Source: an uncultured Bacteroidota bacterium | GTDB taxonomy: Bacteria; Bacteroidota; Bacteroidia; Flavobacteriales; Flavobacteriaceae | Assembly: GCA_902635965.1 (NCBI GenBank) | Contig: CACPQA010000001.1 | Coordinates: forward strand, 1-64,000 | DNA length: 64,000 nucleotides | Reading direction: 5' to 3' | In this document: positions 1 to 64,000 of the stretch, in pieces | Position numbering within the stretch: the first letter of the stretch is position 1 | How the letters are laid out: the number at the start of each line of letters is the position of its first letter | Translations under genes and position numbers: made by a program | The notes under the pieces: generated by a model | Told to the model about the DNA's origin: nothing | The model's input: the letters and a program-made list of their open reading frames with translations, nothing else | The model's database searches: none

Positions 1-1
1 T

Positions 2-226
2 GTTATTATTGTGACTTCACTCCACAGAGATTATTTGCCTTCTTCGTGGACAATGTTCTCTCCAACATTTGTTGACATTGGAATTTTTATTGGGACTATA
101 GGTTTTTTCTTTGTTTTATTTTTACTTTATGCGAGAACATTTCCAGTGATTGCTCAAGCCGAGGTGAAAACAATTTTAAAGTCTTCGGGAGATAATTATA
201 AAAAATCAAGAGATGGTGGAAAGTAA
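2..226 (+). CDS. actC: ActC, alternative complex III membrane subunit (C-terminal fragment)
   Basis: This is the last 74 codons of a reading frame that enters from the left edge; GTG at 11 is an internal valine codon. The fragment has one strong membrane segment (roughly IGIFIGTIGFFFVLFLLYAR) followed by a short charged cytoplasmic tail. ActC is an NrfD/PsrC-like quinol-binding subunit of alternative complex III, which oxidises menaquinol and passes electrons to a cytochrome oxidase. The identification rests mainly on position, immediately before actD, actE and actF, and on the typical ActC C-terminus (PTFVDIGIF...ARTFPVIAQAEVK). It overlaps actD by 14 bp, consistent with translational coupling. 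Confidence 0.85.
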   Translation, partial: VIIVTSLHRDYLPSSWTMFSPTFVDIGIFIGTIGFFFVLFLLYARTFPVIAQAEVKTILKSSGDNYKKSRDGGK

Positions 227-746
227 CAAATATATTCACGCTGTTTATGATGATGATGACACTCTTTTGAAAGCTGTTAAATCTCTCCGAGATAATAAGT
301 TTGGAATTGACGAAGTTTACACACCATTTCCTGTTCACGGGTTAGACAAGGCTATGGGAATAAATGAAACAAGGATTTCAATTATGTCTTTTATTTATGG
401 ATGTGTTGGGTTATCGATTGCTATTTTAATGATTAATTTTATTATGATTGAAGATTGGCCACAAAATATAGGTGGAAAACCTAGTTTTACCTTTTTTGAA
501 AATATGCCTTCTTTTGTGCCAGTTTTGTTTGAAATGACGGTTTATTTTGCTGCTCATTTGATGGTTATCACTTTCTATCTAAGAAGTAAATTGTGGCCAT
601 TTAAAAAGTCTGAAAACCCAATCCCGTCAACTACTGATGATAAATTTTTAATTGAGATTCATTCTAACGGTGAGGACAAAAAAATAAAAACACTTTTAAA
701 GAAAACTGGGGCTTTGGAAATAAAAATGTATCAAAAGCAAGATTAG
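213..746 (+). CDS. actD: ActD, alternative complex III subunit (DUF3341)
   Basis: The 177-residue protein matches DUF3341/ActD. It starts with a soluble segment (IHAVYDDDDTLLKAVKSLRDNKFGIDEVYTPFPVHGLD), has two membrane segments at about residues 58-78 and 103-125, and ends in a soluble tail. ActD is an integral membrane subunit of the quinol:cytochrome c/oxidase oxidoreductase; no redox cofactor ligand is visible. It begins inside the end of actC, and its stop codon directly abuts the start of actE, so the three are co-translated. Length and order are standard for Bacteroidota. Confidence 0.92.
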   Translation: MVESNKYIHAVYDDDDTLLKAVKSLRDNKFGIDEVYTPFPVHGLDKAMGINETRISIMSFIYGCVGLSIAILMINFIMIEDWPQNIGGKPSFTFFENMPSFVPVLFEMTVYFAAHLMVITFYLRSKLWPFKKSENPIPSTTDDKFLIEIHSNGEDKKIKTLLKKTGALEIKMYQKQD

Positions 747-1295
747 ATGAAAGATAGAAAAATTTTATTTATTGGTATATTTTTCTGCTTAACTCTCGTT
801 GGATGTTATGATTCGAGTCAGCCAAACTACCAATACTTTCCAAATATGTATGACCCAGTAGGCTATGAAGCTTACGCGGAATCTAAAGCTTTTCGTAATG
901 GAATAGAAGCTCAAATTCCAGTAGATGGAACAATTTCAAGAGGATGGACGCCTTATGATTATCCAAACTCAAATGAAGGATACGATACTGCAAAAATAAA
1001 TCTTAAATCACCTATTGAATTTAATGAGGAAAATCTTAAGAAAGGAAAAGAATTATATGGTGTCTATTGTGCAGTCTGTCATGGAAACAAAGGCAACGGT
1101 CAAGGTATTTTAATGACTAGAGAAAAGTATTTAGGTGTGCCAAGTTATGCCGATAGAGAAATCACTGAGGGCAGTATCTATCATGTAATATTCTATGGAA
1201 GAAATGCAATGGGATCACATGCAAGCCAAGTTAATGAAGAAGAGAGATGGCAAATAACCCAATATGTAATGGAACTTAGAAGTAAATTAAAGTGA
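747..1295 (+). CDS. actE: ActE, monohaem cytochrome c lipoprotein of alternative complex III
   Basis: A 182-residue lipoprotein: the signal peptide ends in a lipobox (LVGC) at about residue 20, and one c-type haem motif, CAVCHG, sits near residue 109. ActE carries electrons from the quinol oxidation site of alternative complex III toward the terminal oxidase and faces the periplasm, anchored by lipid. The domain follows the class I cytochrome c pattern, with candidate methionine axial ligands in the ILMTREKY and NAMGSHASQ segments. The stop codon overlaps the actF start by one base (TGATG). Confidence 0.93.
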   Translation: MKDRKILFIGIFFCLTLVGCYDSSQPNYQYFPNMYDPVGYEAYAESKAFRNGIEAQIPVDGTISRGWTPYDYPNSNEGYDTAKINLKSPIEFNEENLKKGKELYGVYCAVCHGNKGNGQGILMTREKYLGVPSYADREITEGSIYHVIFYGRNAMGSHASQVNEEERWQITQYVMELRSKLK

Positions 1296-2653
1296 TGGCA
1301 GAAGAAAGATATTCATTTAATCGCAAATTAAAATTAGTTTCATTTTCATTAATGATTCTGGGTCTTTTGGGTTTATCTTTTGGATTTATAACAGCTCCAA
1401 AAAACATTCAAGAGGCAAGAGAAATAATTTCTCATCGCGACCACAGCGAAGATCATTCTGATAATTCTAAAATTCAAAAAGAGAGCATTGATATCAATTC
1501 GTTAGGTATAATGTACAAATCTAAAAAGGAAGATGGTGATCACGGTACTTCCCATGATGAGCATGTTTTTCATCAATTAAGTAACAAGCCATGGGCTGCC
1601 CTTTATGTAGCAGCTTTTTTCTTCTTTATGATTTCATTAGGTACTTTAGTTTTTTACGCCATTAATCGAGCTGCCCAAGTGGGGTGGTCTCCTATTCTCT
1701 TTAGAGTAATGGAAGGAATAACTGCTTATATGTTGCCTGGAGGTTTGATTGTGATTTTCATATTATTTTTATCAGGACTTCATTTAAATCATCTTTTTAT
1801 TTGGATGGATCCAGAAGTAGTAGCACATGATAAAATAATTGCAGCTAAAAAGGGATATTTAAATGTTCCTTTTGTATTAGCCAGAGGATTGTTTTTCCTT
1901 GCTGGATGGGGCGTATATAGATATCTTTCTAGAAAATTTTCATTAGCCCAAGATTCAGCAAAGGATAACAAATATCACAAGAAGAACTTCAGAATTTCTG
2001 CAGGCTTTTTAGTTTTTTATATTGTTACTGAATCCATCATGTCATGGGATTGGATAATGTCAATTGATCCACATTGGTTTAGTACCCTTTTTGGGTGGTA
2101 TGTCTTTGCAAGCATGTTTGTTAGTGGTATTTCAACCATAGCGCTGGTAACAATTTATCTTAAATCAAAAGGATATTTGAAAGAGGTTAATGATAGCCAT
2201 ATTCACGATTTAGGAAAATTTATGTTTGGCGTTAGTGTCTTTTGGACCTACTTATGGTTTTCTCAGTTTATGCTCATATGGTATTCAAATATACCAGAAG
2301 AAGTCACTTATTTTATAACTAGAATCGAAGATTACAAATTACCATTTTTTGGGATGATATTTTTAAATTTCATATTTCCATTTCTAATGCTAATGAATAG
2401 TGATTATAAGAGAATGAATGCGTTTATTGTGACTACAGGGATTGTTATTATTTTAGGTCATTATATAGACGTTTTTAATATGATTATGCCGTCTGCAGTT
2501 GGTGATCAGTGGTTTATAGGTATAACAGAAATTGGTGGATTTATGTTTTTTATGGGGCTATTTTTGTATACAGTTTTCAATGAGCTAACAAAAGCACCCT
2601 TAACACCAAAAGGAGACCCTTTTTATGGAGAAAGTGAACGTTTTCATTATTAA
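1295..2653 (+). CDS. actF: ActF, alternative complex III quinol-oxidising membrane subunit
   Basis: About 452 residues with roughly ten membrane segments and a histidine-rich hydrophilic loop near residues 47-90. It is the second NrfD/PsrC-like subunit of alternative complex III and resembles ActC. I start it at ATG 1295, which overlaps the actE stop by one base; an in-frame GTG at 1292 is possible but less likely. The conserved WDWIMSIDPHWFSTLFGWY segment around residue 250 is typical of ActF. Cytochrome oxidase subunit II starts 16 bp after its stop, so electron donor and oxidase are probably on one transcript. Confidence 0.93.
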   Translation: MAEERYSFNRKLKLVSFSLMILGLLGLSFGFITAPKNIQEAREIISHRDHSEDHSDNSKIQKESIDINSLGIMYKSKKEDGDHGTSHDEHVFHQLSNKPWAALYVAAFFFFMISLGTLVFYAINRAAQVGWSPILFRVMEGITAYMLPGGLIVIFILFLSGLHLNHLFIWMDPEVVAHDKIIAAKKGYLNVPFVLARGLFFLAGWGVYRYLSRKFSLAQDSAKDNKYHKKNFRISAGFLVFYIVTESIMSWDWIMSIDPHWFSTLFGWYVFASMFVSGISTIALVTIYLKSKGYLKEVNDSHIHDLGKFMFGVSVFWTYLWFSQFMLIWYSNIPEEVTYFITRIEDYKLPFFGMIFLNFIFPFLMLMNSDYKRMNAFIVTTGIVIILGHYIDVFNMIMPSAVGDQWFIGITEIGGFMFFMGLFLYTVFNELTKAPLTPKGDPFYGESERFHY

Positions 2654-2669
2654 ATAATTTAGAAAGCAA

Positions 2670-3734
2670 ATGACAATATTATTAATATTTACAATTTTAA
2701 TTTTGATATCCATATCGATGTGGCAAATATCAAAGATGTTTGAATTATCTCAAACTAATGTAAACACCACTGAGATTGCAGACGATAAGGACAACGATTA
2801 TCAGGGGAAGCTAATGTTTGCTTTTCTTGTGTTTATATATCTACTAACACTTTTTTCGTTTTATCAATGGGGTGATGTTTTGTTACCTAAAGCAGCTTCA
2901 GATCATGGAGATTTGTACGACTCACTCATGTGGTCAACATTCGCTGTAATTTTCTTTGTTCAAACAATTACCCAAGCTTTATTGCACTATTTTGCTTATA
3001 AGTATAGAGGTGAAAAAAACAAAAAAGCTTTTTTCTTAGCTGACAATGACCGTTTAGAAGCAATTTGGACTATAATCCCAATGATTGTTTTAGCAGGACT
3101 AATTTTATTTGGATTATATACATGGACAGATATCATGACTGTAGAAGAAAATGAAGATGCAATGATTGTAGAACTTTATGCCCAGCAATACAACTGGAAA
3201 GCAAGATATGCTGGTAACGATGGAGTTTTAGGAGATGCAAATGTCAGATTCTTAAATGATTTTGATGGTAAAAACCTTGTTGGTATTGACGCTACAGATC
3301 CAAATGGCTTAGATGACGTAGTTGTTCAAGAATTACACCTCCCAGTCGGAAGAGAAATAATTTTTAAAATGAGATCTCAAGATGTTTTACATTCTGCTTA
3401 CATGCCACATTTTAGAGCGCAGATGAATTGTGTGCCAGGAATGATAACAGAGTTTGCTTTTACACCAATAATGACAACTGAACAAATGAGACAAACTCCA
3501 GAGATGATAGCAAAGGTTAAAAAAATAAATAAAATCCGAGCTAAAAATAGCGAAGAACTGGTTTTAAAAGGTGAGGAACCCTTAGAACCATATATATTTG
3601 ATTATATTCTTTTATGTAATAAAATTTGTGGGGCATCTCACTATAACATGCAAATGAAGATTATAGTTGAAACGGAAGATAAGTTTAAAAAATGGATGAG
3701 TAATCAACAGACGTTTGCTCAATTTATACAATAA
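2670..3734 (+). CDS. coxB: Cytochrome c oxidase subunit II with CuA site
   Basis: 354 residues. There are hydrophobic segments at about 1-20, 48-67, 88-111 and 131-152, then a periplasmic cupredoxin domain. The CuA centre is the C-x3-C-x3-H-x2-M motif (CNKICGASHYNM) near residue 315; the upstream histidine ligand is in VLHSAYMPHFRAQ. The subunit takes electrons from a cytochrome and passes them to haem a in subunit I. The residue that is usually glutamate between the two copper cysteines is lysine here. No fused cytochrome c domain is present, so the donor is probably ActE or another cytochrome. It lies between actF and coxA. Confidence 0.96.
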   Translation: MTILLIFTILILISISMWQISKMFELSQTNVNTTEIADDKDNDYQGKLMFAFLVFIYLLTLFSFYQWGDVLLPKAASDHGDLYDSLMWSTFAVIFFVQTITQALLHYFAYKYRGEKNKKAFFLADNDRLEAIWTIIPMIVLAGLILFGLYTWTDIMTVEENEDAMIVELYAQQYNWKARYAGNDGVLGDANVRFLNDFDGKNLVGIDATDPNGLDDVVVQELHLPVGREIIFKMRSQDVLHSAYMPHFRAQMNCVPGMITEFAFTPIMTTEQMRQTPEMIAKVKKINKIRAKNSEELVLKGEEPLEPYIFDYILLCNKICGASHYNMQMKIIVETEDKFKKWMSNQQTFAQFIQ

Positions 3735-3751
3735 TTAATAGTATTAAGAAT

Positions 3752-5539
3752 ATGTCAACAGCAGTTACTACAGAGGAAGAAGTTCACGAACATCATCACA
3801 AAGAAACATTTATAACAAAGTATATTTTCAGTCAAGACCATAAAATGATCGCAAAACAATACCTTATTACAGGTTTGTTCATGGGAATAATTGGAATAGC
3901 CATGTCTCTACTTTTTAGAGTTCAGTTAGCTTGGCCAGAGCAATCGTTTAAAATTTTTGAAGTATTTTTAGGTAAATGGGCTCCTGAAGGAGTTATGGAC
4001 CCAAATGTATACCTTGCATTGGTGACCATACATGGAACAATAATGGTGTTTTTTGTTCTAACAGCAGGTTTAAGCGGTACCTTTAGTAATTTACTTATTC
4101 CTTTGCAAATCGGTGCACGTGATATGGCATCTGGGCTTCTAAATATGATAGCTTACTGGCTATTTTTTCTCTCATCAGTTTTGATGATTGCCTCATTATT
4201 TGTTGAAGCCGGGCCGGCTGCTGCTGGGTGGACTATATATCCTCCTCTATCGGCCTTACCACAAGCTCAACCGGGTTCAGGCCTTGGTATGACGCTTTGG
4301 TTGGTCTCCATGGCAATTTTTGTTGCTTCTTCCCTTCTTGGTTCATTGAATTATATAGTCACTGTAATTAACTTAAGGACAAAAGGGATGAGCTTCTCTA
4401 GGCTACCGCTTACAATATGGGCTTTTTTCATTACCGCAATTATTGGGGTGGTTTCTTTTCCTGTGTTACTGTCCGCAGCTTTATTGCTAATAATGGACAG
4501 AAGTTTTGGTACATCATTTTTCCTTTCAGATATTTTCATTCAAGGAGAAGTATTGCACTATCAAGGTGGCTCCCCTGTTCTATATGAACATTTATTTTGG
4601 TTTTTAGGTCATCCGGAGGTTTATATTGTTCTTCTTCCAGCGCTTGGAATTACTTCAGAGGTTATTGCAACAAATGCTAGAAAGCCAATTTTTGGTTATA
4701 GAGCTATGGTTGCTTCTATATTGGCTATAGCTTTTCTTTCCACAATTGTATGGGGTCACCATATGTTTATCAGTGGTATGAATCCTTTTTTGGGTTCAGT
4801 ATTTACTTTTACCACCCTTTTAATCGCAATACCTTCAGCTGTTAAAGCCTTTAATTACATAACAACTCTGTGGAAAGGAAATTTACAACTCAACCCAGCT
4901 ATGTTATTTTCTATTGCACTAGTTTCTACATTTATATCAGGTGGATTAACAGGAATTATTTTAGGAGACAGTACTCTTGATATAAATGTCCACGATACAT
5001 ATTTTGTTGTTGCACACTTTCATTTAGTTATGGGAATATCCGCGCTTTATGGGCTTTTTGCAGGAGTTTATCATTGGTTTCCAAAAATGTTTAAAAGAAT
5101 GATGAATAAAAATTTAGGGTATATCCATTTCTGGATTACGGCAGTTGGTGCCTATGGTGTTTTCTTTCCAATGCATTTTATAGGAATGGCTGGACTACCT
5201 AGAAGATACTACACTAATACTGCTTTTCCTTATTTTGACGATATTGCAGATATTAATATTGTTATTTCAATTTTTGCTTTTATTGCTGGTGCGGCACAAA
5301 TTATTTTTCTTTATAATTTCATACACAGTATTTATTACGGAAAAGAAACAACCCAAAATCCTTGGAAGTCTACTACATTAGAATGGACAGCACCTATTGA
5401 GCACATGCATGGGAACTGGGATGGAGAGATTCCACATGTTTATAGGTGGGCGTATGATTACTCAAAACCAGGAAAAAAGGATGATTATGTTCCTCAAACT
5501 GTCCCCTTAGAAAAAGGAGAAGAGGAACTACAACATTAA
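3752..5539 (+). CDS. coxA: Cytochrome c oxidase subunit I, A-type haem-copper oxidase
   Basis: 595 residues and about twelve membrane helices; the catalytic subunit that reduces oxygen to water and pumps protons. Visible ligands: the haem a histidine in TIHGTIMVFF (about 94), the CuB/Tyr-linked motif GHPEVY (about 285), the CuB pair GHHMF (about 336), and the two haem histidines in HDTYFVVAHFHLVM (about 414-426). The glutamate in HPEVY places it in the A1 group of haem-copper oxidases. It follows coxB by 17 bp and ends just before a strong hairpin terminator, so the act-cox block stops here. Confidence 0.97.
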   Translation: MSTAVTTEEEVHEHHHKETFITKYIFSQDHKMIAKQYLITGLFMGIIGIAMSLLFRVQLAWPEQSFKIFEVFLGKWAPEGVMDPNVYLALVTIHGTIMVFFVLTAGLSGTFSNLLIPLQIGARDMASGLLNMIAYWLFFLSSVLMIASLFVEAGPAAAGWTIYPPLSALPQAQPGSGLGMTLWLVSMAIFVASSLLGSLNYIVTVINLRTKGMSFSRLPLTIWAFFITAIIGVVSFPVLLSAALLLIMDRSFGTSFFLSDIFIQGEVLHYQGGSPVLYEHLFWFLGHPEVYIVLLPALGITSEVIATNARKPIFGYRAMVASILAIAFLSTIVWGHHMFISGMNPFLGSVFTFTTLLIAIPSAVKAFNYITTLWKGNLQLNPAMLFSIALVSTFISGGLTGIILGDSTLDINVHDTYFVVAHFHLVMGISALYGLFAGVYHWFPKMFKRMMNKNLGYIHFWITAVGAYGVFFPMHFIGMAGLPRRYYTNTAFPYFDDIADINIVISIFAFIAGAAQIIFLYNFIHSIYYGKETTQNPWKSTTLEWTAPIEHMHGNWDGEIPHVYRWAYDYSKPGKKDDYVPQTVPLEKGEEELQH

Positions 5540-5564
5540 TTTTATCTAAATTTAAATATGATTC

Positions 5565-5595
5565 AAAAAAAAGGGGCATTAGTGCCTCTTTTTTC
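5565..5595 (+). terminator. Rho-independent terminator after coxA
   Basis: A perfect hairpin: arm AAAAAAGGGGCA, loop TTAG, arm TGCCTCTTTTTT, giving 12 pairs with one G-U. The 3' arm supplies the U-tract. It lies 25 bp after the coxA stop and 17 bp before the likely ruvB start, so it separates the respiratory block from ruvB. Confidence 0.85.
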
Positions 5596-5611
5596 TTATA
5601 TATTTGTTAAA

Positions 5612-6631
5612 ATGAATGAAGCACTTGACCCACAAACAAATAATTTATCAAATGAAGAGAAGGAATTTGATCGGTCTTTGAGGCCTTTAAATTTTTCTGA
5701 CTTTGTAGGGCAAGAATCTATTTTAGAAAATTTAAAAATATTTGTTGAGGCGGCAAACAGAAGAGAAGAAGCTCTTGATCACACTTTATTTCATGGTCCA
5801 CCGGGACTGGGTAAAACAACCCTAGCAAACGTACTTGCTAATGAGTTAGAGGTAGGTATTAAAATAACCTCAGGACCAGTTTTGGATAAACCAGGAGATC
5901 TAGCTGGACTCTTAACTAATTTGGAGCCAAGAGATATTCTTTTCATTGACGAAATACACAGACTTAGTCCAATAGTTGAAGAGTATCTGTACTCAGCAAT
6001 GGAGGATTATAAAATAGATATAATGATTGAAAGTGGTCCAAATGCCAGAACAGTAAATATAACACTTAATCCTTTCACCTTAGTTGGTGCTACTACAAGA
6101 TCGGGTCTTTTAACTGCGCCGATGAGAGCTAGATTTGGAATTAGCAATAGGCTAAGTTATTATTCAAAGGATTTATTATCGTCAATTCTTAAAAGAAGTG
6201 CATCCATTTTAGAAATCGAAATTTCTAAAGATGCCGCAATTGAAATTGCAAGTAGGAGTAGGGGTACACCAAGAATTGCCAATGGATTACTTAGAAGAAT
6301 AAGAGACTTTGCCCAAATTAAGGGAGATGGAAAAATTGATTTGAAAATAACCAAATATGGATTAAAAGCATTAAAAGTAGACAACTATGGTCTAGATGAA
6401 ATGGATAACAAAATTTTAAATGCTTTGATTGACAAATTTAAAGGAGGACCAGTAGGAATTACAACTTTGGCAACGGCTGTTTCAGAAAACGGAGAAACTA
6501 TTGAGGAGGTTTATGAACCTTTCCTAATCCAGCAAGGTTTTATCGTTAGAACTCCAAGGGGAAGAGAGGTTACCGAGTTAGCATACAAGCATTTAGGTAA
6601 AATTAGAGGCAGTCAAGAAAATCTTTTTTAA
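5612..6631 (+). CDS. ruvB: RuvB, Holliday junction branch-migration ATPase
   Basis: 339 residues from ATG 5612. The open frame extends back to 5558, but that stretch runs through the coxA terminator hairpin, and MNEALDP is the usual Bacteroidota start. RuvB forms hexameric AAA+ rings that drive branch migration with RuvA. The Walker A motif GPPGLGKTT is near residue 62, Walker B DEIHR near 112, sensor GATTRSG near 155, and the C-terminal winged helix ends in [16 protein letters not shown]. It is followed 2 bp later by queG; its partner ruvA lies 4.7 kb downstream. Confidence 0.97.
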
Positions 6632-6633
6632 AA

Positions 6634-7566
6634 ATGTTAGATAAGAATAATTTGTCAAAAATAATTAAATCAGAAGCTATATCTATTGGATTTTTGTCAT
6701 GTGGTATTTCTAAAGCGGAATTTTTATCAGAAGAAGCTCCCAAACTTGAGAGCTGGCTAAAATCCGGTTTTAATGGAGAGATGAGTTATATGGAAAGAAA
6801 CTTTGATAAAAGACTTGATCCAAGATTGCTAGTACCTGGATGTAAAAGTATTGTTAGTTTATTGTTTAATTACTATACAGAAAAAAAAGCTAAGAAAGAT
6901 CATGAGCCGAAAATATCATCTTATGCTTATGGTAAAGATTATCACTTCGTAATTAAAGCAAAATTGAGAGAATTACTTTCAAGGATTAAAAACTTGGTGG
7001 GTGATATAAATGGTAGAGTTTTTGTTGATTCAGCTCCTGTTATGGATAAGGCTTGGGCAAAAAAGTCCGGTCTTGGATGGATTGGTAAAAACACCAATTT
7101 AATAAATAAAAAAACAGGTTCTTTTTTTTTTATTGCTGAACTTATTTTGGATCTAGAATTAGAATATGATCACCCCACTACTGATCATTGCGGATCTTGC
7201 ACAGCTTGTATAGACTCTTGTCCAACAAATGCTCTAGCTACACCTTACAAGATTGATGCTACTAAATGCATCTCCTATGCTACAATTGAGTTAAAAAATA
7301 ACATCCCAAATTCATTTAAGGATAATATGAAGGGATGGATTTTTGGGTGTGACATTTGCCAAGATGTTTGTCCATGGAACAGATTTTCAAAAAACCACAA
7401 CGAACCCTCTTTTGAGGATAAAAAAAATATTTCAAATATGTCAAAAAAACAGTGGGAAGATTTGACAAAAGAGGTATTCGATAAGGTGTTCAAAGAAAGC
7501 CCTATCAAAAGAACTGGGTATAGTGGTATAAAAAGGAACATCAATTTTGCTTTTTCAGATAAATAA
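6634..7566 (+). CDS. queG: QueG, epoxyqueuosine reductase
   Basis: 310 residues. QueG reduces epoxyqueuosine to queuosine in tRNA wobble position 34 using a cobalamin cofactor and two [4Fe-4S] clusters. The cluster motifs are visible as [16 protein letters not shown] (about residue 187) and [11 protein letters not shown] (about 240), and the cobalamin domain contains the typical [18 protein letters not shown] stretch. The length fits the short form of the family. The start ATG lies 2 bp after ruvB, so the pair is likely co-transcribed. Confidence 0.95.
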
Positions 7567-7572
7567 AGAGAT

Positions 7573-8940
7573 ATGACAACAAAAAAATCTCTCAACTTTT
7601 TTCAAATAATGACTATGAACTTTGGATTTTTTGGAGTTCAATTTAGTTTTGGATTGCAGCAAAGTAATCTCAGTGCCATATATAAATATTTAGGTGCTAA
7701 TGAGTCTGAGTTACCATTGTTATGGCTTGCTGGGCCAGTAACAGGGCTTGTAGTTCAGCCTATTATTGGTGCGATTAGCGATAATACTTGGTCTCCCACT
7801 TTTGGTAGACGAAAACCTTTTTTTTTAATTGGAGCAGTTATAGCTAGTGTTGCTTTGATTTTAATGCCATATTCAAGTTCATTATGGATGGCAGCCAGTT
7901 TACTCTGGATTTTAGACGCAGCAAATAATATTGCATTGGAACCATACAGAGCTTTTATTTCGGATAAGTTACCAGAAAAACAGTATTCTTTGGGATTTTT
8001 GATGCAAAGTTTTTTCACAGGTTTAGGGACAACTATGGCTAATTTTACCCCCGTAATTTTAGTGTCTTTTGGAGTTTTGGCATTAAGTGACAAAATGGAA
8101 AATGGAATTCCGTTAACCACTCTTTGGGCTTTTTTAATTGGGGCTATAGCCTCTACTTTAACGATTTTGATAACTGTTTTTACAACGTCTGAATATCCAC
8201 CAACTGAAGAGGAAATAAAAAAAATAAAAAAATCCAAAAAAGCTGGGATTTTGTCAAATACTGTCAAAGAAATTGTCATTGCTTTTAAAGAAATGCCATC
8301 CACAATGAAACAACTTTTCCCTGTAATGTTTTTCCCGTGGTATGCAATGTTTTGTTATTGGCAATATCTTACTTCAGCTTTATCTCTGTCACTTTTTGAA
8401 ACTTTAGATCAGTCTAGTATTTTTTTTAATAAAGCTCAGCTTTTAACCGGAAATATCAACGGAACATATAATATAATTTGCTTTTCAATTGCATTTTTAT
8501 TACTCCCATTTGCAAAGAAATTTGGACCGAAAAAACTTCATTTTTTTTCACTCTGCTTAGGTGGTATAGGACTTATAAGTTTACCCTTACTAAGCGATAA
8601 ATCTGTTTTATTTTCAATTCCTATTAATAATGGAATAATGATATCCAACGTGTACTTATTATCTTTTTCATTGGGAATAACTTGGGCTTCTATGATGTCA
8701 ATGCCTTACCAAATATTGGCAAATTCTATACCAAGTAATAAAACTGGAATTTATATGGGTATTTTTAATATGTTCATAGTTGTTCCAATGATCATTCAAA
8801 TTTTTTCTATGCAGTTTTTTGTTTATGACTTACTTGGTAAAAATCCTATTAATGTTATTCAATTAGCTGGGATTTTTTTAATTATTGGAGGTATCTTTTC
8901 ATTACTTATAAAAACTAGCAACAAATCAAAAGTCCAATAA
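7573..8940 (+). CDS. MFS transporter, SLC45-like (putative sugar:cation symporter)
   Basis: 455 residues with about twelve membrane helices. The N-terminal half shows the SLC45-type signature: GPVTGLVVQPIIGAISDNTWSPTFGRRKPF, with the RRKP cytoplasmic loop. Characterised relatives import sucrose, maltose or related sugars with protons, and Bacteroidota homologues are often linked to glucan utilisation. No glycoside hydrolase lies nearby, so the substrate stays open. It begins 6 bp after queG and is probably read with it. Confidence 0.8.
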   Translation: MTTKKSLNFFQIMTMNFGFFGVQFSFGLQQSNLSAIYKYLGANESELPLLWLAGPVTGLVVQPIIGAISDNTWSPTFGRRKPFFLIGAVIASVALILMPYSSSLWMAASLLWILDAANNIALEPYRAFISDKLPEKQYSLGFLMQSFFTGLGTTMANFTPVILVSFGVLALSDKMENGIPLTTLWAFLIGAIASTLTILITVFTTSEYPPTEEEIKKIKKSKKAGILSNTVKEIVIAFKEMPSTMKQLFPVMFFPWYAMFCYWQYLTSALSLSLFETLDQSSIFFNKAQLLTGNINGTYNIICFSIAFLLLPFAKKFGPKKLHFFSLCLGGIGLISLPLLSDKSVLFSIPINNGIMISNVYLLSFSLGITWASMMSMPYQILANSIPSNKTGIYMGIFNMFIVVPMIIQIFSMQFFVYDLLGKNPINVIQLAGIFLIIGGIFSLLIKTSNKSKVQ

Positions 8941-8998
8941 TTTTTAAAAATTAAATAGTGAATAGAAATACTTAGACTACATTTATTCATAAATTACA

Positions 8999-11296
8999 AT
9001 GACAATGGGCGAAAAAAAAACAAGAAGAGAGTCGTTAGTTTATCATGCCAAACCCAAGCCTGGGAAAATAGAAGTTATTCCAACTAAAAAATATAGTACA
9101 CAAAGACATTTAGCCCTAGCTTATTCTCCTGGTGTTGCTTCTCCCTGCCTAGAGATTTATAATGACATCAACAATATTTATAAATACACAAATAAAGGGA
9201 ATTTGGTCGCCGTAATTTCAAATGGGACAGCAGTATTAGGTTTAGGTGACATAGGTCCGGAAGCCTCTAAACCGGTCATGGAAGGGAAGGGCCTTTTATT
9301 TAAAATTTTCGCTGGGATAGATGTATTTGATATAGAAATAGACGCTAAAAACATAGACGATTTTGTTTCTTCTGTCAAGTCAATATCTCCCACTTTTGGA
9401 GGAATTAATCTCGAAGACATCAAAGCTCCTGAAGCTTTTGAAATTGAAAAAAGATTGGTAAATGAGTTAGATATTCCAGTTATGCATGACGACCAGCACG
9501 GCACTGCGATTATTTCTTGTGCTGCGCTATTGAATGCTCTTGAATTGGCAGAAAAAAAGATTGAAAACGTAAAAATTGTTATATCTGGCGCTGGAGCTTC
9601 AGCAATCTCATGTACCAAGCTGTACATTTCATTTGGGGCAAAGCTCAAAAATATTAAAATGTTTGACAGCAAGGGTCTTCTATGTAAGACAAGAAAAAAT
9701 CTTTCAGAGGAAAAAAAATATTTTGCAATTCACGAGTCAAATTCAACTCTAGAAAAAGAAATTTCTGGTTCAGATGTTTTTATTGGATTATCTAAAGGGA
9801 ATATTGTTTCTAAATCTATGCTAAAACAGATGAATAAGAATCCAATCGTATTTGCAATGGCTAACCCTGACCCAGAAATTCCTTACTCAGAAGCTATTGA
9901 AACTAGAGAAGATGTTATAATGGCCACTGGTAGATCAGATCATCCTAATCAAGTAAATAATGTCCTTGGATTCCCATTTATTTTTAGAGGAGCTCTTGAT
10001 GTTAGAGCCTCAAAAATAAACGAAGAAATGAAAAAAGCTGCAGTTATTGCTCTTGCTAACTTAGCGAAAAAACCTGTTCCTGAACAGGTAAACTTAGCTT
10101 ACAATAAAAGAAAACTAATGTTTGGAAAAGATTATATAATTCCAAAGCCCTTTGATCCAAGATTGATTGTAGAGGTTCCAGTTGCAGTAGCAAAGGCTGC
10201 TATGGATTCAGGAGTAGCAAGAGAGCCAATTACTAATTGGAAGAAATATTCAGAAAATTTAATGGACAGAACGGGTAGTGGAAGAAAAGTTTTAAGAGCA
10301 CTGCATCATCGTGCAAAACAAAATCCAAAGAAAATTGTTTTTGCTGAGGCAGATCAACTATCGGTCTTGAAAGCAGCACAAATTGTAAAGGAGGAAAATA
10401 TTGCTGAGCCAATACTCCTAGGTAGGAAGGATATAATTATAGATTTGATGAAATCTATTGATTTTGACGAACCTGTTAAAATAATTGATCCAAAGAGCAA
10501 ACATAATTTAGAAATAAAAAATAAGTACGCTAAATTATATTGGAAACTCCAAAAGAGAAAAGGTGTTAACCAATACGAAGCATCTTCTCTTTTAAGGGAA
10601 AGAAATTACTTTGCTTGCATGATGGTAAAAAATAATGACGCTGATGCTATGATATCTGGATATTCTCGAAATTACGCAGCTGTAATTAAGCCAGTTTTGA
10701 AAATAATAAATAAAAGTAAAAAAGGGACACGTATAGCGGCAACAAATATGATGCTCACAGATTCGGGACCACTTTTTCTATCAGATACTACTCTAAATAT
10801 CGATCCCTCTGACAAGGAGTTAGCAAAAATCACTATTTTAAACTCCGAATTAGTCAAACTTCTAGGATTCAAAAGTGTTATAGCGCTTCTATCATTTAGC
10901 AATTTTGGGACCTCAGAGCATCCAAATGCTAAAAAAGTTAGTAAAGCAGTTTCATATTTGCACAAAAAACATCCTGAAATTGACGTAGATGGCCCTTTGC
11001 AGTCAGACTTTGCTTTAAATAAAAAAATGCTAAAAGAAAAGTTTCCTTTTTCTGAACTAATTAAAAAGAAGGTGAATACTTTAATTTTTCCTAATCTTGA
11101 ATCAGCAAATATTACTTATAAAATTTTGAAGGAGTTAAATGGCGCCCAGTCCATAGGCCCCATTTTGCTTGGGCTTGAACAATCTGTTCATATTTTGCAA
11201 TTAGGCGCCACAGTCGATGAGATTGTAAACATGTCTGCTGTAGCTGTTGTTGATGCACAGCATAAGGAAAAATTAAGAAAAAAGAAAAAACAATGA
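8999..11296 (+). CDS. maeB: NADP-dependent malic enzyme with C-terminal phosphotransacetylase-like domain
   Basis: 765 residues, the usual MaeB length. The first ~430 residues form the malic enzyme: the substrate region LAYSPGVASPCLEI, the metal/catalytic region MHDDQHGTAIISCAALLNAL and a Rossmann segment VVISGAGASAISC. Residues ~430-765 are a phosphate acetyltransferase-like domain (KIVFAEADQLSVLKAAQIV), which in known hybrid malic enzymes is regulatory rather than catalytic. It decarboxylates malate to pyruvate with reduction of NADP. Either ATG 8999 or ATG 9005 could start it. Its stop codon overlaps the ruvA start by 4 bp. Confidence 0.94.
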   Translation: MTMGEKKTRRESLVYHAKPKPGKIEVIPTKKYSTQRHLALAYSPGVASPCLEIYNDINNIYKYTNKGNLVAVISNGTAVLGLGDIGPEASKPVMEGKGLLFKIFAGIDVFDIEIDAKNIDDFVSSVKSISPTFGGINLEDIKAPEAFEIEKRLVNELDIPVMHDDQHGTAIISCAALLNALELAEKKIENVKIVISGAGASAISCTKLYISFGAKLKNIKMFDSKGLLCKTRKNLSEEKKYFAIHESNSTLEKEISGSDVFIGLSKGNIVSKSMLKQMNKNPIVFAMANPDPEIPYSEAIETREDVIMATGRSDHPNQVNNVLGFPFIFRGALDVRASKINEEMKKAAVIALANLAKKPVPEQVNLAYNKRKLMFGKDYIIPKPFDPRLIVEVPVAVAKAAMDSGVAREPITNWKKYSENLMDRTGSGRKVLRALHHRAKQNPKKIVFAEADQLSVLKAAQIVKEENIAEPILLGRKDIIIDLMKSIDFDEPVKIIDPKSKHNLEIKNKYAKLYWKLQKRKGVNQYEASSLLRERNYFACMMVKNNDADAMISGYSRNYAAVIKPVLKIINKSKKGTRIAATNMMLTDSGPLFLSDTTLNIDPSDKELAKITILNSELVKLLGFKSVIALLSFSNFGTSEHPNAKKVSKAVSYLHKKHPEIDVDGPLQSDFALNKKMLKEKFPFSELIKKKVNTLIFPNLESANITYKILKELNGAQSIGPILLGLEQSVHILQLGATVDEIVNMSAVAVVDAQHKEKLRKKKKQ

Positions 11297-11877
11297 TTAC
11301 TCAACTAAAAGGAAGGTTAATTGAAAAAAACCCCACTTCTGTTGTGATTGATTGTAACGGAGTAGGATATGAGGTTAATATTTCTCTTAATACTTTTTCT
11401 CAGATAAAAGAAGAAGAAGCAATCATGCTATACACTCACCTTCAAATAAGGGAGGACGCACATATTTTGTATGGTTTTTTTAAACCAGTTGAAAGATCAA
11501 TTTTTAGGCTCCTAATTTCTGTTTCAGGAATAGGCCCAAACATAGCAAGGACTATGTTATCGTCAATGACTCCTATTCAAATAAAGGATGCGATTTTTAA
11601 TCAAAATCTTGAGGCAATTAAGAGTGTTAAAGGAATTGGTTTAAAAACTGCACAAAGGTTATTAATTGAATTAAAAGATAAAATTTTAAAAATAATTGAA
11701 ACAGAAGACCAAATTGAGCTTCCAAAAAACAATACAATTAAAGATGAGACGTTATCAGCATTAGAGGTTCTTGGTTATCCAAGACGACAAGTTGAAAAAT
11801 TAGTTGATAACATAATTCAAAGTTATCCTGAAAGTTCCGTAGAAGAACTTATCAAACAGGCTTTGAATAAATTATAG
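11293..11877 (+). CDS. ruvA: RuvA, Holliday junction-binding subunit
   Basis: 194 residues. RuvA tetramers bind the four-way junction and load RuvB. The N-terminal OB-fold (MITQLKGRLIEKNPTSVVIDCNGVGYEV), the two helix-hairpin-helix motifs (ISVSGIGPNIARTML and IKSVKGIGLKTAQRLLIELKDK), and the C-terminal RuvB-binding helix bundle (ALEVLGYPRRQVEKLV) are all present. It overlaps maeB by 4 bp and is followed 7 bp later by sprA, an arrangement widespread in Flavobacteriia. Confidence 0.96.
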   Translation: MITQLKGRLIEKNPTSVVIDCNGVGYEVNISLNTFSQIKEEEAIMLYTHLQIREDAHILYGFFKPVERSIFRLLISVSGIGPNIARTMLSSMTPIQIKDAIFNQNLEAIKSVKGIGLKTAQRLLIELKDKILKIIETEDQIELPKNNTIKDETLSALEVLGYPRRQVEKLVDNIIQSYPESSVEELIKQALNKL

Positions 11878-11884
11878 TAGATCT

Positions 11885-14800
11885 TTGATTGAAAAATTAA
11901 GGTATTTTTTTGCTAATTATGGCATTGTATTCTACATAGTCATAACTTCATTTTTTTCTGAAATACAAATTTATGCTCAAAATTTAAGTTCGGTAGCACC
12001 TGACTATTCCGTCATAAATCCTAAAAAAATCAAATTAACAGAAATTTATAATTATGATCCTGTAAAAAACATTTTCATTCTTGATTTAAAAAAACAACCT
12101 ATGAGACTAGATATGCCCTTAGTACTTTCTCCCAAAGAATATGCGCAGTTGGTTTTAAAATTGGAAATTGGGTCATATTTCAAAAATAAGGTCCGTGCCA
12201 TAGGTTCAAATAATGAGGAATTACAAGAAATTCAAAAAGATCTTTTACCAGACTTATATAAAAATTCAAATTTCTTTTCATCAATTTTTGGAAATAATAA
12301 ACTTAACGTTAAACCACAGGGCTCTATTGGAGTTGATCTAGGTTTCAGATATCAAAAAACAGATAACCCAAGTTTTTCTCCAAGAAATAGAAGAAACTTT
12401 GGATTCGATTTCGACCAAAGAATTAATCTCAGTTTGATTGGAAATATTGGAGAGAGATTACAAATTACCGCGAATTATGATACTGAGTCAACCTTTGATT
12501 TTCAAAATTTAGTTAAGCTCGAGTTCAATCCTCCGAAAACAAGAGAAATATCTAACTACATTCCAAAAGATATTCAAAACAAAATAGACAGAGTTGATGA
12601 TTTAGTTACTGATTCAAAAAATTCAATAGATAAAGTAAGAGATGAATTAAATACACTTAGGGCTAATGCTAGCAGCCTTGAAAGTTTTTCAGGAGCATAC
12701 CAAAACAGGTTGAATAATTTTTTAAATAAAAATGTCACCGAGGATGCAATTCTCCAAAATATTGATATTGGAAATATAAATATGCCTATAAATAGCACTT
12801 TAATTAACGGTGCTCAAAGTTTGATGGGAGTTAAGGCACAACTTAAATTTGGCAGAACAAGTATTACAGGTGTTTTTGCGGAACAAAGGTCACAATCTCA
12901 ATCTGTTGTTTCTCAAGGAGGGGGCACACTCCAAGATTTTTCAATTTATGCTCTAGATTACGAAGCTGACAGGCATTTTTTTTTAGCTCACTATTTTCGG
13001 GATAACTATAATAAATTTTTAAAGACATATCCATTCATAAACTCTCCAATACAAATCACAAGAATTGAAGTTTGGATAACTAATCGTCAAGCCCAAACCA
13101 ACAACATTAGAAATCTAGTTGCTCTTCAAGATATAGGTGAGAGTAACCCAGAAAACACTAGATTAGCTGATCTGGATGATGATTTTATTAATTCAAATAG
13201 TTTGGATTTTTTGCCATCGAATAGTTCAAATAAATTCAATCCAGAAAAGATTGGTTCAGGTTCTTACATTGACTTAAACATAAGAGATAAAGGAACCATT
13301 TCTCAGGCCTTTGGTAAGTTAAATACAGTAGTCCAGGAGGGCATTGATTACGCTATTTTGGAAAGTGCAAGAAAACTAGATCCATCTGAATATACTTTTC
13401 ATCCACAATTAGGTTATATATCCTTAAATCAAAGACTAGGTAATGATGAGATTCTAGGTGTTTCGTTTCAATTTACTTACAGAGGGAAAGTTTTTCAAGT
13501 GGGAGAATTTGCCAATACTGGACAGGTTGGGACTAACTCGATGACAATTTCAGTTGAAAAGGATGACACTGAAAACTTAATAATCAAATTATTAAAAAGT
13601 AGTTTAACAAATGTCGATCAACCTATTTGGAACTTAATGATGAAAAATATATATAATACAAGTGCTTTTCAACTTGAAAGAGAAGATTTCAGACTAAATA
13701 TTCTTTATTCTGACCCCTCACCAATTAACTATTTATCATCAGTAGATGATGAAATATGGCCTCAAGATTTAAGTAATAGCGTACTTTTAAGAATTCTTGG
13801 ATTAGACAAATTAAACATATACAATGATCCCGAACCTAAAGGGGATGGTTTTTTCGATTTTATCCCTGGTATTACAGTTGATCAGAAATATGGAAGAATA
13901 ATTTTCCCCACTATCGAACCATTCGGAGAAACCCTATTTGACTTATTATCAGCTGAAAAATACACATCCGAAGAATATGAAAATAGAGAAACTTATAACT
14001 TAAATCAAAAAAAATATGTTTTTTGGGAAATGTATGCGCTCACACAGGCTGCTGCACTTCAATCAACAGAAAAAAACAAATTCCAATTGAAAGGGAGGTA
14101 TAAAACTGCTAATTCAGATGGAATTTCTATAGGTGCATTTAACATACCTAGGGGTTCGGTTCAAGTTACAGCTGGCGGAAGACTTTTAAGGGAAGGTGTT
14201 GATTATACTGTAAATTATCAAATTGGGAGAGTTAAAATTCTTGATCCTGGACTAAAAGCTTCAAACATTCCTATAAAAATATCTGTGGAAAACAATACTT
14301 TTTTTGGACAACAAAATAAGAGGTTTTCAGGATTTGATTTAATTCACCAGTTAAACGAAAACACAACTATTGGTGGAACTTTAATTAACTTAAGTGAAAA
14401 CCCACTTACTCAGAAAGCAAATTATGGCACAGAGCCGGTGAACAATACTATGGTTGGTTTGAATACCAATTTTTCAACAGAAATTCCCTTTTTCACAAAA
14501 TTGGTTAACTACATTCCAACAATACGAACAAGTGAAAAATCAAAAGTAACTGTTAGAGCTGAGATTGCCAGTTTGATAGCTAAAAATCCAAGAAACACTC
14601 AATTGCAAGGAGAAGCTAATGTTTATTTAGATGACTTTGAAGGAGCTCAAACAAATATTGATGTTAAAGGATCTTTTGCTTGGAGATTATCAAGTATACC
14701 AAGGCAAAAAAAATATGATGATGGTTATGGCAAAGATAATATCAAGTCAGGTTACAAAAGAGCAAAATTGGCTTGGTATTCTATTGACCCTGTATTTTAT

Positions 14801-17800
14801 TCGGGACAATTTAGACCCGATGATATTTCCAATACAGATATTTCTTTAAATACAACCAGAAGAATCTTTATTAATGAAATTTTTCCTGAACAAGACTTAG
14901 TTCAGGGTCAATCTACTGTTCAAAACACCTTAGATTTATCGTTTTTTCCCAGTGAAAGGGGCCCATATAACAATCAAAAAAAATCTTTATTTGAAGAAGA
15001 TACGAAATCAAATTGGGGTGGAATTATGAGAGCAATCAATTCAACAAACTTTGAACAAGCTAATGTGGAGTTTATTGAATTTTGGCTATTGGATACTTTT
15101 GATGAAATTAATGGTGAAAGAAAAGATTTGGGTAACCTAATTTTTCATCTTGGAAATATTTCTGAAGATATTCTGCCTGACGGAAGGAAGCAATTTGAAA
15201 ATGGACTACCAGGCTCAGAACAATCATCAACAAAAACGACAAACTGGGGAAGAACACCATCTTCCCAGTCCTTATTGTATGCATTTAATTCAATCGAAAG
15301 TGACAGACAACTACAAGATGTAGGATTAGACGGGCTAAGTGATGAAGAAGAAAAGATTTTTTATCCAAATGGACCAGATGAAGATCCAGCAGGAGATAAT
15401 TATCAATTTTTTCTCCAAGCTCAAGGGAGCATAATTGACAGATACAAAAACTATAATGGTACAGAAGGGAATTCACCCATATCCTTTTCTGACGAAAATA
15501 GGGGAAGCACTACTGAGCCCGACACTGAGGACATAAATAGGGATCAGACCATGAATACAATAGATAGTTATTTTGAATATAAAGTTCCCATAAGAAAGGG
15601 AATGAACGTTGGAAATCACCCATTTGTGACAGATGTAAGAGAAAATATTAGTGTGACGTTACCTAATGGAAGATCAATAACTACTAGATGGATTCAATTC
15701 AAGGTACCTATCGACAAGAGTTATTACCTCGATACTAATTTCAAAGACTATTACCAAAATATTAATGGGATAGATGATTTGAGATCAATACGATTTATGA
15801 GAATGATACTAAAAGATTTTGAAGACCCAGTCATATTCAGATTTGGGACACTTGACTTAGTAAGGGGTGACTGGAGGAGATACAATAAGTCCCTTAATGA
15901 AAATTTAATCTATTCTTCCAATACAACTGTTGATATAAGTACTGTAAATATTTTAGAAAATGAAAATAGAATACCAGTTAACTATGTTTTGCCTCCTGAT
16001 ATTCAAAGGGAACAAATAAACAATAACAACACAATAGTGAGACAAAACGAACAATCTTTGTCATTTAGAGTTTGTAACCTTAAACCCATGGATTACAGAG
16101 GAGTTTTTAAAAATGTAGATGTTGATTTAAGGCAGTATAAAAAGTTGAAGATGTATATACATGCCGAATCAATTCAAGGGAATAGTCCACTTCCGGGTGA
16201 GGGTGGTTTTGATGAGCTTGATAGAAGATTGGTTGCTTTTTTAAGGATAGGAACGGATTATCAAGATAATTATTATCAAATTGAAGTCCCCCTAAAACCA
16301 ACCAAATTTGATGAAAATTCTTCAAATAGAATAAGCGCAGAAAATGTTTGGAATTCAGATTTTAATTCAATTGATTTTCCGATCGAATTATTATCCAAAA
16401 TCAAGTCTAAATATTTAAACAAAAATTCTTTAACAGAGTCTTCATTTTTTGATGAAGAAATGAATGAGGTAGATGAATTTACGCCAATTTCTAATTTGTC
16501 TGGCAGTAAATATTACAGAATTTCAGTTAAAGGTAATCCATCGCTAGGTTCAATTAGGACCATGATGATTGGAGTAAAAAATCCATCTACAATGATTGGT
16601 GATAATTTGTGCGGTGAGGTTTGGTTTAACGAACTAAGAATAGCCGGTATTGATAATAAAGGTGGGTGGGCGTCCATAGGTTCAATTGATGGAAATATGG
16701 CAGACTTTTTAAACTTTTCGGGGAATACCCGGTATTCTTCGATTGGTTTTGGGAGCATTGACCAATCTCCAAACCAGAGAACACGAGAGGAATTATTTCA
16801 ATATGATTTTACGACTGCTGGAGATGTCGCTAAACTTTTTCCAGCTAGTTTCGGAATTCAAATACCACTTAATTATAGTGTTGGGGAGGTAACAATTTCT
16901 CCCGAATTTGACCCTTTTTATCAGGATATAAAACTAAAAGATAGAATCGACGCTTCGGACTCAAATGAAGAGAAAAATAAAATCAAGCAACAAGCCATTG
17001 ACTATACAAAAAGAAAAAACATAAGTGTAGTTGGGGTAAGAAAGATTGGTAGAACAGAAAATAAAAAATTTTATAACATTGAAAACTTTGACTTTTCATA
17101 CTCATATAACGAAATATATCATCATGACTATGAGATAGAAAATCAAAAAAATAAAAATATAAGGTTGCAGGGAAATTATGGTTACAATTTTCAAAGCTTT
17201 GAAATATCTCCCTTTTCAGATGTAAAATTTTTGAAAAACAAAAAATACTTTGAATGGTTAAGTAATATCAATTTTAACCTTTTGCCCTCAAGTTTTTCCT
17301 TTTCAGCAAATATAAATAGGACTTTAAATTCTCAGCAATTTAGAGATGTTTATATGGATGTCAAAACTGAAAATTCATTACTAACGTTACCAGTTCTTGT
17401 GCAAAGAAATTATTTATTTGATAACACATATAACTTACAATATAATTTAACACGATCTGCAAGAGTTAATTTTACTTCCTCGACTAGTAGAATAATTAGG
17501 AGTCGTTTTAACGAACAAAATGAGGATTACAAGAAAACACAAAACATATGGTATAATATTTTTGACCAAGGCGATCCAAATAGACATTTTCAAAATTTTA
17601 ATTTAACCTACAAATTACCTTTCAAATATTTTAAATTTCTAAGTTTTATTGATTCTGATTTAAATTATTCTGGAGATTTTAGTTGGATACGTGGGTCTGA
17701 AATTTTATCAGAAGTAGAAAATGACCTTGGACAAAAATTAGGGATAGTAAATACAATTCAAAATGCAAACACAAAAACCATAAATGGTTCGATACAAACA

Positions 17801-19243
17801 ACCAAGCTCTACGAAATATTTGGATTAAAAAATAAAAAAAGAGGAGCTTCAAGTTCTATCTTATCTAAAAAAAATGACTCCGTTTCAAAGAAGATTAGAA
17901 AAAACATATTTCTTAAAACTACTCTCGATGTGTTAAATTCTTTTAAAAGATTACGTTTTTCTTACTCAGAAAACAATGGGAAAGTTATACCAGGATATTT
18001 ACCATCTGTAGGGTTTTTAGGGTCTTTTGATCCTAACTTAGCATTTACTTTTGGAAGCCAGTCAGACATAAGATATGAAATTGCTAAAAGAGGAATGATG
18101 ACAAATTTTGATGGATTTAATCAACCTTTTTCACAAGTGCGAAATAATCAACTCAGTATAAACGGACAGTTGAGGTTCGGCAAAAGTTTTTTAGTAGACT
18201 TAAATGCTGAACGCGATTATTCTGAAAATATAACTGAAAACTTTAATGTAAGTGATAACATATATATCCCTTTTAATACCAACATTTATGGTAACTATGG
18301 GACTTCTACAGTTATGATAAGAACAGCATTTCGAAGATCAAGGCGCGGTGGTTCTGATTTTAGTAGATTCAGACAAAATAGAATAATTATCGCAAATAGG
18401 CTAGCTAAATCTAGAGGTATCCCTATTTCAGATAATATAAATGCCTTTCCCCCTGGTTACTCTAAGAATCAGCAAGATGTAATAATTGCATCGTTTTACT
18501 CGGCGTATACTGGTAGTGATCCAAAAAATATGTCTTTAAACCCAATTAAAAATGTACCAATACCGAATTGGAATATAAGATATACAGGCTTAATGAATAA
18601 TAAATCAGTTAGAAAATTATTCAACAGATTATCTATTTCTCACGGTTACAGGTCAAGTTATACTATTAACCAATTTCAATCAAATTTAGACTACAATCCA
18701 AGCCGGCTTGAACAAAAAAATCAGTATGGAGATTATCTCTCAAAAATACTTTTTGGAAATATTAATTTGGTAGAACAATTTAACCCTTTAATTAGACTGG
18801 ATGTTGAATTAAAAAACTCGCTAAAAATTCTCACTGAATTGAAGACAGATAGAGCTTTGTCATTAAGTTTAGATAATAATATATTGACTGAAACAAGAGG
18901 CGACGAGTATATATTTGGCCTGGGGTATAGATTAAAAGACATACCGTTCACAACAAATGTTGGAGGTAGAAGAAGAACCATGAAGGGAGATTTAAATATA
19001 AAGGCTGACTTATCATATAGAGATAACATAACAATCTTGAGAAGCTTAAATGTTGATAATAACCAAGTTACTGCAGGACAAACTCTTTGGTCAATTAAAG
19101 TTACCGCTGATTATATTTTATCAAGAAATATCACCGCACTATTTTTCTACGATCATAATTTTTCAAAGTTTGCGATTTCTACAGCCTTCCCTCAAACTAG
19201 TATACGTTCAGGTATTTCAATTCAGTACAATTTTGGAAATTAA
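11885..19243 (+). CDS. sprA: SprA (Sov-type), T9SS outer-membrane translocon and gliding protein
   Basis: 2452 residues, close to the ~2400 typical of SprA. SprA is the very large 36-strand barrel of the type IX secretion system, through which cargo with C-terminal sorting domains leaves the outer membrane. A signal peptide covers about residues 1-31, ending in YAQ. Long stretches of alternating aromatic/polar residues fit beta strands, and the last residues (SIQYNFGN) give the aromatic C-terminus expected for BAM-dependent insertion. The likely start is TTG at 11885, 7 bp after ruvA; no ATG precedes the signal peptide. The cargo protease at 49952 would use this channel, and PorG (39530) belongs to the same machine. 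Confidence 0.96.
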   Translation: MIEKLRYFFANYGIVFYIVITSFFSEIQIYAQNLSSVAPDYSVINPKKIKLTEIYNYDPVKNIFILDLKKQPMRLDMPLVLSPKEYAQLVLKLEIGSYFKNKVRAIGSNNEELQEIQKDLLPDLYKNSNFFSSIFGNNKLNVKPQGSIGVDLGFRYQKTDNPSFSPRNRRNFGFDFDQRINLSLIGNIGERLQITANYDTESTFDFQNLVKLEFNPPKTREISNYIPKDIQNKIDRVDDLVTDSKNSIDKVRDELNTLRANASSLESFSGAYQNRLNNFLNKNVTEDAILQNIDIGNINMPINSTLINGAQSLMGVKAQLKFGRTSITGVFAEQRSQSQSVVSQGGGTLQDFSIYALDYEADRHFFLAHYFRDNYNKFLKTYPFINSPIQITRIEVWITNRQAQTNNIRNLVALQDIGESNPENTRLADLDDDFINSNSLDFLPSNSSNKFNPEKIGSGSYIDLNIRDKGTISQAFGKLNTVVQEGIDYAILESARKLDPSEYTFHPQLGYISLNQRLGNDEILGVSFQFTYRGKVFQVGEFANTGQVGTNSMTISVEKDDTENLIIKLLKSSLTNVDQPIWNLMMKNIYNTSAFQLEREDFRLNILYSDPSPINYLSSVDDEIWPQDLSNSVLLRILGLDKLNIYNDPEPKGDGFFDFIPGITVDQKYGRIIFPTIEPFGETLFDLLSAEKYTSEEYENRETYNLNQKKYVFWEMYALTQAAALQSTEKNKFQLKGRYKTANSDGISIGAFNIPRGSVQVTAGGRLLREGVDYTVNYQIGRVKILDPGLKASNIPIKISVENNTFFGQQNKRFSGFDLIHQLNENTTIGGTLINLSENPLTQKANYGTEPVNNTMVGLNTNFSTEIPFFTKLVNYIPTIRTSEKSKVTVRAEIASLIAKNPRNTQLQGEANVYLDDFEGAQTNIDVKGSFAWRLSSIPRQKKYDDGYGKDNIKSGYKRAKLAWYSIDPVFYSGQFRPDDISNTDISLNTTRRIFINEIFPEQDLVQGQSTVQNTLDLSFFPSERGPYNNQKKSLFEEDTKSNWGGIMRAINSTNFEQANVEFIEFWLLDTFDEINGERKDLGNLIFHLGNISEDILPDGRKQFENGLPGSEQSSTKTTNWGRTPSSQSLLYAFNSIESDRQLQDVGLDGLSDEEEKIFYPNGPDEDPAGDNYQFFLQAQGSIIDRYKNYNGTEGNSPISFSDENRGSTTEPDTEDINRDQTMNTIDSYFEYKVPIRKGMNVGNHPFVTDVRENISVTLPNGRSITTRWIQFKVPIDKSYYLDTNFKDYYQNINGIDDLRSIRFMRMILKDFEDPVIFRFGTLDLVRGDWRRYNKSLNENLIYSSNTTVDISTVNILENENRIPVNYVLPPDIQREQINNNNTIVRQNEQSLSFRVCNLKPMDYRGVFKNVDVDLRQYKKLKMYIHAESIQGNSPLPGEGGFDELDRRLVAFLRIGTDYQDNYYQIEVPLKPTKFDENSSNRISAENVWNSDFNSIDFPIELLSKIKSKYLNKNSLTESSFFDEEMNEVDEFTPISNLSGSKYYRISVKGNPSLGSIRTMMIGVKNPSTMIGDNLCGEVWFNELRIAGIDNKGGWASIGSIDGNMADFLNFSGNTRYSSIGFGSIDQSPNQRTREELFQYDFTTAGDVAKLFPASFGIQIPLNYSVGEVTISPEFDPFYQDIKLKDRIDASDSNEEKNKIKQQAIDYTKRKNISVVGVRKIGRTENKKFYNIENFDFSYSYNEIYHHDYEIENQKNKNIRLQGNYGYNFQSFEISPFSDVKFLKNKKYFEWLSNINFNLLPSSFSFSANINRTLNSQQFRDVYMDVKTENSLLTLPVLVQRNYLFDNTYNLQYNLTRSARVNFTSSTSRIIRSRFNEQNEDYKKTQNIWYNIFDQGDPNRHFQNFNLTYKLPFKYFKFLSFIDSDLNYSGDFSWIRGSEILSEVENDLGQKLGIVNTIQNANTKTINGSIQTTKLYEIFGLKNKKRGASSSILSKKNDSVSKKIRKNIFLKTTLDVLNSFKRLRFSYSENNGKVIPGYLPSVGFLGSFDPNLAFTFGSQSDIRYEIAKRGMMTNFDGFNQPFSQVRNNQLSINGQLRFGKSFLVDLNAERDYSENITENFNVSDNIYIPFNTNIYGNYGTSTVMIRTAFRRSRRGGSDFSRFRQNRIIIANRLAKSRGIPISDNINAFPPGYSKNQQDVIIASFYSAYTGSDPKNMSLNPIKNVPIPNWNIRYTGLMNNKSVRKLFNRLSISHGYRSSYTINQFQSNLDYNPSRLEQKNQYGDYLSKILFGNINLVEQFNPLIRLDVELKNSLKILTELKTDRALSLSLDNNILTETRGDEYIFGLGYRLKDIPFTTNVGGRRRTMKGDLNIKADLSYRDNITILRSLNVDNNQVTAGQTLWSIKVTADYILSRNITALFFYDHNFSKFAISTAFPQTSIRSGISIQYNFGN

Positions 19244-19266
19244 TTTTTTTTATTTTAAGTAAAATT

Positions 19267-19274
19267 TATCTTTG
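19267..19274 (+). promoter_or_regulatory. Putative -7 promoter element of gcvH
   Basis: TATCTTTG matches the Bacteroidota -7 consensus TAnnTTTG exactly, 14 bp before the gcvH start. No convincing TTG -33 element is seen at the usual spacing, so this rests on the -7 match and position. Confidence 0.5.
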
Positions 19275-19288
19275 TTCTTTATTTTAAA

Positions 19289-19669
19289 ATGATGAATATA
19301 CCTACACATTTAAAGTACACCAAGGACCATGAATGGATATTAATAAAAGGTGATATTGCTACCATTGGTATAACTGATTTCGCTCAAGGAGAATTAGGTG
19401 ACATTGTTTATGTTGAAATTGAAAAAGTTGGGGAAAGTTTCTCAAAAGAGGAAGTTTTTGGTACTGTTGAGGCTGTCAAAACTGTTTCGGATTTATTTAT
19501 GCCACTGACCGGAGAAATTATTGATATAAATCAGACTTTAAATGAAAAACCTGAGCTAGTAAACGAAGATCCTTATGGTCGAGGATGGATGATTAAAGTT
19601 AAATTAAATAGCCCTGAAACAACTAGTCTCTTAAATTCTGAGGAATATAAAAAATTAATTGGTGGCTAG
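19289..19669 (+). CDS. gcvH: GcvH, glycine cleavage system H protein
   Basis: 126 residues. GcvH carries the methylamine intermediate on a lipoyl-lysine between the P, T and L proteins of glycine cleavage. The lipoylation motif GTVEAVKTVSDLF is visible, with the modified lysine at about residue 64. The N-terminus (YTKDHEWI) and C-terminal EEYKKLI segment are standard. ATG 19289 or ATG 19292 may start it. No gcvP or gcvT is in the window, which is usual for Bacteroidota. Its end overlaps the next gene by 11 bp. Confidence 0.96.
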   Translation: MMNIPTHLKYTKDHEWILIKGDIATIGITDFAQGELGDIVYVEIEKVGESFSKEEVFGTVEAVKTVSDLFMPLTGEIIDINQTLNEKPELVNEDPYGRGWMIKVKLNSPETTSLLNSEEYKKLIGG

Positions 19670-20030
19670 ATATAAGTTCACCTATTTAGCTTTTTCGTTT
19701 ACACTTTTAATAACCTTTTTTTCAGTTGTTCCATTACAAATTAAAATAGCAGGGGATCATAATTTTTTAAATCTTGATAAGGCTATACATTTCTTAATCT
19801 ATTTCATATATACTATTTCAATTTTCATATCCTTAGAAAAGGAGTTTTTAATTAAGAGTTCAAAATTATTATCAATTTACATTTCTTTTATAGTCGGTTT
19901 TTCATTAGAATTGATTCAGGGTTTTTTTTTAGCCCACAGATCATTTGAAATATTAGATTTATTTTCAAATTGTGCTGGGATTTTAACTTTTGCTTTAGTA
20001 TCAAAAACTATTAAAAAAGTTGTAGCTTAA
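19659..20030 (+). CDS. VanZ-like membrane protein
   Basis: 123 residues with four hydrophobic segments: an N-terminal helix, two central helices, and a C-terminal helix after the conserved GFSLELIQGFFLAHRSFEILDLFSNCAG block. That block is the VanZ-like signature (E-x-x-Q, then D-x-x-x-N). VanZ confers low-level teicoplanin resistance in enterococci, but most relatives have no known function. The start is TTG 19659 or GTG 19662, both inside the end of gcvH, implying coupled translation. The trio gcvH, vanZ-like, tonB is frequent in Flavobacteriia. Confidence 0.8.
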   Translation: MVARYKFTYLAFSFTLLITFFSVVPLQIKIAGDHNFLNLDKAIHFLIYFIYTISIFISLEKEFLIKSSKLLSIYISFIVGFSLELIQGFFLAHRSFEILDLFSNCAGILTFALVSKTIKKVVA

Positions 20031-20065
20031 TCACGTATTTTTTTAAATTAGCAACAAATTTTAAT

Positions 20066-20770
20066 ATGCAAATTAAAAAGAACCCTAAAGCAGACCTTAC
20101 AAAAAACAGTAATCTATACTTTGCCATAGGTCTTGTTATTATACTTTTTATTTCATGGAGGGCTATAGAATGGAAGTCATATGACAGATCTGGGTATGGA
20201 TACGAAGCCCTAAACATAGATGATGAGGATGATGAGGAAGTTCCTATCACTGAACAAATTAAGACTCCACCTCCACCACCACCTCCGCCACCTGCTCCTG
20301 AAATTATTGAGGTAGTTGAAGACGAGGAAGAAATTGAAGAGACAATTATCGAATCAACTGAGACTGATCAAGAAGAAATTGTTGAGATAGTTGAAGTTGA
20401 AGAAGAATTTGAAGACGTAGATGTTCCTTTTGCAGTTATCGAGGATGTTCCAATTTATCCTGGATGTGAAAGAGTCTCAAAGTCAAAGAGAAGGGATTGT
20501 TTTCAAGAGCAAATAAATAAACACATTAGAAAAAATTTCCGTTACCCAGAAATTGCTCAAGAAATGGGAATCCAAGGTAGAGTTTATGTAAATTTTGTTA
20601 TTGACAAGGATGGAAGTATTACGTCGATTAGAATGAGGGGGCCTGACAAAAACTTGGAGAAAGAGGCGCAGAGGATAATAGCTAAACTTCCTCGTATGAC
20701 TCCGGGAAAACAAAGGGGTAGGGCAGTAAGAGTTCCGTTTAGCATTCCTATTACATTCCGATTACAATAA
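20066..20770 (+). CDS. tonB: TonB-family energy transducer
   Basis: 234 residues. An N-terminal membrane anchor (LYFAIGLVIILFISW, about 17-32) precedes a nine-proline run near residues 69-78, an acidic Glu/Asp/Val-rich periplasmic spacer, and a C-terminal TonB domain (about 145-234) with YPEIAQEMGIQGRVYVNFVID. TonB couples the inner-membrane proton gradient to outer-membrane receptors, such as the FecA-like receptor at 57381. The acidic spacer, instead of Lys-Pro repeats, is common in Bacteroidota. It stands 35 bp after the VanZ-like gene. Confidence 0.93.
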   Translation: MQIKKNPKADLTKNSNLYFAIGLVIILFISWRAIEWKSYDRSGYGYEALNIDDEDDEEVPITEQIKTPPPPPPPPPAPEIIEVVEDEEEIEETIIESTETDQEEIVEIVEVEEEFEDVDVPFAVIEDVPIYPGCERVSKSKRRDCFQEQINKHIRKNFRYPEIAQEMGIQGRVYVNFVIDKDGSITSIRMRGPDKNLEKEAQRIIAKLPRMTPGKQRGRAVRVPFSIPITFRLQ

Positions 20771-20815
20771 GAACAGAAAATTTTTGACAATAAATTTTAA
20801 ATTACCAGTCTCAAT

Positions 20816-21712
20816 ATGATAGTTGGTAAAGTGGAGCATTTAAGAACAAACTTTTTCAAAGATTTTTTTGAAATAACCAAAGGTCGCTTATCAATAAGTG
20901 TGGTTTTTTCATCCATAACAGGTTATCTATTAGCTACTGAAATTGTTGACACTCTCCATATTCTTTATTTATTTCTAGGTGGTTTTTGTATGGTTGGTGC
21001 ATCAAATACTCTTAACCAGGTTATAGAAAGGGATTACGACGCAGTTATGAAAAGAACACAAAATCGGCCGATCCCTAAGGGGAGAATAAGTACACCAAGT
21101 GCATTGATTATTTCTTTTTTGATGATAATTGTAGGTTTTTTTCTTTTGAATAAATTAAATTTAAAAACAGCATTTTTTAGTTTTTTTTCAATCTTAATCT
21201 ATGTATCCATTTATACTCCTTTAAAAACAATTACTCCTTTATCTGTTTTTGTTGGAGCATTTCCAGGAGCAATTCCATTTATGCTTGGATGGGTTTCAGT
21301 CACAAACAAATTTGGAATAGAACCAGGGATACTTTTTATGCTTCAATTTTTTTGGCAATTTCCCCATTTTTGGGCAATTAGTTGGGTAATGCATGAAGAT
21401 TATCAAAAAGCTGGATTTAGGATGTTACCTACAGGAAGGAAAGATCGCAAAACTGCTTTTCAAATTACATTTTACACACTTTGGATGATATTAATTTCAC
21501 TAATTCCATATACTCATTACTCTGGAAGTTTAAGCTTAACTGAAAATTCTGCGGTATTAATACTAATTTTGGGAATTATAATGTTATACTTTTCAATTGA
21601 TTTAATGGTAAAAAAATCAAATAAAGCTGCAAGTAAACTTATAATCGTGAGCATTTTTTATTTAAGTTTAGTTCAATTGGTATTCATATTTGATAAATAT
21701 TTTTTAAGATGA
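20816..21712 (+). CDS. ctaB: Protoheme IX farnesyltransferase (heme O synthase)
   Basis: 298 residues with about eight or nine membrane helices; a UbiA-family prenyltransferase that adds farnesyl to haem b to make haem O, the precursor of haem A for the oxidase. Both aspartate-rich motifs are visible: NQVIERDYDAVMKRTQNRPIP (about 67-87) and the later HEDYQKAGFRMLP block (about 199-211). It heads the second oxidase cluster and overlaps the next gene by 4 bp (ATGA). Confidence 0.96.
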   Translation: MIVGKVEHLRTNFFKDFFEITKGRLSISVVFSSITGYLLATEIVDTLHILYLFLGGFCMVGASNTLNQVIERDYDAVMKRTQNRPIPKGRISTPSALIISFLMIIVGFFLLNKLNLKTAFFSFFSILIYVSIYTPLKTITPLSVFVGAFPGAIPFMLGWVSVTNKFGIEPGILFMLQFFWQFPHFWAISWVMHEDYQKAGFRMLPTGRKDRKTAFQITFYTLWMILISLIPYTHYSGSLSLTENSAVLILILGIIMLYFSIDLMVKKSNKAASKLIIVSIFYLSLVQLVFIFDKYFLR

Positions 21713-22278
21713 AAGAAAATCGTGCTACAAATAGCAAATCAAAGAAAATGATGTTATGGGCAGGGATGATTAGCATGACTATGACATTTGGTGGTTTAAC
21801 AAGTGCTTATATAGTTAGTAGTCAAAGACCTGATTGGACGATTGAATTCAATTTCCCTTCACTATTTTATTGGAGTACTTTGGTTATAATTCTGAGTAGC
21901 GTTACATTTTGGATTTCCAAAAAAATGATAAGGAAAGGAGAAATAAAAAACGCAAACTTTATGCTATTCTCAACGCTAATTTTAGCTATAATTTTTATTT
22001 TCCTTCAATTCAATGGATTCAGACAAATCATTAGTCAAGGTTACTATTTTACTGGTCCTGAAAGCTCAATATCAACTTCATTTATTTATGTGCTTGTAAT
22101 GCTTCACCTTGTTCACCTTCTGTCAGGTATGATTGTTTTAATTGTGGTGTTAATTAATTCTTTGAACCAAAAATATACAGACAATAAAACCCTCGGATTT
22201 GACCTTGCTGAAATGTTTTGGCATTTTCTAGGATTTTTGTGGTTATTTTTGTTCTCTTTTTTAATATTTAATTATTAA
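21709..22278 (+). CDS. Cytochrome c oxidase subunit III (short paralogue)
   Basis: 189 residues and five membrane helices, in the COX3 family. The N-terminus (MMLWAGMISMTMTFGGLTSAYIVS) and C-terminal block (HLVHLLSGMIV...EMFWHFLGFLWLFLF) are diagnostic: the histidines there are conserved in subunit III. Subunit III stabilises the catalytic core and proton uptake. It overlaps heme O synthase by 4 bp and is followed by a second, longer subunit III gene. Confidence 0.9.
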   Translation: MKENRATNSKSKKMMLWAGMISMTMTFGGLTSAYIVSSQRPDWTIEFNFPSLFYWSTLVIILSSVTFWISKKMIRKGEIKNANFMLFSTLILAIIFIFLQFNGFRQIISQGYYFTGPESSISTSFIYVLVMLHLVHLLSGMIVLIVVLINSLNQKYTDNKTLGFDLAEMFWHFLGFLWLFLFSFLIFNY

Positions 22279-22285
22279 AATAAAT

Positions 22286-22293
22286 TAAATTTG
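22286..22293 (+). promoter_or_regulatory. Putative -7 promoter element before the long coxC
   Basis: TAAATTTG is an exact TAnnTTTG match in the 41-bp gap between the two subunit III genes, 27 bp before ATG 22320. It could give an internal promoter for the downstream oxidase genes. No -33 element is clear. Confidence 0.4.
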
Positions 22294-22319
22294 TAAAGTA
22301 AGATTATTGACTATTGAAG

Positions 22320-23300
22320 ATGGATATAACAAGTTCTGATTCTGAGCTTAGTTCTGAAATTTGGGAAGGTGGAAATAAGCCCTTAAATGCAAGTTACGGC
22401 AAGTTGATGATGTGGTTTTTCCTTGTTTCAGATGCTTTAACTTTTTCTGGTTTTATTGTTTCATACGGCTTCTCAAGATTTAAAAATATTGATTCTTGGC
22501 CTATCGCCGATGAGGTTTTTACACATTTCCCCTTTTTGCATGGTATTGATGCACCTATGTATTACGTTGCTTTAATGACCTTTATACTTATTTTTTCCTC
22601 TGTTACAATGGTTTTAGCAGTCGATGCTGGTCATCACATGAAAAAAAATAAAGTTGCGTTTTATATGTTTTTAACCATAATTGGAGGTGCTGTTTTTGTT
22701 GGTTCCCAAGCTTGGGAATGGAAGAACTTCATCAAAGGGGAATATGGAGCGTTAGAAACAAAGGGTGGACAAATATTACAGTTTGTAGACGGATCTTCTG
22801 GAGAAAGGGTTGCTTTAGCTTCTTTTGCCTCAAGCATTAATTCAGAAAGAACGACTCATAATAAAAATACTGGGATTTGGTTTCAAAACGAGTCCTCTCT
22901 CCCAACATTTTCTCTTGATGAAGTCAAAGATGGTTTTTTAAAAAATCCTAAACTTTTGATTCGCGGTGAAAAAGTTAATGAGAAGGGAGAAAAAATAGTT
23001 TTGTCAAGAGAAGAATCAACTTTAAAAATTGAAGATGCCGTTAATGTTGTTGAGGGAGCAAATCTTATTCACAATGAATATGGTAATAGATTATTCGCTA
23101 ATTTTTTCTTTTTTATAACAGGATTTCATGGATTTCACGTGTTCTCAGGTGTAGTAATCAATATAATTATTTTTTTCAATGTCATAATAGGGACTTATGA
23201 AAAAAGAGGACATTATGAAATGGTTGAAAAAGTTGGTTTGTACTGGCATTTCGTTGACCTTGTGTGGGTCTTTGTTTTTACATTTTTTTATTTGGTATAG
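22320..23300 (+). CDS. coxC: Cytochrome c oxidase subunit III (long paralogue with soluble insert)
   Basis: 326 residues from ATG 22320 (an in-frame TTG lies 6 bp upstream). The COX3 fold is clear: MMWFFLVSDALTFSGFIVSYGF near the N-terminus and GFHGFHVFSGVVINIIIFF...VGLYWHFVDLVWVFVFTFFYLV at the end. Between the third and fourth membrane segments there is a ~110-residue hydrophilic insert (about 145-255) that should face the periplasm or the quinol-oxidase interface. This long form, beside a short one, is common in Bacteroidota. Confidence 0.93.
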   Translation: MDITSSDSELSSEIWEGGNKPLNASYGKLMMWFFLVSDALTFSGFIVSYGFSRFKNIDSWPIADEVFTHFPFLHGIDAPMYYVALMTFILIFSSVTMVLAVDAGHHMKKNKVAFYMFLTIIGGAVFVGSQAWEWKNFIKGEYGALETKGGQILQFVDGSSGERVALASFASSINSERTTHNKNTGIWFQNESSLPTFSLDEVKDGFLKNPKLLIRGEKVNEKGEKIVLSREESTLKIEDAVNVVEGANLIHNEYGNRLFANFFFFITGFHGFHVFSGVVINIIIFFNVIIGTYEKRGHYEMVEKVGLYWHFVDLVWVFVFTFFYLV

Positions 23301-23309
23301 GTTTGGAAT

Positions 23310-23693
23310 ATGGAAAAAGGAGAACACAAATTAGAAATTTTTAGGGGTTTAATTAGGTTCAAATCTAATGTTCAAAAGATCTGGGGAGTTTTGTTTGTAC
23401 TTTCAGTTATTACCACAGTCGAAGTTGTGTTGGGTATTTTGAAACCTCAACCTCTCCTAACTATGCTATTTGGAATGAAAGTTCTAAATTGGATTTTTAT
23501 CATACTCACAATACTAAAGGCGTATTACATTACTTGGGATTTCATGCACGTTAGGGATGAAAGGGACTCTTTAAAAGGTTCTGTTGTTTTACCTTTAATA
23601 ATTTTAATTCCTTACTTGGCTTTCATTCTCTTGCTCGAAGCGGATTATATATTTAATATAATGATAGACGGTTTTGTAAGTTGGAATTTCTAG
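23310..23693 (+). CDS. Cytochrome c oxidase subunit IV (prokaryotic COX4 family)
   Basis: 127 residues with three membrane helices (about 26-46, 58-75, 90-112). The segment KAYYITWDFMHVRDERDSLKGSVVLPL is typical of bacterial COX4-like subunits, which help assemble or stabilise the oxidase. It starts 9 bp after subunit III, in the same operon. No catalytic ligand is expected. Confidence 0.88.
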   Translation: MEKGEHKLEIFRGLIRFKSNVQKIWGVLFVLSVITTVEVVLGILKPQPLLTMLFGMKVLNWIFIILTILKAYYITWDFMHVRDERDSLKGSVVLPLIILIPYLAFILLLEADYIFNIMIDGFVSWNF

Positions 23694-23703
23694 ATAATCT
23701 AAT

Positions 23704-24375
23704 TTGAATAAGCAGCTTCAAAAATACTTTGTTTTAGGAATACTTTTTATCTTTCCAATAGTTGTCTATCTTTTTTTTGCTTCTGGGATTAACAATTTTG
23801 CAAAGCTTCCCGTTTTACAAAAAAATATATTAGAAATATCAGAATGGGAGACTCTTAGTGGGAAAAACGTTCAGCTTGAAAATAACATTTCAATCATAGG
23901 ATTTTGGGGGGATGACTTAGATTTTAGAAAACTGGATGCTTTCAATTTGAACCAAAAAATATACAAGAGATTTTATAAGTTTAAAGATTTGCAGTTCTTA
24001 ATGGTTGTTTTGAATGGTAACCAAGCTAAAGTAGCGGAAATAATAGATGAACTTAAGAAGGGTTCCTCAGAAGATATGTCAAAATGGAAATTTGTTTTGG
24101 GAGATGAAATAAAAATTAAGGAACTATTTTCAAGTTTTGGGAGTGACTTAGAATTAAATAAAAAGTTAAGTACACCCTTCGTTTTTATTGTTGACAAGGA
24201 CAAGAATTTAAGAGGGAGAGATGATGATAATGACATGGGTACACTCTATGGATATAATTCTTCATCAGTTGCCGAATTGACTAAAAAAATGACTGATGAT
24301 ATAAAAATAATTCTTGCTGAATATAGGTTAGCCCTTAAGAAGAATAATAAATACAAATTAGATAGGGATATTTAA
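23704..24375 (+). CDS. Membrane-anchored SCO-like protein lacking cysteines
   Basis: 223 residues. An N-terminal membrane anchor (about 8-27) is followed by a soluble domain. The domain has thioredoxin-like features, especially the segment TPFVFIVDKDKNLRGRDDD, which resembles the equivalent strand-turn of SCO proteins (compare FALIDKKGYIRSRRD in the next gene). It contains no cysteine at all, so it cannot bind copper through the SCO CxxxC motif or act as a thiol reductase. The start is TTG 23704, 10 bp after subunit IV. Lying between subunit IV and SCO, it probably acts in oxidase assembly, but that is inference. Confidence 0.65.
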   Translation: MNKQLQKYFVLGILFIFPIVVYLFFASGINNFAKLPVLQKNILEISEWETLSGKNVQLENNISIIGFWGDDLDFRKLDAFNLNQKIYKRFYKFKDLQFLMVVLNGNQAKVAEIIDELKKGSSEDMSKWKFVLGDEIKIKELFSSFGSDLELNKKLSTPFVFIVDKDKNLRGRDDDNDMGTLYGYNSSSVAELTKKMTDDIKIILAEYRLALKKNNKYKLDRDI

Positions 24376-24388
24376 TTTTTTAAATCCT

Positions 24389-24396
24389 TAATTTTG
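24389..24396 (+). promoter_or_regulatory. Putative -7 element directly before the SCO gene
   Basis: TAATTTTG fits TAnnTTTG and ends only 4 bp before ATG 24401. Transcription from it would give a leaderless or nearly leaderless mRNA. Confidence 0.4.
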
Positions 24397-24400
24397 CAAC

Positions 24401-25096
24401 ATGAAAAATATTTCATTTGGCCTAATTGCAGTTGTGATGATTTTTGGAGTTTTATTCATTCCCAAAATAATTAGGAAAATATCTGAAGAAAATGTCATTA
24501 CAAGTAACAGGACTGTTAAACCTGGGTATGAAAGCTTAGATTATATTAAATTAGATGGTGTAAAGAGAAAGGTACCTGAATTTGTTTTTTTAAATCAAGA
24601 CAGCATTTACATTACAAATGAAGACTTTTTAGGTAAAGTTTATGTTGCAGAATTTTTCTTCACAAGATGTCCTACAATCTGTCCAATCATGAATCAAAAT
24701 ATGAAGACTATATATGATAAATTTGTTGAAAGGAAAGATTTTGGGATTGCATCCTTTACAATAGATCCTGACCACGACCGTCCCCATATTTTAAAAAAAT
24801 ATTCGCAAATGTATTTTAGAAACTCTTCCTCTTGGAATTTTTTAACTCTTGATAAAGAAGCTACATATAATTTAGCAAACGAAGGATTTAATATATTTGC
24901 ATCAGTTAATCCAAAAGTTGCAGGCGGATTTGAACATCAGGGTTATTTTGCTTTGATTGACAAAAAAGGTTACATAAGATCAAGGCGAGATAATTTCGGT
25001 AATCCAATCGTATACTATAATGGTATAGATAAAAGTAACTCTTATGATGGCACTGAAAACTTAATTTATGATATAGAAAAACTTTTAAATGAATAG
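24401..25096 (+). CDS. SCO1/SenC family copper chaperone for cytochrome oxidase
   Basis: 231 residues with an N-terminal membrane anchor and a periplasmic thioredoxin-like domain. The copper-binding CxxxCP motif is present (RCPTICPIMN, near residue 90), and the third ligand histidine is in GGFEHQGYFALID (near 180). SCO proteins insert copper into the CuA site of subunit II (coxB at 2670). It lies in the oxidase assembly cluster, 25 bp after the cysteine-free SCO-like gene and 2 bp before the DUF420 gene. Confidence 0.93.
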   Translation: MKNISFGLIAVVMIFGVLFIPKIIRKISEENVITSNRTVKPGYESLDYIKLDGVKRKVPEFVFLNQDSIYITNEDFLGKVYVAEFFFTRCPTICPIMNQNMKTIYDKFVERKDFGIASFTIDPDHDRPHILKKYSQMYFRNSSSWNFLTLDKEATYNLANEGFNIFASVNPKVAGGFEHQGYFALIDKKGYIRSRRDNFGNPIVYYNGIDKSNSYDGTENLIYDIEKLLNE

Positions 25097-25098
25097 AA

Positions 25099-25641
25099 AT
25101 GAAAAGTAAAAAGTTTGATATGAAAAGTCAGAAACTTAAATATAAAAATATAATTGTTGCAGTATCTTTATTGATTCCAATTGTGGTTGCTATACTCTTT
25201 AGAGTTAAGATTGATGTAGCTTATAGTTTTGACTTCCTTCCCAGAGTTTATGCTACAATTAATGGTATAACTACTATTTTTCTTATTCTTGCCTATTTTG
25301 CCATTAGATCAAAAAAAATAAACTTACATAGGAAACTAATGAAATCGTCAATTTTTCTCTCTTTAGTTTTTCTTGTAATGTATGTTGTTTATCATATGAC
25401 CTCAGATCCAACACCATATGGGGGAGAAGGTCTATTAAGACCAATTTATTTTTTCATTTTGATTACTCATATTACATTGTCAATTGGAATAATTCCTCTT
25501 GTTTTAATATCTTACGTAAGGGCAATATCAAAACATTTTTCAAATCACAAAAAAATTGCTCGAATCACATTACCAATTTGGTTATACATAACCACAACTG
25601 GTGTTATTGTATATTTAATGATTTCTCCATATTATAAATAA
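25099..25641 (+). CDS. DUF420 membrane protein, probable oxidase assembly factor
   Basis: 180 residues with five membrane helices. Histidines flank the helices: INLHRKLMKSS, VYHMTSDPTPYGGEG, ILITHITLS and SKHFSNHKKIAR; this matches DUF420. A DUF420 relative in staphylococci (CtaM) is needed for haem A-containing oxidase activity, so a role in haem A insertion here is plausible. The start could be ATG 25099 or the later methionine MKSQKLKY. It shares one base with the next gene (TAATG). Confidence 0.85.
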   Translation: MKSKKFDMKSQKLKYKNIIVAVSLLIPIVVAILFRVKIDVAYSFDFLPRVYATINGITTIFLILAYFAIRSKKINLHRKLMKSSIFLSLVFLVMYVVYHMTSDPTPYGGEGLLRPIYFFILITHITLSIGIIPLVLISYVRAISKHFSNHKKIARITLPIWLYITTTGVIVYLMISPYYK

Positions 25642-25847
25642 TGAAAAAATATTTATTGTCATTCTTTGTTATTTATGGTCCAGAGATTTTAAATGCTCAA
25701 TGTTCGATGTGCCGTGCAGTCCTAGAGTCAGAAAAAGGAATGTCAACTGCAAAAGGAATTAATGACGGTATTCTATATCTAATGAGTGTGCCTTATATAC
25801 TAGTTTTTGTTGTAGGATATATGCTTTATAGAACATATAGAAAATAA
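25641..25847 (+). CDS. Small CxxC membrane protein of the oxidase cluster
   Basis: 68 residues. A short signal-like N-terminus ends in NAQ, followed at once by QCSMCRAVLES, then a hydrophobic helix (YLMSVPYILVFVVGYMLYRTY) and a basic end. The layout predicts a periplasmic CxxC just after signal cleavage, tethered by a C-terminal helix. I know it as a conserved flavobacterial small protein near SCO/DUF420 genes, without assigned function. Copper handling or thiol exchange for CuA assembly is an inference. It overlaps DUF420 by one base. Confidence 0.75.
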   Translation: MKKYLLSFFVIYGPEILNAQCSMCRAVLESEKGMSTAKGINDGILYLMSVPYILVFVVGYMLYRTYRK

Positions 25848-25862
25848 ATTTTTTTGAAAATA

Positions 25863-25892
25863 TAGTTTATATTGTAAACTAGTTTATATTTG
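25863..25892 (+). promoter_or_regulatory. Promoter and palindromic operator of the ABC efflux operon
   Basis: An exact -7 element TATATTTG lies at 25885-25892, 26 bp before ATG 25919. Overlapping it is TAAACTAGTTTA (25875-25886), a perfect 12-bp palindrome, which itself overlaps TAGTTTA-N5-TAAACTA (25863-25881). The 11-mer TAGTTTATATT occurs twice, 17 bp apart. Such nested half-sites on a -7 element look like a repressor site; the winged-helix protein encoded at 26779 is the obvious candidate. Confidence 0.55.
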
Positions 25893-25918
25893 TTTTAAAT
25901 TTAAAATCCTAATTGTAA

Positions 25919-26215
25919 ATGAACTTAAAGAAAATACTTCAGGTATTAGGGATTGTAGCTTTATCTCTGTTTGTAATTCAACTTATTTTAGGGCTTGTAA
26001 TATCATTTGCCATTGGTGGATTTATATTCAAAGTTGTTGACAAAATAGAAGATAAAATTAAAGTTATTGATTTATCTAAAGTCAAAGTCGATATCACTGA
26101 TGATCAAGATTCGATTAACATCAACTCGGATTATAACAAAAAAAATAATAGTAAAGAAAGAGTTCTTATAATAATGGATAATGACACAATTTTAAACATT
26201 CAAAAAAACAACTAA
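25919..26215 (+). CDS. Small membrane-anchored protein of the efflux operon
   Basis: 98 residues, not recognised. A hydrophobic N-terminal region (about 10-40, VLGIVALSLFVIQLILGLVISFAIGGFIF) is followed by a polar segment with beta-like alternation (VIDLSKVKVDITDDQDSININSDY). One transmembrane helix with an exported tail is the simplest topology. It is the first gene after the palindromic promoter and precedes the six-helix membrane protein by 1 bp, so it is probably co-regulated with the efflux genes. Confidence 0.65.
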   Translation: MNLKKILQVLGIVALSLFVIQLILGLVISFAIGGFIFKVVDKIEDKIKVIDLSKVKVDITDDQDSININSDYNKKNNSKERVLIIMDNDTILNIQKNN

Positions 26216-26216
26216 A

Positions 26217-26786
26217 ATGACAAAAGAAGATCAAATAAATATAATAAACTCAACAATAAACAAAGCAAGAGAAAACTCAAGACTCTTGAGTATCAACTTG
26301 ATCTTTTGGGGAGTAATGATAAATTTAATGAGTGCTTTTCATTATTTCTTTGAACCCATAGTTGAGCATTCTAAATATTCTGTTATTTTATATTGGACAA
26401 TTATTCCAATTCTTGGAATGATATATATGATAAGACTGAATATCAAAAAAGGAATCAAAAAGGGATACGAAACAGTTTTGGATAGGACTATCAAAATTAT
26501 ATGGGCCGTTTTTGGATTAGGATGGATAATTGTTTTAATATCTTCTTTGTTAATTGGAAAATCTCCTGTTCTACAAATTCTTTTTCTTCTTGGTTTAGTT
26601 CTTGTTATGAACGGACTAATAATTAAATTCAAACCTCTAACCATCGGAGGAATTATTTTGATCATTTTTGTTTTCTTAAACGACACAAATCCTAGTATAA
26701 ATTATATGGTTGTTAATATGATTGGAGTGACCTTGGGTATGCTTATCCCTGGTTTATTTTTATATAGAATGAAAAATAGTGGATAA
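26217..26786 (+). CDS. Six-helix membrane protein of unknown function
   Basis: 189 residues. After a charged N-terminal segment there are six hydrophobic helices, at about 24-44, 54-72, 93-112, 119-136, 140-152 and 163-183. No catalytic motif is visible. Genes of this type commonly pair with a small winged-helix regulator in Bacteroidota; here it overlaps the regulator by 8 bp. It may sense or transmit a membrane signal to the regulator, but this is inference only. Confidence 0.7.
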   Translation: MTKEDQINIINSTINKARENSRLLSINLIFWGVMINLMSAFHYFFEPIVEHSKYSVILYWTIIPILGMIYMIRLNIKKGIKKGYETVLDRTIKIIWAVFGLGWIIVLISSLLIGKSPVLQILFLLGLVLVMNGLIIKFKPLTIGGIILIIFVFLNDTNPSINYMVVNMIGVTLGMLIPGLFLYRMKNSG

Positions 26787-27246
26787 AAATTTAGAAAAAC
26801 TTCTTTTTAACCCCATACGATTGAAAATTATTTCTTTTTTGATTTCTGTTGAGAAGGCAAATTTTAAGAAACTAATCGAGATAACAGATTCTTCAAAGGG
26901 CAATGTAAGCATACAAATAAAAAAACTTGAAAATGAAGGACTAATCAAAATCAATAAAACTTATTTTAATAATTACCCTTTAACTTTGTGCAAAATAACA
27001 AATAAGGGAAAAAAAGCATTCAAAAATTTCTTTGATAACTTAACAACTATAAAAAAGAATGGTTTAATTTGTTTAGGGTTAATTGTTTTGAACAAATTTG
27101 TAAACTTTTATCATGAAAGTTCTAATCTAATTAAATTCCTAGAATCAGACTGTGCCATCTTTAATAAATCATTTACACTTTTTTTAGGTTTGATGTCACA
27201 TTCAGTTCAGTTTTTTTATTTCCTAATTAGTTCAATATGTAATTAA
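26779..27246 (+). CDS. Winged-helix transcriptional regulator with unusual C-terminal extension
   Basis: 155 residues from GTG 26779. Residues 1-95 match the short MarR/ArsR-like winged-helix regulators of Bacteroidota: NPIRLKIISFLISVEKANFKKLIEITDSSKGNVSIQIKKLENEGLIKI..., with the recognition helix around KGNVSIQIKKLE. Such proteins normally end near residue 100. Here ~60 more residues follow, with two hydrophobic stretches (GLICLGLIVLNKFV and FTLFLGLMSHSVQFFYFLISSIC). It could be a membrane-anchored regulator, or a lost stop codon has added former intergenic DNA. It probably controls its own operon through the palindrome at 25863. Confidence 0.75.
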   Translation: MDKNLEKLLFNPIRLKIISFLISVEKANFKKLIEITDSSKGNVSIQIKKLENEGLIKINKTYFNNYPLTLCKITNKGKKAFKNFFDNLTTIKKNGLICLGLIVLNKFVNFYHESSNLIKFLESDCAIFNKSFTLFLGLMSHSVQFFYFLISSICN

Positions 27247-27252
27247 GTTTAA

Positions 27253-27954
27253 ATGATAAAATTAGAAGATTTACATAAATCATATAAAATTGGAAATTCC
27301 TCACTTCATGTTTTGAAGGGAATAAATCTAAATATTAAAGAGGGGGAATTAATTGCTATTATGGGTTCCTCGGGTTCTGGGAAATCAACTTTACTGAATA
27401 TCATTGGTATGTTAGATTTGCTAGATAACGGCACCTATAGACTTGATAATGTAGAAATTAAAAATTTAAATGAGACTAAAGCTGCTAAGTATAGAAATAA
27501 ATTTTTAGGATTTGTATTTCAGTCTTTCAATTTAATAAATTATAAAAATGCAGTTGAAAATGTTTCATTACCACTGTATTATCAAGGAATTGGAAGGCAA
27601 GAGAGACAACAGAAAGCAATGAAATATTTACAAAAGTTTGGATTAGGTGATTGGTCAAAACATTTACCAAGTGAACTCTCTGGAGGTCAAAAGCAAAGAG
27701 TAGCGATTGCAAGAGCAATGGTGACAGAGCCCAAGGTGTTGCTCGCTGACGAACCCACGGGAGCACTTGATAGTAAAACTTCACACGAAGTGATGAATTT
27801 GATTCAAGAAATAAATAATTCAGGTAAAACAATTCTTGTAGTTACCCATGAGGAAGATATTGCAAAAATGTGTAAAAGGATTGTTAAACTTAAAGATGGA
27901 ATCATAGTAGAGGATAAAAAAATTAAGCAAAATTTAATAAAATCAAATGTTTAA
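27253..27954 (+). CDS. ABC transporter ATPase, MacB/LolD type
   Basis: 233 residues. Walker A is GSSGSGKST (about 38-46), the Q-loop VFQSFNL, the signature LSGGQKQRVAIARAM (about 141-155), Walker B VLLADEPTGALD, and the switch histidine in VVTHEED. The sequence belongs to the MacB/LolD branch that powers extracytoplasmic-domain permeases rather than classical import. It overlaps the first permease by 8 bp (ATGTTTAA), a tight coupling also seen between the two permeases. Confidence 0.95.
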   Translation: MIKLEDLHKSYKIGNSSLHVLKGINLNIKEGELIAIMGSSGSGKSTLLNIIGMLDLLDNGTYRLDNVEIKNLNETKAAKYRNKFLGFVFQSFNLINYKNAVENVSLPLYYQGIGRQERQQKAMKYLQKFGLGDWSKHLPSELSGGQKQRVAIARAMVTEPKVLLADEPTGALDSKTSHEVMNLIQEINNSGKTILVVTHEEDIAKMCKRIVKLKDGIIVEDKKIKQNLIKSNV

Positions 27955-29176
27955 TAAAGATCGTTGGCAGGAAATATTTGAAACAATTAAAAAGAACAAG
28001 TTGAGGACTTTTTTATCTGGTTTTACAGTCGCACTAGGTATTTTTATTTTCATAATATTATTTGGACTTGGGAATGGTCTTAAAAACTCATTTAAAGAAT
28101 TTTTTTTGGATGACGCTACGAACATACTTTATGTTGAATCGGGTAAAACATCTAAACCATTTAAAGGATATAAAGCAAGCAGAAAAATAGAATTTGAAAA
28201 CGAAGATTTATATGATATCCAAAAGTTTTTCAGTTTTTATTTAGATTATATTACCCCGAGGATAACCAGAGGAGCTAAAATAAAATTCAAAAACGAATAT
28301 GGAAATTACACAACAAGAGGGGTTGCTCCGTCTCACCAATTTGCCGAAAAAACAATTGTTACCAACGGCAGATATTTAAATGATATTGATATCAAACAAA
28401 AGAAAAAGGTTGCTGTGATTGGTCGTTTGGTCTCAAGGGATTTGTTTGGTGAAGAAGACCCAATCGGAAAATTTATTGATATTGGTAAAACTGTTTTTAA
28501 AGTAGTAGGAGTTTTTAAAGATTCCGGAGGTGATAATGAGGAACGTTTTGTTTACATTCCCTATACTACAAGACAAAAAATGGAAAAGGCAACAAAAAAA
28601 ATTGGTTCAATTATCGTAGCTTTCAAACCTGAAATTGGAAATTCTGGCGCACTAGCTTTCGAGAAACAACTTCGTGAATATATAAAGCAAAAAAAATTTA
28701 TTGCCCCTTCAGACTCAAAAGGTGTTTTCATTAGAAATGTATCTGATGATCTTAAACGTAATCAGCAATTTGCTTCTGCACTGCAAGTAATTGTAACCTT
28801 TGTCGGGATAGGAACTTTGATTGCGGGAATAATCGGAATTTCAAATATTATGGTTTTTGTTGTCAAAGAGAGAACTAAGGAACTTGGAATTAGAAAAGCG
28901 CTGGGAGCATCACCAAAGTCAGTTATAAATATGGTTTTGCAAGAGTCTATTTTTATCACAACTATTTCAGGTTATGTTGGAATGTTTTTTGCAGTATTAA
29001 TCCTCAAAAATACAGGTGACAGATTGGAAGATTATTTTATTAAAAACCCATATATAAACTTAAGTACAGCATTTTTCGCCACAATAGTACTAATTCTTTT
29101 TGGAGCTATTGCTGGATATGTTCCAGCTAAAAGAGCGGCAAGTATAAAACCAATAGTAGCATTAAGGGATGAATAG
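27947..29176 (+). CDS. MacB-type ABC permease, first paralogue
   Basis: 409 residues. The topology is that of MacB/FtsX permeases: an N-terminal helix (about 22-42), a ~230-residue periplasmic MacB_PCD domain, then three C-terminal helices with the coupling motif VKERTKELGIRKALGASPKSV. It contains no ATPase domain; the ATPase is the preceding gene. It overlaps the second permease by 8 bp. The two permeases share start (W-Q-E-I-F-x-x-I-K-K-N-K) and end (P-A-x-R-A-x-S-I-K-P-I-x-A-L-R-x-E) sequences, so they arose by duplication and probably form a heterodimer. Confidence 0.93.
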   Translation: MFNKDRWQEIFETIKKNKLRTFLSGFTVALGIFIFIILFGLGNGLKNSFKEFFLDDATNILYVESGKTSKPFKGYKASRKIEFENEDLYDIQKFFSFYLDYITPRITRGAKIKFKNEYGNYTTRGVAPSHQFAEKTIVTNGRYLNDIDIKQKKKVAVIGRLVSRDLFGEEDPIGKFIDIGKTVFKVVGVFKDSGGDNEERFVYIPYTTRQKMEKATKKIGSIIVAFKPEIGNSGALAFEKQLREYIKQKKFIAPSDSKGVFIRNVSDDLKRNQQFASALQVIVTFVGIGTLIAGIIGISNIMVFVVKERTKELGIRKALGASPKSVINMVLQESIFITTISGYVGMFFAVLILKNTGDRLEDYFIKNPYINLSTAFFATIVLILFGAIAGYVPAKRAASIKPIVALRDE

Positions 29177-30446
29177 TTTAAAAGTTATTTTTGATTACGA
29201 TACTTGGCAGGAAATATTTAGTTCCATTAAGAAAAACAAAGTTCGGACTATTATTACTGTTATAGGAGTACTTTGGGGTATTTTTATATATATAACGTTG
29301 TCTGGTTCATCAAATGGTTTGGATAACGGATTTGATAAGGAGTTTGAAAATATTGCGATGAACTCTATGTTTATTTGGACTCAGCAGACAAGTATGCCTT
29401 ACAAAGGGTTTAAAACAGGTAGGAGACCTAGACTCAAAATTAGTGACGCAAGAGTATTGTTAAATAGTGTGCCAGATATACAATATATAGCCCCGAGAAA
29501 TGCAAGGGGGGTTTTTGGTGGTTCACCGCCTGCCACAATTGTCAGAAAATCTAAATCTGGTAATTACAATATTTATGGTGACTTTCCTGAATACACAAAA
29601 ATTGCAACAAAAAAAATTTTTAAAGGTGGCAGGTTTATAAATCAAATAGATATTGATTTGTCTAGAAAAGTCTGCGTGATTGGAGAAAGAACGAAAAAAG
29701 AATTGTTTGTTGAAGGAGAAAAAGTAATTGGAGAATATGTAAAATTAGATGATGTTTTTTTTCAGATAATAGGCGTCCACAAATATATTCAAGGGGGTGG
29801 TTTTGAGACAGATGGTGATATATTCATACCGTTTACAACATTTAAAAATATTTATAATACAGGTGAAAAAGTTGGTTGGTTTACAATTGCAGCCTATGAT
29901 GATTCAAATGTAGTAGATGTTGAAAAACAAATAAAAAGTACGCTAAAAAGAATTCATAACGTAAACCCTTTAGATGAAAGAGCAATTAGTGGTTTCAACT
30001 TAGGAGAAATATTCAATAAAATTAAAGGGTTTTCTAAAGGAATGACACTTCTCTCAATTATTGTTGGAATAGCTACAATACTTGCAGGTGTTATTGGAAT
30101 TGGAAATATCTTATTGATATCAGTTAAAGAAAGAACCAAAGAATTAGGTGTAAGAAGAGCATTAGGAGCTACTCCATCTGAGGTAAAAACTCAAATAATA
30201 TTAGAGTCCGTATTTTTAACTCTAGTATCAGGAATTTTTGGAATTATTTTAGGTGGGTTAGTGCTTTACGGTATTAACGTAGCCACAACGGATATAGATA
30301 GTTTTCCATACACTAATCCAACTGTTCCGGTCTCATTTATTTTGGCCGCATTATTAATCATTATTTCACTTGGAACACTAATTGGTCTAATTCCAGCACA
30401 AAGAGCTGTAAGTATAAAACCAATTGATGCGTTAAGAGAAGAATAA
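29169..30446 (+). CDS. MacB-type ABC permease, second paralogue
   Basis: 425 residues, with the same plan as the preceding permease: N-terminal helix (IITVIGVLWGIFIYITLSG), large periplasmic domain and three C-terminal helices with VKERTKELGVRRALGATPSEV. Compared with its partner the periplasmic domain is slightly longer. With the ATPase, the HlyD-type adaptor 9 bp downstream and the TolC-type protein it makes a complete MacAB-TolC-like tripartite exporter. The substrate cannot be read from sequence; peptides, lipids or antibiotics are the usual candidates. Confidence 0.93.
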   Translation: MNSLKVIFDYDTWQEIFSSIKKNKVRTIITVIGVLWGIFIYITLSGSSNGLDNGFDKEFENIAMNSMFIWTQQTSMPYKGFKTGRRPRLKISDARVLLNSVPDIQYIAPRNARGVFGGSPPATIVRKSKSGNYNIYGDFPEYTKIATKKIFKGGRFINQIDIDLSRKVCVIGERTKKELFVEGEKVIGEYVKLDDVFFQIIGVHKYIQGGGFETDGDIFIPFTTFKNIYNTGEKVGWFTIAAYDDSNVVDVEKQIKSTLKRIHNVNPLDERAISGFNLGEIFNKIKGFSKGMTLLSIIVGIATILAGVIGIGNILLISVKERTKELGVRRALGATPSEVKTQIILESVFLTLVSGIFGIILGGLVLYGINVATTDIDSFPYTNPTVPVSFILAALLIIISLGTLIGLIPAQRAVSIKPIDALREE

Positions 30447-30455
30447 ATTTAAATT

Positions 30456-31595
30456 ATGAAAAAAATTATCCGCTATTTATTATTATTTACTATTATTTTT
30501 TCTGGTTTATTTTCTATTGCTTATTTTATAAAATCTAATAGCAAGGGGAACATAACTTATGAAACAAACACCCCTTTCATAACAAACATCGAAAGAAAAA
30601 CAGTAGCAACTGGCAAAGTCATTCCTGAAGATGAAGTTGAAATAAAACCTCAAGTGCAAGGAATTTTGAGTCAAATTTTTGTTGAAGAAGGTGACTTTGT
30701 TAAACAAGGAGATATTATCGCTAAAATAAAAATTGTTCCTGACGAAGGACAACTTAACAGTGCTAAAGGTCGATTAGCAAATGCAAAGCTGGTTTTTAAA
30801 AACTCTGAAATTGATTTTAAAAGAAACCAAAATTTGATGAAAAAGGGAATTATATCCTTAAAGGAATTTCAGGATACAAAATTGAACTTCAACAGGTCAA
30901 AACAAGATTTACTAAATGCCGAAAACGATTTTAAAATTATAAAATCTGGATCTGCTGGAGGATTGGCTACTGCAAACACAGATGTTCGAGCAACAGTACC
31001 TGGAACAGTTCTAGAGATACCTGTTAAGGAAGGAGATCAGGTAATCGAAAGTAATTCTTTTAACAATGGAACCACAATTGCTATTATTGCTGATTTAAAT
31101 AAAATGATTTTCGAAGGGAAAGTAGACGAAACAGATGTAGACAAAATGTTTTTAGGCATGCCTCTGAAGGTAAGTTTAGGAGCAATAGATGACAAGTTTT
31201 TTGATGCTAAATTAAAATTTATTGCTCCCAAAGGAAATGAAGAAGAGGGTATTGTTCAATTTAAGATAGAAGGGGATTTAAAGTTAGATAAGGAATTTAC
31301 CATTAGGGCAGGTTATAGTGCTAATGCTTCCTTCATTCTTGAACGAAAAGATAGTGTTTTAAGCATTTCTGAAGCCCTACTACAGTTTGATAAAGACTCG
31401 GACAAGCCTTATGTTGAGATTGAAAATTCCGATCAAAAGTTTAAAAGGAAAAATATTGAAATTGGAATTTCTGATGGAATAAATGTTGAAATCATATCAG
31501 GAATTAATTTAAATGATAGAATAAAGGTTTGGAACAGAACTCAAGCTGAAAATCTAGAAAGTGAAAATGATATCGATGGTAAAGATGAGAACTAA
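30456..31595 (+). CDS. HlyD/MacA-type periplasmic adaptor protein
   Basis: 379 residues. An N-terminal membrane anchor (about 5-25) is followed by a biotinyl-lipoyl-like half (VEIKPQVQGILSQIFVEEGDFVKQGDIIAKI, about 62-92), a coiled-coil hairpin (about 95-160) shorter than in AcrA-type adaptors, the second lipoyl half (VRATVPGTVLEIPVKEGDQV), and beta-barrel and membrane-proximal domains. It bridges the permeases and the outer-membrane channel. Its last 11 bp overlap the start of the TolC-type gene. Confidence 0.92.
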   Translation: MKKIIRYLLLFTIIFSGLFSIAYFIKSNSKGNITYETNTPFITNIERKTVATGKVIPEDEVEIKPQVQGILSQIFVEEGDFVKQGDIIAKIKIVPDEGQLNSAKGRLANAKLVFKNSEIDFKRNQNLMKKGIISLKEFQDTKLNFNRSKQDLLNAENDFKIIKSGSAGGLATANTDVRATVPGTVLEIPVKEGDQVIESNSFNNGTTIAIIADLNKMIFEGKVDETDVDKMFLGMPLKVSLGAIDDKFFDAKLKFIAPKGNEEEGIVQFKIEGDLKLDKEFTIRAGYSANASFILERKDSVLSISEALLQFDKDSDKPYVEIENSDQKFKRKNIEIGISDGINVEIISGINLNDRIKVWNRTQAENLESENDIDGKDEN

Positions 31596-33009
31596 TAAAG
31601 TATTTATTTTTTTAGTGGTTGCTCTAACCTCCCATAAATCGATTTGCCAATCAAAAGTATGGACCCTTGAAGAATGTATTGAATTGGCGATTGAGAAAAA
31701 CATTTCAGTTAAACAAGGTCAGTTAAATTATGAGGATGCATTAATTGACAAAAATGACGCTAAAGCAAATTTTTTACCAACTATTAACTTGAATGCAAAT
31801 CATTCATGGAATATAGGTTTAAATCAAAATATTACTACTGGTTTATTTGAGAACATGACAACACAATTTTCATCAGGCAATTTGAGTTTGGGAGTAGACA
31901 TATACAGAGGTAAACAAAATTTTATTCAACTTTACAGAGCAAATTTAGCTTTGCTGGCCAGACAATATCAGATTGAAGACATAATGGATGATACCAAGCT
32001 GCTTGTTGCAAACGCATATCTGCAGATAATGTTCAATAAAGAGATCGTAAGTGTACAGAAGACACAACTAGATTTGGTTAAAACACAATTGGAAAGAACA
32101 ACCAATTTAGTTGAAGCTGGAATTTTAATTGAAAATGACCGTATAGATTTAGTCGCGGAAGTTGCATCTCAGGAGCAAAGTCTAGTTTTATCGAATAATA
32201 ATCTAAGACTCTCTATAATAAACTTAGCTCAATTGTTACTTATTACAGATTACGAAAACTTTGATATTTTCACCGAAGATTTGGAAGTACCCTTTTCCCA
32301 AATAATTGAAGAAGGGCCAAAGAAAATTTTTGAAAAAGCCTTATCATTTAGAAATGACATAAAACTCGCGATTGCCAATGTTGATATTGCAGAAGCAGAT
32401 ATTAAATTAGCAAAGGGTAATCTTTTACCCTCACTTGTTGGTTTTTATAGCTTTAGTACTAGACTATCATATGCAGAAAGGATTAGGGGTTCAGGTGAAT
32501 TTCAGGAAATCCCTATAGGATTTGTAAGAAGCAGTGGAGAAGTTGTAAACACCAATAGAGAAATACCAGAAGTTATTGGACCTCTCCCAGTTTTTGATCA
32601 GCTGGGAATTAATGATGGACATAATTTTGGAATTCAGTTGAACATTCCAATATTTAATGGTTTAAGAAATAGAAATAATTATAGGAAATCAAAAATTAAT
32701 CTTGAAAGATCAAAAAACATTATGGAGCAACAAAAATTAGATCTAGAAAATACTATTAATCAAGCTTTTAACGATACGAAGGGAGCTTATACTCTGTATG
32801 AAGCGGCAAAAAAAACCAGAGATGCAAGACTTACTTCGTTTAACAATTCTAAGGATAGATTTGATGAAGGAATAATAGACAGTTTTAACTATCTCCAAAT
32901 TAAACAGTCTTATGATACATCAGTTTCTGATGAGATACGTTCCAAATATGATTATATATTTAAATTAAAAGTATTGGAGTTTTATTTTGGAATACCAATT
33001 AGTATGTAA
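31585..33009 (+). CDS. TolC-family outer-membrane efflux channel
   Basis: 474 residues from ATG 31585; the frame is open from 31561, but MRTNKVFIFLVVALTSHKSICQ gives a proper signal peptide. It has the duplicated TolC pattern: WTLEECIELAIEKNISVKQGQLNYEDA near the mature N-terminus and a second repeat with the coiled-coil NYRKSKINLERSKNIMEQQKLDLENTINQAF. The protein would form a trimeric outer-membrane channel for the upstream ABC exporter. It overlaps the adaptor gene by 11 bp. Confidence 0.93.
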   Translation: MRTNKVFIFLVVALTSHKSICQSKVWTLEECIELAIEKNISVKQGQLNYEDALIDKNDAKANFLPTINLNANHSWNIGLNQNITTGLFENMTTQFSSGNLSLGVDIYRGKQNFIQLYRANLALLARQYQIEDIMDDTKLLVANAYLQIMFNKEIVSVQKTQLDLVKTQLERTTNLVEAGILIENDRIDLVAEVASQEQSLVLSNNNLRLSIINLAQLLLITDYENFDIFTEDLEVPFSQIIEEGPKKIFEKALSFRNDIKLAIANVDIAEADIKLAKGNLLPSLVGFYSFSTRLSYAERIRGSGEFQEIPIGFVRSSGEVVNTNREIPEVIGPLPVFDQLGINDGHNFGIQLNIPIFNGLRNRNNYRKSKINLERSKNIMEQQKLDLENTINQAFNDTKGAYTLYEAAKKTRDARLTSFNNSKDRFDEGIIDSFNYLQIKQSYDTSVSDEIRSKYDYIFKLKVLEFYFGIPISM

Positions 33010-33018
33010 TTTTATTTT

Positions 33019-33687
33019 ATGAAAAATTATATTCTTTGTCTAGAAACTTCATCAACAAATTGCTCAGTATCCATATCAAAAGAAAATAAAATAATATATA
33101 CAAAAGAATCAGACGGTGAAGAGTACAGGCACAGTGAATTTTTACATTCATTTATAGAAGAGTCTATGGATGATTCTAAGCTTGAATACGACCAACTGAT
33201 GGCAGTCTCAGTTGGCATTGGACCAGGTTCGTTTACGGGTCTCAGAATAGGTTTGTCCTCAGCAAAAGGGATATGCTATTCAAAAGACATACCATTAATC
33301 ACAGTTAACAGTCTTGAAATTCTTGCACACAAGTATAAAACTAAAAATGAAGAAATTTTAGTCCCAATGTTTGATGCTAGAAGAATGGAGGTCTACTTTT
33401 CGATTTTTGATAAAAATCATAAACTATTAAAACCACCAACCTCAAGAATTCTTTCAGAAGATTTTTTTCGAGATTTTCCAAATAAAAAGATGGTTATTTT
33501 TGGAAACGGAGCTGAAAAATGTAAAAGGATTTTTAATTCAAACGAAATCAAATATATTTTTGAGATTTCCAACCCGTCTTCAAAAGAAATGGGTCATATT
33601 TCTTACACTAAATTTTTAAAAAAAGATCATGCCGATTTAGCTTATTGTGAACCTTGTTATCTGAAAAACAATTACTTAAAAAAATAA
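33019..33687 (+). CDS. tsaB: TsaB, tRNA threonylcarbamoyladenosine synthesis protein
   Basis: 222 residues of the ASKHA fold. The N-terminus ILCLETSSTNCSVSI and the conserved VSVGIGPGSFTGLRIGLSSAKGI block are diagnostic of TsaB, the partner of TsaD in making t6A37 in ANN-decoding tRNAs. It lacks the metal-binding histidines of TsaD, as expected. It is convergent with the Nfu gene, whose stop lies 9 bp away. Confidence 0.95.
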   Translation: MKNYILCLETSSTNCSVSISKENKIIYTKESDGEEYRHSEFLHSFIEESMDDSKLEYDQLMAVSVGIGPGSFTGLRIGLSSAKGICYSKDIPLITVNSLEILAHKYKTKNEEILVPMFDARRMEVYFSIFDKNHKLLKPPTSRILSEDFFRDFPNKKMVIFGNGAEKCKRIFNSNEIKYIFEISNPSSKEMGHISYTKFLKKDHADLAYCEPCYLKNNYLKK

Positions 33688-33696
33688 TTTTATTCT

Positions 33697-34575
33697 CTAT
33701 CCATTAATTGCTGCTACGGTCTCCACTTTCCCTGGGACCATTTCTTTTAACATATTTTCAATACCATTTTTTAAAGTAATTGTTGAGGAAGGACAACCAC
33801 TACAAGCTCCTTGTAAAACTACTTCTACCAATTTTTCTTTGGGATGATATTGTTTAAACAAGATGTTTCCCCCATCCATTGCTACGGACGGTTTAATATA
33901 CTCATCAATAATTTTTATGATTTGCAGGGAAACTTTATCTAAAGATTGGTTAGAATCGCTTTTGTCAACTTCTTTTTTTTCAACCACACTAAAATCAAAT
34001 TCTTTTTCTAATTTATCTTTTAAGAATTCTCTGAAATTATTTACATGACAATCCCAACTATAATTTTCACTTAAAGTGACAGATATATAATTATTATTTA
34101 AAAAAACTTGTTCAATAAAATCAAATGAAAAAATTGAATTTATAAATTTTGACTCATTACTCAAATTATTTCTTTTGACTTCATGTATTTTTTTAGTTAA
34201 AAGTTTATTACAAACAAATTTCATCACATTTGGATTTGGTGTACTTTCAGCGTAGAGTGTAATGATGTTTTGTGTTTTTTCATCCATTTGTAATTCATTT
34301 GAAAAAAAAGATTGTAATTTTTTTTCAATAATTTTTTCAACTTCATTCAAAACATCCTCCCAAGAAACAATATCAAATCTTTCAAGTAACATTTGATTTT
34401 TAGAGATAGATACAGATTTTATAAATGGTAAATAAAACATTTCTTTAGCTAAAGGCACATCATTAGCCTCTTCTACAGTGTTATATTTTTTATTTTCAAT
34501 ATTTAGATCAAAATTCCATTTGAATGAAGCTAAATCATCACTAACAATATTGGATTTAATAATAAGTTTATTCAT
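33697..34575 (-). CDS. Nfu-family iron-sulfur carrier
   Basis: 292 residues. Two Nfu_N-like domains occupy about residues 1-90 and 105-190 (the second has AESTPNPNVMKFVCNK, the typical TPNP motif), followed by a C-terminal NifU-like domain with the cluster-binding CxxC in QGACSGCPSSTITLKNGIE (near residue 258). The protein delivers [4Fe-4S] clusters to target enzymes. It is divergent from the gamma carbonic anhydrase gene, and the 40-bp gap must hold both promoters; TAATTTTA just before its ATG is a weak -7 candidate. Confidence 0.9.
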   Translation of the reverse strand: MNKLIIKSNIVSDDLASFKWNFDLNIENKKYNTVEEANDVPLAKEMFYLPFIKSVSISKNQMLLERFDIVSWEDVLNEVEKIIEKKLQSFFSNELQMDEKTQNIITLYAESTPNPNVMKFVCNKLLTKKIHEVKRNNLSNESKFINSIFSFDFIEQVFLNNNYISVTLSENYSWDCHVNNFREFLKDKLEKEFDFSVVEKKEVDKSDSNQSLDKVSLQIIKIIDEYIKPSVAMDGGNILFKQYHPKEKLVEVVLQGACSGCPSSTITLKNGIENMLKEMVPGKVETVAAING

Positions 34576-34615
34576 AGTGTAAAATTAAAAAGTTTAATTT
34601 ACATTTATTTAAATT

Positions 34616-35125
34616 ATGCTTGTAAAATCTATTTTAGGGAAAAAACCAATATGGGGTAAAAATTGTTTTTTTGCTGATAATGCAACCGTAATCGGAGACG
34701 TAGTTATTGGAGATTTTTGTTCTATTTGGTTTAATACAGTGATTAGAGGTGATGTAAATAAAATAAGAATTGGGAACAATGTAAATGTTCAAGACGGTTC
34801 AGTAATCCATGCTACATACAAAAAGTCTTCTACATCAATTGGCAATTATGTTTCATTAGGGCACAATGCAATTATTCACGGCTGCAAGATAGATGATTTT
34901 GTTTTAATTGGAATGGGAGGCATAGTTATGGATAACGCCATTATAAATTCAAACTCTATAATAGCAGCTGGGAGTGTAATTTTAGAAAACACAATTGTTG
35001 AATCTAATTCAATATATGCTGGGATTCCAGCTAAAAAAATCAAAAGCATAGAACAATCCAAATCAAAAAAAGAAATAGAGAGAATCTCTAAAAACTACCT
35101 TGTTTACTCAAGTTGGTACAAGTAG
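34616..35125 (+). CDS. Gamma carbonic anhydrase family protein (left-handed beta helix)
   Basis: 169 residues with hexapeptide repeats making a left-handed beta helix. The metal-ligand histidines are seen in VIHATYKK and SLGHNAIIHGCKI, and the arginine/aspartate pair in VIRGDVNKIRIGNNVNVQDGSVIH; this matches the YrdA/PaaY/CaiE branch of gamma carbonic anhydrases. Many in this branch have weak or unknown activity. The gene ends one base before the convergent OmpH gene. Confidence 0.88.
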   Translation: MLVKSILGKKPIWGKNCFFADNATVIGDVVIGDFCSIWFNTVIRGDVNKIRIGNNVNVQDGSVIHATYKKSSTSIGNYVSLGHNAIIHGCKIDDFVLIGMGGIVMDNAIINSNSIIAAGSVILENTIVESNSIYAGIPAKKIKSIEQSKSKKEIERISKNYLVYSSWYK

Positions 35126-35126
35126 A

Positions 35127-35633
35127 TTAAAACCCTAATTCAGATTTAACATCAGTCATTAGATCTTTACCCTTGGCCATTATTACACTACCACCAGTTG
35201 AAGAATCCAACACATAATCAAATCCTTGAGCTGCAGCTACTTTTTCAATAGCTTCACGTGCCTTATCATAAAGAGGTTTCATCATTTCCACTTGCTTTTT
35301 TTGCAAATCTTGAGCAGCTGTTTCTCTATATTGGTTTATGTTCTGTTGCATAGTTTCTAACTCTTTTTGGCGAGCTTGATTAGTCACATCTGTTTGGTTG
35401 GCGGCATCAGCCGAATATGTTTGTGCTTTTGTTTGAAATTCTTTGTAAGTATTTTCTATTTCTGTAGAATATGTTTTTTCTAATTGCTCTAATTGTTTCT
35501 GAGCGGCAATAACTTCTGGCATCTCGCTGATTAATTTCTGGGTGTCAATGTGAGCGACTTTACTTTGGGCAGAAATTGAAAATTGAGTTACTATAAAGAA
35601 AATTATCGCTACGAGGTATTTAGTCTTTTTCAT
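35127..35633 (-). CDS. OmpH/Skp-like periplasmic chaperone
   Basis: 168 residues. A signal peptide (to about residue 22, SISAQ) is followed by the Skp pattern: an N-terminal strand KVAHIDTQKLISEMPEV, a long alpha-helical tentacle (about 40-115, rich in Gln/Glu/Lys), and a C-terminal strand block GFDYVLDSSTGGSVIMAKG. Skp trimers hold unfolded outer-membrane proteins on the way to BAM. It is the second of two tandem paralogues after bamA. Confidence 0.92.
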   Translation of the reverse strand: MKKTKYLVAIIFFIVTQFSISAQSKVAHIDTQKLISEMPEVIAAQKQLEQLEKTYSTEIENTYKEFQTKAQTYSADAANQTDVTNQARQKELETMQQNINQYRETAAQDLQKKQVEMMKPLYDKAREAIEKVAAAQGFDYVLDSSTGGSVIMAKGKDLMTDVKSELGF

Positions 35634-35658
35634 ATAATAAATTTTTTAAGAGGTTAGG

Positions 35659-36243
35659 TTAAGATTTCTTATTTCTATTTTGTTTTCTACGTTCGATTTC
35701 CTCTTTTCTACTTTTAATTTTTTCCTGATTGTTAATTTTTCTTAAAACCAGTTCGCTAATATCGTAATTTTTTTGCGAATATAACATAATTAGGTCTGAG
35801 GATCTATCAAATACAAAGTCAAATTTTTTTTCAATGGCAATTTCTCTGACTATTGATAAGACCCTGTCTTGTATAGGTTTAATTAATTTATTTTTTTGAT
35901 TTATATAATTTCCATTAATTCCAAAATACTTATTCTGGAGAGTAAAGATTTCATCTCTGTATATGTCTAATTCATCCTGTCTGTCATTTATCAGCTCAGA
36001 AGTAAGAAGAAACCTCTCTGAGTTAAGTTGATCTTCCATACTTTTTAATTGCATTTTTTTAATTTCAATCTCCTTGTTCCAATTTTCAGCCTTTCGTTCT
36101 AAATTTTTAGTTGCCTCTTTAAAATCTCCAATTTTTTCAATAATTTCATTAAAATCTATATATGCAATTCTAACACCCTTTTGCGCAGAACAAACTGTTG
36201 AAAGAATCAAATAAACTAAAGAAAAATTTAATTTGTAATTCAT
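35659..36243 (-). CDS. OmpH/Skp-like periplasmic chaperone, second paralogue
   Basis: 194 residues. A signal peptide (about 1-20, ending near CSA) precedes VRIAYIDFNEIIEKIGDFKEA, a long charged helical region, and FDFVFDRSSDLIMLYSQKNYDISELVLRKI. A basic tail (KSRKEEIERRKQNRNKKS) extends past the usual end. It starts 9 bp after bamA and precedes the other Skp-like gene by 25 bp, so the chaperones and the insertase are made together. Confidence 0.9.
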   Translation of the reverse strand: MNYKLNFSLVYLILSTVCSAQKGVRIAYIDFNEIIEKIGDFKEATKNLERKAENWNKEIEIKKMQLKSMEDQLNSERFLLTSELINDRQDELDIYRDEIFTLQNKYFGINGNYINQKNKLIKPIQDRVLSIVREIAIEKKFDFVFDRSSDLIMLYSQKNYDISELVLRKINNQEKIKSRKEEIERRKQNRNKKS

Positions 36244-36252
36244 ATTTAACTA

Positions 36253-38793
36253 TTAGAATTGTTGACCAATTGTAAAATGAGTTTCCCAACCATTAGGAGT
36301 TCTATTTGAGGGATCTGCATTGTCAAATCCATAAGCAAAATCGATACCTAGTAGTCCAAAGGCAGGCATAAAAATTCTTACACCAAATCCCGCGGATCTT
36401 TGAGCATTGAATGGATTAAAGTTTCTAAAACCTTCATAACCTCTTCCAGATTCCAAATAACTGGTCCCATAGATTGAAGCGCTTGGCTTTAGTGTGATAG
36501 GATACCTCAGCTCAACAGTGAATTTGTTATAAATCGTAGATCCCTCCCTACTCGATAATGAAAAGTTTGGATAACCTCTAAGTGATATTACTTCTCTTCC
36601 ATCAAGAGCGAAAGTGTTATTCATACCGTCTCCACCCACATAAAATCTTTCAAAAGGTATATCTCCCTTTTCATTATTATATGTTCCTAAAAAACCAAAA
36701 TCTACTTGAGTCCTAAGAACCAATTTGTCGATTATTCTTGTAAACCAGCTTCCACTAAATTTCACTTTGTAAAATTCCAAAAATTTAAATTTTTCTTGAT
36801 CTATCTTACTTTGATCTGGGATTCTTTGACCTTGAGCATTCACTATTTGAAAATTAGGATCATTGCCAAGTGCAGAGTAATCAACTTTTTTGAATAATGA
36901 GTAAGGTGGAGAAAATTTTCCACTAATACTAAAATTTGATCCACCTAGTGGGAATATAGGGTTTGTATACGTGTTATTTCTAGACAAAGTAACTGTATAA
37001 TTAATATTATTTGAGACACCGTTTCCGAAAGTAAATAGTCCAGTAAAATAATTATTCAAATTGAAGTATTGATAGGTGATAGCTTGTGATAACAAAAAAT
37101 AATCATCAGGAACAGACAATCTTTTTGCAAGTCCAACTGAGATGCTGCTTATTTCAAAAGATTGAGATTTGTCGGCCCTGCCAGTAAAAAAATCATATCT
37201 AAATTGATTCGTTTTTGATAGTGATGTGGAAAATTGAACTGGTTGTCTACCCCCAAGCCAAGGTTCAACAAAAGTAAAACTATAAGTATTATAGAATTGA
37301 CTGGATTGTAATCTAAGACTAAGCCTTTGTCCGTCACCTGAGGGAACTGGCTTGTACGATTCCTTATTAAAAATATTTTTCATTGAAAAGTTATTGAAAG
37401 AAAATCCTAGCGTACCAATAAAACCACCACCTCCATATCCACCTTGTAATTCTATTTGACTAGCGCCAGCTTCAATTAGTCCAAATTCAATGTCTACTGT
37501 TCCTGCATTTGGGTCAACATTTTTGAAATCAGGTGTAATTTGTTCAGCATCAAAAAAGCCTAGTTGTCCTAACTCTCTAACTGTCCTCACAACCTTATCT
37601 TTGCTATAAAGCTCTCCTGGTTTTGTTCTAAGTTCTCTAAAAATGACATGATCATTTGTTTTGTCATTTCCAACCACAGAAATTTTATTAAATGAAGCTA
37701 ACTTACCTTCAGTTATTCGTATTTCAAAGTTGATGGTATCGTTTTCAGCACTCACTTCGACTGCGTTTATATTTGAGAAAAGATAACCGCTATTTTGATA
37801 CAAATTGGTAAGATCTTCTCCATCTGGTTTACTATCATCAGCTATTCTTTCTTTAAGAAGAATTCCATTGTAACTATCTCCTTTTTTTATACCTAAAACT
37901 GTTGCTAACTGTCTATCAGTGTAAGCAGCATTACCTATGAAATCAATATTTCCAAAATAATATCTATTACCTTCTTCCACTTCAAAATTAATAGTCAATG
38001 TGTTGTCTTTATTGATTATTACAGTATCGTTTAAAATTCTAGCATCTCTGTATCCTTTTTCTTTAAAAAAATCAATTAAATTCTCTTTGTCTTCAGTGAA
38101 TTCGTCAGGTATATACTTTGACTTTTTCCAAAACCTGTAGAATTTTTTTTCTTTTACATTTTTTAATTTAGCTAAAAGACTTTTTTGTTTAAACTTTTCA
38201 TTACCACTAAAATTAATATCTCTTATTTTCACTCTTTCTCCTTTGTCAATATTAATTAATAAGTTGAGAGTATTTACTTTTGTTGAATCTTCAATGTTTC
38301 TGATATTAATTTTTGTGTTTAAATACCCTTCCTTTTTGAATTTGTTTAAAATGTAATTCTTAGTATTTGTCAAAAAGCTTTCAGATAATTTTTTTCCCTT
38401 TTCAAGTTCAGTTTCTTTCAAAATATTCTGAATTTTATTTTTTTTTATCCCATTTATTTTTATTGTATTAAGTGTAGGAAGTTCCTCAATCTCAATTTGA
38501 AGCGTAATGCCTCTTTCAGTTAAGTTTTTAGCATAAAAATTAATGTCACTAAATAAATCTAGATTCCAAAGTTTATTAATAACGGAACTAACTTGATCTC
38601 CAGGGAATTGTATTGTTTGCCCTTTTTTTAGTCCACTATAAGATATTACAGTTTGCGGATTGAAACTTTTAAGTCCTATTACTTCTATAGAGTCAATCAA
38701 ATACTTTTGTCTTTTTTGAAGAGGTAAAGTTTGTGAAGTAACTTTTGTAAAAAAAAATATAAATGAAAAAAAAGTTAATATTAAAAATCGCAT
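36253..38793 (-). CDS. bamA: BamA, outer-membrane protein assembly insertase
   Basis: 846 residues. A signal peptide (about 1-20) is followed by POTRA domains over about residues 25-430 (for example KIRDINFSGNEKFKQKSLLAKLKNV and YYFGNIDFIGNAAYTDRQLATVLGI), then a 16-stranded barrel. The conserved VRGYP-like loop 6 motif appears as ISLRGYPNF near residue 735, and the chain ends in HFTIGQQF, an aromatic terminus. BamA inserts beta-barrel proteins such as the TonB receptor and SprA. It begins 2 bp after uppS. Confidence 0.96.
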   Translation of the reverse strand: MRFLILTFFSFIFFFTKVTSQTLPLQKRQKYLIDSIEVIGLKSFNPQTVISYSGLKKGQTIQFPGDQVSSVINKLWNLDLFSDINFYAKNLTERGITLQIEIEELPTLNTIKINGIKKNKIQNILKETELEKGKKLSESFLTNTKNYILNKFKKEGYLNTKINIRNIEDSTKVNTLNLLINIDKGERVKIRDINFSGNEKFKQKSLLAKLKNVKEKKFYRFWKKSKYIPDEFTEDKENLIDFFKEKGYRDARILNDTVIINKDNTLTINFEVEEGNRYYFGNIDFIGNAAYTDRQLATVLGIKKGDSYNGILLKERIADDSKPDGEDLTNLYQNSGYLFSNINAVEVSAENDTINFEIRITEGKLASFNKISVVGNDKTNDHVIFRELRTKPGELYSKDKVVRTVRELGQLGFFDAEQITPDFKNVDPNAGTVDIEFGLIEAGASQIELQGGYGGGGFIGTLGFSFNNFSMKNIFNKESYKPVPSGDGQRLSLRLQSSQFYNTYSFTFVEPWLGGRQPVQFSTSLSKTNQFRYDFFTGRADKSQSFEISSISVGLAKRLSVPDDYFLLSQAITYQYFNLNNYFTGLFTFGNGVSNNINYTVTLSRNNTYTNPIFPLGGSNFSISGKFSPPYSLFKKVDYSALGNDPNFQIVNAQGQRIPDQSKIDQEKFKFLEFYKVKFSGSWFTRIIDKLVLRTQVDFGFLGTYNNEKGDIPFERFYVGGDGMNNTFALDGREVISLRGYPNFSLSSREGSTIYNKFTVELRYPITLKPSASIYGTSYLESGRGYEGFRNFNPFNAQRSAGFGVRIFMPAFGLLGIDFAYGFDNADPSNRTPNGWETHFTIGQQF

Positions 38794-38795
38794 CT

Positions 38796-39533
38796 TTAAA
38801 TTTTATTTTTGATTTGATCACTTGTCTTCCCGAACCTTCTCTCGCGATTATTATAATTTGTGATTGCTTTTTCGAAATGTCTTTCATCAAAGTCTGGCCA
38901 AAACACATCCGAAAAAAATAATTCAGCATAGGATATTTGCCATAATAAAAAATTACTTATCCTTTGTTCGCCACTAGTCCTAATTAAAAGATCAACTGAA
39001 GGGAGTTCTCCACTGTGAAGGTGATTGTTTACAATTTTTTCATCGATTTTATCAATGCTAATCAAGTTTTTTTTGACCTTAACAGCTAAGTTCTTTATAG
39101 CACAAATTAATTCTTTTTTGAAGCCATAATTTAGTGCTAAAGTCAAGACTAAACCATTGTTTTCACTTGTTTTTTTTACTGTTTCTTCAACTTCCTTTAT
39201 TACGTTTTGTGGCAATCGAGATATATCACCAATACACTTAAATTGAACATTATTTTCAATCATTTTATTAATTTCTTTTCTCAAAGTATTTATTAAGATA
39301 CTCATCAGAGTTTCTATCTCCTTTTTTGGGCGATTCCAATTTTCAGTTGAAAAAGCGTACAATGTTAAATTTTTTATTTTAATTTTTGTGGCATATTCTA
39401 CAATTTTTTGGACAGATTTGATACCATTTTTGTGGCCATAAAGACGATCTTTCCCCTTTAATTTAGCCCACCTACCGTTACCATCCATGATGATTGCAAC
39501 GTGATTGGGTTTATTGGCGTTAACATTTTTCAT
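38796..39533 (-). CDS. uppS: Undecaprenyl diphosphate synthase (isoprenyl transferase)
   Basis: 245 residues from ATG 39533. A longer open frame to 39602 exists but would run back through the end of porG; AGGAAAG just before ATG 39533 looks like a ribosome-binding site, and the start overlaps the porG stop (ATGA). The cis-prenyltransferase signature HVAIIMDGNGRWAK is present with its catalytic aspartate, plus LTLYAFSTENW and the C-terminal IRTSGEQRISNFLLWQ. It makes the C55 lipid carrier for peptidoglycan and O-antigen. Confidence 0.95.
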   Translation of the reverse strand: MKNVNANKPNHVAIIMDGNGRWAKLKGKDRLYGHKNGIKSVQKIVEYATKIKIKNLTLYAFSTENWNRPKKEIETLMSILINTLRKEINKMIENNVQFKCIGDISRLPQNVIKEVEETVKKTSENNGLVLTLALNYGFKKELICAIKNLAVKVKKNLISIDKIDEKIVNNHLHSGELPSVDLLIRTSGEQRISNFLLWQISYAELFFSDVFWPDFDERHFEKAITNYNNRERRFGKTSDQIKNKI

Positions 39534-40234
39534 CTTTCCTTGCAGTAACATGGTTGTCTTCCAAAGGTATAACTTAATGCTAAACCAGTAAAAACATACC
39601 AATCATTATTATACAATTCACCATGTTTGACTTGAAGATCATTTTCAAATTGTCCAATTGGACTAGATCCGTCTATATTGTCTGTTAATGAGTATCTAAG
39701 TCCTGTTTCAAAACTCAGAACTAAACTATTGCTTACGCTTAATTTAACTCCAACAATTGCAGGAATTGAAAATTCAAGAGCACTATCATACTTTTCAATA
39801 TCAATTGAACCAAGCCCCTCTCTAATTGCAAATAGCTGATATTGGAAATAGTTTATACCAGTGAAGAAATAAGGAGAAAATTCTCTGTCTTGATCATGAA
39901 GGTTAAAATCAAAGAAGTTCACTTCCATACCAGCGGAGAACTCAATCACATTGTTATTAACTTCAAAAAATCTATTAAATCTGCTCATATCATTAGCATA
40001 GTAATCGGAGCTTTTTAAAGTTGAAGAAATAAAACTTGCTCTCAAAGCATATCTTGTGGTTAGATTCCATTTATAAATTAGTCCAAATGCAGGAGAATTA
40101 GAGTAAATAAAATGAGTACTACCAACATCTGATATTGTATTACTACCACCTAAAAACATTCCCATCTCATGAATTTGAGAAAATCCGGTCAAATGACCCG
40201 ATATAAAAAGATACAAAATAATAAACTTTCTCAT
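39530..40234 (-). CDS. porG: PorG (DUF6089), T9SS outer-membrane beta-barrel protein
   Basis: 234 residues. A signal peptide (to about GFSQ, residue 20) is followed by an eight-stranded beta-barrel pattern: EMGMFLGGSNTISDVGSTHFIYSNSPAFGLIYKWNL, ...YFFTGINYFQYQ..., GVKLSVSNSLVLSFETGLRYSLTDNIDG. This is the DUF6089/PorG family, an outer-membrane component of the T9SS core that associates with PorK/PorN. The gene order porG-uppS-bamA-skp-skp is strongly conserved in Flavobacteriia. It overlaps uppS by 4 bp. Confidence 0.9.
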   Translation of the reverse strand: MRKFIILYLFISGHLTGFSQIHEMGMFLGGSNTISDVGSTHFIYSNSPAFGLIYKWNLTTRYALRASFISSTLKSSDYYANDMSRFNRFFEVNNNVIEFSAGMEVNFFDFNLHDQDREFSPYFFTGINYFQYQLFAIREGLGSIDIEKYDSALEFSIPAIVGVKLSVSNSLVLSFETGLRYSLTDNIDGSSPIGQFENDLQVKHGELYNNDWYVFTGLALSYTFGRQPCYCKER

Positions 40235-40294
40235 TTGTATTTTTATGATGAAAAATACTATAATATTTAAACTGAATTAGGTAAAATTTATTGT

Positions 40295-41167
40295 TTAATT
40301 TCTTTTGTCTAATCCCCAAAATAATTTTTCACTTAAATCACTGTAAAATTCATTTTTTTTAAATTGAACTGTTTTTACATTAAATGGCGCTTTCGAAATA
40401 ACTATTTTAGTTTTATACGGAATACTTACTAATTTAGAGTCAAGAGAAAGGAAATGCTCTGAACCATTACCTTGTCCGTCAACCTCCAATTCAATAATTG
40501 ATTCGTTGGGAATTACAAGAGGTCTTACATTTAAATTATGAGCTGCAATGGGGGTTATTAATATACTTGGTGTTTCTGGAAGCATTATGGGACCACCACT
40601 GCTTAGATTATATCCCGTTGAACCTGTTGGAGTAGCAATTATTAATCCATCAGCCCAATATTTGGATAATTTTATCTTGTCAATTGAGGTTTCTATGCTT
40701 ATAAGAGATGCCGTATTTTTTCTAGATACAGTAATTTCATTTAATGCGTAAGGAAATTCTAATTTGATTTTCACATTGGTTTTTAAAGTTAAAAGTTCTC
40801 TGTTTACTAAGCTGAAGTTTTTTGACTTTAAGTAATTAATTCCTTGGACTAGGTTCTCTTTCTGAATTCCTGTTAAAAATCCTAATCTACCTATATTAAT
40901 TCCGAGAATTGGCACTTGACTTTGTTTTAAATATGAAACTGCTTTTAACATTGAACCGTCGCCACCTATACAAAAAAGGAAATCGGCAGATGATTGTAAA
41001 TCATTATAAACACTTATGTTGATATTTTTCTCAATTTTTTTAAAAGCCTTAAATAAATTTTTGTCAACTCTTACGGAAATTTTTTCTTTTAATAATAGTT
41101 TCAAAATATCAAAACTAGTTTTAATTGAGACTTCATTTTCGAATGGACATATCAGAATTATTTCCAT
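40295..41167 (-). CDS. nadK: NAD kinase
   Basis: 290 residues. NadK phosphorylates NAD to NADP. The ATP/NAD-binding motifs are clear: CIGGDGSMLKAVSYL (GGDG near residue 70), ILGINIGRLGFLTG, and IIATPTGSTGYNLSSGGP (near 180). Length is normal. It lies upstream of porG with a 60-bp gap and diverges from pdxJ; an exact -7 element precedes it. Confidence 0.96.
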   Translation of the reverse strand: MEIILICPFENEVSIKTSFDILKLLLKEKISVRVDKNLFKAFKKIEKNINISVYNDLQSSADFLFCIGGDGSMLKAVSYLKQSQVPILGINIGRLGFLTGIQKENLVQGINYLKSKNFSLVNRELLTLKTNVKIKLEFPYALNEITVSRKNTASLISIETSIDKIKLSKYWADGLIIATPTGSTGYNLSSGGPIMLPETPSILITPIAAHNLNVRPLVIPNESIIELEVDGQGNGSEHFLSLDSKLVSIPYKTKIVISKAPFNVKTVQFKKNEFYSDLSEKLFWGLDKRN

Positions 41168-41189
41168 TTAATAACAAATAATTTTTAGG

Positions 41190-41197
41190 CAAATTTA
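41190..41197 (-). promoter_or_regulatory. Putative -7 promoter element of nadK
   Basis: Read on the minus strand this is TAAATTTG followed by CC, an exact TAnnTTTG match 22 bp before the nadK ATG. Together with the pdxJ element 35 bp away it forms a divergent promoter pair. Confidence 0.5.
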
Positions 41198-41232
41198 ATA
41201 ACCAATGTCTAAGGTATTTGTTTTTTCCTAAT

Positions 41233-41240
41233 TAAATTTG
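41233..41240 (+). promoter_or_regulatory. Putative -7 promoter element of pdxJ
   Basis: TAAATTTGCA contains an exact TAnnTTTG, 15 bp before ATG 41256. A TTG occurs 12 bp upstream, shorter than the usual -33 spacing, so only the -7 element is claimed. The open frame that includes TTG 41238 starts inside this element and is therefore not the true start. Confidence 0.5.
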
Positions 41241-41255
41241 CAAAAATTAATTGTG

Positions 41256-41972
41256 ATGAAGACAAGACTGAGCGTAAATGTGAATAAAATTGCCACATTG
41301 AGAAATTCTAGGGGACAAAACGTGCCTAATCTCTTGAAGGTCGTTCAAGATATTGAGGAGTATGGTTCAGATGGGATTACAATTCATCCACGACCTGACC
41401 AAAGACATATAAAATACGATGACGCAATAGATCTTTCAAAAATAGTTCAAAGTGAATTCAATATTGAGGGAAATCCAATTAAGAAGTTTATGGAGTTGGT
41501 TTTAAAAATAAAGCCTACACAAGTAACTTTAGTTCCAGATGGAATAAATAATATTACATCAAACGCAGGCTGGGACACAATTAAGTATTCAGATTTTTTA
41601 TATAAAAAAATTCAAGTATTAAAATCTTGTGGCATTAGAACATCAATCTTTGTCAATCCAGATCCTAAAATGATTAGAGGTGCTTATGAAATAGGAGCCG
41701 ATCGAATTGAATTATATACCTATCATTATGCTTATCAATTTAATATTGACAAAGAAAATGCTATAGCAGATTATTATCAATCTGCATCGGAAGCAAACAA
41801 GCTTGGAATTGGGATTAATGCAGGTCACGATTTAAGTCTTTCCAATATTGCCTTTTTCAAAGATAAAATACCCAATCTTTTAGAGGTTTCAATAGGGCAT
41901 GCACTAATAACGGAGTCTCTTTATGATGGTTTTGAAAATGTAATTTCAAAGTATAAAAAAATTCTTCGGTGA
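41256..41972 (+). CDS. pdxJ: PdxJ, pyridoxine 5'-phosphate synthase
   Basis: 238 residues from ATG 41256. PdxJ condenses 1-deoxyxylulose 5-phosphate with 3-amino-2-oxopropyl phosphate to give pyridoxine phosphate. The N-terminal TRLSVNVNKIATLRNSRG, the phosphate-binding HPRPDQRHI, the VTLVPDG block, and the C-terminal LGIGINAGHDLSLSN and SIGHALITESLYDG are all diagnostic of the TIM-barrel family. It shares 4 bp with the following esterase gene (GTGA). Confidence 0.96.
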   Translation: MKTRLSVNVNKIATLRNSRGQNVPNLLKVVQDIEEYGSDGITIHPRPDQRHIKYDDAIDLSKIVQSEFNIEGNPIKKFMELVLKIKPTQVTLVPDGINNITSNAGWDTIKYSDFLYKKIQVLKSCGIRTSIFVNPDPKMIRGAYEIGADRIELYTYHYAYQFNIDKENAIADYYQSASEANKLGIGINAGHDLSLSNIAFFKDKIPNLLEVSIGHALITESLYDGFENVISKYKKILR

Positions 41973-42736
41973 AAATTTTAAATTCTCAGCAAATTGGAGA
42001 TGGCCCTAAAAATGTTATCATTTTACATGGATTTCTAGGAATGGGTGACAATTGGCGTGGTTTTGCTAAAAAATTCGATTCTGGAATTTTTTGTTTTCAT
42101 CTAATAGATCAAAGAAATCATGGTAAAAGTTTTTGGGATGAAAGTATGAGTTATGATGACATGGCAAGAGATTTACTATTTTTTTACAATTCACAAAATA
42201 TTCACAAATCAATTCTAATCGGACACTCAATGGGGGGTAAAACGGCAATGAAATTCTCATTATTATTCCCTGAAAGAGTTGAAAAACTAATAATTGTTGA
42301 TATAGCTCCAAAAAAATATTTACCGGATTTTAAAAATATTATAGATGGTTACAATCATTTGGACTTGGATTCATTCAATAGTAGATTCGAAATAGATAAT
42401 GTTTACAAAATTTTTGTTGAAGACAATTTTCTCAGATCTTTTTTGATGAAAAATATTTATAGAGATAAAGAGGGAAAGTTTAGATTTCGAATCAATTTGA
42501 AAGTCTTAGAAAAAAAAATTATAGAAATTGGATCATTTGATCATAAAAATTCATTCTTCAACAAACAAACTGCATTTATAAAAGGTTCTAAATCTGACTA
42601 TATTCTTGAAGAAGATAAAAATTTAATTAAAAAATATTTTCCGAAATATTCACTACACGAAGTTAATAATGCTGGTCATTGGGTTCATTATGATAAACCT
42701 GAAATTTTTGAAAAAATAGTTAAGAGCATTATTTAA
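41969..42736 (+). CDS. Alpha/beta-hydrolase, YbfF-like esterase
   Basis: 255 residues from GTG 41969. The oxyanion motif HGFLGMGDNW (about 20-29), DQRNHGKS, the nucleophile elbow GHSMGGKTA (serine near 92), and the catalytic histidine in NNAGHWVHYDKPE (near 231) match the YbfF esterase/thioesterase group. The acidic member is probably the aspartate in FIKGSKSDYILEED. The natural substrate is unknown; short acyl esters or acyl-CoA fit the family. It is translationally coupled to pdxJ by a 4-bp overlap. Confidence 0.88.
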   Translation: MKILNSQQIGDGPKNVIILHGFLGMGDNWRGFAKKFDSGIFCFHLIDQRNHGKSFWDESMSYDDMARDLLFFYNSQNIHKSILIGHSMGGKTAMKFSLLFPERVEKLIIVDIAPKKYLPDFKNIIDGYNHLDLDSFNSRFEIDNVYKIFVEDNFLRSFLMKNIYRDKEGKFRFRINLKVLEKKIIEIGSFDHKNSFFNKQTAFIKGSKSDYILEEDKNLIKKYFPKYSLHEVNNAGHWVHYDKPEIFEKIVKSII

Positions 42737-42800
42737 TTTAACATTATGGATATTAATTGTTAGATTATTAATCAGTTATTTAATTAGTTGATTTTAATTA

Positions 42801-42808
42801 TAATTTTG
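42801..42808 (+). promoter_or_regulatory. Putative -7 promoter element before the GNAT gene, leaderless layout
   Basis: TAATTTTG matches TAnnTTTG and ends 5 bp before ATG 42814. The 77-bp intergenic region is almost purely A/T, and no other element is visible. Transcription from here would leave little or no 5' leader. Confidence 0.45.
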
Positions 42809-42813
42809 CAATT

Positions 42814-43296
42814 ATGAACGAAACTTTGATTAGAAAGGCTGAAAGAAGTGATATGGTTTCAGTTTTGGGTTTAATTAAAGAACTGGCAGAATTTGAAAGA
42901 GAACCCAAGTCGGTTTCAATTAATGTTGATGATTTAATTAATGACGGATTTTGTAATGATCCAAAATTTAGGTGTTTAGTAGCCGAAAAAAATAAAAAAG
43001 TTATTGGTATGGCACTTTTTTATGGAAGATATTCAACTTGGAAAGGGAAAACTTTACATCTCGAAGATCTAATTGTTAAAAAAAAATTTAGAGGGCAAGG
43101 AATAGGTAAAGAACTTTACAAGAAATTCATTGAAATAGCACAGAATGAGGGTGTAAGAAGAGCGGAATGGGTAGCTTTAGACTGGAATGTTAAAGCAATA
43201 AAATTTTATAAAAATTCAGGTGCTAAAGTTTTAAGTGATTGGAAAACCATACAAATTGATAAAAAGTCCATAAAAAATTATCTTACTAAAAAATGA
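42814..43296 (+). CDS. GNAT-family N-acetyltransferase
   Basis: 160 residues. The acetyl-CoA-binding motif A is LIVKKKFRGQGIGKELYKKFIEIA (about 89-111, with the R-x-x-G-x-G/A pattern), followed by NEGVRRAEWVALDWNVKAIKFYKNSGAK (motif B). The closest general resemblance is to the diamine/spermidine acetyltransferase group, but the acceptor cannot be inferred. It overlaps the aspartate kinase gene by 4 bp. Confidence 0.88.
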   Translation: MNETLIRKAERSDMVSVLGLIKELAEFEREPKSVSINVDDLINDGFCNDPKFRCLVAEKNKKVIGMALFYGRYSTWKGKTLHLEDLIVKKKFRGQGIGKELYKKFIEIAQNEGVRRAEWVALDWNVKAIKFYKNSGAKVLSDWKTIQIDKKSIKNYLTKK

Positions 43297-44588
43297 TAGT
43301 TTACAAATTTGGCGGTGCCTCTATTAAGGATTATAAAAGCATCAAAAGACTAGTTAAGATAATTAGAAATAATAATTGTGATCAAATGATGCTAATTGTT
43401 TCAGCTATGGGCAAAACAACAAATTCAATGGAAGATCTTGTTGCATCTTACACAAAATCTTATAAAAATATTAAAGCTAAATTAGAATTAATAAAAAGAT
43501 TTCACACGGATATTGTTAAAGGTTTGTTCCCAAAAAATCGCCTGTCAGCTTTAAAAGTAGTTGATTTACTATTCAATGAAATTGATAAGTTTTTAAAATT
43601 AAACAAAGAAAATGATTATAACTTTATTTACGACCAATTAGTTTCATATGGAGAAATCCTGTCTTCGATTATTATTTCCAAATATTTTAACTCAGTTGGG
43701 TTAAAATCAAAATGGGTGGATGCCAGATCATGTATAATTACTGATGAATATTATCGAGATGCTAATGTTGACTTTGAAAAAACATCTAAATCGATTAAAA
43801 GAAAAATTAAAGGCAAGGGTCTATTCATATCGCAAGGTTTTATTGGGAGTAACAAAAAATCATTTACTACTACTTTGGGGAGGGAGGGTTCAGATTATTC
43901 AGCTGCAATTTTTGCTCATGCTCTAAATGCTGAATTGGTTACAATTTGGAAAGATGTTAGAGGGGTATTGAATGCAGATCCAAGGTACTTTAATAAAACT
44001 AAATTATTAAAAAAAATATCCTACGAAGAAGCTATTGAGTTAGCCTTTTATGGAGCCTCGGTTATTCATCCAAAGACTTTGCAGCCATTAAAGAAAAAAA
44101 ACATACCTCTTTATGTTAAATCATTTTTAAGACCCTCAAGAGAAGGAACGCTAATTTCAAAACACGATTCTACAGTTAGAAACATTCCTTCACATATAGT
44201 GAAATGGAATAGAGTCTTATTAAAAATTTCGTCTAAGGATTTTTCATTTATTGTAGAAAAAAAAATTTCGTTAATTTTTTCAATGTTATCCAAATACAAA
44301 ATGAAAGTTGAATTGATTCAAAATTCTGCTATAAGTTTCTCAGTAGTTCTAAACAATAAATATGGTGGTTTGGATAAATTGTTAGATGAATTGAAGGAAA
44401 CTTTCAAGGTTTCAGTTGATAAAGAAGTTTCACTCTTTACGATTAGACACTTTAATCGAATTTCATTAAAGCATATTAAAAAATTAAATCAAAACATTCT
44501 TCTTGAACAGAGGACATACAAAACCCTTCAACTTGTTTTATCGAAAAATATTAAACAGGAAAATCTTTTTGGATTTTTTGAACGATAA
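43293..44588 (+). CDS. lysC: Aspartate kinase
   Basis: 431 residues. The enzyme phosphorylates aspartate, the first step to lysine, threonine and methionine. The N-terminal KFGGASIKDY, the FTTTLGREGSDYSAAIFA block (about 190-208), and WKDVRGVLNADPRY (about 222-235) are the amino-acid-kinase motifs. Residues ~300-431 form a degenerate ACT region, so feedback sensitivity is uncertain. It is not fused to homoserine dehydrogenase. Its last 38 bp overlap the end of the convergent dehydrogenase gene. Confidence 0.94.
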   Translation: MIVYKFGGASIKDYKSIKRLVKIIRNNNCDQMMLIVSAMGKTTNSMEDLVASYTKSYKNIKAKLELIKRFHTDIVKGLFPKNRLSALKVVDLLFNEIDKFLKLNKENDYNFIYDQLVSYGEILSSIIISKYFNSVGLKSKWVDARSCIITDEYYRDANVDFEKTSKSIKRKIKGKGLFISQGFIGSNKKSFTTTLGREGSDYSAAIFAHALNAELVTIWKDVRGVLNADPRYFNKTKLLKKISYEEAIELAFYGASVIHPKTLQPLKKKNIPLYVKSFLRPSREGTLISKHDSTVRNIPSHIVKWNRVLLKISSKDFSFIVEKKISLIFSMLSKYKMKVELIQNSAISFSVVLNNKYGGLDKLLDELKETFKVSVDKEVSLFTIRHFNRISLKHIKKLNQNILLEQRTYKTLQLVLSKNIKQENLFGFFER

Positions 44589-45492
44589 TTTTTGCTAATT
44601 TTAAATGACTCTCATAAGTCCACCCTGCAATATGCGGTGTTAAAATTACTTTATCATTCTGAATTAAATCAAGAAAATTTTTATGAATCTTATTGTCAAA
44701 AGTATTTTCAAAATCTTTTTTTTCGTATTCCAAGACATCTAAGGCAGCACCTAAAATTTTTCCATTTTGAATTCCATCTATCAAGTCTTTAGTTTTTACT
44801 GCACTCCCCCTTGCGGTATTAATTAGCCAAAATGGATTTTTGACTTTTTCAATAAAATTTTTGTTAATCATCCCAATGCTTAACTTATTTTCTGGAGTGT
44901 GAAGACTCAAAATATTAGATTTATTTTGTAACTCTTCAATTGAAACTTGTCTTGCGATTGAGTCCTTAGTTTTTTTTATGATATCATAAAATATTATTTC
45001 TTTAACATTGAAACCCGTTAATTTTTTTGCTAAACTTTTGCCTGTATTGCCGTAACCAATTATCCCTATTGTCTTATTTTCGATTTCATGTCCTCTGAAT
45101 TTATCTCTATTCCACTGCTTATTTTTTACAGAATCATTTGCTATATTCAATTTATTAAGTAAACTTAAAATTAAACAAACAGCATGTTCTCCGACAGCAT
45201 TGCTGTTCCCTTCTGGTGCTGAAATTAGCTCTATCCCCCTTTTTTTTAAATATTGAATATCAATATTTTCTAAACCTGAACCAACCCTAGCAATAAATTT
45301 TATTCTCTTACCATTTTTTAAGAAATTTGTATCAATTTTAAAACGACTTCTTATGACTATTCCATCAAATTGATGAATAATTGATTTTACATTAGCTAAT
45401 GTCATTTTGTATGCTTCCACATTTATATAACCGCAACTCTTTAATTCATTTATAAGTGAGTCATGGTTTTTGTCTAAATGTAAAATCTTCAT
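44551..45492 (-). CDS. D-3-phosphoglycerate dehydrogenase-like D-2-hydroxyacid dehydrogenase
   Basis: 313 residues. The nucleotide-binding motif IGIIGYGNTGKSLAKKL (about 141-157), the RVGSGLENIDI substrate loop, the catalytic arginine in NTARGSAVKTKDL (about 227), and the catalytic histidine in LTPHIAGWTYES (about 285) mark a D-2-hydroxyacid dehydrogenase. The short form without a C-terminal ACT domain is the usual Bacteroidota serA-type enzyme, so serine biosynthesis is likely. It converges on lysC and overlaps it by 38 bp. Confidence 0.88.
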   Translation of the reverse strand: MKILHLDKNHDSLINELKSCGYINVEAYKMTLANVKSIIHQFDGIVIRSRFKIDTNFLKNGKRIKFIARVGSGLENIDIQYLKKRGIELISAPEGNSNAVGEHAVCLILSLLNKLNIANDSVKNKQWNRDKFRGHEIENKTIGIIGYGNTGKSLAKKLTGFNVKEIIFYDIIKKTKDSIARQVSIEELQNKSNILSLHTPENKLSIGMINKNFIEKVKNPFWLINTARGSAVKTKDLIDGIQNGKILGAALDVLEYEKKDFENTFDNKIHKNFLDLIQNDKVILTPHIAGWTYESHLKLAKIIVQKIQKDFPV

Positions 45493-45501
45493 TGCAAAGA
45501 A

Positions 45502-46866
45502 TTAAAATCCTAGAATTGATTTTGCAATGTAAAAGAAAAGAAATATTCCGAAAATATCATTGGCCGTTGTAATGAATGGACCTGTTGCAATTGCTGGATC
45601 AAAACCCTGCCTATGTAAAATGATAGGGACGAAAGTTCCTATTAAAGCGGATAAAATAATGACACTCATCATTGAACCTGCTACTGTCAAACTCAAAAGC
45701 ATGTCTTGATCGATAATTTCCCCAAAAATAATTAAGACAACAGAAAGAATTAAACCATTAATTAATCCTAAACCAATTTCTTTAAATAACCTGTTAATAA
45801 GTGATCCTTTTATAACCTGATTTGCAATACCTTGAACAATTATTGCAGAAGATTGGACACCGACATTACCCGCCATAGCTGCAATCAAAGGTGTATAGAA
45901 AAAAAGACTTCTAAGTTCTGATCTTATCATAATTTCTTCAAAATCTTTTAATATAAATACACTGCCTAATCCTCCTATCAGTCCTAGAAAAAGCCAAGGA
46001 AGTCTTGCTCGGGTAAGTTCAAATATATTATCGTTTGCTTCAACCTCTTTTGATATACCAGCAGCAAGTTGATAATCTTTTTCGGCTTCCTCTTTAATAA
46101 TATCTAATACGTCATCAATGGTAATTCTTCCTAGTAACATTTTTTTGTCATTTACTACTGGGATAGCTTCCAAGTCATATTTTGACATAATATTTGCGAC
46201 TTCATTAACGTCTTCTTTAACATTTACAAAATCTACGTTGGGTATATATATGTCTTTAACTTTAGCTTTTGTATTCGCTGTTAAGAGATCTTTTAGAGAT
46301 AATCTACCAAGCAATCTATTTTTTGAATTGGTAACATAAATGGAATGCACTCTGGTGACCTCTTTAGCTTGCTTTCTCATTTCTCTAACACAGTTTATTA
46401 CACTTAGATTTTCGTTAACACTGACGAGTTCTTTGGCCATGAGTGCCCCAGCTGTTCCTTCATCATAATTTAGAAGTTCTCTTATACCTTGTGAGTGCTC
46501 AGCGTCTTCAATTTTTGATAAAACCTTTTCTTGTAAAATTTCTGGTAGTTCACCAACTAAATCAGCTGCATCGTCTGTATCGAGTTCCTCAATCTCCTCA
46601 GCAATTTCCTTGGCAGAAAGTTTACTTATAATTCTTTCTCTAAAACTTTCGTCAACTTCAGCAAGTGCTTCAGCCGATATATCATTTTCTAAAAGCTTTA
46701 CGATGTAAACAGCTTCATCTAACGAAACCTGCTTTATTAAGTCTGCAATATCAGCATAGTGAAAATTACCTAACTCTTTCTTAAGAACTTTATTTTTATT
46801 TTCATTAATAAGAGTTTTAATTCTCTCTAAAAAGAGATCATTTTCATGTAGCTTTTCCATTTTCAA
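45502..46866 (-). CDS. mgtE: MgtE magnesium transporter
   Basis: 454 residues. The order is standard: an N-terminal acidic superhelical domain (about 1-130, with LDTDDAADLVGELPEI), two CBS domains (about 135-255), a plug helix, and five C-terminal membrane helices starting near residue 285. The conserved ALIGTFVPIILHRQGFDPAIATGPFITTANDIFG motif forms the pore and Mg2+ site. Cytosolic Mg2+ binding to the N/CBS domains closes the channel. It overlaps rsmA by 23 bp. Confidence 0.95.
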   Translation of the reverse strand: MKMEKLHENDLFLERIKTLINENKNKVLKKELGNFHYADIADLIKQVSLDEAVYIVKLLENDISAEALAEVDESFRERIISKLSAKEIAEEIEELDTDDAADLVGELPEILQEKVLSKIEDAEHSQGIRELLNYDEGTAGALMAKELVSVNENLSVINCVREMRKQAKEVTRVHSIYVTNSKNRLLGRLSLKDLLTANTKAKVKDIYIPNVDFVNVKEDVNEVANIMSKYDLEAIPVVNDKKMLLGRITIDDVLDIIKEEAEKDYQLAAGISKEVEANDNIFELTRARLPWLFLGLIGGLGSVFILKDFEEIMIRSELRSLFFYTPLIAAMAGNVGVQSSAIIVQGIANQVIKGSLINRLFKEIGLGLINGLILSVVLIIFGEIIDQDMLLSLTVAGSMMSVIILSALIGTFVPIILHRQGFDPAIATGPFITTANDIFGIFLFFYIAKSILGF

Positions 46867-47626
46867 TCAGTTCGGTTAGTGCTATAAAGTCTTCGCCTGA
46901 AATTTTCTCTGGTCTTAAATCAAATATACTATCTTCTGTGATACTTTTAGGAATCCTAAAACACTTAAGGCTATTTCTTAATGTCTTTCTTCTCTGTTGA
47001 AAGCTAGTCTTTACTATTTCATGTAGTAATTTTTTATTACAATTAATTAAAATTTCCTTTTTTTTCTTTAAACAAATAACTCCAGAAAACACTTTTGGTT
47101 TAGGTGTAAAAACTTCTGGCGATACAGAAAACAAATACTTCACATCAAAATATAATTGAGTCAAAACAGATATTATCCCATACGTCTTTGACCCTGGTTT
47201 TTCACAAATTCTTTTTGCTACCTCTTTTTGAAACATTCCTACCAAGCAGTCTATGTTTTCTATGTTATCAATAATTTTAAAAATTATTTGAGAAGATATG
47301 TTGTACGGGAAGTTTCCTATTATTGATATATTCTTTTTCTTAAAAAAGTCAACGAAGGAAAATTTTAAAAAATCGATATTTAAAATTTTATTTTCAAGTT
47401 TGGGGAATTTCAATTTTAAAATGGGTAACAAATCCTTATCAATCTCTATTAAATATAAATTTGTGTATTTTTCAACTAATTTCTGAGTGAGGATTCCTTT
47501 TCCAGGACCTATTTCAATTATTAAATCTTTTTTATCTCTGTTAAGAGAATTGACTATTTTGTCTGCAGTTTTTAAGTCTTTAAGAAAATGTTGGCCTAAT
47601 TTTTTTTTGGGATTAAAATAATCCAT
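46844..47626 (-). CDS. rsmA: RsmA/KsgA, 16S rRNA dimethyladenosine transferase
   Basis: 260 residues. The enzyme dimethylates A1518 and A1519 of 16S rRNA. The SAM-binding motif IEIGPGKGILTQKL (about 36-49) and the catalytic NFPYNISSQIIFKI (about 100-113) are clear, and KLGQHFLKD is the family N-terminus. It lies between serS and mgtE; its end overlaps mgtE by 23 bp. Confidence 0.96.
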   Translation of the reverse strand: MDYFNPKKKLGQHFLKDLKTADKIVNSLNRDKKDLIIEIGPGKGILTQKLVEKYTNLYLIEIDKDLLPILKLKFPKLENKILNIDFLKFSFVDFFKKKNISIIGNFPYNISSQIIFKIIDNIENIDCLVGMFQKEVAKRICEKPGSKTYGIISVLTQLYFDVKYLFSVSPEVFTPKPKVFSGVICLKKKKEILINCNKKLLHEIVKTSFQQRRKTLRNSLKCFRIPKSITEDSIFDLRPEKISGEDFIALTELIENGKAT

Positions 47627-47636
47627 CTTGAGAAAT

Positions 47637-48908
47637 TCAGTTTATGATTTTAAATCCAGTATAAGGGATAAGACACTTAGGTATCTCAATTCCATTTTCA
47701 GTTTGACAATTTTCTATTAGTGATGCCATTACCCTAGGTATAGCTAGCGCACTTCCATTTAAAGTATGAACATTTTTTTTCACTCCATTTTTGGATTTGT
47801 ATTTAATTTTCAATCTTTCTGATTGAAAATTTTCAAAAGTAGAAACCGAACTAATTTCCAACCATTTATTTTGTGCTGCTGAAAATAGCTCGAAATCATA
47901 TGTGCATGCAGACGTAAAACCTAAATCACCTCCACATAATCTGAGAATACGGTATGGAAGTCCGAGATCATTGACTATTTTTTCAACATGATTTACCATT
48001 TCTGTAAGAGCTTCTAAAGATCTATCTGCCTTCTCTAATCTTACTATTTCTACTTTATCAAATTGATGAAGCCTGTTAAGCCCTCTTACGTCTTTACCAT
48101 AGCTTCCAGCTTCCCTTCTAAAACAAGGAGTGTAACCTGTAAGAGCAATTGGTAAATGTGATTCATCCAATGTAATACCTCTATAAATATTTGTTATAGG
48201 GACTTCTGCAGTTGGTATTAAATATAAATTTTCTTTTTCCAAGAAATACATTTGACCTTCTTTATCCGGCAGCTGTCCGGTGGAAAATGCTGACTGATAA
48301 TTGACAAGGTGGGGAACTTGTACCTCTTGGTAACCTTTGTTGGTATTTATATCCAAAAAATAGTTTATTAATGCTCTTTGAAGCTTAGCACCTTTTCCTT
48401 TATAAATTGGAAATCCTGCAGCTGTAATTTTGACACCTAATTCAAAATCTATTATATCGTATTTTTTACCTAAATCCCAATGAGAAAGAAGTTTGCGTCT
48501 AGTTTGGTCCAACTTTAAAACTTCTTTGATTATTTCATTATCATCTGTGCTTTTGCCTTTTACCACATTGTTCAAAGGAGGGTTAGGTATATTACATCTT
48601 TCCTCAAATAATGATTTTTTTATTTTATTTAAATCATTTTGCAAGATTTTATTTTTGTTCTTTAATTCAAAATTCTTTTTTTTCAAAGATTCAACCTGGG
48701 ATAAGTCTCCTGATTTAATTAGTTCTCCAATCAACTTTGATATTTTATTTGTTTCTGAAAGGCTCGAATCCATAACAGTTTGTATCTGTCTTCTTTGAAG
48801 ATCTAATTGAAGAACCTTTTCAACAGCTAATTTGTAATCCAAGCCCCTTTTCTTTAAGCTTTCAATTATTGCCTTTTTATTTTCTCTTAATAATTGTAAT
48901 GGTACCAT
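47637..48908 (-). CDS. serS: Seryl-tRNA synthetase
   Basis: 423 residues. A class II synthetase: the N-terminal coiled coil (about 30-105) binds the tRNA variable arm, followed by the catalytic core with motif 2 (TPCFRREAGSYGKDVRGLNRLHQFDKVEIV, about 262-291) and motif 3 (LNGSALAIPRVMASLIENCQ, about 383-402). The start MVPLQLLRENKKAI fits the family. A TAnnTTTG element 12 bp upstream, between ribF and serS, suggests its own promoter. Confidence 0.97.
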   Translation of the reverse strand: MVPLQLLRENKKAIIESLKKRGLDYKLAVEKVLQLDLQRRQIQTVMDSSLSETNKISKLIGELIKSGDLSQVESLKKKNFELKNKNKILQNDLNKIKKSLFEERCNIPNPPLNNVVKGKSTDDNEIIKEVLKLDQTRRKLLSHWDLGKKYDIIDFELGVKITAAGFPIYKGKGAKLQRALINYFLDINTNKGYQEVQVPHLVNYQSAFSTGQLPDKEGQMYFLEKENLYLIPTAEVPITNIYRGITLDESHLPIALTGYTPCFRREAGSYGKDVRGLNRLHQFDKVEIVRLEKADRSLEALTEMVNHVEKIVNDLGLPYRILRLCGGDLGFTSACTYDFELFSAAQNKWLEISSVSTFENFQSERLKIKYKSKNGVKKNVHTLNGSALAIPRVMASLIENCQTENGIEIPKCLIPYTGFKIIN

Positions 48909-48919
48909 TTTTTGTATTT

Positions 48920-48927
48920 CAAAGATA
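48920..48927 (-). promoter_or_regulatory. Putative -7 promoter element of serS
   Basis: On the minus strand TATCTTTG matches TAnnTTTG and lies 11 bp before the serS ATG, inside the 30-bp ribF-serS gap. Confidence 0.45.
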
Positions 48928-48938
48928 AACTATTGATT

Positions 48939-49868
48939 TTACAATTTTTGAATCAAATCTTCGCAAAGTTTTTTATCAGTTATCAATTGTTTTTCAAGAT
49001 CTTCTAAAGAATTAAATTTTTTTTCATTTCTAATCAAATCCAGAACTTCAATTTTTATTTTTTTGTCGTATAAATTTTCATTTAAGTTAAAATAATGGAC
49101 TTCAGTTGTTCTTAATTTCCCACTAATTGTGGGTCTAAAGCCAATATTCATCATACCAAAAAAATAACGATTTTTAATTGAAGATTTGACTAAGTAAACT
49201 CCGTCTTTAGGTAGTAATTTAAAATCTTCGTTGATATCTATGTTCGCCGTCGGGAAATCAATTTTTCTACCAATCCCGTTTCCAGTTACAACTCTACCTG
49301 TTATTCCAAAGGGACGATTCAGGTATTTGTTTGCCCTATCAACATCACCAGCTGTAATTGCATTTCTAATTTTAGTTGAACTTACATTTACCGATTCTAT
49401 TTCCTTGGCCTCTATTTTCTCAACTTCAAAACCGTATGTAAAACCGCAATTAACTAAGTTATCAACGGTTGCCTCTCTATTCCGTCCAAAACGGTGGTCA
49501 TATCCAATAATTAAATATTTAACTGAAAGAGATTTTACAATTATGTCCCTAACAAACTCGTTTGCTGCCATTCTAGAGAAAGACTTAGAAAAAGGATGGA
49601 TGATTAATGTGCCAATCTTTAATTTTTTAAGTAAATGAATTTTTTCTTCAAGAGTATCGATTAGCTTTATAGATATGTCACTTTGTAAAATCATTCTTGG
49701 GTGTGGGAAAAAAGTCAAAACTACTGGATGAATACTTTTATTCTTAGATACGGATACGAGACGCCTGATTATTTTTTGATGACCCACATGTACACCATCG
49801 AAAGTGCCAATGGTTAAAGCACAAGATTTTAAGGGTTTGTAATTTTCGATACCATAAATTACCTTCAC
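48939..49868 (-). CDS. ribF: Bifunctional riboflavin kinase/FAD synthetase
   Basis: 309 residues. The N-terminal nucleotidyltransferase domain has the H-x-G-H motif in GTFDGVHVGHQKIIRRL (about 22-38) and LIIGYDHRFGRNREAT (about 121-136). The C-terminal flavokinase domain has GNGIGRKIDFPTANI (about 199-213) with the conserved PTAN motif. It converts riboflavin to FMN and then FAD. It is divergent from the large protease gene across an 83-bp region. Confidence 0.96.
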   Translation of the reverse strand: MKVIYGIENYKPLKSCALTIGTFDGVHVGHQKIIRRLVSVSKNKSIHPVVLTFFPHPRMILQSDISIKLIDTLEEKIHLLKKLKIGTLIIHPFSKSFSRMAANEFVRDIIVKSLSVKYLIIGYDHRFGRNREATVDNLVNCGFTYGFEVEKIEAKEIESVNVSSTKIRNAITAGDVDRANKYLNRPFGITGRVVTGNGIGRKIDFPTANIDINEDFKLLPKDGVYLVKSSIKNRYFFGMMNIGFRPTISGKLRTTEVHYFNLNENLYDKKIKIEVLDLIRNEKKFNSLEDLEKQLITDKKLCEDLIQKL

Positions 49869-49951
49869 GAAAAAAGTTTATCTTTAATTGAAAAGTATTG
49901 AATGTATTTTCTGTCGAAAGATACAAAACCTTTGTATTAAATGGTCAGATT

Positions 49952-52900
49952 TTGAGAAAGTTAATTTTAGTTTTTTTTTCATTAATATTCCAATTTTCCT
50001 ATTGTCAAAATTACTGGAAAATTGACGTTTTGTCTAAAGATGAAGAAAAAATTGATATAGTTCGGGACGTTAAAAATGTATCTTTAAAAAGCAAAAATTT
50101 CACCAAAAAAGTTCTCAGCATAAAAGAAAATGAATTTTTAAAAATAGATTTTCCAAATGAAAAAGGTCAACTTGAATTTTTCTCATTGATGGAAACAAAA
50201 ACCTTGTCCAAAAAAATTCAGATGAAATACCCTAACATAAGAACTTTTAGAGGCTACAGTGATACAAGAAAAAATGTCATTTTGAGGATTACTTTTTCAC
50301 CACATGGTATTTCAGGAACCCTTAGAACACCAAAAGGTTTGGTGTTTTTACAACCACTTTATAAGGATAGTAATACAGAGCATATTTTTTACCGATCAAG
50401 CAGGTATAATTTCACAGAAGGAAAATTATTTTGCAAAACGAATTCGATTAAAATTGGCTCTACGATAAAAAAAACAAAACAAAGAAAATCAAATAAAATC
50501 ATAAATAGAGCGCCTAAATCTTTTAAAATTGCCATTGCAGCTTCAGGGGAATACACCGAATTTTGGGGAGATAATAATGATCAAAATGGGACTAATTCTG
50601 AAGATGCTTTCGCTGCAGTTGTATCAACTATTAACAGACTAAATGAAATAATGGAAGTCGATTTAGGAATCCGACTATTAATTGTATCTGATGCGTCTCT
50701 TATGTATGAAGATAAGTCTAGTGACCCGTTCAACTCAAATTTTGCAAGTGAAATTCATTCTACTTTGTCATCACTAGTAGGGGAAGAAAATTATGACTTG
50801 GGACATTTGTTTCATCGAGGTCAAGCAAGTGGTGACGCCGGTTCTGTTGGGAATGTGTGCATTAACGACAGTAAAGATAGAGCTTATTCAGCTCATCCAT
50901 TCACAGCTACCAATGGAAGTAGTGGATTTTTTTTAAATGATTATTTTGATCTTGATTTTGTTTTGCATGAAGTAGGGCATCAATTTGGGGCTACCCACAC
51001 TTATGCGTATGATCCAGAACCCTTTGGAGTTTCGTCAGAGCCAGGAAGTGGTTCAACTATCATGTCGTACGCAGGCTTTGTTTCTGGAGAAAATATGCAG
51101 CGCCATAGTGATCCCTATTTTCATTATCATAGCATACAAGATGTTGAATCATATGTAGATAATGTGTCTTGTCATTCAAATGTAAATTCTTTTAATCAAA
51201 AGCCTACAGTTAGTGCGGGTGATGATTTTTATATTCCAAAAGGAACACCATATTATCTCGAAGCAAATGGGTTTGATTTAGATAATGATAATTTGACTTA
51301 TTGTTGGGAACAACTCGACTCTGGACAAGTTGACGCATCTAACTTTGGACCTGAACTTCTAACTGGAAGTATAAATAGATCAATCCCTCCGTCTGATAAC
51401 AAAATCAGATACATCCCTGGCATCTCTGAAATTTTAAATGGAAATTTAACTCCATCAAACCCAACCCTTTTCTCATCGTGGGAAACAGTGTCGAATGTTG
51501 AGAGAACCTTAACATGGGGAGTTACGGTAAGGGACAGAAGTGAATCTAATCCTAACGGCATGGGACAGATTTCGCAAGATGTAAAGAAAATTTTTGTAAC
51601 TGCAACTGCAGGACCTTTTAAGATTACATCAAATGACTCCAGCGACATTGTTTGGAAATCTGGTTCTAATCAAAAAATAATTTGGGATGTTGCAAATACG
51701 GACAGACCACCGATAAATACTGAAAGAATTTCAATATTTTTATCAGTTGATGGTGGTGAAAACTTTTCTATACCCCTAGCGGAAAATATACCAAATAGTG
51801 GAGAGGCATATATAATTGTACCTGGTAATGTTTCGACTGAAAGAGCAAGAATTAAAATTTCAGCTGATAATAATATTTATTTTGCGGTAAATGCTACACC
51901 ATTTAAAATTGAAGAAAGAGACTTCGGCTTTCCTTTTATTGAACCTGAAAAAATTAGTTGTGGAGATGAAGAATTAACTTTTGATTTTAGTTTAAAGACG
52001 TATAATAATTTCAGCGGCGATGTTGAATTTGAACTTTTGGAGTTTCCAAAACAAATTTCATATAACATATCTCCTACTAGCTTAAACTCATCTGGCACAA
52101 TAGCTAGCGTTGTGCTGAATCGAAATGAATTACCTTATGGGACATATAATATACTATTAAGTGGTACTTACGACAATATCTCCGAACAAGAAAGTTTTAT
52201 TGCAAGTTTTTACCCTGACAGTATCTCTACTCCAAACTTAATTTCTCCAAAAGATAACTTAACTGATGCTAATGTAAATCAAGATTTTGAGTGGTCAAGT
52301 GTTAATTATGCTGACAATTACAGATTTGAGTTAAGTACAGTCGAGGACTTTTCCTCCCTTATAAAAGATGAAAAAACAATTGAAAATAAAATTTCAATTT
52401 CAAATTTAGATCCACAGGAGACCTACTATTGGAGGGTTTCAGCTATAAACACTTGCGGCAATAGTCTTCCATCGAATTCAAGAAAACTTTCTACAACTGT
52501 AATTAGCTGTAATACCTATACATCTGATAATATTCCTGTTAATTTAAATGACGCAACGTCTGCATTGGAAGGAATAACAGAAGTAAAAGTAAACGTTCTA
52601 GATAATTTGAAAATCGTTGACTTAGATTTAGAATTAAGCATTGATCACAGTTATATTCAAGACCTGGCAATAATTTTAATTTCGCCTGAAGGAAACGAGG
52701 TAATTTTAACCCAAAATTTAGGAGGAACAGGGATTAATTATACCAATACGGTTTTTGATTCAGAATCATCAAATCCAATACAAAACGCCTCACCTCCATT
52801 TACTGGTATATATAAACCAATTGGTAATCTCAAGGATTTGTATGACTTAAATTCTGGAGGAGAGTGGACTTTAAGAATTATTGATCAGTACCCCGTTGAC

Positions 52901-53785
52901 ACTGGCACTTTAAAATTTTTGGAATTGAAATTATGTCTAGCTGGCCAAATTAAGTCTAATACAGATGGTGATTTAATTCCAAATGATGTGGATAACTGTC
53001 CTTTTATAACTAATCCTGACCAAGCTGATTTTAATAATAATGGGGTAGGGGATTTATGCGATCTATATGACCAAAGGAATATCAAAATTTCTAAAAAGGA
53101 TGCTACTTGCAGTGAAAAACAAAATGGTGAAATACAAATATCTGCGATAGCAATTTTTGATTATGAAGTTGAAATATCTTCAAGCAATGGCTACTACCAA
53201 ACAATTACTATGATTAATCAAGAATTATTAATTCAAAACCTATCCCCTGGGACATACCAAATTTGTGTGATGGAAAAAGATAGTAGTTTTCAAACATGTT
53301 ACACTACCGAAATAAGTGAGCCACCACCTTTAAATGTTACAAGCAAATTTGACAGGTCAAATAAAATTTTAAGTTTAAAATTTGAAGGTGGTAAAAAATA
53401 TATTGTTAATATAAATGGTAAAAAAATCACAACTTATGAAAAAGAAAAAGATTTTAATTTAAATAATGGACTTAATATAATTAAGGTCATGACTACAGAG
53501 CGATGTCAAGGAATGCACCAAGAGAACATATTTATTGGAGATAAGTCACAAATATATCCTAATCCATCAATTGATGATTTAAATATTTTAATAGGTGGTG
53601 ATGCACTATATTCGGAAATTGAAATCATAGATATTTTTGGAAATATTGTTCATTCCAAGAAAATTAAATTAGATCCCATGTCTAGACATTTTAAATTGGA
53701 CATTTCTATGCTTACAGTTGGAAATTACGTCTTGAAGATAAATTCCAACTCAGGATTTGAAACAATTAAGTTCATTAAGAAATGA
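49952..53785 (+). CDS. Secreted metzincin metalloprotease with P-like domain and T9SS sorting domain
   Basis: About 1277 residues from TTG 49952, which puts LRKLILVFFSLIFQFSYCQ at the start as a signal peptide; the upstream open frame to 49898 would bury it. A propeptide-like region (~20-190) precedes a reprolysin-type domain with HEVGHQFGATHTY (zinc histidines near 339, 343, 349) and the Met-turn TIMSYAGF. Then come Ig/FN3-like domains, a proprotein-convertase P-like domain (~850-1000), one thrombospondin type 3 calcium repeat (DGDLIPNDVDNCPFITNPDQ), and a C-terminal type A T9SS sorting domain starting at IYPNPSIDDLNI. It should be exported through SprA and attached to or released from the surface. 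It overlaps the next gene by 4 bp. Confidence 0.92.
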   Translation: MRKLILVFFSLIFQFSYCQNYWKIDVLSKDEEKIDIVRDVKNVSLKSKNFTKKVLSIKENEFLKIDFPNEKGQLEFFSLMETKTLSKKIQMKYPNIRTFRGYSDTRKNVILRITFSPHGISGTLRTPKGLVFLQPLYKDSNTEHIFYRSSRYNFTEGKLFCKTNSIKIGSTIKKTKQRKSNKIINRAPKSFKIAIAASGEYTEFWGDNNDQNGTNSEDAFAAVVSTINRLNEIMEVDLGIRLLIVSDASLMYEDKSSDPFNSNFASEIHSTLSSLVGEENYDLGHLFHRGQASGDAGSVGNVCINDSKDRAYSAHPFTATNGSSGFFLNDYFDLDFVLHEVGHQFGATHTYAYDPEPFGVSSEPGSGSTIMSYAGFVSGENMQRHSDPYFHYHSIQDVESYVDNVSCHSNVNSFNQKPTVSAGDDFYIPKGTPYYLEANGFDLDNDNLTYCWEQLDSGQVDASNFGPELLTGSINRSIPPSDNKIRYIPGISEILNGNLTPSNPTLFSSWETVSNVERTLTWGVTVRDRSESNPNGMGQISQDVKKIFVTATAGPFKITSNDSSDIVWKSGSNQKIIWDVANTDRPPINTERISIFLSVDGGENFSIPLAENIPNSGEAYIIVPGNVSTERARIKISADNNIYFAVNATPFKIEERDFGFPFIEPEKISCGDEELTFDFSLKTYNNFSGDVEFELLEFPKQISYNISPTSLNSSGTIASVVLNRNELPYGTYNILLSGTYDNISEQESFIASFYPDSISTPNLISPKDNLTDANVNQDFEWSSVNYADNYRFELSTVEDFSSLIKDEKTIENKISISNLDPQETYYWRVSAINTCGNSLPSNSRKLSTTVISCNTYTSDNIPVNLNDATSALEGITEVKVNVLDNLKIVDLDLELSIDHSYIQDLAIILISPEGNEVILTQNLGGTGINYTNTVFDSESSNPIQNASPPFTGIYKPIGNLKDLYDLNSGGEWTLRIIDQYPVDTGTLKFLELKLCLAGQIKSNTDGDLIPNDVDNCPFITNPDQADFNNNGVGDLCDLYDQRNIKISKKDATCSEKQNGEIQISAIAIFDYEVEISSSNGYYQTITMINQELLIQNLSPGTYQICVMEKDSSFQTCYTTEISEPPPLNVTSKFDRSNKILSLKFEGGKKYIVNINGKKITTYEKEKDFNLNNGLNIIKVMTTERCQGMHQENIFIGDKSQIYPNPSIDDLNILIGGDALYSEIEIIDIFGNIVHSKKIKLDPMSRHFKLDISMLTVGNYVLKINSNSGFETIKFIKK

Positions 53786-54453
53786 TAAAAAAGTATAAAA
53801 TAATTTTTGTTGTTATTTTAATTTTTTCTTGTAAAGAGTCTATCCCTGACCCTGAGCAGGTAACATTAATTAATCCTGAAAATAACAACACTTGCTTATA
53901 TTCAAATTCAAATTCAAAATCTGGGGATGTAGAATTTAGTTGGACAGAATCAAAACATACTGATAATTATGATTTAATTGTTGAAAATCAGATAACCAAT
54001 TTAAAAAATTCAACGGCTACTAACCTGACATTTGCCAAGGTGACATTAATTAGAGGAGCTCCTTACAGCTGGTATGTAGTAAGCAAATCTGAATCAAGTG
54101 AAAATATTGCTTTAAGTGAAACTAGAAACTTTTACTTAGAGGGTCCATCTCAGTTGACTTATATTCCATTTCCAGCAAAACTAATTTCCCCTTTGAATGA
54201 ATCAATTATAAATTCAACTAATATAGTCACATTTCAATGGGAAGGGTATGATTTAGATGGCGATATTGAAAATTACGATTTAATAATTGAGAATGCTTCA
54301 AATGGAGAGGAAATTAAATATGAAAAAATTATAAAACAAAATTTTGAAGTAGAGCTTCAAAAGGGAAATATCTATTTATGGAAAATTATTACTAGGGACA
54401 AGGAAAAAAATATTTCTTCGTCTGTAACTTATAATTTTGAATTAGCAAATTAG
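53782..54453 (+). CDS. Lipoprotein with two FN3-like repeats, coupled to the T9SS protease
   Basis: 223 residues. The signal sequence IIFVVILIFSC gives a lipobox cysteine at about residue 17. Two similar segments follow, each beginning with a Leu-Ile/Ser-Pro-x-N-x-x start and a (V/T)-x-F-x-W-x-(E/G) strand (GDVEFSWTESKHTDNYDLIVEN and IVTFQWEGYDLDGDIENYDLIIEN), and each ending in Y-x-W-x(V/I); these look like FN3-like domains, resembling the repeat VNQDFEWSSVNYADNY inside the protease. The 4-bp overlap with the protease implies joint production. A role as surface anchor, inhibitor or substrate-binding partner is inference. Confidence 0.75.
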   Translation: MIKKYKIIFVVILIFSCKESIPDPEQVTLINPENNNTCLYSNSNSKSGDVEFSWTESKHTDNYDLIVENQITNLKNSTATNLTFAKVTLIRGAPYSWYVVSKSESSENIALSETRNFYLEGPSQLTYIPFPAKLISPLNESIINSTNIVTFQWEGYDLDGDIENYDLIIENASNGEEIKYEKIIKQNFEVELQKGNIYLWKIITRDKEKNISSSVTYNFELAN

Positions 54454-54458
54454 AGGTT

Positions 54459-55070
54459 TTAATTGTTAAAATTATTCATTGCAACAGATGGTCCATGTAA
54501 TGTATATGAAAAAACCGCCTCCTCTATTTTTTTGAAATAAGTTTCTAGAACATCTACCTCTTTTTGATTCCATTTATCCAAAACAAATTGGGTAGTGTTT
54601 TTTTCAACACCATTATAAATTCCAAACCTTAATCTTCCATAGTTATTGGTTCCTAATTTAGTTTCAAGATCCTTAAGTCCGTTGTGACCGCCACTAGATC
54701 CTTTCGTCTTGATTCTAATCTTTCCAAAAGGTATATTTAAGTCGTCACATATAACCAGTAAATTTGAAAGACTTATTTTTTCTTTGGTCATCCAGTATTT
54801 AATAGCGTCGCCACTCCTATTCACATATGTTGAAGGTTTTAAAAAAATAAAAATACGCCCTTTATATTTCAACTTTCCAATTGCGCCGTACCTCAATTCA
54901 GTAAATTTAATTTCTTTTTTTTTTGCTATATAATTCAATACATCAAAACCCAAATTATGTCTCGTAAAAGCATAATCTATTCCAATATTACCAATACCAA
55001 TAATTAGAAATTTTTTTGAAATGTCTTTTGGTTTAGACTTTTTATTTTTAAAAGGGTTCCACCATGACAT
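54459..55070 (-). CDS. pth: Peptidyl-tRNA hydrolase
   Basis: 203 residues. Pth releases peptides from prematurely dropped peptidyl-tRNAs. The catalytic core is seen in TRHNLGFDVLNYIA (catalytic His), FLKPSTYVNRSGDAIKYW, CDDLNIPFGKIRIKTKGSSGGHNGLKDLETKLG. A short basic N-terminal extension (MSWWNPFKNKKSKPKD) is common in Bacteroidota. It follows rplY by 28 bp in the prs-rplY-pth order. It converges on the lipoprotein gene with a 5-bp gap. Confidence 0.96.
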   Translation of the reverse strand: MSWWNPFKNKKSKPKDISKKFLIIGIGNIGIDYAFTRHNLGFDVLNYIAKKKEIKFTELRYGAIGKLKYKGRIFIFLKPSTYVNRSGDAIKYWMTKEKISLSNLLVICDDLNIPFGKIRIKTKGSSGGHNGLKDLETKLGTNNYGRLRFGIYNGVEKNTTQFVLDKWNQKEVDVLETYFKKIEEAVFSYTLHGPSVAMNNFNN

Positions 55071-55098
55071 TTAAAATGATTTAAATTTTAGTAATTAA

Positions 55099-55761
55099 TT
55101 ATTCCTTTGATTGAGTATCTTCTGTCGCTTCAGCAGATTCTTTTTTATCTTCCGTAGCTTCTTTAGTTGTTTCTTCAGTCGGTTCTGCTTCCGCTTCCTC
55201 AATTTCCTTTAATGATGTTCTAGCAACTTTAACCTGACAAACCACTGTATTATCAGGGTGAAGAAATTCATATTTATCATCCTTTAATTCCGAAGAATAT
55301 AATTTATCTCCTAATTCTAATTTTGAAATGTCAGCCGTTATGAAATCTGGCAAATTTTTCGGAAAAGCTTTTACTTTTAGTTTTCTTTGATTGAGTAATA
55401 AAACACCTCCAGATAATAATACACCAGGCGCAGATCCTTCAATTTTTACTGGTATTTCCACTGATACTTCCTTATTTTCATTCAGCTGATAGAAATCAAC
55501 GTGTAAAATTTTATCTGAAAGAGGATGGAACTGGATATCTTGTAAAATAGCATTTAATTCTTTTTTTTCCAGAATAATCTTCACAGTATGAGCGTTAGGA
55601 GTATAAACGAGTTTAGAAAAATCAATTTCTTTCGCACTAAAATGGATAGCTTCACTTTCACCGTACAATACGCAAGGGACCATATCTTGTTTCCTCAATT
55701 CTTTAGTTGATTTTTTTCCTAGAACTTTTCTTGTACTCCCGTTAATTGTTATTGATTTCAT
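55099..55761 (-). CDS. rplY: 50S ribosomal protein L25/general stress protein Ctc
   Basis: 220 residues. The N-terminal 5S rRNA-binding domain (about 1-90, [23 protein letters not shown]) and the C-terminal TL5/CTC domain (about 95-185) match the long form of L25. A low-complexity acidic tail ([21 protein letters not shown]) closes it. It starts 4 bp after prs and is followed by pth, a standard Bacteroidota operon. Confidence 0.95.
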
Positions 55762-55765
55762 TATT

Positions 55766-56695
55766 TTAATTTAAAAAGTTTTTATCTATTGATTTGTTTA
55801 AATGAACGTTCTTCATAGTAGATGCAAAAAGTTGAGCACAACTTAAAATTTTAACTTTTCTGGATTTGGTCTCAACTGGTATAGTATCAGTAATTATTAA
55901 CTCCGCTAAACTAGATTTTTCTATTTTTTTATATGCATCACCAGATAATATCCCATGCGTGCAGACCGCTCTCACTGATAAAGCTCCTCTTTGAATCATT
56001 AAATCAGATGCTTTTGTCAGTGTTCCTGCAGTGTCGACCATATCGTCAACTAAAACAACATTTTTTCCTTCAACGTTACCAATAAGTTCCATACTATCTA
56101 TAATATTTGCTTTTTTTCTTTGCTTATAGCAAATGACAACTTCTGATTCTAAAAATCTAGAATATGCGTATGCACGCTTTGAACCTCCCATGTCAGGAGA
56201 AGCTATGGTTAAGTTTTTTAATTTTAATTTTTTTATATGAGGAACAAAAATAGTAGATGCAAATAAATGATCAACAGGCTTTTCAAAAAAACCTTGAATC
56301 TGGTCTGCGTGTAGATCCATAGTAATTATTCTTGTAGCTCCTGCAGCCTCTAAAAGATTTGCAATTAATTTTGCTCCTATTGGGACCCTTGGCTTGTCCT
56401 TTCTGTCTTGTCTTGCCCATCCAAAGTAAGGAAGGACAGCCGTAACATGTCTTGCAGACGAACGCTTTGCAGCATCAAGCATTAATAGCATTTCCATAAG
56501 GTGGTCTGAGTTTGGATGGGTAGACCCAATAATAAATACTCTAGAGCCACGAACAGATTCCTCAAAAGAAGGTTGAAACTCTCCATCACTAAAATTGGAA
56601 AACTTGATTTTACCTAATTTAACACCAAAGCCTTTAGCTATACTAGTAGCTAAATCATGGCTCTGCGAACAGCTAAAAATTTTTGCCTCTGTCAT
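55766..56695 (-). CDS. prs: Ribose-phosphate pyrophosphokinase (PRPP synthetase)
   Basis: 309 residues. It makes PRPP from ribose 5-phosphate and ATP for nucleotide, histidine and tryptophan synthesis. The ATP-binding region [22 protein letters not shown], the metal-binding [12 protein letters not shown] (about 128-139), and the PRPP-binding motif [17 protein letters not shown] (about 216-232) are diagnostic. A -7 element lies 28 bp upstream. Confidence 0.97.
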
Positions 56696-56723
56696 GCGTA
56701 TTTGGTTAAAATCAAGTGGATTG

Positions 56724-56731
56724 CAAATTTA
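56724..56731 (-). promoter_or_regulatory. Putative -7 promoter element of the prs-rplY-pth operon
   Basis: On the minus strand TAAATTTGCA carries an exact TAnnTTTG, 28 bp before the prs ATG, in the prs/tRNA-Leu divergent gap. No clear -33 partner is seen. Confidence 0.5.
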
Positions 56732-56806
56732 GAAATTTATTTCGTAATGGAACTTAGAAGGCAACATTTTTAAATGTTGCGATTATTTGTTTACATTTAT
56801 AAGATT

Positions 56807-56888
56807 GCCTTGGTGGCGGAATTGGTAGACGCGCTGGATTCAAAATCCAGTTCTTTCGAGAGTGTGGGTTCGATTCCCACCCAAGGTA
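56807..56888 (+). tRNA. tRNA-Leu, anticodon CAA
   Basis: An 82-nt class II tRNA. The acceptor arms GCCTTGG and CCAAGGT pair (one G-T at the end) with discriminator A. The D-loop has GGTAGACGC, and the anticodon stem CTGGA/TCCAG encloses the loop TTCAAAA, giving anticodon CAA, which reads the TTG leucine codon. A short variable arm (TTCTTTCGAGAG) and the T-arm GTGGGTTCGATTCCCAC complete it. The 3' CCA is not fully encoded (ACAA follows). Confidence 0.97.
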
Positions 56889-56897
56889 CAAACGATT

Positions 56898-57377
56898 TTA
56901 ATCTTTGTTTTTATTTTCGGGTAAAAGTTCTTGGTAAATTATCTTTGTTTTCATGGCCCAATTTAAAAGTGAGTCCTTTTGTTTGTTATCCAATCTGGAT
57001 GAGGTATGAATAAGTTTATAGGATTTTAAAGGCATTTCACCTTCTTCAATCTCTTCAATAAACTCCTCAAGCTTATGTTCTTTCTTTTTCAAAGAGTATT
57101 TATCCCATTTAGAAAAGTTTAAATGTTTTTTTCCTTCATCAATATGATTTTGTATCCACATGGAAACAGGCGAAATATGCGAGTACCAAGGGTAATTTGT
57201 TTTATTTGAGTGACAATCAAAACAAGAGTTTTTCATAATTACTAATAAATGTTTATTTAAGTTTGTTTCTTCAATAAAATAAGCTAAATCGTAATCCTCT
57301 TTATTATTTAGCTTTGGTCTTATAAACTGGATTAGAACTAATATGAATACAAATACCAAAAAAATCTTTCTTTTCAT
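56898..57377 (-). CDS. Haem-binding domain protein (Haem_bd family), exported or membrane-anchored
   Basis: 159 residues. A basic, hydrophobic N-terminus (RKIFLVFVFILVLIQFI, about 3-20) acts as signal or anchor. The body has SCFDCHSNKTNYPWYSHISPVSMW (about 50-73), where CxxCH is a c-type haem motif, the hallmark of the Haem_bd family; EEIEEGEMPLKSYKLIHTSSRL follows. The function of the family is not established; electron transfer or haem handling in the periplasm is likely. It starts 3 bp after the TonB receptor gene, so the two form one operon. Confidence 0.9.
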   Translation of the reverse strand: MKRKIFLVFVFILVLIQFIRPKLNNKEDYDLAYFIEETNLNKHLLVIMKNSCFDCHSNKTNYPWYSHISPVSMWIQNHIDEGKKHLNFSKWDKYSLKKKEHKLEEFIEEIEEGEMPLKSYKLIHTSSRLDNKQKDSLLNWAMKTKIIYQELLPENKNKD

Positions 57378-57380
57378 ATG

Positions 57381-59591
57381 TTAAAATTTATATTCCATAC
57401 CTGCATATATTCCAAATGGGTGACCAGGTCTTAAACCAGCAGGAGCCATCGAAACAGCATACTTTTCATTAAACAGATTTAACATTTTAGAGGTGAAAAT
57501 TAAATTAGAGGCAATGTTCATTCTAAAAGAAATGTCAAATACAAAATATGATGGAATTTCTCTCGTTCCGTCTGCTACTGTTGAAAATTTTCCATTGTAA
57601 TTATTGCTAAAGTTTATTTCGTACTTACTTGTTTGTATGCTAAATGTTGAATTAAATTGATGTTGAGGAATATATGGTATTCTATCTCCATCACTAACTT
57701 CACCCCATATATCTTGAGTACTTCCAAAGTCACTTAAAAATCTTGCATTTGTATGGGTGTAAGATACAGAAAACGGAAAATTAATTTTATTGTTATCAAA
57801 TAATTCAGATTTCAATAAAAATTCAATGCCGTTTACTAGCGCCTTTCCTGCGTTAAAGGGATCAAGTTCACCAAAACCACCGGTCGCTGCTAAATCATTT
57901 CCGAGTAGATTACTATAATTATTTTGATAGGCAATTATTTCTGCATTAATATTATTTATTGAAAACCTACCTCCAAGCTCAAGATTAACACTTTCTTCAG
58001 CTTTTTGACCCTCTGAATTGCCAGGAGGTGAATATCCCTTGTGAATTCCACTAAAAATTGAAAACTTATTATTGAAAGTATAATTAAATCCAATTCCTGG
58101 AATAAACACTGACACACTGTTGTTTCTATATGAAACCTCGTTTAGTTTTCTAAGTGGATTAGACTTTCCATAATCATTTCTCGAAAGCTCTATTGACTCA
58201 TATCTAATTCCAGGAGTAATAGTCAAACCTTTAAATTTATATTTATACATCAAATAGGTTGCAAAAGATTTTGCATAACTAACCCTGTTACCTTGAGCTC
58301 CTGGGCTACCGTAATCTGCAAGTGACATAAAACCATTATTGATATTGTAAATATCTTCCCATTGAAACCTATCCTCTTCATCATAATGTAACCTGAACCC
58401 AATTTCTAAATCATTAAAGGATTTATTTTTTCCATACCAATGATAATCAATTTTTGTTTGTACTCCTCTTGAAATATATTCTCTATTATTAGCTTTAACT
58501 TTTAAAGAATTATTACTTCCATTTAATGTTCCTTTTATAATTGAAAGGTGAGCAGGATATTGAGAGGGATTTTCAATAACTTTTGATATTTTCTGTGAAT
58601 TTCCTTCAAAAACTACATCATCAAGTTTGTACCAATTTCTTTTAAATCCATTGTAATAAAGGTTTGACGAAATTTTAAATTTTTCTGAAAAATCAAATTC
58701 GTGAGTTAACATATATTGATTGTGTTCAGCATTCATTTTATCTTTTTCAGAGGCTGAATATCTTAGGTACGGATTATTATTAAAATCAGATTCGGTTAAT
58801 CCTAAATATGTTTCGTTTGAAACTTCGTCATAAGTATGAAATTTGAATTCTAAACTCTGTTTATTTTTGGCTTTTTCAGATGATTTAAATCTTATTTTAG
58901 AGGTAATTTCGTTGATGTCAAAACCTGTGTTCATGTTATTTCCAAGTGATTTAAATCCATTTGAATTATAATTTAGATACTCTAACATATATCCAAAATT
59001 TTTAGTCTGATTTCCAAAAGTTGAATGTAACTGTCCCGTGTTAAAGCTTCCGTAGCTACTTACAACTTTACCTTTGAATGAATCTGGGATTTCAGTCGAA
59101 ACAAAATTAATAGCACCGCCAGTTGTGTAGGGTCCATACTGAATCTGACTACTCCCTTTAAGTACTTCTACGGCATGCATTCTTGCCACAGAAGGAAAAT
59201 AATAAGCAGATGATGCACTATATGGAGCGGGAGAAATTAATACACCGTCTTCCATTATTGCTATTTTAGAACTTCTCTCAGGCGAAGTGCCTCTGATACT
59301 TATATTAGGTCGTAAACCAAAACCATCTTCTTCGTAAACATTAATTCCAGATATTTTATTAAGAGCACGATTGATATCGGTGTAATTAAATTTTGCAAGC
59401 TCTTCAATGGATAGATAATAAGCAGCGCCAGTTCTATTTTTAGCTACAAATTTACTACCCAAAATGGTGTTGGATTTTATGATTACTTCATCAAGAGATG
59501 TTATTGAATCCTTTTTTATTTGATCTATTGAGTCTTGGCATTTTAAGTATGAACAACTTAAAATAAAAAATATTAAAAATTTTTTTCTCAT
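57381..59591 (-). CDS. FecA-like TonB-dependent outer-membrane receptor
   Basis: 736 residues from ATG 59591, placing MRKKFLIFFILSCSYLKCQ as signal peptide; an open frame to 59705 would prepend 38 hydrophobic residues. The plug domain (about 35-160) has ISGINVYEEDGFGLRPNISIRGTSPERSSKIAIMEDGVLISPAPY and VEVLKGSSQIQYGPYTTGGAINFVS, which resemble the ferric citrate receptor FecA. The rest is a 22-stranded barrel ending in GMEYKF. Import of a ferric chelate is likely. There is no SusD partner and no N-terminal CarboxypepD-like domain. A -7 element at 59624 and a palindrome at 59656 lie upstream. Confidence 0.92.
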   Translation of the reverse strand: MRKKFLIFFILSCSYLKCQDSIDQIKKDSITSLDEVIIKSNTILGSKFVAKNRTGAAYYLSIEELAKFNYTDINRALNKISGINVYEEDGFGLRPNISIRGTSPERSSKIAIMEDGVLISPAPYSASSAYYFPSVARMHAVEVLKGSSQIQYGPYTTGGAINFVSTEIPDSFKGKVVSSYGSFNTGQLHSTFGNQTKNFGYMLEYLNYNSNGFKSLGNNMNTGFDINEITSKIRFKSSEKAKNKQSLEFKFHTYDEVSNETYLGLTESDFNNNPYLRYSASEKDKMNAEHNQYMLTHEFDFSEKFKISSNLYYNGFKRNWYKLDDVVFEGNSQKISKVIENPSQYPAHLSIIKGTLNGSNNSLKVKANNREYISRGVQTKIDYHWYGKNKSFNDLEIGFRLHYDEEDRFQWEDIYNINNGFMSLADYGSPGAQGNRVSYAKSFATYLMYKYKFKGLTITPGIRYESIELSRNDYGKSNPLRKLNEVSYRNNSVSVFIPGIGFNYTFNNKFSIFSGIHKGYSPPGNSEGQKAEESVNLELGGRFSINNINAEIIAYQNNYSNLLGNDLAATGGFGELDPFNAGKALVNGIEFLLKSELFDNNKINFPFSVSYTHTNARFLSDFGSTQDIWGEVSDGDRIPYIPQHQFNSTFSIQTSKYEINFSNNYNGKFSTVADGTREIPSYFVFDISFRMNIASNLIFTSKMLNLFNEKYAVSMAPAGLRPGHPFGIYAGMEYKF

Positions 59592-59623
59592 GTTATTTAT
59601 AATTGGTCTAAATAAATTTAAAG

Positions 59624-59631
59624 CAAATATA
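59624..59631 (-). promoter_or_regulatory. Putative -7 promoter element of the TonB receptor operon
   Basis: On the minus strand TATATTTG matches TAnnTTTG exactly, 32 bp before the receptor ATG 59591. The 23-bp palindrome at 59656-59678 sits 24 bp upstream of it, over the -33 region, where a bound repressor would block RNA polymerase. Confidence 0.55.
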
Positions 59632-59655
59632 AAATAAAACGCAAAAGAAAAAAAT

Positions 59656-59678
59656 TTATTTAGAATAATTCTAAATAA
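59656..59678. promoter_or_regulatory. Perfect 23-bp palindrome, probable metal-responsive operator (site 1)
   Basis: Two 11-bp arms, TTATTTAGAAT and ATTCTAAATAA, flank a single central A, with no mismatch. The pattern, with TTTAG and CTAAA half-sites around a short AT core, resembles operators of Fur or DtxR/MntR-type metal repressors; which family binds cannot be told from the site. It lies 65 bp before the receptor start. An additional half-site (TTATTTAGA on the minus strand) lies at 59607-59615. Confidence 0.65.
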
Positions 59679-59712
59679 TAAATAACTATGATATATAGGA
59701 AACAATAATCAA

Positions 59713-59781
59713 GGGGGTATTCCCCCAAACTATTTTGAATTTATTTGACCAATTATAAAAAATAGAAAAACAGGAATACCC
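59713..59781. repeat. Short GC hairpin and inverted repeat between the Cys-rich gene and the receptor gene
   Basis: GGGGGTATTCCCCC (59713-59726) folds into a 5-bp all-GC hairpin with a TATT loop, and GGAATACCC (59773-59781) is the exact complement of its GGGTATTCC core, so two mutually exclusive pairings are possible. On the minus strand the 5-bp hairpin is followed by TTGATTATTGTTT, so it may serve as a weak terminator for the Cys-rich gene. No open frame of note lies in 59592-59824. Confidence 0.5.
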
Positions 59782-59824
59782 TTATAAAGATTTTCTTACA
59801 CCTAAAACTGTAGGTATTACAAAA

Positions 59825-60055
59825 TTATGCCCAGGAAAAACACAACATTCCCTCTGCAGCTAAATTAGGATTTGGACAACTTTGGGTATTGAAGTTTTTA
59901 CAATTAGAACAATTTGAATTTTTTGTTAAAGCTTGTTTAAAAATATGATCAGAACATACTTTATCTACATCTACTTCTATATTATGTTTTGAACAATCAA
60001 AAGTAGAGGTTATATTTTCACAATTTAAACAAGACGTTATTGATTTAACTTCCAT
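59825..60055 (-). CDS. Small cysteine-rich protein with duplicated four-cysteine module
   Basis: 76 residues from ATG 60055 (TTG 60073 is the longer alternative). No signal peptide or membrane segment, so it is probably cytoplasmic. Eight cysteines lie at 9, 12, 21, 34, 49, 52, 60 and 72, forming two units C-x2-C-x8-C-x12-C and C-x2-C-x7-C-x11-C; each begins C-x-N-C-x-N (CLNCEN, CSNCKN). This looks like an internal duplication of a metal-binding knuckle that could hold zinc or an iron-sulfur cluster. His24 and His37 are extra ligand candidates. I know of similar flavobacterial hypothetical proteins but no function. Two copies of the receptor operator lie upstream. Confidence 0.78.
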   Translation of the reverse strand: MEVKSITSCLNCENITSTFDCSKHNIEVDVDKVCSDHIFKQALTKNSNCSNCKNFNTQSCPNPNLAAEGMLCFSWA

Positions 60056-60070
60056 AATTAAAATTTTAAA

Positions 60071-60078
60071 CAAATCTA
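60071..60078 (-). promoter_or_regulatory. Putative -7 promoter element of the Cys-rich gene
   Basis: On the minus strand TAGATTTG matches TAnnTTTG, 15 bp before ATG 60055. Operator-like site 2 (60091-60110) begins 12 bp upstream of it. Confidence 0.5.
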
Positions 60079-60090
60079 AGTTTAATTACG

Positions 60091-60110
60091 TTTAGAATAA
60101 ATATAAATAA
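60091..60110. promoter_or_regulatory. Operator-like site 2 upstream of the Cys-rich gene
   Basis: TTTAGAATAAATATAAATAA matches positions 4-23 of the perfect palindrome at 59656 in 18 of 20 bases, differing at two bases of the right arm. It lies over the -33 region of the Cys-rich gene promoter. The matching base count was made by eye, and the region is AT-rich, so chance similarity is possible. Confidence 0.45.
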
Positions 60111-60127
60111 CTGTTAATCAATAATTT

Positions 60128-60150
60128 GTATTTAGATTAATTAAAAATAA
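60128..60150. promoter_or_regulatory. Operator-like site 3 upstream of the Cys-rich gene
   Basis: This 23-bp stretch matches the palindrome at 59656 in 19 of 23 positions (left arm GTATTTAGATT, centre A, right arm ATTAAAAATAA). It lies 18 bp upstream of site 2, close to two helical turns centre to centre with it, and just after the stop of the HExxH lipoprotein gene. AT-rich background lowers confidence. Confidence 0.4.
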
Positions 60151-60157
60151 AATATTC

Positions 60158-61201
60158 CTAGTCAACAATAATATTATATCTTGTTTTATCTGCCTCACAG
60201 TCAAAGTTTACTTGGTTAACTCCTAGAAACATTCTACTCGAGGCCTTTTTGAATCCATAATATTTTTGAGGGTCTAGTGAGTCCGGTACTACTAAATTGA
60301 GATTTTCTCTACAGCTTTCATTAAACTCACTATTGGATGTATACATAATGTCGTATCTATTACAAACATGTTTTAAATTTAATGCATCGTGACCTAGTTC
60401 ATGATACATTAAGTCAAACCTTCTCATAACAGATTCTTGTTTCCAGTAACTCTCTTTTAGTTCTATAATTATATCTTCATTACACACTCTTTTTGCAACA
60501 CCAATCGCACTGCCTCTTTCCCATACGTCATCGTTAATTATAGAAATTATCATTTCCTTATAATCAATTTGCACTTCTAAATCAGACGCATCTCTAAAAA
60601 ATGCAGTTGCATAATCATTCGGGTCTTGTAAGTCTAGGTCCTCATAGTTAGGATCAATTCTATAGTCAACATCATCAGGACAAGATTCTATTTCTGAGGA
60701 GTTAAAGATATATCCAAGAGAGGTAGATTCTATTTCATCCAAATCAGGGTTGGTATAAATATTTTTTTTGGTCAGATATAAATTATTTTTATCAAAAAAA
60801 AGAGAATACTCTATAACTCCCTTTTTTTTGTAATTTTCAATCCAATCAGTTTTAAATGCATATCCCTGTCCATTATTTTGTAATAATCTAAAATCTTCTC
60901 TTAAGTTTATTATCTCAGTTTGCCAGCAATTTATCTTACTATATTTATTTTCCTGTATACTTAAGGACAAATCATTCAAATTAAAATTTATGATTACCTT
61001 TCTATCATTCAAAGTGAATTGATATTTTGACTGAACCCTTTCAAAAAAATAATTATAATTTATCTCTGGAACTACAACAGTTTTTTCATCAGTATCCTTG
61101 GAGCAGCCAATAATTAAAAGCGAGAATATTGCAAAATAAATACTCCTCAGATATTTACTGGGAATTAAAACAATTATATTTTTGCAAGCCATACTTTTCA
61201 T
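60158..61201 (-). CDS. Putative zinc metallopeptidase lipoprotein
   Basis: 347 residues from ATG 61201 (TTG 61213 or ATG 61192 are alternatives). The export signal ends in a lipobox, LLIIGC, at about residue 33. The C-terminal part has HELGHDALNLKH near residue 267: H-E-x-x-H plus a third histidine seven positions after the second, one residue further than the metzincin HExxHxxGxxH, and DIMYTS follows where a Met-turn would sit. An N-terminal ~170 residues shows beta-like strands typical of lipocalin-like flavobacterial domains, without a recognised family. Several cysteines may form disulfides. A protease function is likely but not proven. Confidence 0.72.
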   Translation of the reverse strand: MKSMACKNIIVLIPSKYLRSIYFAIFSLLIIGCSKDTDEKTVVVPEINYNYFFERVQSKYQFTLNDRKVIINFNLNDLSLSIQENKYSKINCWQTEIINLREDFRLLQNNGQGYAFKTDWIENYKKKGVIEYSLFFDKNNLYLTKKNIYTNPDLDEIESTSLGYIFNSSEIESCPDDVDYRIDPNYEDLDLQDPNDYATAFFRDASDLEVQIDYKEMIISIINDDVWERGSAIGVAKRVCNEDIIIELKESYWKQESVMRRFDLMYHELGHDALNLKHVCNRYDIMYTSNSEFNESCRENLNLVVPDSLDPQKYYGFKKASSRMFLGVNQVNFDCEADKTRYNIIVD

Positions 61202-61244
61202 AAAATCACTCAAAATTATAAAATTTACTCAACCAATTAAAAAT

Positions 61245-62129
61245 TTATTTTTTGTCCAATAAGTCATTAATTTCTGTTGCAGAAACTAAGGGTGTCGCAC
61301 CTTCTTTAGAGGCGACTAGTGCAGCAACTGCACATGCCTTTTTTAAAATTTCCTGAGGTTTCGTTTTATTTAAAATTCCTTCAACTAGAGTTGCTATAAA
61401 AGAATCTCCAGCGCCAACAGTATCCAATACACTGATTTTGAATCCGTCTTGATAGTAAAATGAGTTATTGGTATAGTAACATGCACCCTTTTCACCCATA
61501 GTAACACAAATATTTTTAGTCTTGGTTTTCTCTGAAATTGTTTCGATCATATTTTCCAAGGTTCCCTTTTTCTTAATATATAATGTGCATATTTCCTCAA
61601 TTTCCTCATAGTTAAATTTTATAAAATCTGATGATATCATTAACTCCTCTATTAAGTCCATACTGTAATATGGAGATCTTAAGTTTATATCGAATAACTT
61701 AAAAGGTGAAATTTTTATAAGTTCCTTAAGGGTTTTTCTGGAAGTTATATTTCTGCATATTAAACTTCCAAAAACAAATATTGAGGAGTTTTTAATCAAT
61801 GCTATATTTTTTGAATTTAACAATATATTATCCCAAGCAACAGGATTTAATATATCATAATCTGCGATTCCGTTTTTATCAACTGAAACATTAACCTCTC
61901 CTGTTTTATAAATATTTGAGATTTGGATATGTTCTGTATCTAAACTGCTTACTTTCAAAAATTCTATAAGCTCCTTTCCTAATGCATCGTCTCCAACCAT
62001 GCTAACAATTGATACTGAATTTTGAAAAGAATTTAATCTATATGCAAAATTTAAAGGAGCACCGCCGGGTACTTTTCCGGATGGTAATTTATCCCATAAA
62101 ATTTCACCAAAACTAACAACTCTTGACAT
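61245..62129 (-). CDS. PfkB-family sugar kinase, probable fructokinase
   Basis: 294 residues. The N-terminal GEILWDKLPSGKVPGGAPLNFAYRL matches fructokinases of the PfkB family, and the C-terminal signature with catalytic aspartate is VLDTVGAGDSFIATLVEGIL (about 213-232). The substrate-binding FGSLICRN and the FDINLRSPYY block (where Asn-Leu-Arg contacts the sugar) also fit. It would phosphorylate fructose at C6. The gene follows the sugar transporter with a 5-bp gap, so uptake and phosphorylation are made together. Confidence 0.88.
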   Translation of the reverse strand: MSRVVSFGEILWDKLPSGKVPGGAPLNFAYRLNSFQNSVSIVSMVGDDALGKELIEFLKVSSLDTEHIQISNIYKTGEVNVSVDKNGIADYDILNPVAWDNILLNSKNIALIKNSSIFVFGSLICRNITSRKTLKELIKISPFKLFDINLRSPYYSMDLIEELMISSDFIKFNYEEIEEICTLYIKKKGTLENMIETISEKTKTKNICVTMGEKGACYYTNNSFYYQDGFKISVLDTVGAGDSFIATLVEGILNKTKPQEILKKACAVAALVASKEGATPLVSATEINDLLDKK

Positions 62130-62134
62130 CTATT

Positions 62135-63457
62135 TTATTTTATAAGTTCATTTGATAAGGTTTCTAAGGACTTACCTTTTGTTTCTGGCATTGAAAGAAT
62201 AACAAATATTAACTGAAAAACCATCATTAAAAGGAAAATAAGAAAAACATAGGATGCACCTATACTAGAAAATAAAAGTGGAATCATAGAAGGAATAAGA
62301 GCTGCTAGAACCCAATGTGTAGAGGTTCCAAAAGATTGTCCACTACTTCTAATGTGATTAGGAAATATTTCAGAAATATAAACCCATATAACACTCCCTT
62401 GTCCGATCGCATGTGCGGCAATGAACAAAAAAAGTGCTATTGGAAGAATAATTCCTCCCCACGATAACAAAAAGGATAAAAAAATAAAAGTAAGTGAAAT
62501 TATATATCCTATAGATCCAATAATCATTAGTACTTTTCTCCCTACTTTATCAATCAGCGAAATGCCTATAATGGTGAATATCAAATTTGTAACTCCAATT
62601 CCAATACTGCTTAAGAATGCAGAATTTTCCCCCAGCCCTCCTTCCTGAAAAATTCTTGGTGAATAATACAAAAATGCATTTATACCAGAAAATTGATTAA
62701 AAAAAGCAATCATAAAAGCTAGATATAAAATAAATCTATACTTGGTGTTAAAAATACTATCATCTTTTTGGAATTCATTTTTAGTTTCAGAAATTTCGTT
62801 TAAAAAAATTTCCTTATCTGTACTTGAAAATAATTTTTCATAAATATGTTCAGATTTTGAAATATCGCCGTTTAAATAAATCCATCTTGGACTTTGAGAA
62901 ATATTCATTATCATAACTGTATAAACTATTGCTGGAATTGCTTCAATTCCAACCATAATTCTCCAACTGCTATCTCCAAATTCTTTCAAGAAAAAGTTTG
63001 ACACAAAAGCAAAGAGAATTCCTACAACAATGTTGAGCTGATAGTATCCTACGAGTTTTCCTCTTTCATTAGGAGCTGAAATTTCTGAGATATACGCTGG
63101 TGCAGCAATTGTTGAAATTCCAATTCCAACTCCTCCAATAAATCTAAAAAAAGCAAATGTTATTGGATCTGACGAAATAGAAGAACCTATCGCAGATATT
63201 GAGTAAAGAAAACCTATCCAAAGCAGAGTTTTTTTTCTACCGAAGTAATTCGTTGGTGAACCACCAAAAATAGCACCAATTACAGTTCCCCACAAAGCCA
63301 TACCGACAACCACTAGACCATGAAATAAATCTGTGGAATGCCATAAATCTTGTAGCTTTTGGTCTACCCCAGAAATAACAATTGTGTCAAATCCAAAAAT
63401 AAATCCTGCAAAAGCAGCTGTGTATGAATACCTTAGTCTTCTTTTAATTTTATTCAT
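62135..63457 (-). CDS. Sugar porter family MFS transporter
   Basis: 440 residues and about twelve helices. Sugar-porter signatures are visible: NYFGRKKTLLWIGF (loop 2-3), RFIGGVGIGISTIAAPAYISEISAPNERGKLVGYYQL (about 106-142), ISQSPRWIYLNG, FNQFSGINAFLYYSPRIF (the helix 7 sugar site), DKVGRKVLMIIG and the closing MPETKGKSLETL. The typical substrates are glucose, fructose, xylose or galactose with protons; the neighbouring fructokinase argues for fructose. TACCTTTA, 11 bp upstream, is a weak -7 candidate (one base from consensus). Confidence 0.9.
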   Translation of the reverse strand: MNKIKRRLRYSYTAAFAGFIFGFDTIVISGVDQKLQDLWHSTDLFHGLVVVGMALWGTVIGAIFGGSPTNYFGRKKTLLWIGFLYSISAIGSSISSDPITFAFFRFIGGVGIGISTIAAPAYISEISAPNERGKLVGYYQLNIVVGILFAFVSNFFLKEFGDSSWRIMVGIEAIPAIVYTVMIMNISQSPRWIYLNGDISKSEHIYEKLFSSTDKEIFLNEISETKNEFQKDDSIFNTKYRFILYLAFMIAFFNQFSGINAFLYYSPRIFQEGGLGENSAFLSSIGIGVTNLIFTIIGISLIDKVGRKVLMIIGSIGYIISLTFIFLSFLLSWGGIILPIALFLFIAAHAIGQGSVIWVYISEIFPNHIRSSGQSFGTSTHWVLAALIPSMIPLLFSSIGASYVFLIFLLMMVFQLIFVILSMPETKGKSLETLSNELIK

Positions 63458-63520
63458 ATTATATATTGTAAAGGTACGGTCAAATGATTTATTTGTAAAT
63501 TAGTTAGAAATAAAAAAAAA

Positions 63521-64000
63521 TTGAAAAACAAACTTATAATTATAACAGCATCATTTGTGTTCGCAGGAGGATGCAACAATGATAAAAATTACTCGGAAGC
63601 GGAATTAATTAAAAGAGCACACGCAATACACAATAAGGTTCTTACTTTAGATACTCATGCAGATACCCCTCTTAGAATGATTGAGCCAGGTTTTGATATG
63701 TCGGTCAGGCATGATCCAAAAAAAACAGGATCTAAAGTAGATTATCCAAGAATGAAAGAAGGTGATTTAGATGCTATCTTTTTCGCTGCTTTCGTTGCTC
63801 AAGACATAAGAGACGATAACGGTAATTTTAGAGCTAAATCTCTATGTTTGCAAATGATAGATTCAATAACAACATCTATTGATAGAAATTCCGACAAAGT
63901 AGGATTAGCATTAAACCCTGAAGATGCTTACTCTTTAGAAAAACAAGGGAAACATGCCATATACATCGGTATTGAAAATGGATACCCAATTGGCAGCGAC
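63521..64000 (+). CDS. Membrane dipeptidase (peptidase M19) lipoprotein, N-terminal part
   Basis: The first 160 codons are in the window; the frame is open to the right edge. The start is TTG 63521, giving MKNKLIIITASFVFAGGCNN with a lipobox (AGGC) at residue 18. The M19 motif LTLDTHADTPLRM (about 43-55) supplies the HxD zinc ligands, and the MKEGDLDAIFFAAFVAQ segment is typical of renal-dipeptidase-like enzymes. It would cleave dipeptides in the periplasm. It is divergent from the sugar transporter across 63 bp. Confidence 0.88.
   Translation, partial: MKNKLIIITASFVFAGGCNNDKNYSEAELIKRAHAIHNKVLTLDTHADTPLRMIEPGFDMSVRHDPKKTGSKVDYPRMKEGDLDAIFFAAFVAQDIRDDNGNFRAKSLCLQMIDSITTSIDRNSDKVGLALNPEDAYSLEKQGKHAIYIGIENGYPIGSD

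Follow-up and report, generated by a model that had tools for sequence, protein, structure and literature searches.

The small Fe-S proteins Bfd, FhuF and FeoC assist iron metabolism: they are cytoplasmic, contain cysteines and have ties to iron starvation or to iron uptake, and two of them, Bfd and FhuF, release iron by electron transfer. Marine Bacteroidetes inhabit iron-poor water, and to our knowledge the handling of imported iron inside their cells is hardly known. HiPIPs, which hold a [4Fe-4S] cluster between four cysteines, are exported, periplasmic proteins. The smallest HiPIP is PioC of Rhodopseudomonas palustris (PDB 6XYV), a single-module periplasmic electron carrier in which Cys22, Cys25, Cys34 and Cys47 bind the [4Fe-4S] cluster (PMC7462912). 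The small subunit of 4-hydroxyphenylacetate decarboxylase (HPAD; PDB 2Y8N/2YAJ) has a HiPIP-like fold as well, and is a cytoplasmic protein of 9.5 kDa with two [4Fe-4S] clusters (PMC12358834). For regulation by iron, a study of Riemerella gives a 19-bp Fur box, ATTTAGAATTATTCTAAAT (ATTTAGAATnATTCTAAAT), reports Fur binding of box-containing promoters by EMSA, and places a TonB/HTTM/imelysin operon among the genes regulated by Fur under iron restriction (PMC5609570).

The window, by which we mean the whole analysed stretch of 64,000 nucleotides, encodes a 76-residue protein with eight cysteines, here called CYS8, next to a receptor operon (Table 1). A preliminary description, made from the DNA letters, had seen in it two similar four-cysteine units each opening with C-x-N-C-x-N, and the translation agrees: the cysteines lie at residues 9, 12, 21 and 34 (module 1) and at 49, 52, 60 and 72 (module 2), and both modules open with that motif. 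When the sequence was shuffled 200,000 times, two C-x2-C-x7/8-C-x11/12-C units arose in only 1 case, and among the 167 long frames of the window no other has even one such unit. CYS8 also lacks an export signal, as had been stated, because its N-terminus is without a hydrophobic stretch and the first cysteine is already residue 9.

Table 1. Features of the CYS8 locus, with positions in the 64-kb window.
Feature	Position	Strand	Evidence or remark
CYS8, 76-aa eight-cysteine protein, MEVKSITSCLNCENITSTFDCSKHNIEVDVDKVCSDHIFKQALTKNSNCSNCKNFNTQSCPNPNLAAEGMLCFSWA	59825..60055 (stop codon included)	minus	translation; homologues with eight invariant Cys
Module 1, residues 9-37, C-x2-C-x8-C-x12-C	59945..60031	minus	PioC spacing; profile test; stand-alone versions
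Module 2, residues 49-75, C-x2-C-x7-C-x11-C-x2-W, W75 invariant	59831..59911	minus	alignments
Predicted operator site A, ATTTTTAATTAATCTAAAT (gene strand), upstream half of twin	60130..60148	minus	3 mismatches to Fur box
Predicted operator site B, ATTTATATTTATTCTAAAC (gene strand)	60090..60108	minus	3 mismatches to Fur box
Predicted -7 promoter element TAGATTTG (TAnnTTTG)	60071..60078	minus	TAnnTTT fixed there in 51/62 non-redundant relatives
Exact Fur box ATTTAGAATAATTCTAAAT upstream of receptor gene	59658..59676	.	only exact match in genome
Weaker Fur-box-like site upstream of receptor gene	59595..59613	.	3 mismatches
TonB-dependent receptor, nearest solved relative FecA (ferric dicitrate)	57381..59591	minus	Pfam and PDB comparison
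Haem_bd (PF14376) protein, downstream of receptor	56898..57377	minus	Pfam

CYS8 is an undescribed conserved family that is widespread in marine Bacteroidetes, and the label "orphan" which the protein had been given is wrong. Protein searches of a sample of 397 genomes from the same family found relatives in 62 (65 with a profile), and there were relatives in 24 of 296 genomes of the order sample and in 8 of 395 of the phylum sample. Another 80 loci came from scanning named genomes, among them Maribacter, Aquimarina, Lacinutrix, Nonlabens, Dokdonia, Leeuwenhoekiella and Cyclobacterium. Plasmids yielded one homologue (Aureibacter pAT1, Cytophagales, annotated as 'hypothetical protein') and the viral contigs searched yielded none. 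The preliminary description had staked its reading on conservation of the cysteines, and all eight, together with W75, are invariant in two alignments (27 and 65 members). The larger of these also has H24 without exception, the smaller nearly so, and residue 37 is F in most relatives and H in the window protein. The claim that this arrangement has no described function also stands. Pfam, NCBIfam and PHROGs hold no family matching CYS8, a search of the literature turned up no Fur-regulated, cysteine-rich small protein described from Bacteroidetes, and the PDB has no true match. The single match of the PDB profile search, neuropsin, was rejected as due to chance.

The explanation that we tentatively prefer is that CYS8 is a cytoplasmic metalloprotein of iron shortage with HiPIP-like [4Fe-4S] modules, serving as a small electron carrier in the release of imported iron. 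The protein would be made when iron is short, and each four-cysteine module would be a minimal HiPIP-like site, most likely holding one [4Fe-4S] cluster. CYS8 would then act where ferric iron uptake ends in the cytoplasm, donating electrons to the imported Fe(III) or Fe(III) chelate and so leading to reduction and release inside the cell. Such a role would parallel that of Bfd and FhuF by other folds; Bfd, FhuF and FeoC differ from CYS8 in fold, cysteine pattern and cluster, and a Pfam scan of CYS8 gave no match to any of the three. The earlier proposal, in which an Fe-S protein or metal handler in the cytoplasm cooperates with the uptake system, is still the best reading: its linkage to iron uptake is borne out, and cofactor and role are the inferred part.

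The resemblance to HiPIPs is carried mainly by module 1. Its spacing (x2/x8/x12) is identical to that of PioC, which has about the length of one module, and it fits the HiPIP pattern C-x2-C-x8..16-C-x12..14-C; module 2 (x2/x7/x11) is one residue short of HiPIPs in two gaps. Against HiPIP profiles, module 1 scored above all column shuffles (0/300, in two sets of 150), and against a larger HiPIP profile none of 100 shuffles was as good. Its score is about as high as the one that the HPAD small subunit reaches with its C-terminal half. Module 2 is marginal, since Cys-fixed shuffles were as good in 6/150, 3/150 and 5/100 cases (approximately 4-5%). A one-to-one E-value of 1e-4 would not be significant at the scale of a database-wide search, and the HiPIP sequences were fetched with a self-written short HiPIP-like peptide that is itself no evidence. 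In HiPIPs the second or third residue after the fourth cysteine is conserved as aromatic (PMC7462912). PioC has such a residue at Cys4+3, and in the CYS8 family this position is aromatic always in module 2 (W75) and mostly in module 1, where the window protein has H37.

The HPAD small subunit resembles CYS8 in being cytoplasmic and of about 9 kDa, and one of its halves has CxNC-K-N as module 2 does. However, its cysteine spacings are longer, it is bound to a glycyl radical enzyme and it has no known link to iron uptake; an HPAD-type decarboxylase is absent among the identified neighbours of CYS8. Compared with PioC, CYS8 has two modules, is cytoplasmic and lies beside iron uptake genes. Several points count against the HiPIP-like reading: 27 CYS8 members gave no match to Pfam HIPIP (PF01355) at E <= 1, the HPAD small subunit model NF033716 had no match either (the best being one member at E 0.13), module 2 is marginal, the Trp that precedes the fourth cysteine in PioC and other HiPIPs is missing (Cys4-1 is not aromatic in the CYS8 modules), and CYS8 is not exported, unlike HiPIPs. 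Structure models from an alignment of 65 rows and from one of 73 rows reached AlphaFold pLDDT values of 47 and 49, which are not interpretable, and Foldseek with the second model found no PDB fit. As PioC too is without clear secondary structure (PMC7462912), these low values decide nothing, and a poor model may be expected where the fold of the chain depends on its cluster.

A somewhat unlikely alternative is that the modules each bind a single Zn or Fe(Cys)4, which would make CYS8 a buffer, a chaperone or a structural zinc protein induced by iron shortage. Many proteins hold Zn or a mononuclear Fe in four-cysteine sites, and weak zinc-ribbon matches appear in a few CYS8 members. Furthermore, the CX2CXnCXnC motif of MASS-delta binds one Fe ion (PMC12358834). 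However, the gap of 11-12 residues between Cys3 and Cys4 is not the CxxC knuckle of rubredoxin and zinc ribbons, which have two CxxC per site where CYS8 has one conserved CxxC per module (27 and 65 members). The spacing that module 1 has in common with PioC, and the lower scores of its Cys-fixed shuffles against HiPIP, also argue for a cluster rather than a single metal.

Single modules also occur on their own. Six small genomes of the family have only a protein of 40-46 aa that corresponds to module 1; its pattern is C-x2-C-x8-C-x12-C, from which two of the six deviate by one residue, and no decayed second half was seen 3' of these genes in any downstream frame. Several of them have upstream sites near the Fur consensus (2 mismatches), two have the 40-bp site pair described below, one is located in an FbpABC operon and another adjoins a TonB/HTTM/imelysin operon. 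Some of these forms thus occupy the kinds of iron locus in which CYS8 is found, so a single module seems to suffice, and the double-module CYS8 may be an extension of the single-module form. The preliminary description had suggested duplication of a short metal-binding unit; the stand-alone modules fit this idea, although a profile comparison of modules 1 and 2 shows only a weak likeness.

The control region of CYS8 carries Fur-box-like sites. A scan of the window with the Riemerella consensus (<=3 mismatches) gave only four Fur-box matches, all in the two intergenic regions flanking CYS8, where 0.70 were expected, and none of 100 shuffles reached four. These matches, upstream of CYS8 and of the receptor gene, bear out the shared operator-like sites noticed earlier. 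Upstream of CYS8, site B lies exactly 40 bp from site A and overlaps the expected -33 region; the sites are at -53 and -93 relative to the start, thus within approximately 100 bp, and are conserved in relatives. Relatives have two upstream sites near -100 and -60, and the 40-bp offset is kept in 72 of the 85 loci with both. In an ungapped alignment of 66 CYS8 promoters, a conserved 59-bp element, whose spacer is partly conserved, precedes TA-n-n-T at a fixed distance; read further, this becomes TAnnTTT in 51 of 62 non-redundant relatives, and TAnnTTT is the core of the Bacteroidetes -7 box. Sites A and B of the twin element (60071-60148 and relatives) are roughly inverted copies of each other.

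The twin element is conserved across the phylum. Allowing <=3 mismatches, the 59-bp element occurs in 23 of 32 whole genomes, once in each and always upstream of CYS8, and the reversed pattern is found in none of the 32. A Fur box with <=4 mismatches lies upstream of 74% of CYS8 genes compared to 4% of other genes, and 65% of the CYS8 loci without a nearby iron gene still have one. CYS8 is a stand-alone unit whose promoter is kept when the neighbours change. These patterns suggest that Fur (or another iron regulator) may bind the CYS8 promoter, and that CYS8 would then be regulated by iron and made in iron starvation. The genome encodes one Fur and one DtxR-type gene. In the rest of the genome, 20 Fur-box-like places compare with 13 for the reversed pattern, so these other sites mostly resemble noise. 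One of them lies upstream of a gene adjoining a ferrochelatase-like gene.

Both the exclusive position of the twin element, which suits autoregulation or a dedicated circuit, and the promoter that stays with the gene as neighbours change would also fit CYS8 as an iron or Fe-S sensor or regulator, with cluster occupancy altering its contact with Fur, a transporter or its own promoter. We consider this unlikely, as a DNA-binding fold is not recognised in CYS8, the single-module form has only 40-46 aa, and the Fur-like boxes account for the promoter without self-binding.

CYS8 is tied to iron uptake by its position as well as by its Fur-box-like promoter. In the window, CYS8 is followed downstream by the TonB receptor and then by the Haem_bd gene, and the relationship of this receptor to FecA agrees with the iron-type receptor first proposed. 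Gene maps of 134 CYS8 loci, with verified domain names, show a TonB receptor, HTTM, imelysin and DUF4856 in one operon as recurring partners, the HTTM partner carrying the lumenal domain of vitamin K-dependent carboxylase. Other recurring partners are FbpA-FbpB-FbpC, PepSY_TM and Haem_bd. Within 5 kb, a TonB receptor is found at 26/52 CYS8 loci compared to 3/40 control regions (p 1e-5), HTTM at 18/52 compared to 0/40 (p 8e-6) and imelysin at 15/52 compared to 0/40 (p 9e-5); the controls were placed at fixed, arbitrarily chosen positions and come from many of the genomes that also supplied the loci, and the p-values are too small because the CYS8 loci are related. Linkage to metal uptake in related genomes, on which the preliminary description had also made its reading depend, is thus present. 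The arrangement changes repeatedly, with the receptor operon on either side, Fbp or PepSY, and this favours function over one frozen location. Some copies of CYS8 stand among unrelated genes. 'FbpC' alone was left out as evidence because its model also picks up other ABC ATPases, with matches in 4 of the 40 control regions.

The RAYM_09779-09794 operon of Riemerella is of the same type as the one that adjoins CYS8 in many Flavobacteriaceae and shares its Fur-box consensus; no CYS8-like protein was seen in the parts of that study covered here (PMC5609570). A Fur-box-like site (<=4 mismatches) was seen upstream of all 36 DUF4856 genes examined, which suggests that the whole DUF4856/imelysin/HTTM/receptor operon is under Fur control in these bacteria.

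In several genomes, CYS8 lies immediately 3' of FbpC of an FbpABC-like transporter, on the same strand, or of a PepSY_TM gene. HPAD-gamma and BSS-gamma are HiPIP-like small subunits on which their partners depend for soluble expression (PMC12358834). Together, these points would fit CYS8 as a small accessory protein with structural clusters that lends stability to a transporter or reductase (the FbpC-like ATPase or PepSY_TM protein), but such a role is very unlikely given that the partner gene differs between loci and is often absent, and that many CYS8 loci have no adjacent transporter gene. Nothing favours the anti-sigma-like partner that had also been suggested, as none of the identified neighbours was recognised as a sigma or anti-sigma gene.

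Returning to the electron carrier with HiPIP-like modules, it is possible, and we put it cautiously, that CYS8 represents a new class of iron-starvation proteins: cytoplasmic, built of one or two 40-residue HiPIP-like modules, under a dedicated phylum-wide twin operator, and passing electrons to imported iron or sensing it. The family is in any case a concrete candidate for iron handling with a strong regulatory signature, and the twin operator with its 40-bp spacing lends itself to a clean test of Fur-type control in the phylum. If the modules hold [4Fe-4S], few natural Fe-S proteins would be smaller than the 40-residue single-module form, which would then be useful for modelling the origin and duplication of such folds.

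Other neighbours of CYS8 were also observed. GuaB (IMP dehydrogenase) lies next to CYS8 in many genomes and is found within 5 kb of 22/52 CYS8 loci compared to 0/40 control regions, but a functional link was rejected, as guaB may point either way and many CYS8 copies have no guaB beside them; the adjacency is probably a conserved chromosomal position. Upstream of CYS8, 60158-61156 encodes a putative lipoprotein with a metzincin-like zinc motif, HELGHDALNLKH, for which Pfam matches are sub-threshold only (Matrixin, E 0.04), and which adjoins CYS8 only in the window and its closest relatives. Two of the CYS8 copies that stand among unrelated genes, in distant genomes, adjoin a peroxidase-family gene (PF00141, KatG-like). 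At six loci, CYS8 is adjoined by a cluster of an imelysin, a protein of approximately 467 aa and a second imelysin, which is perhaps an imelysin and haem oxidoreductase cassette.
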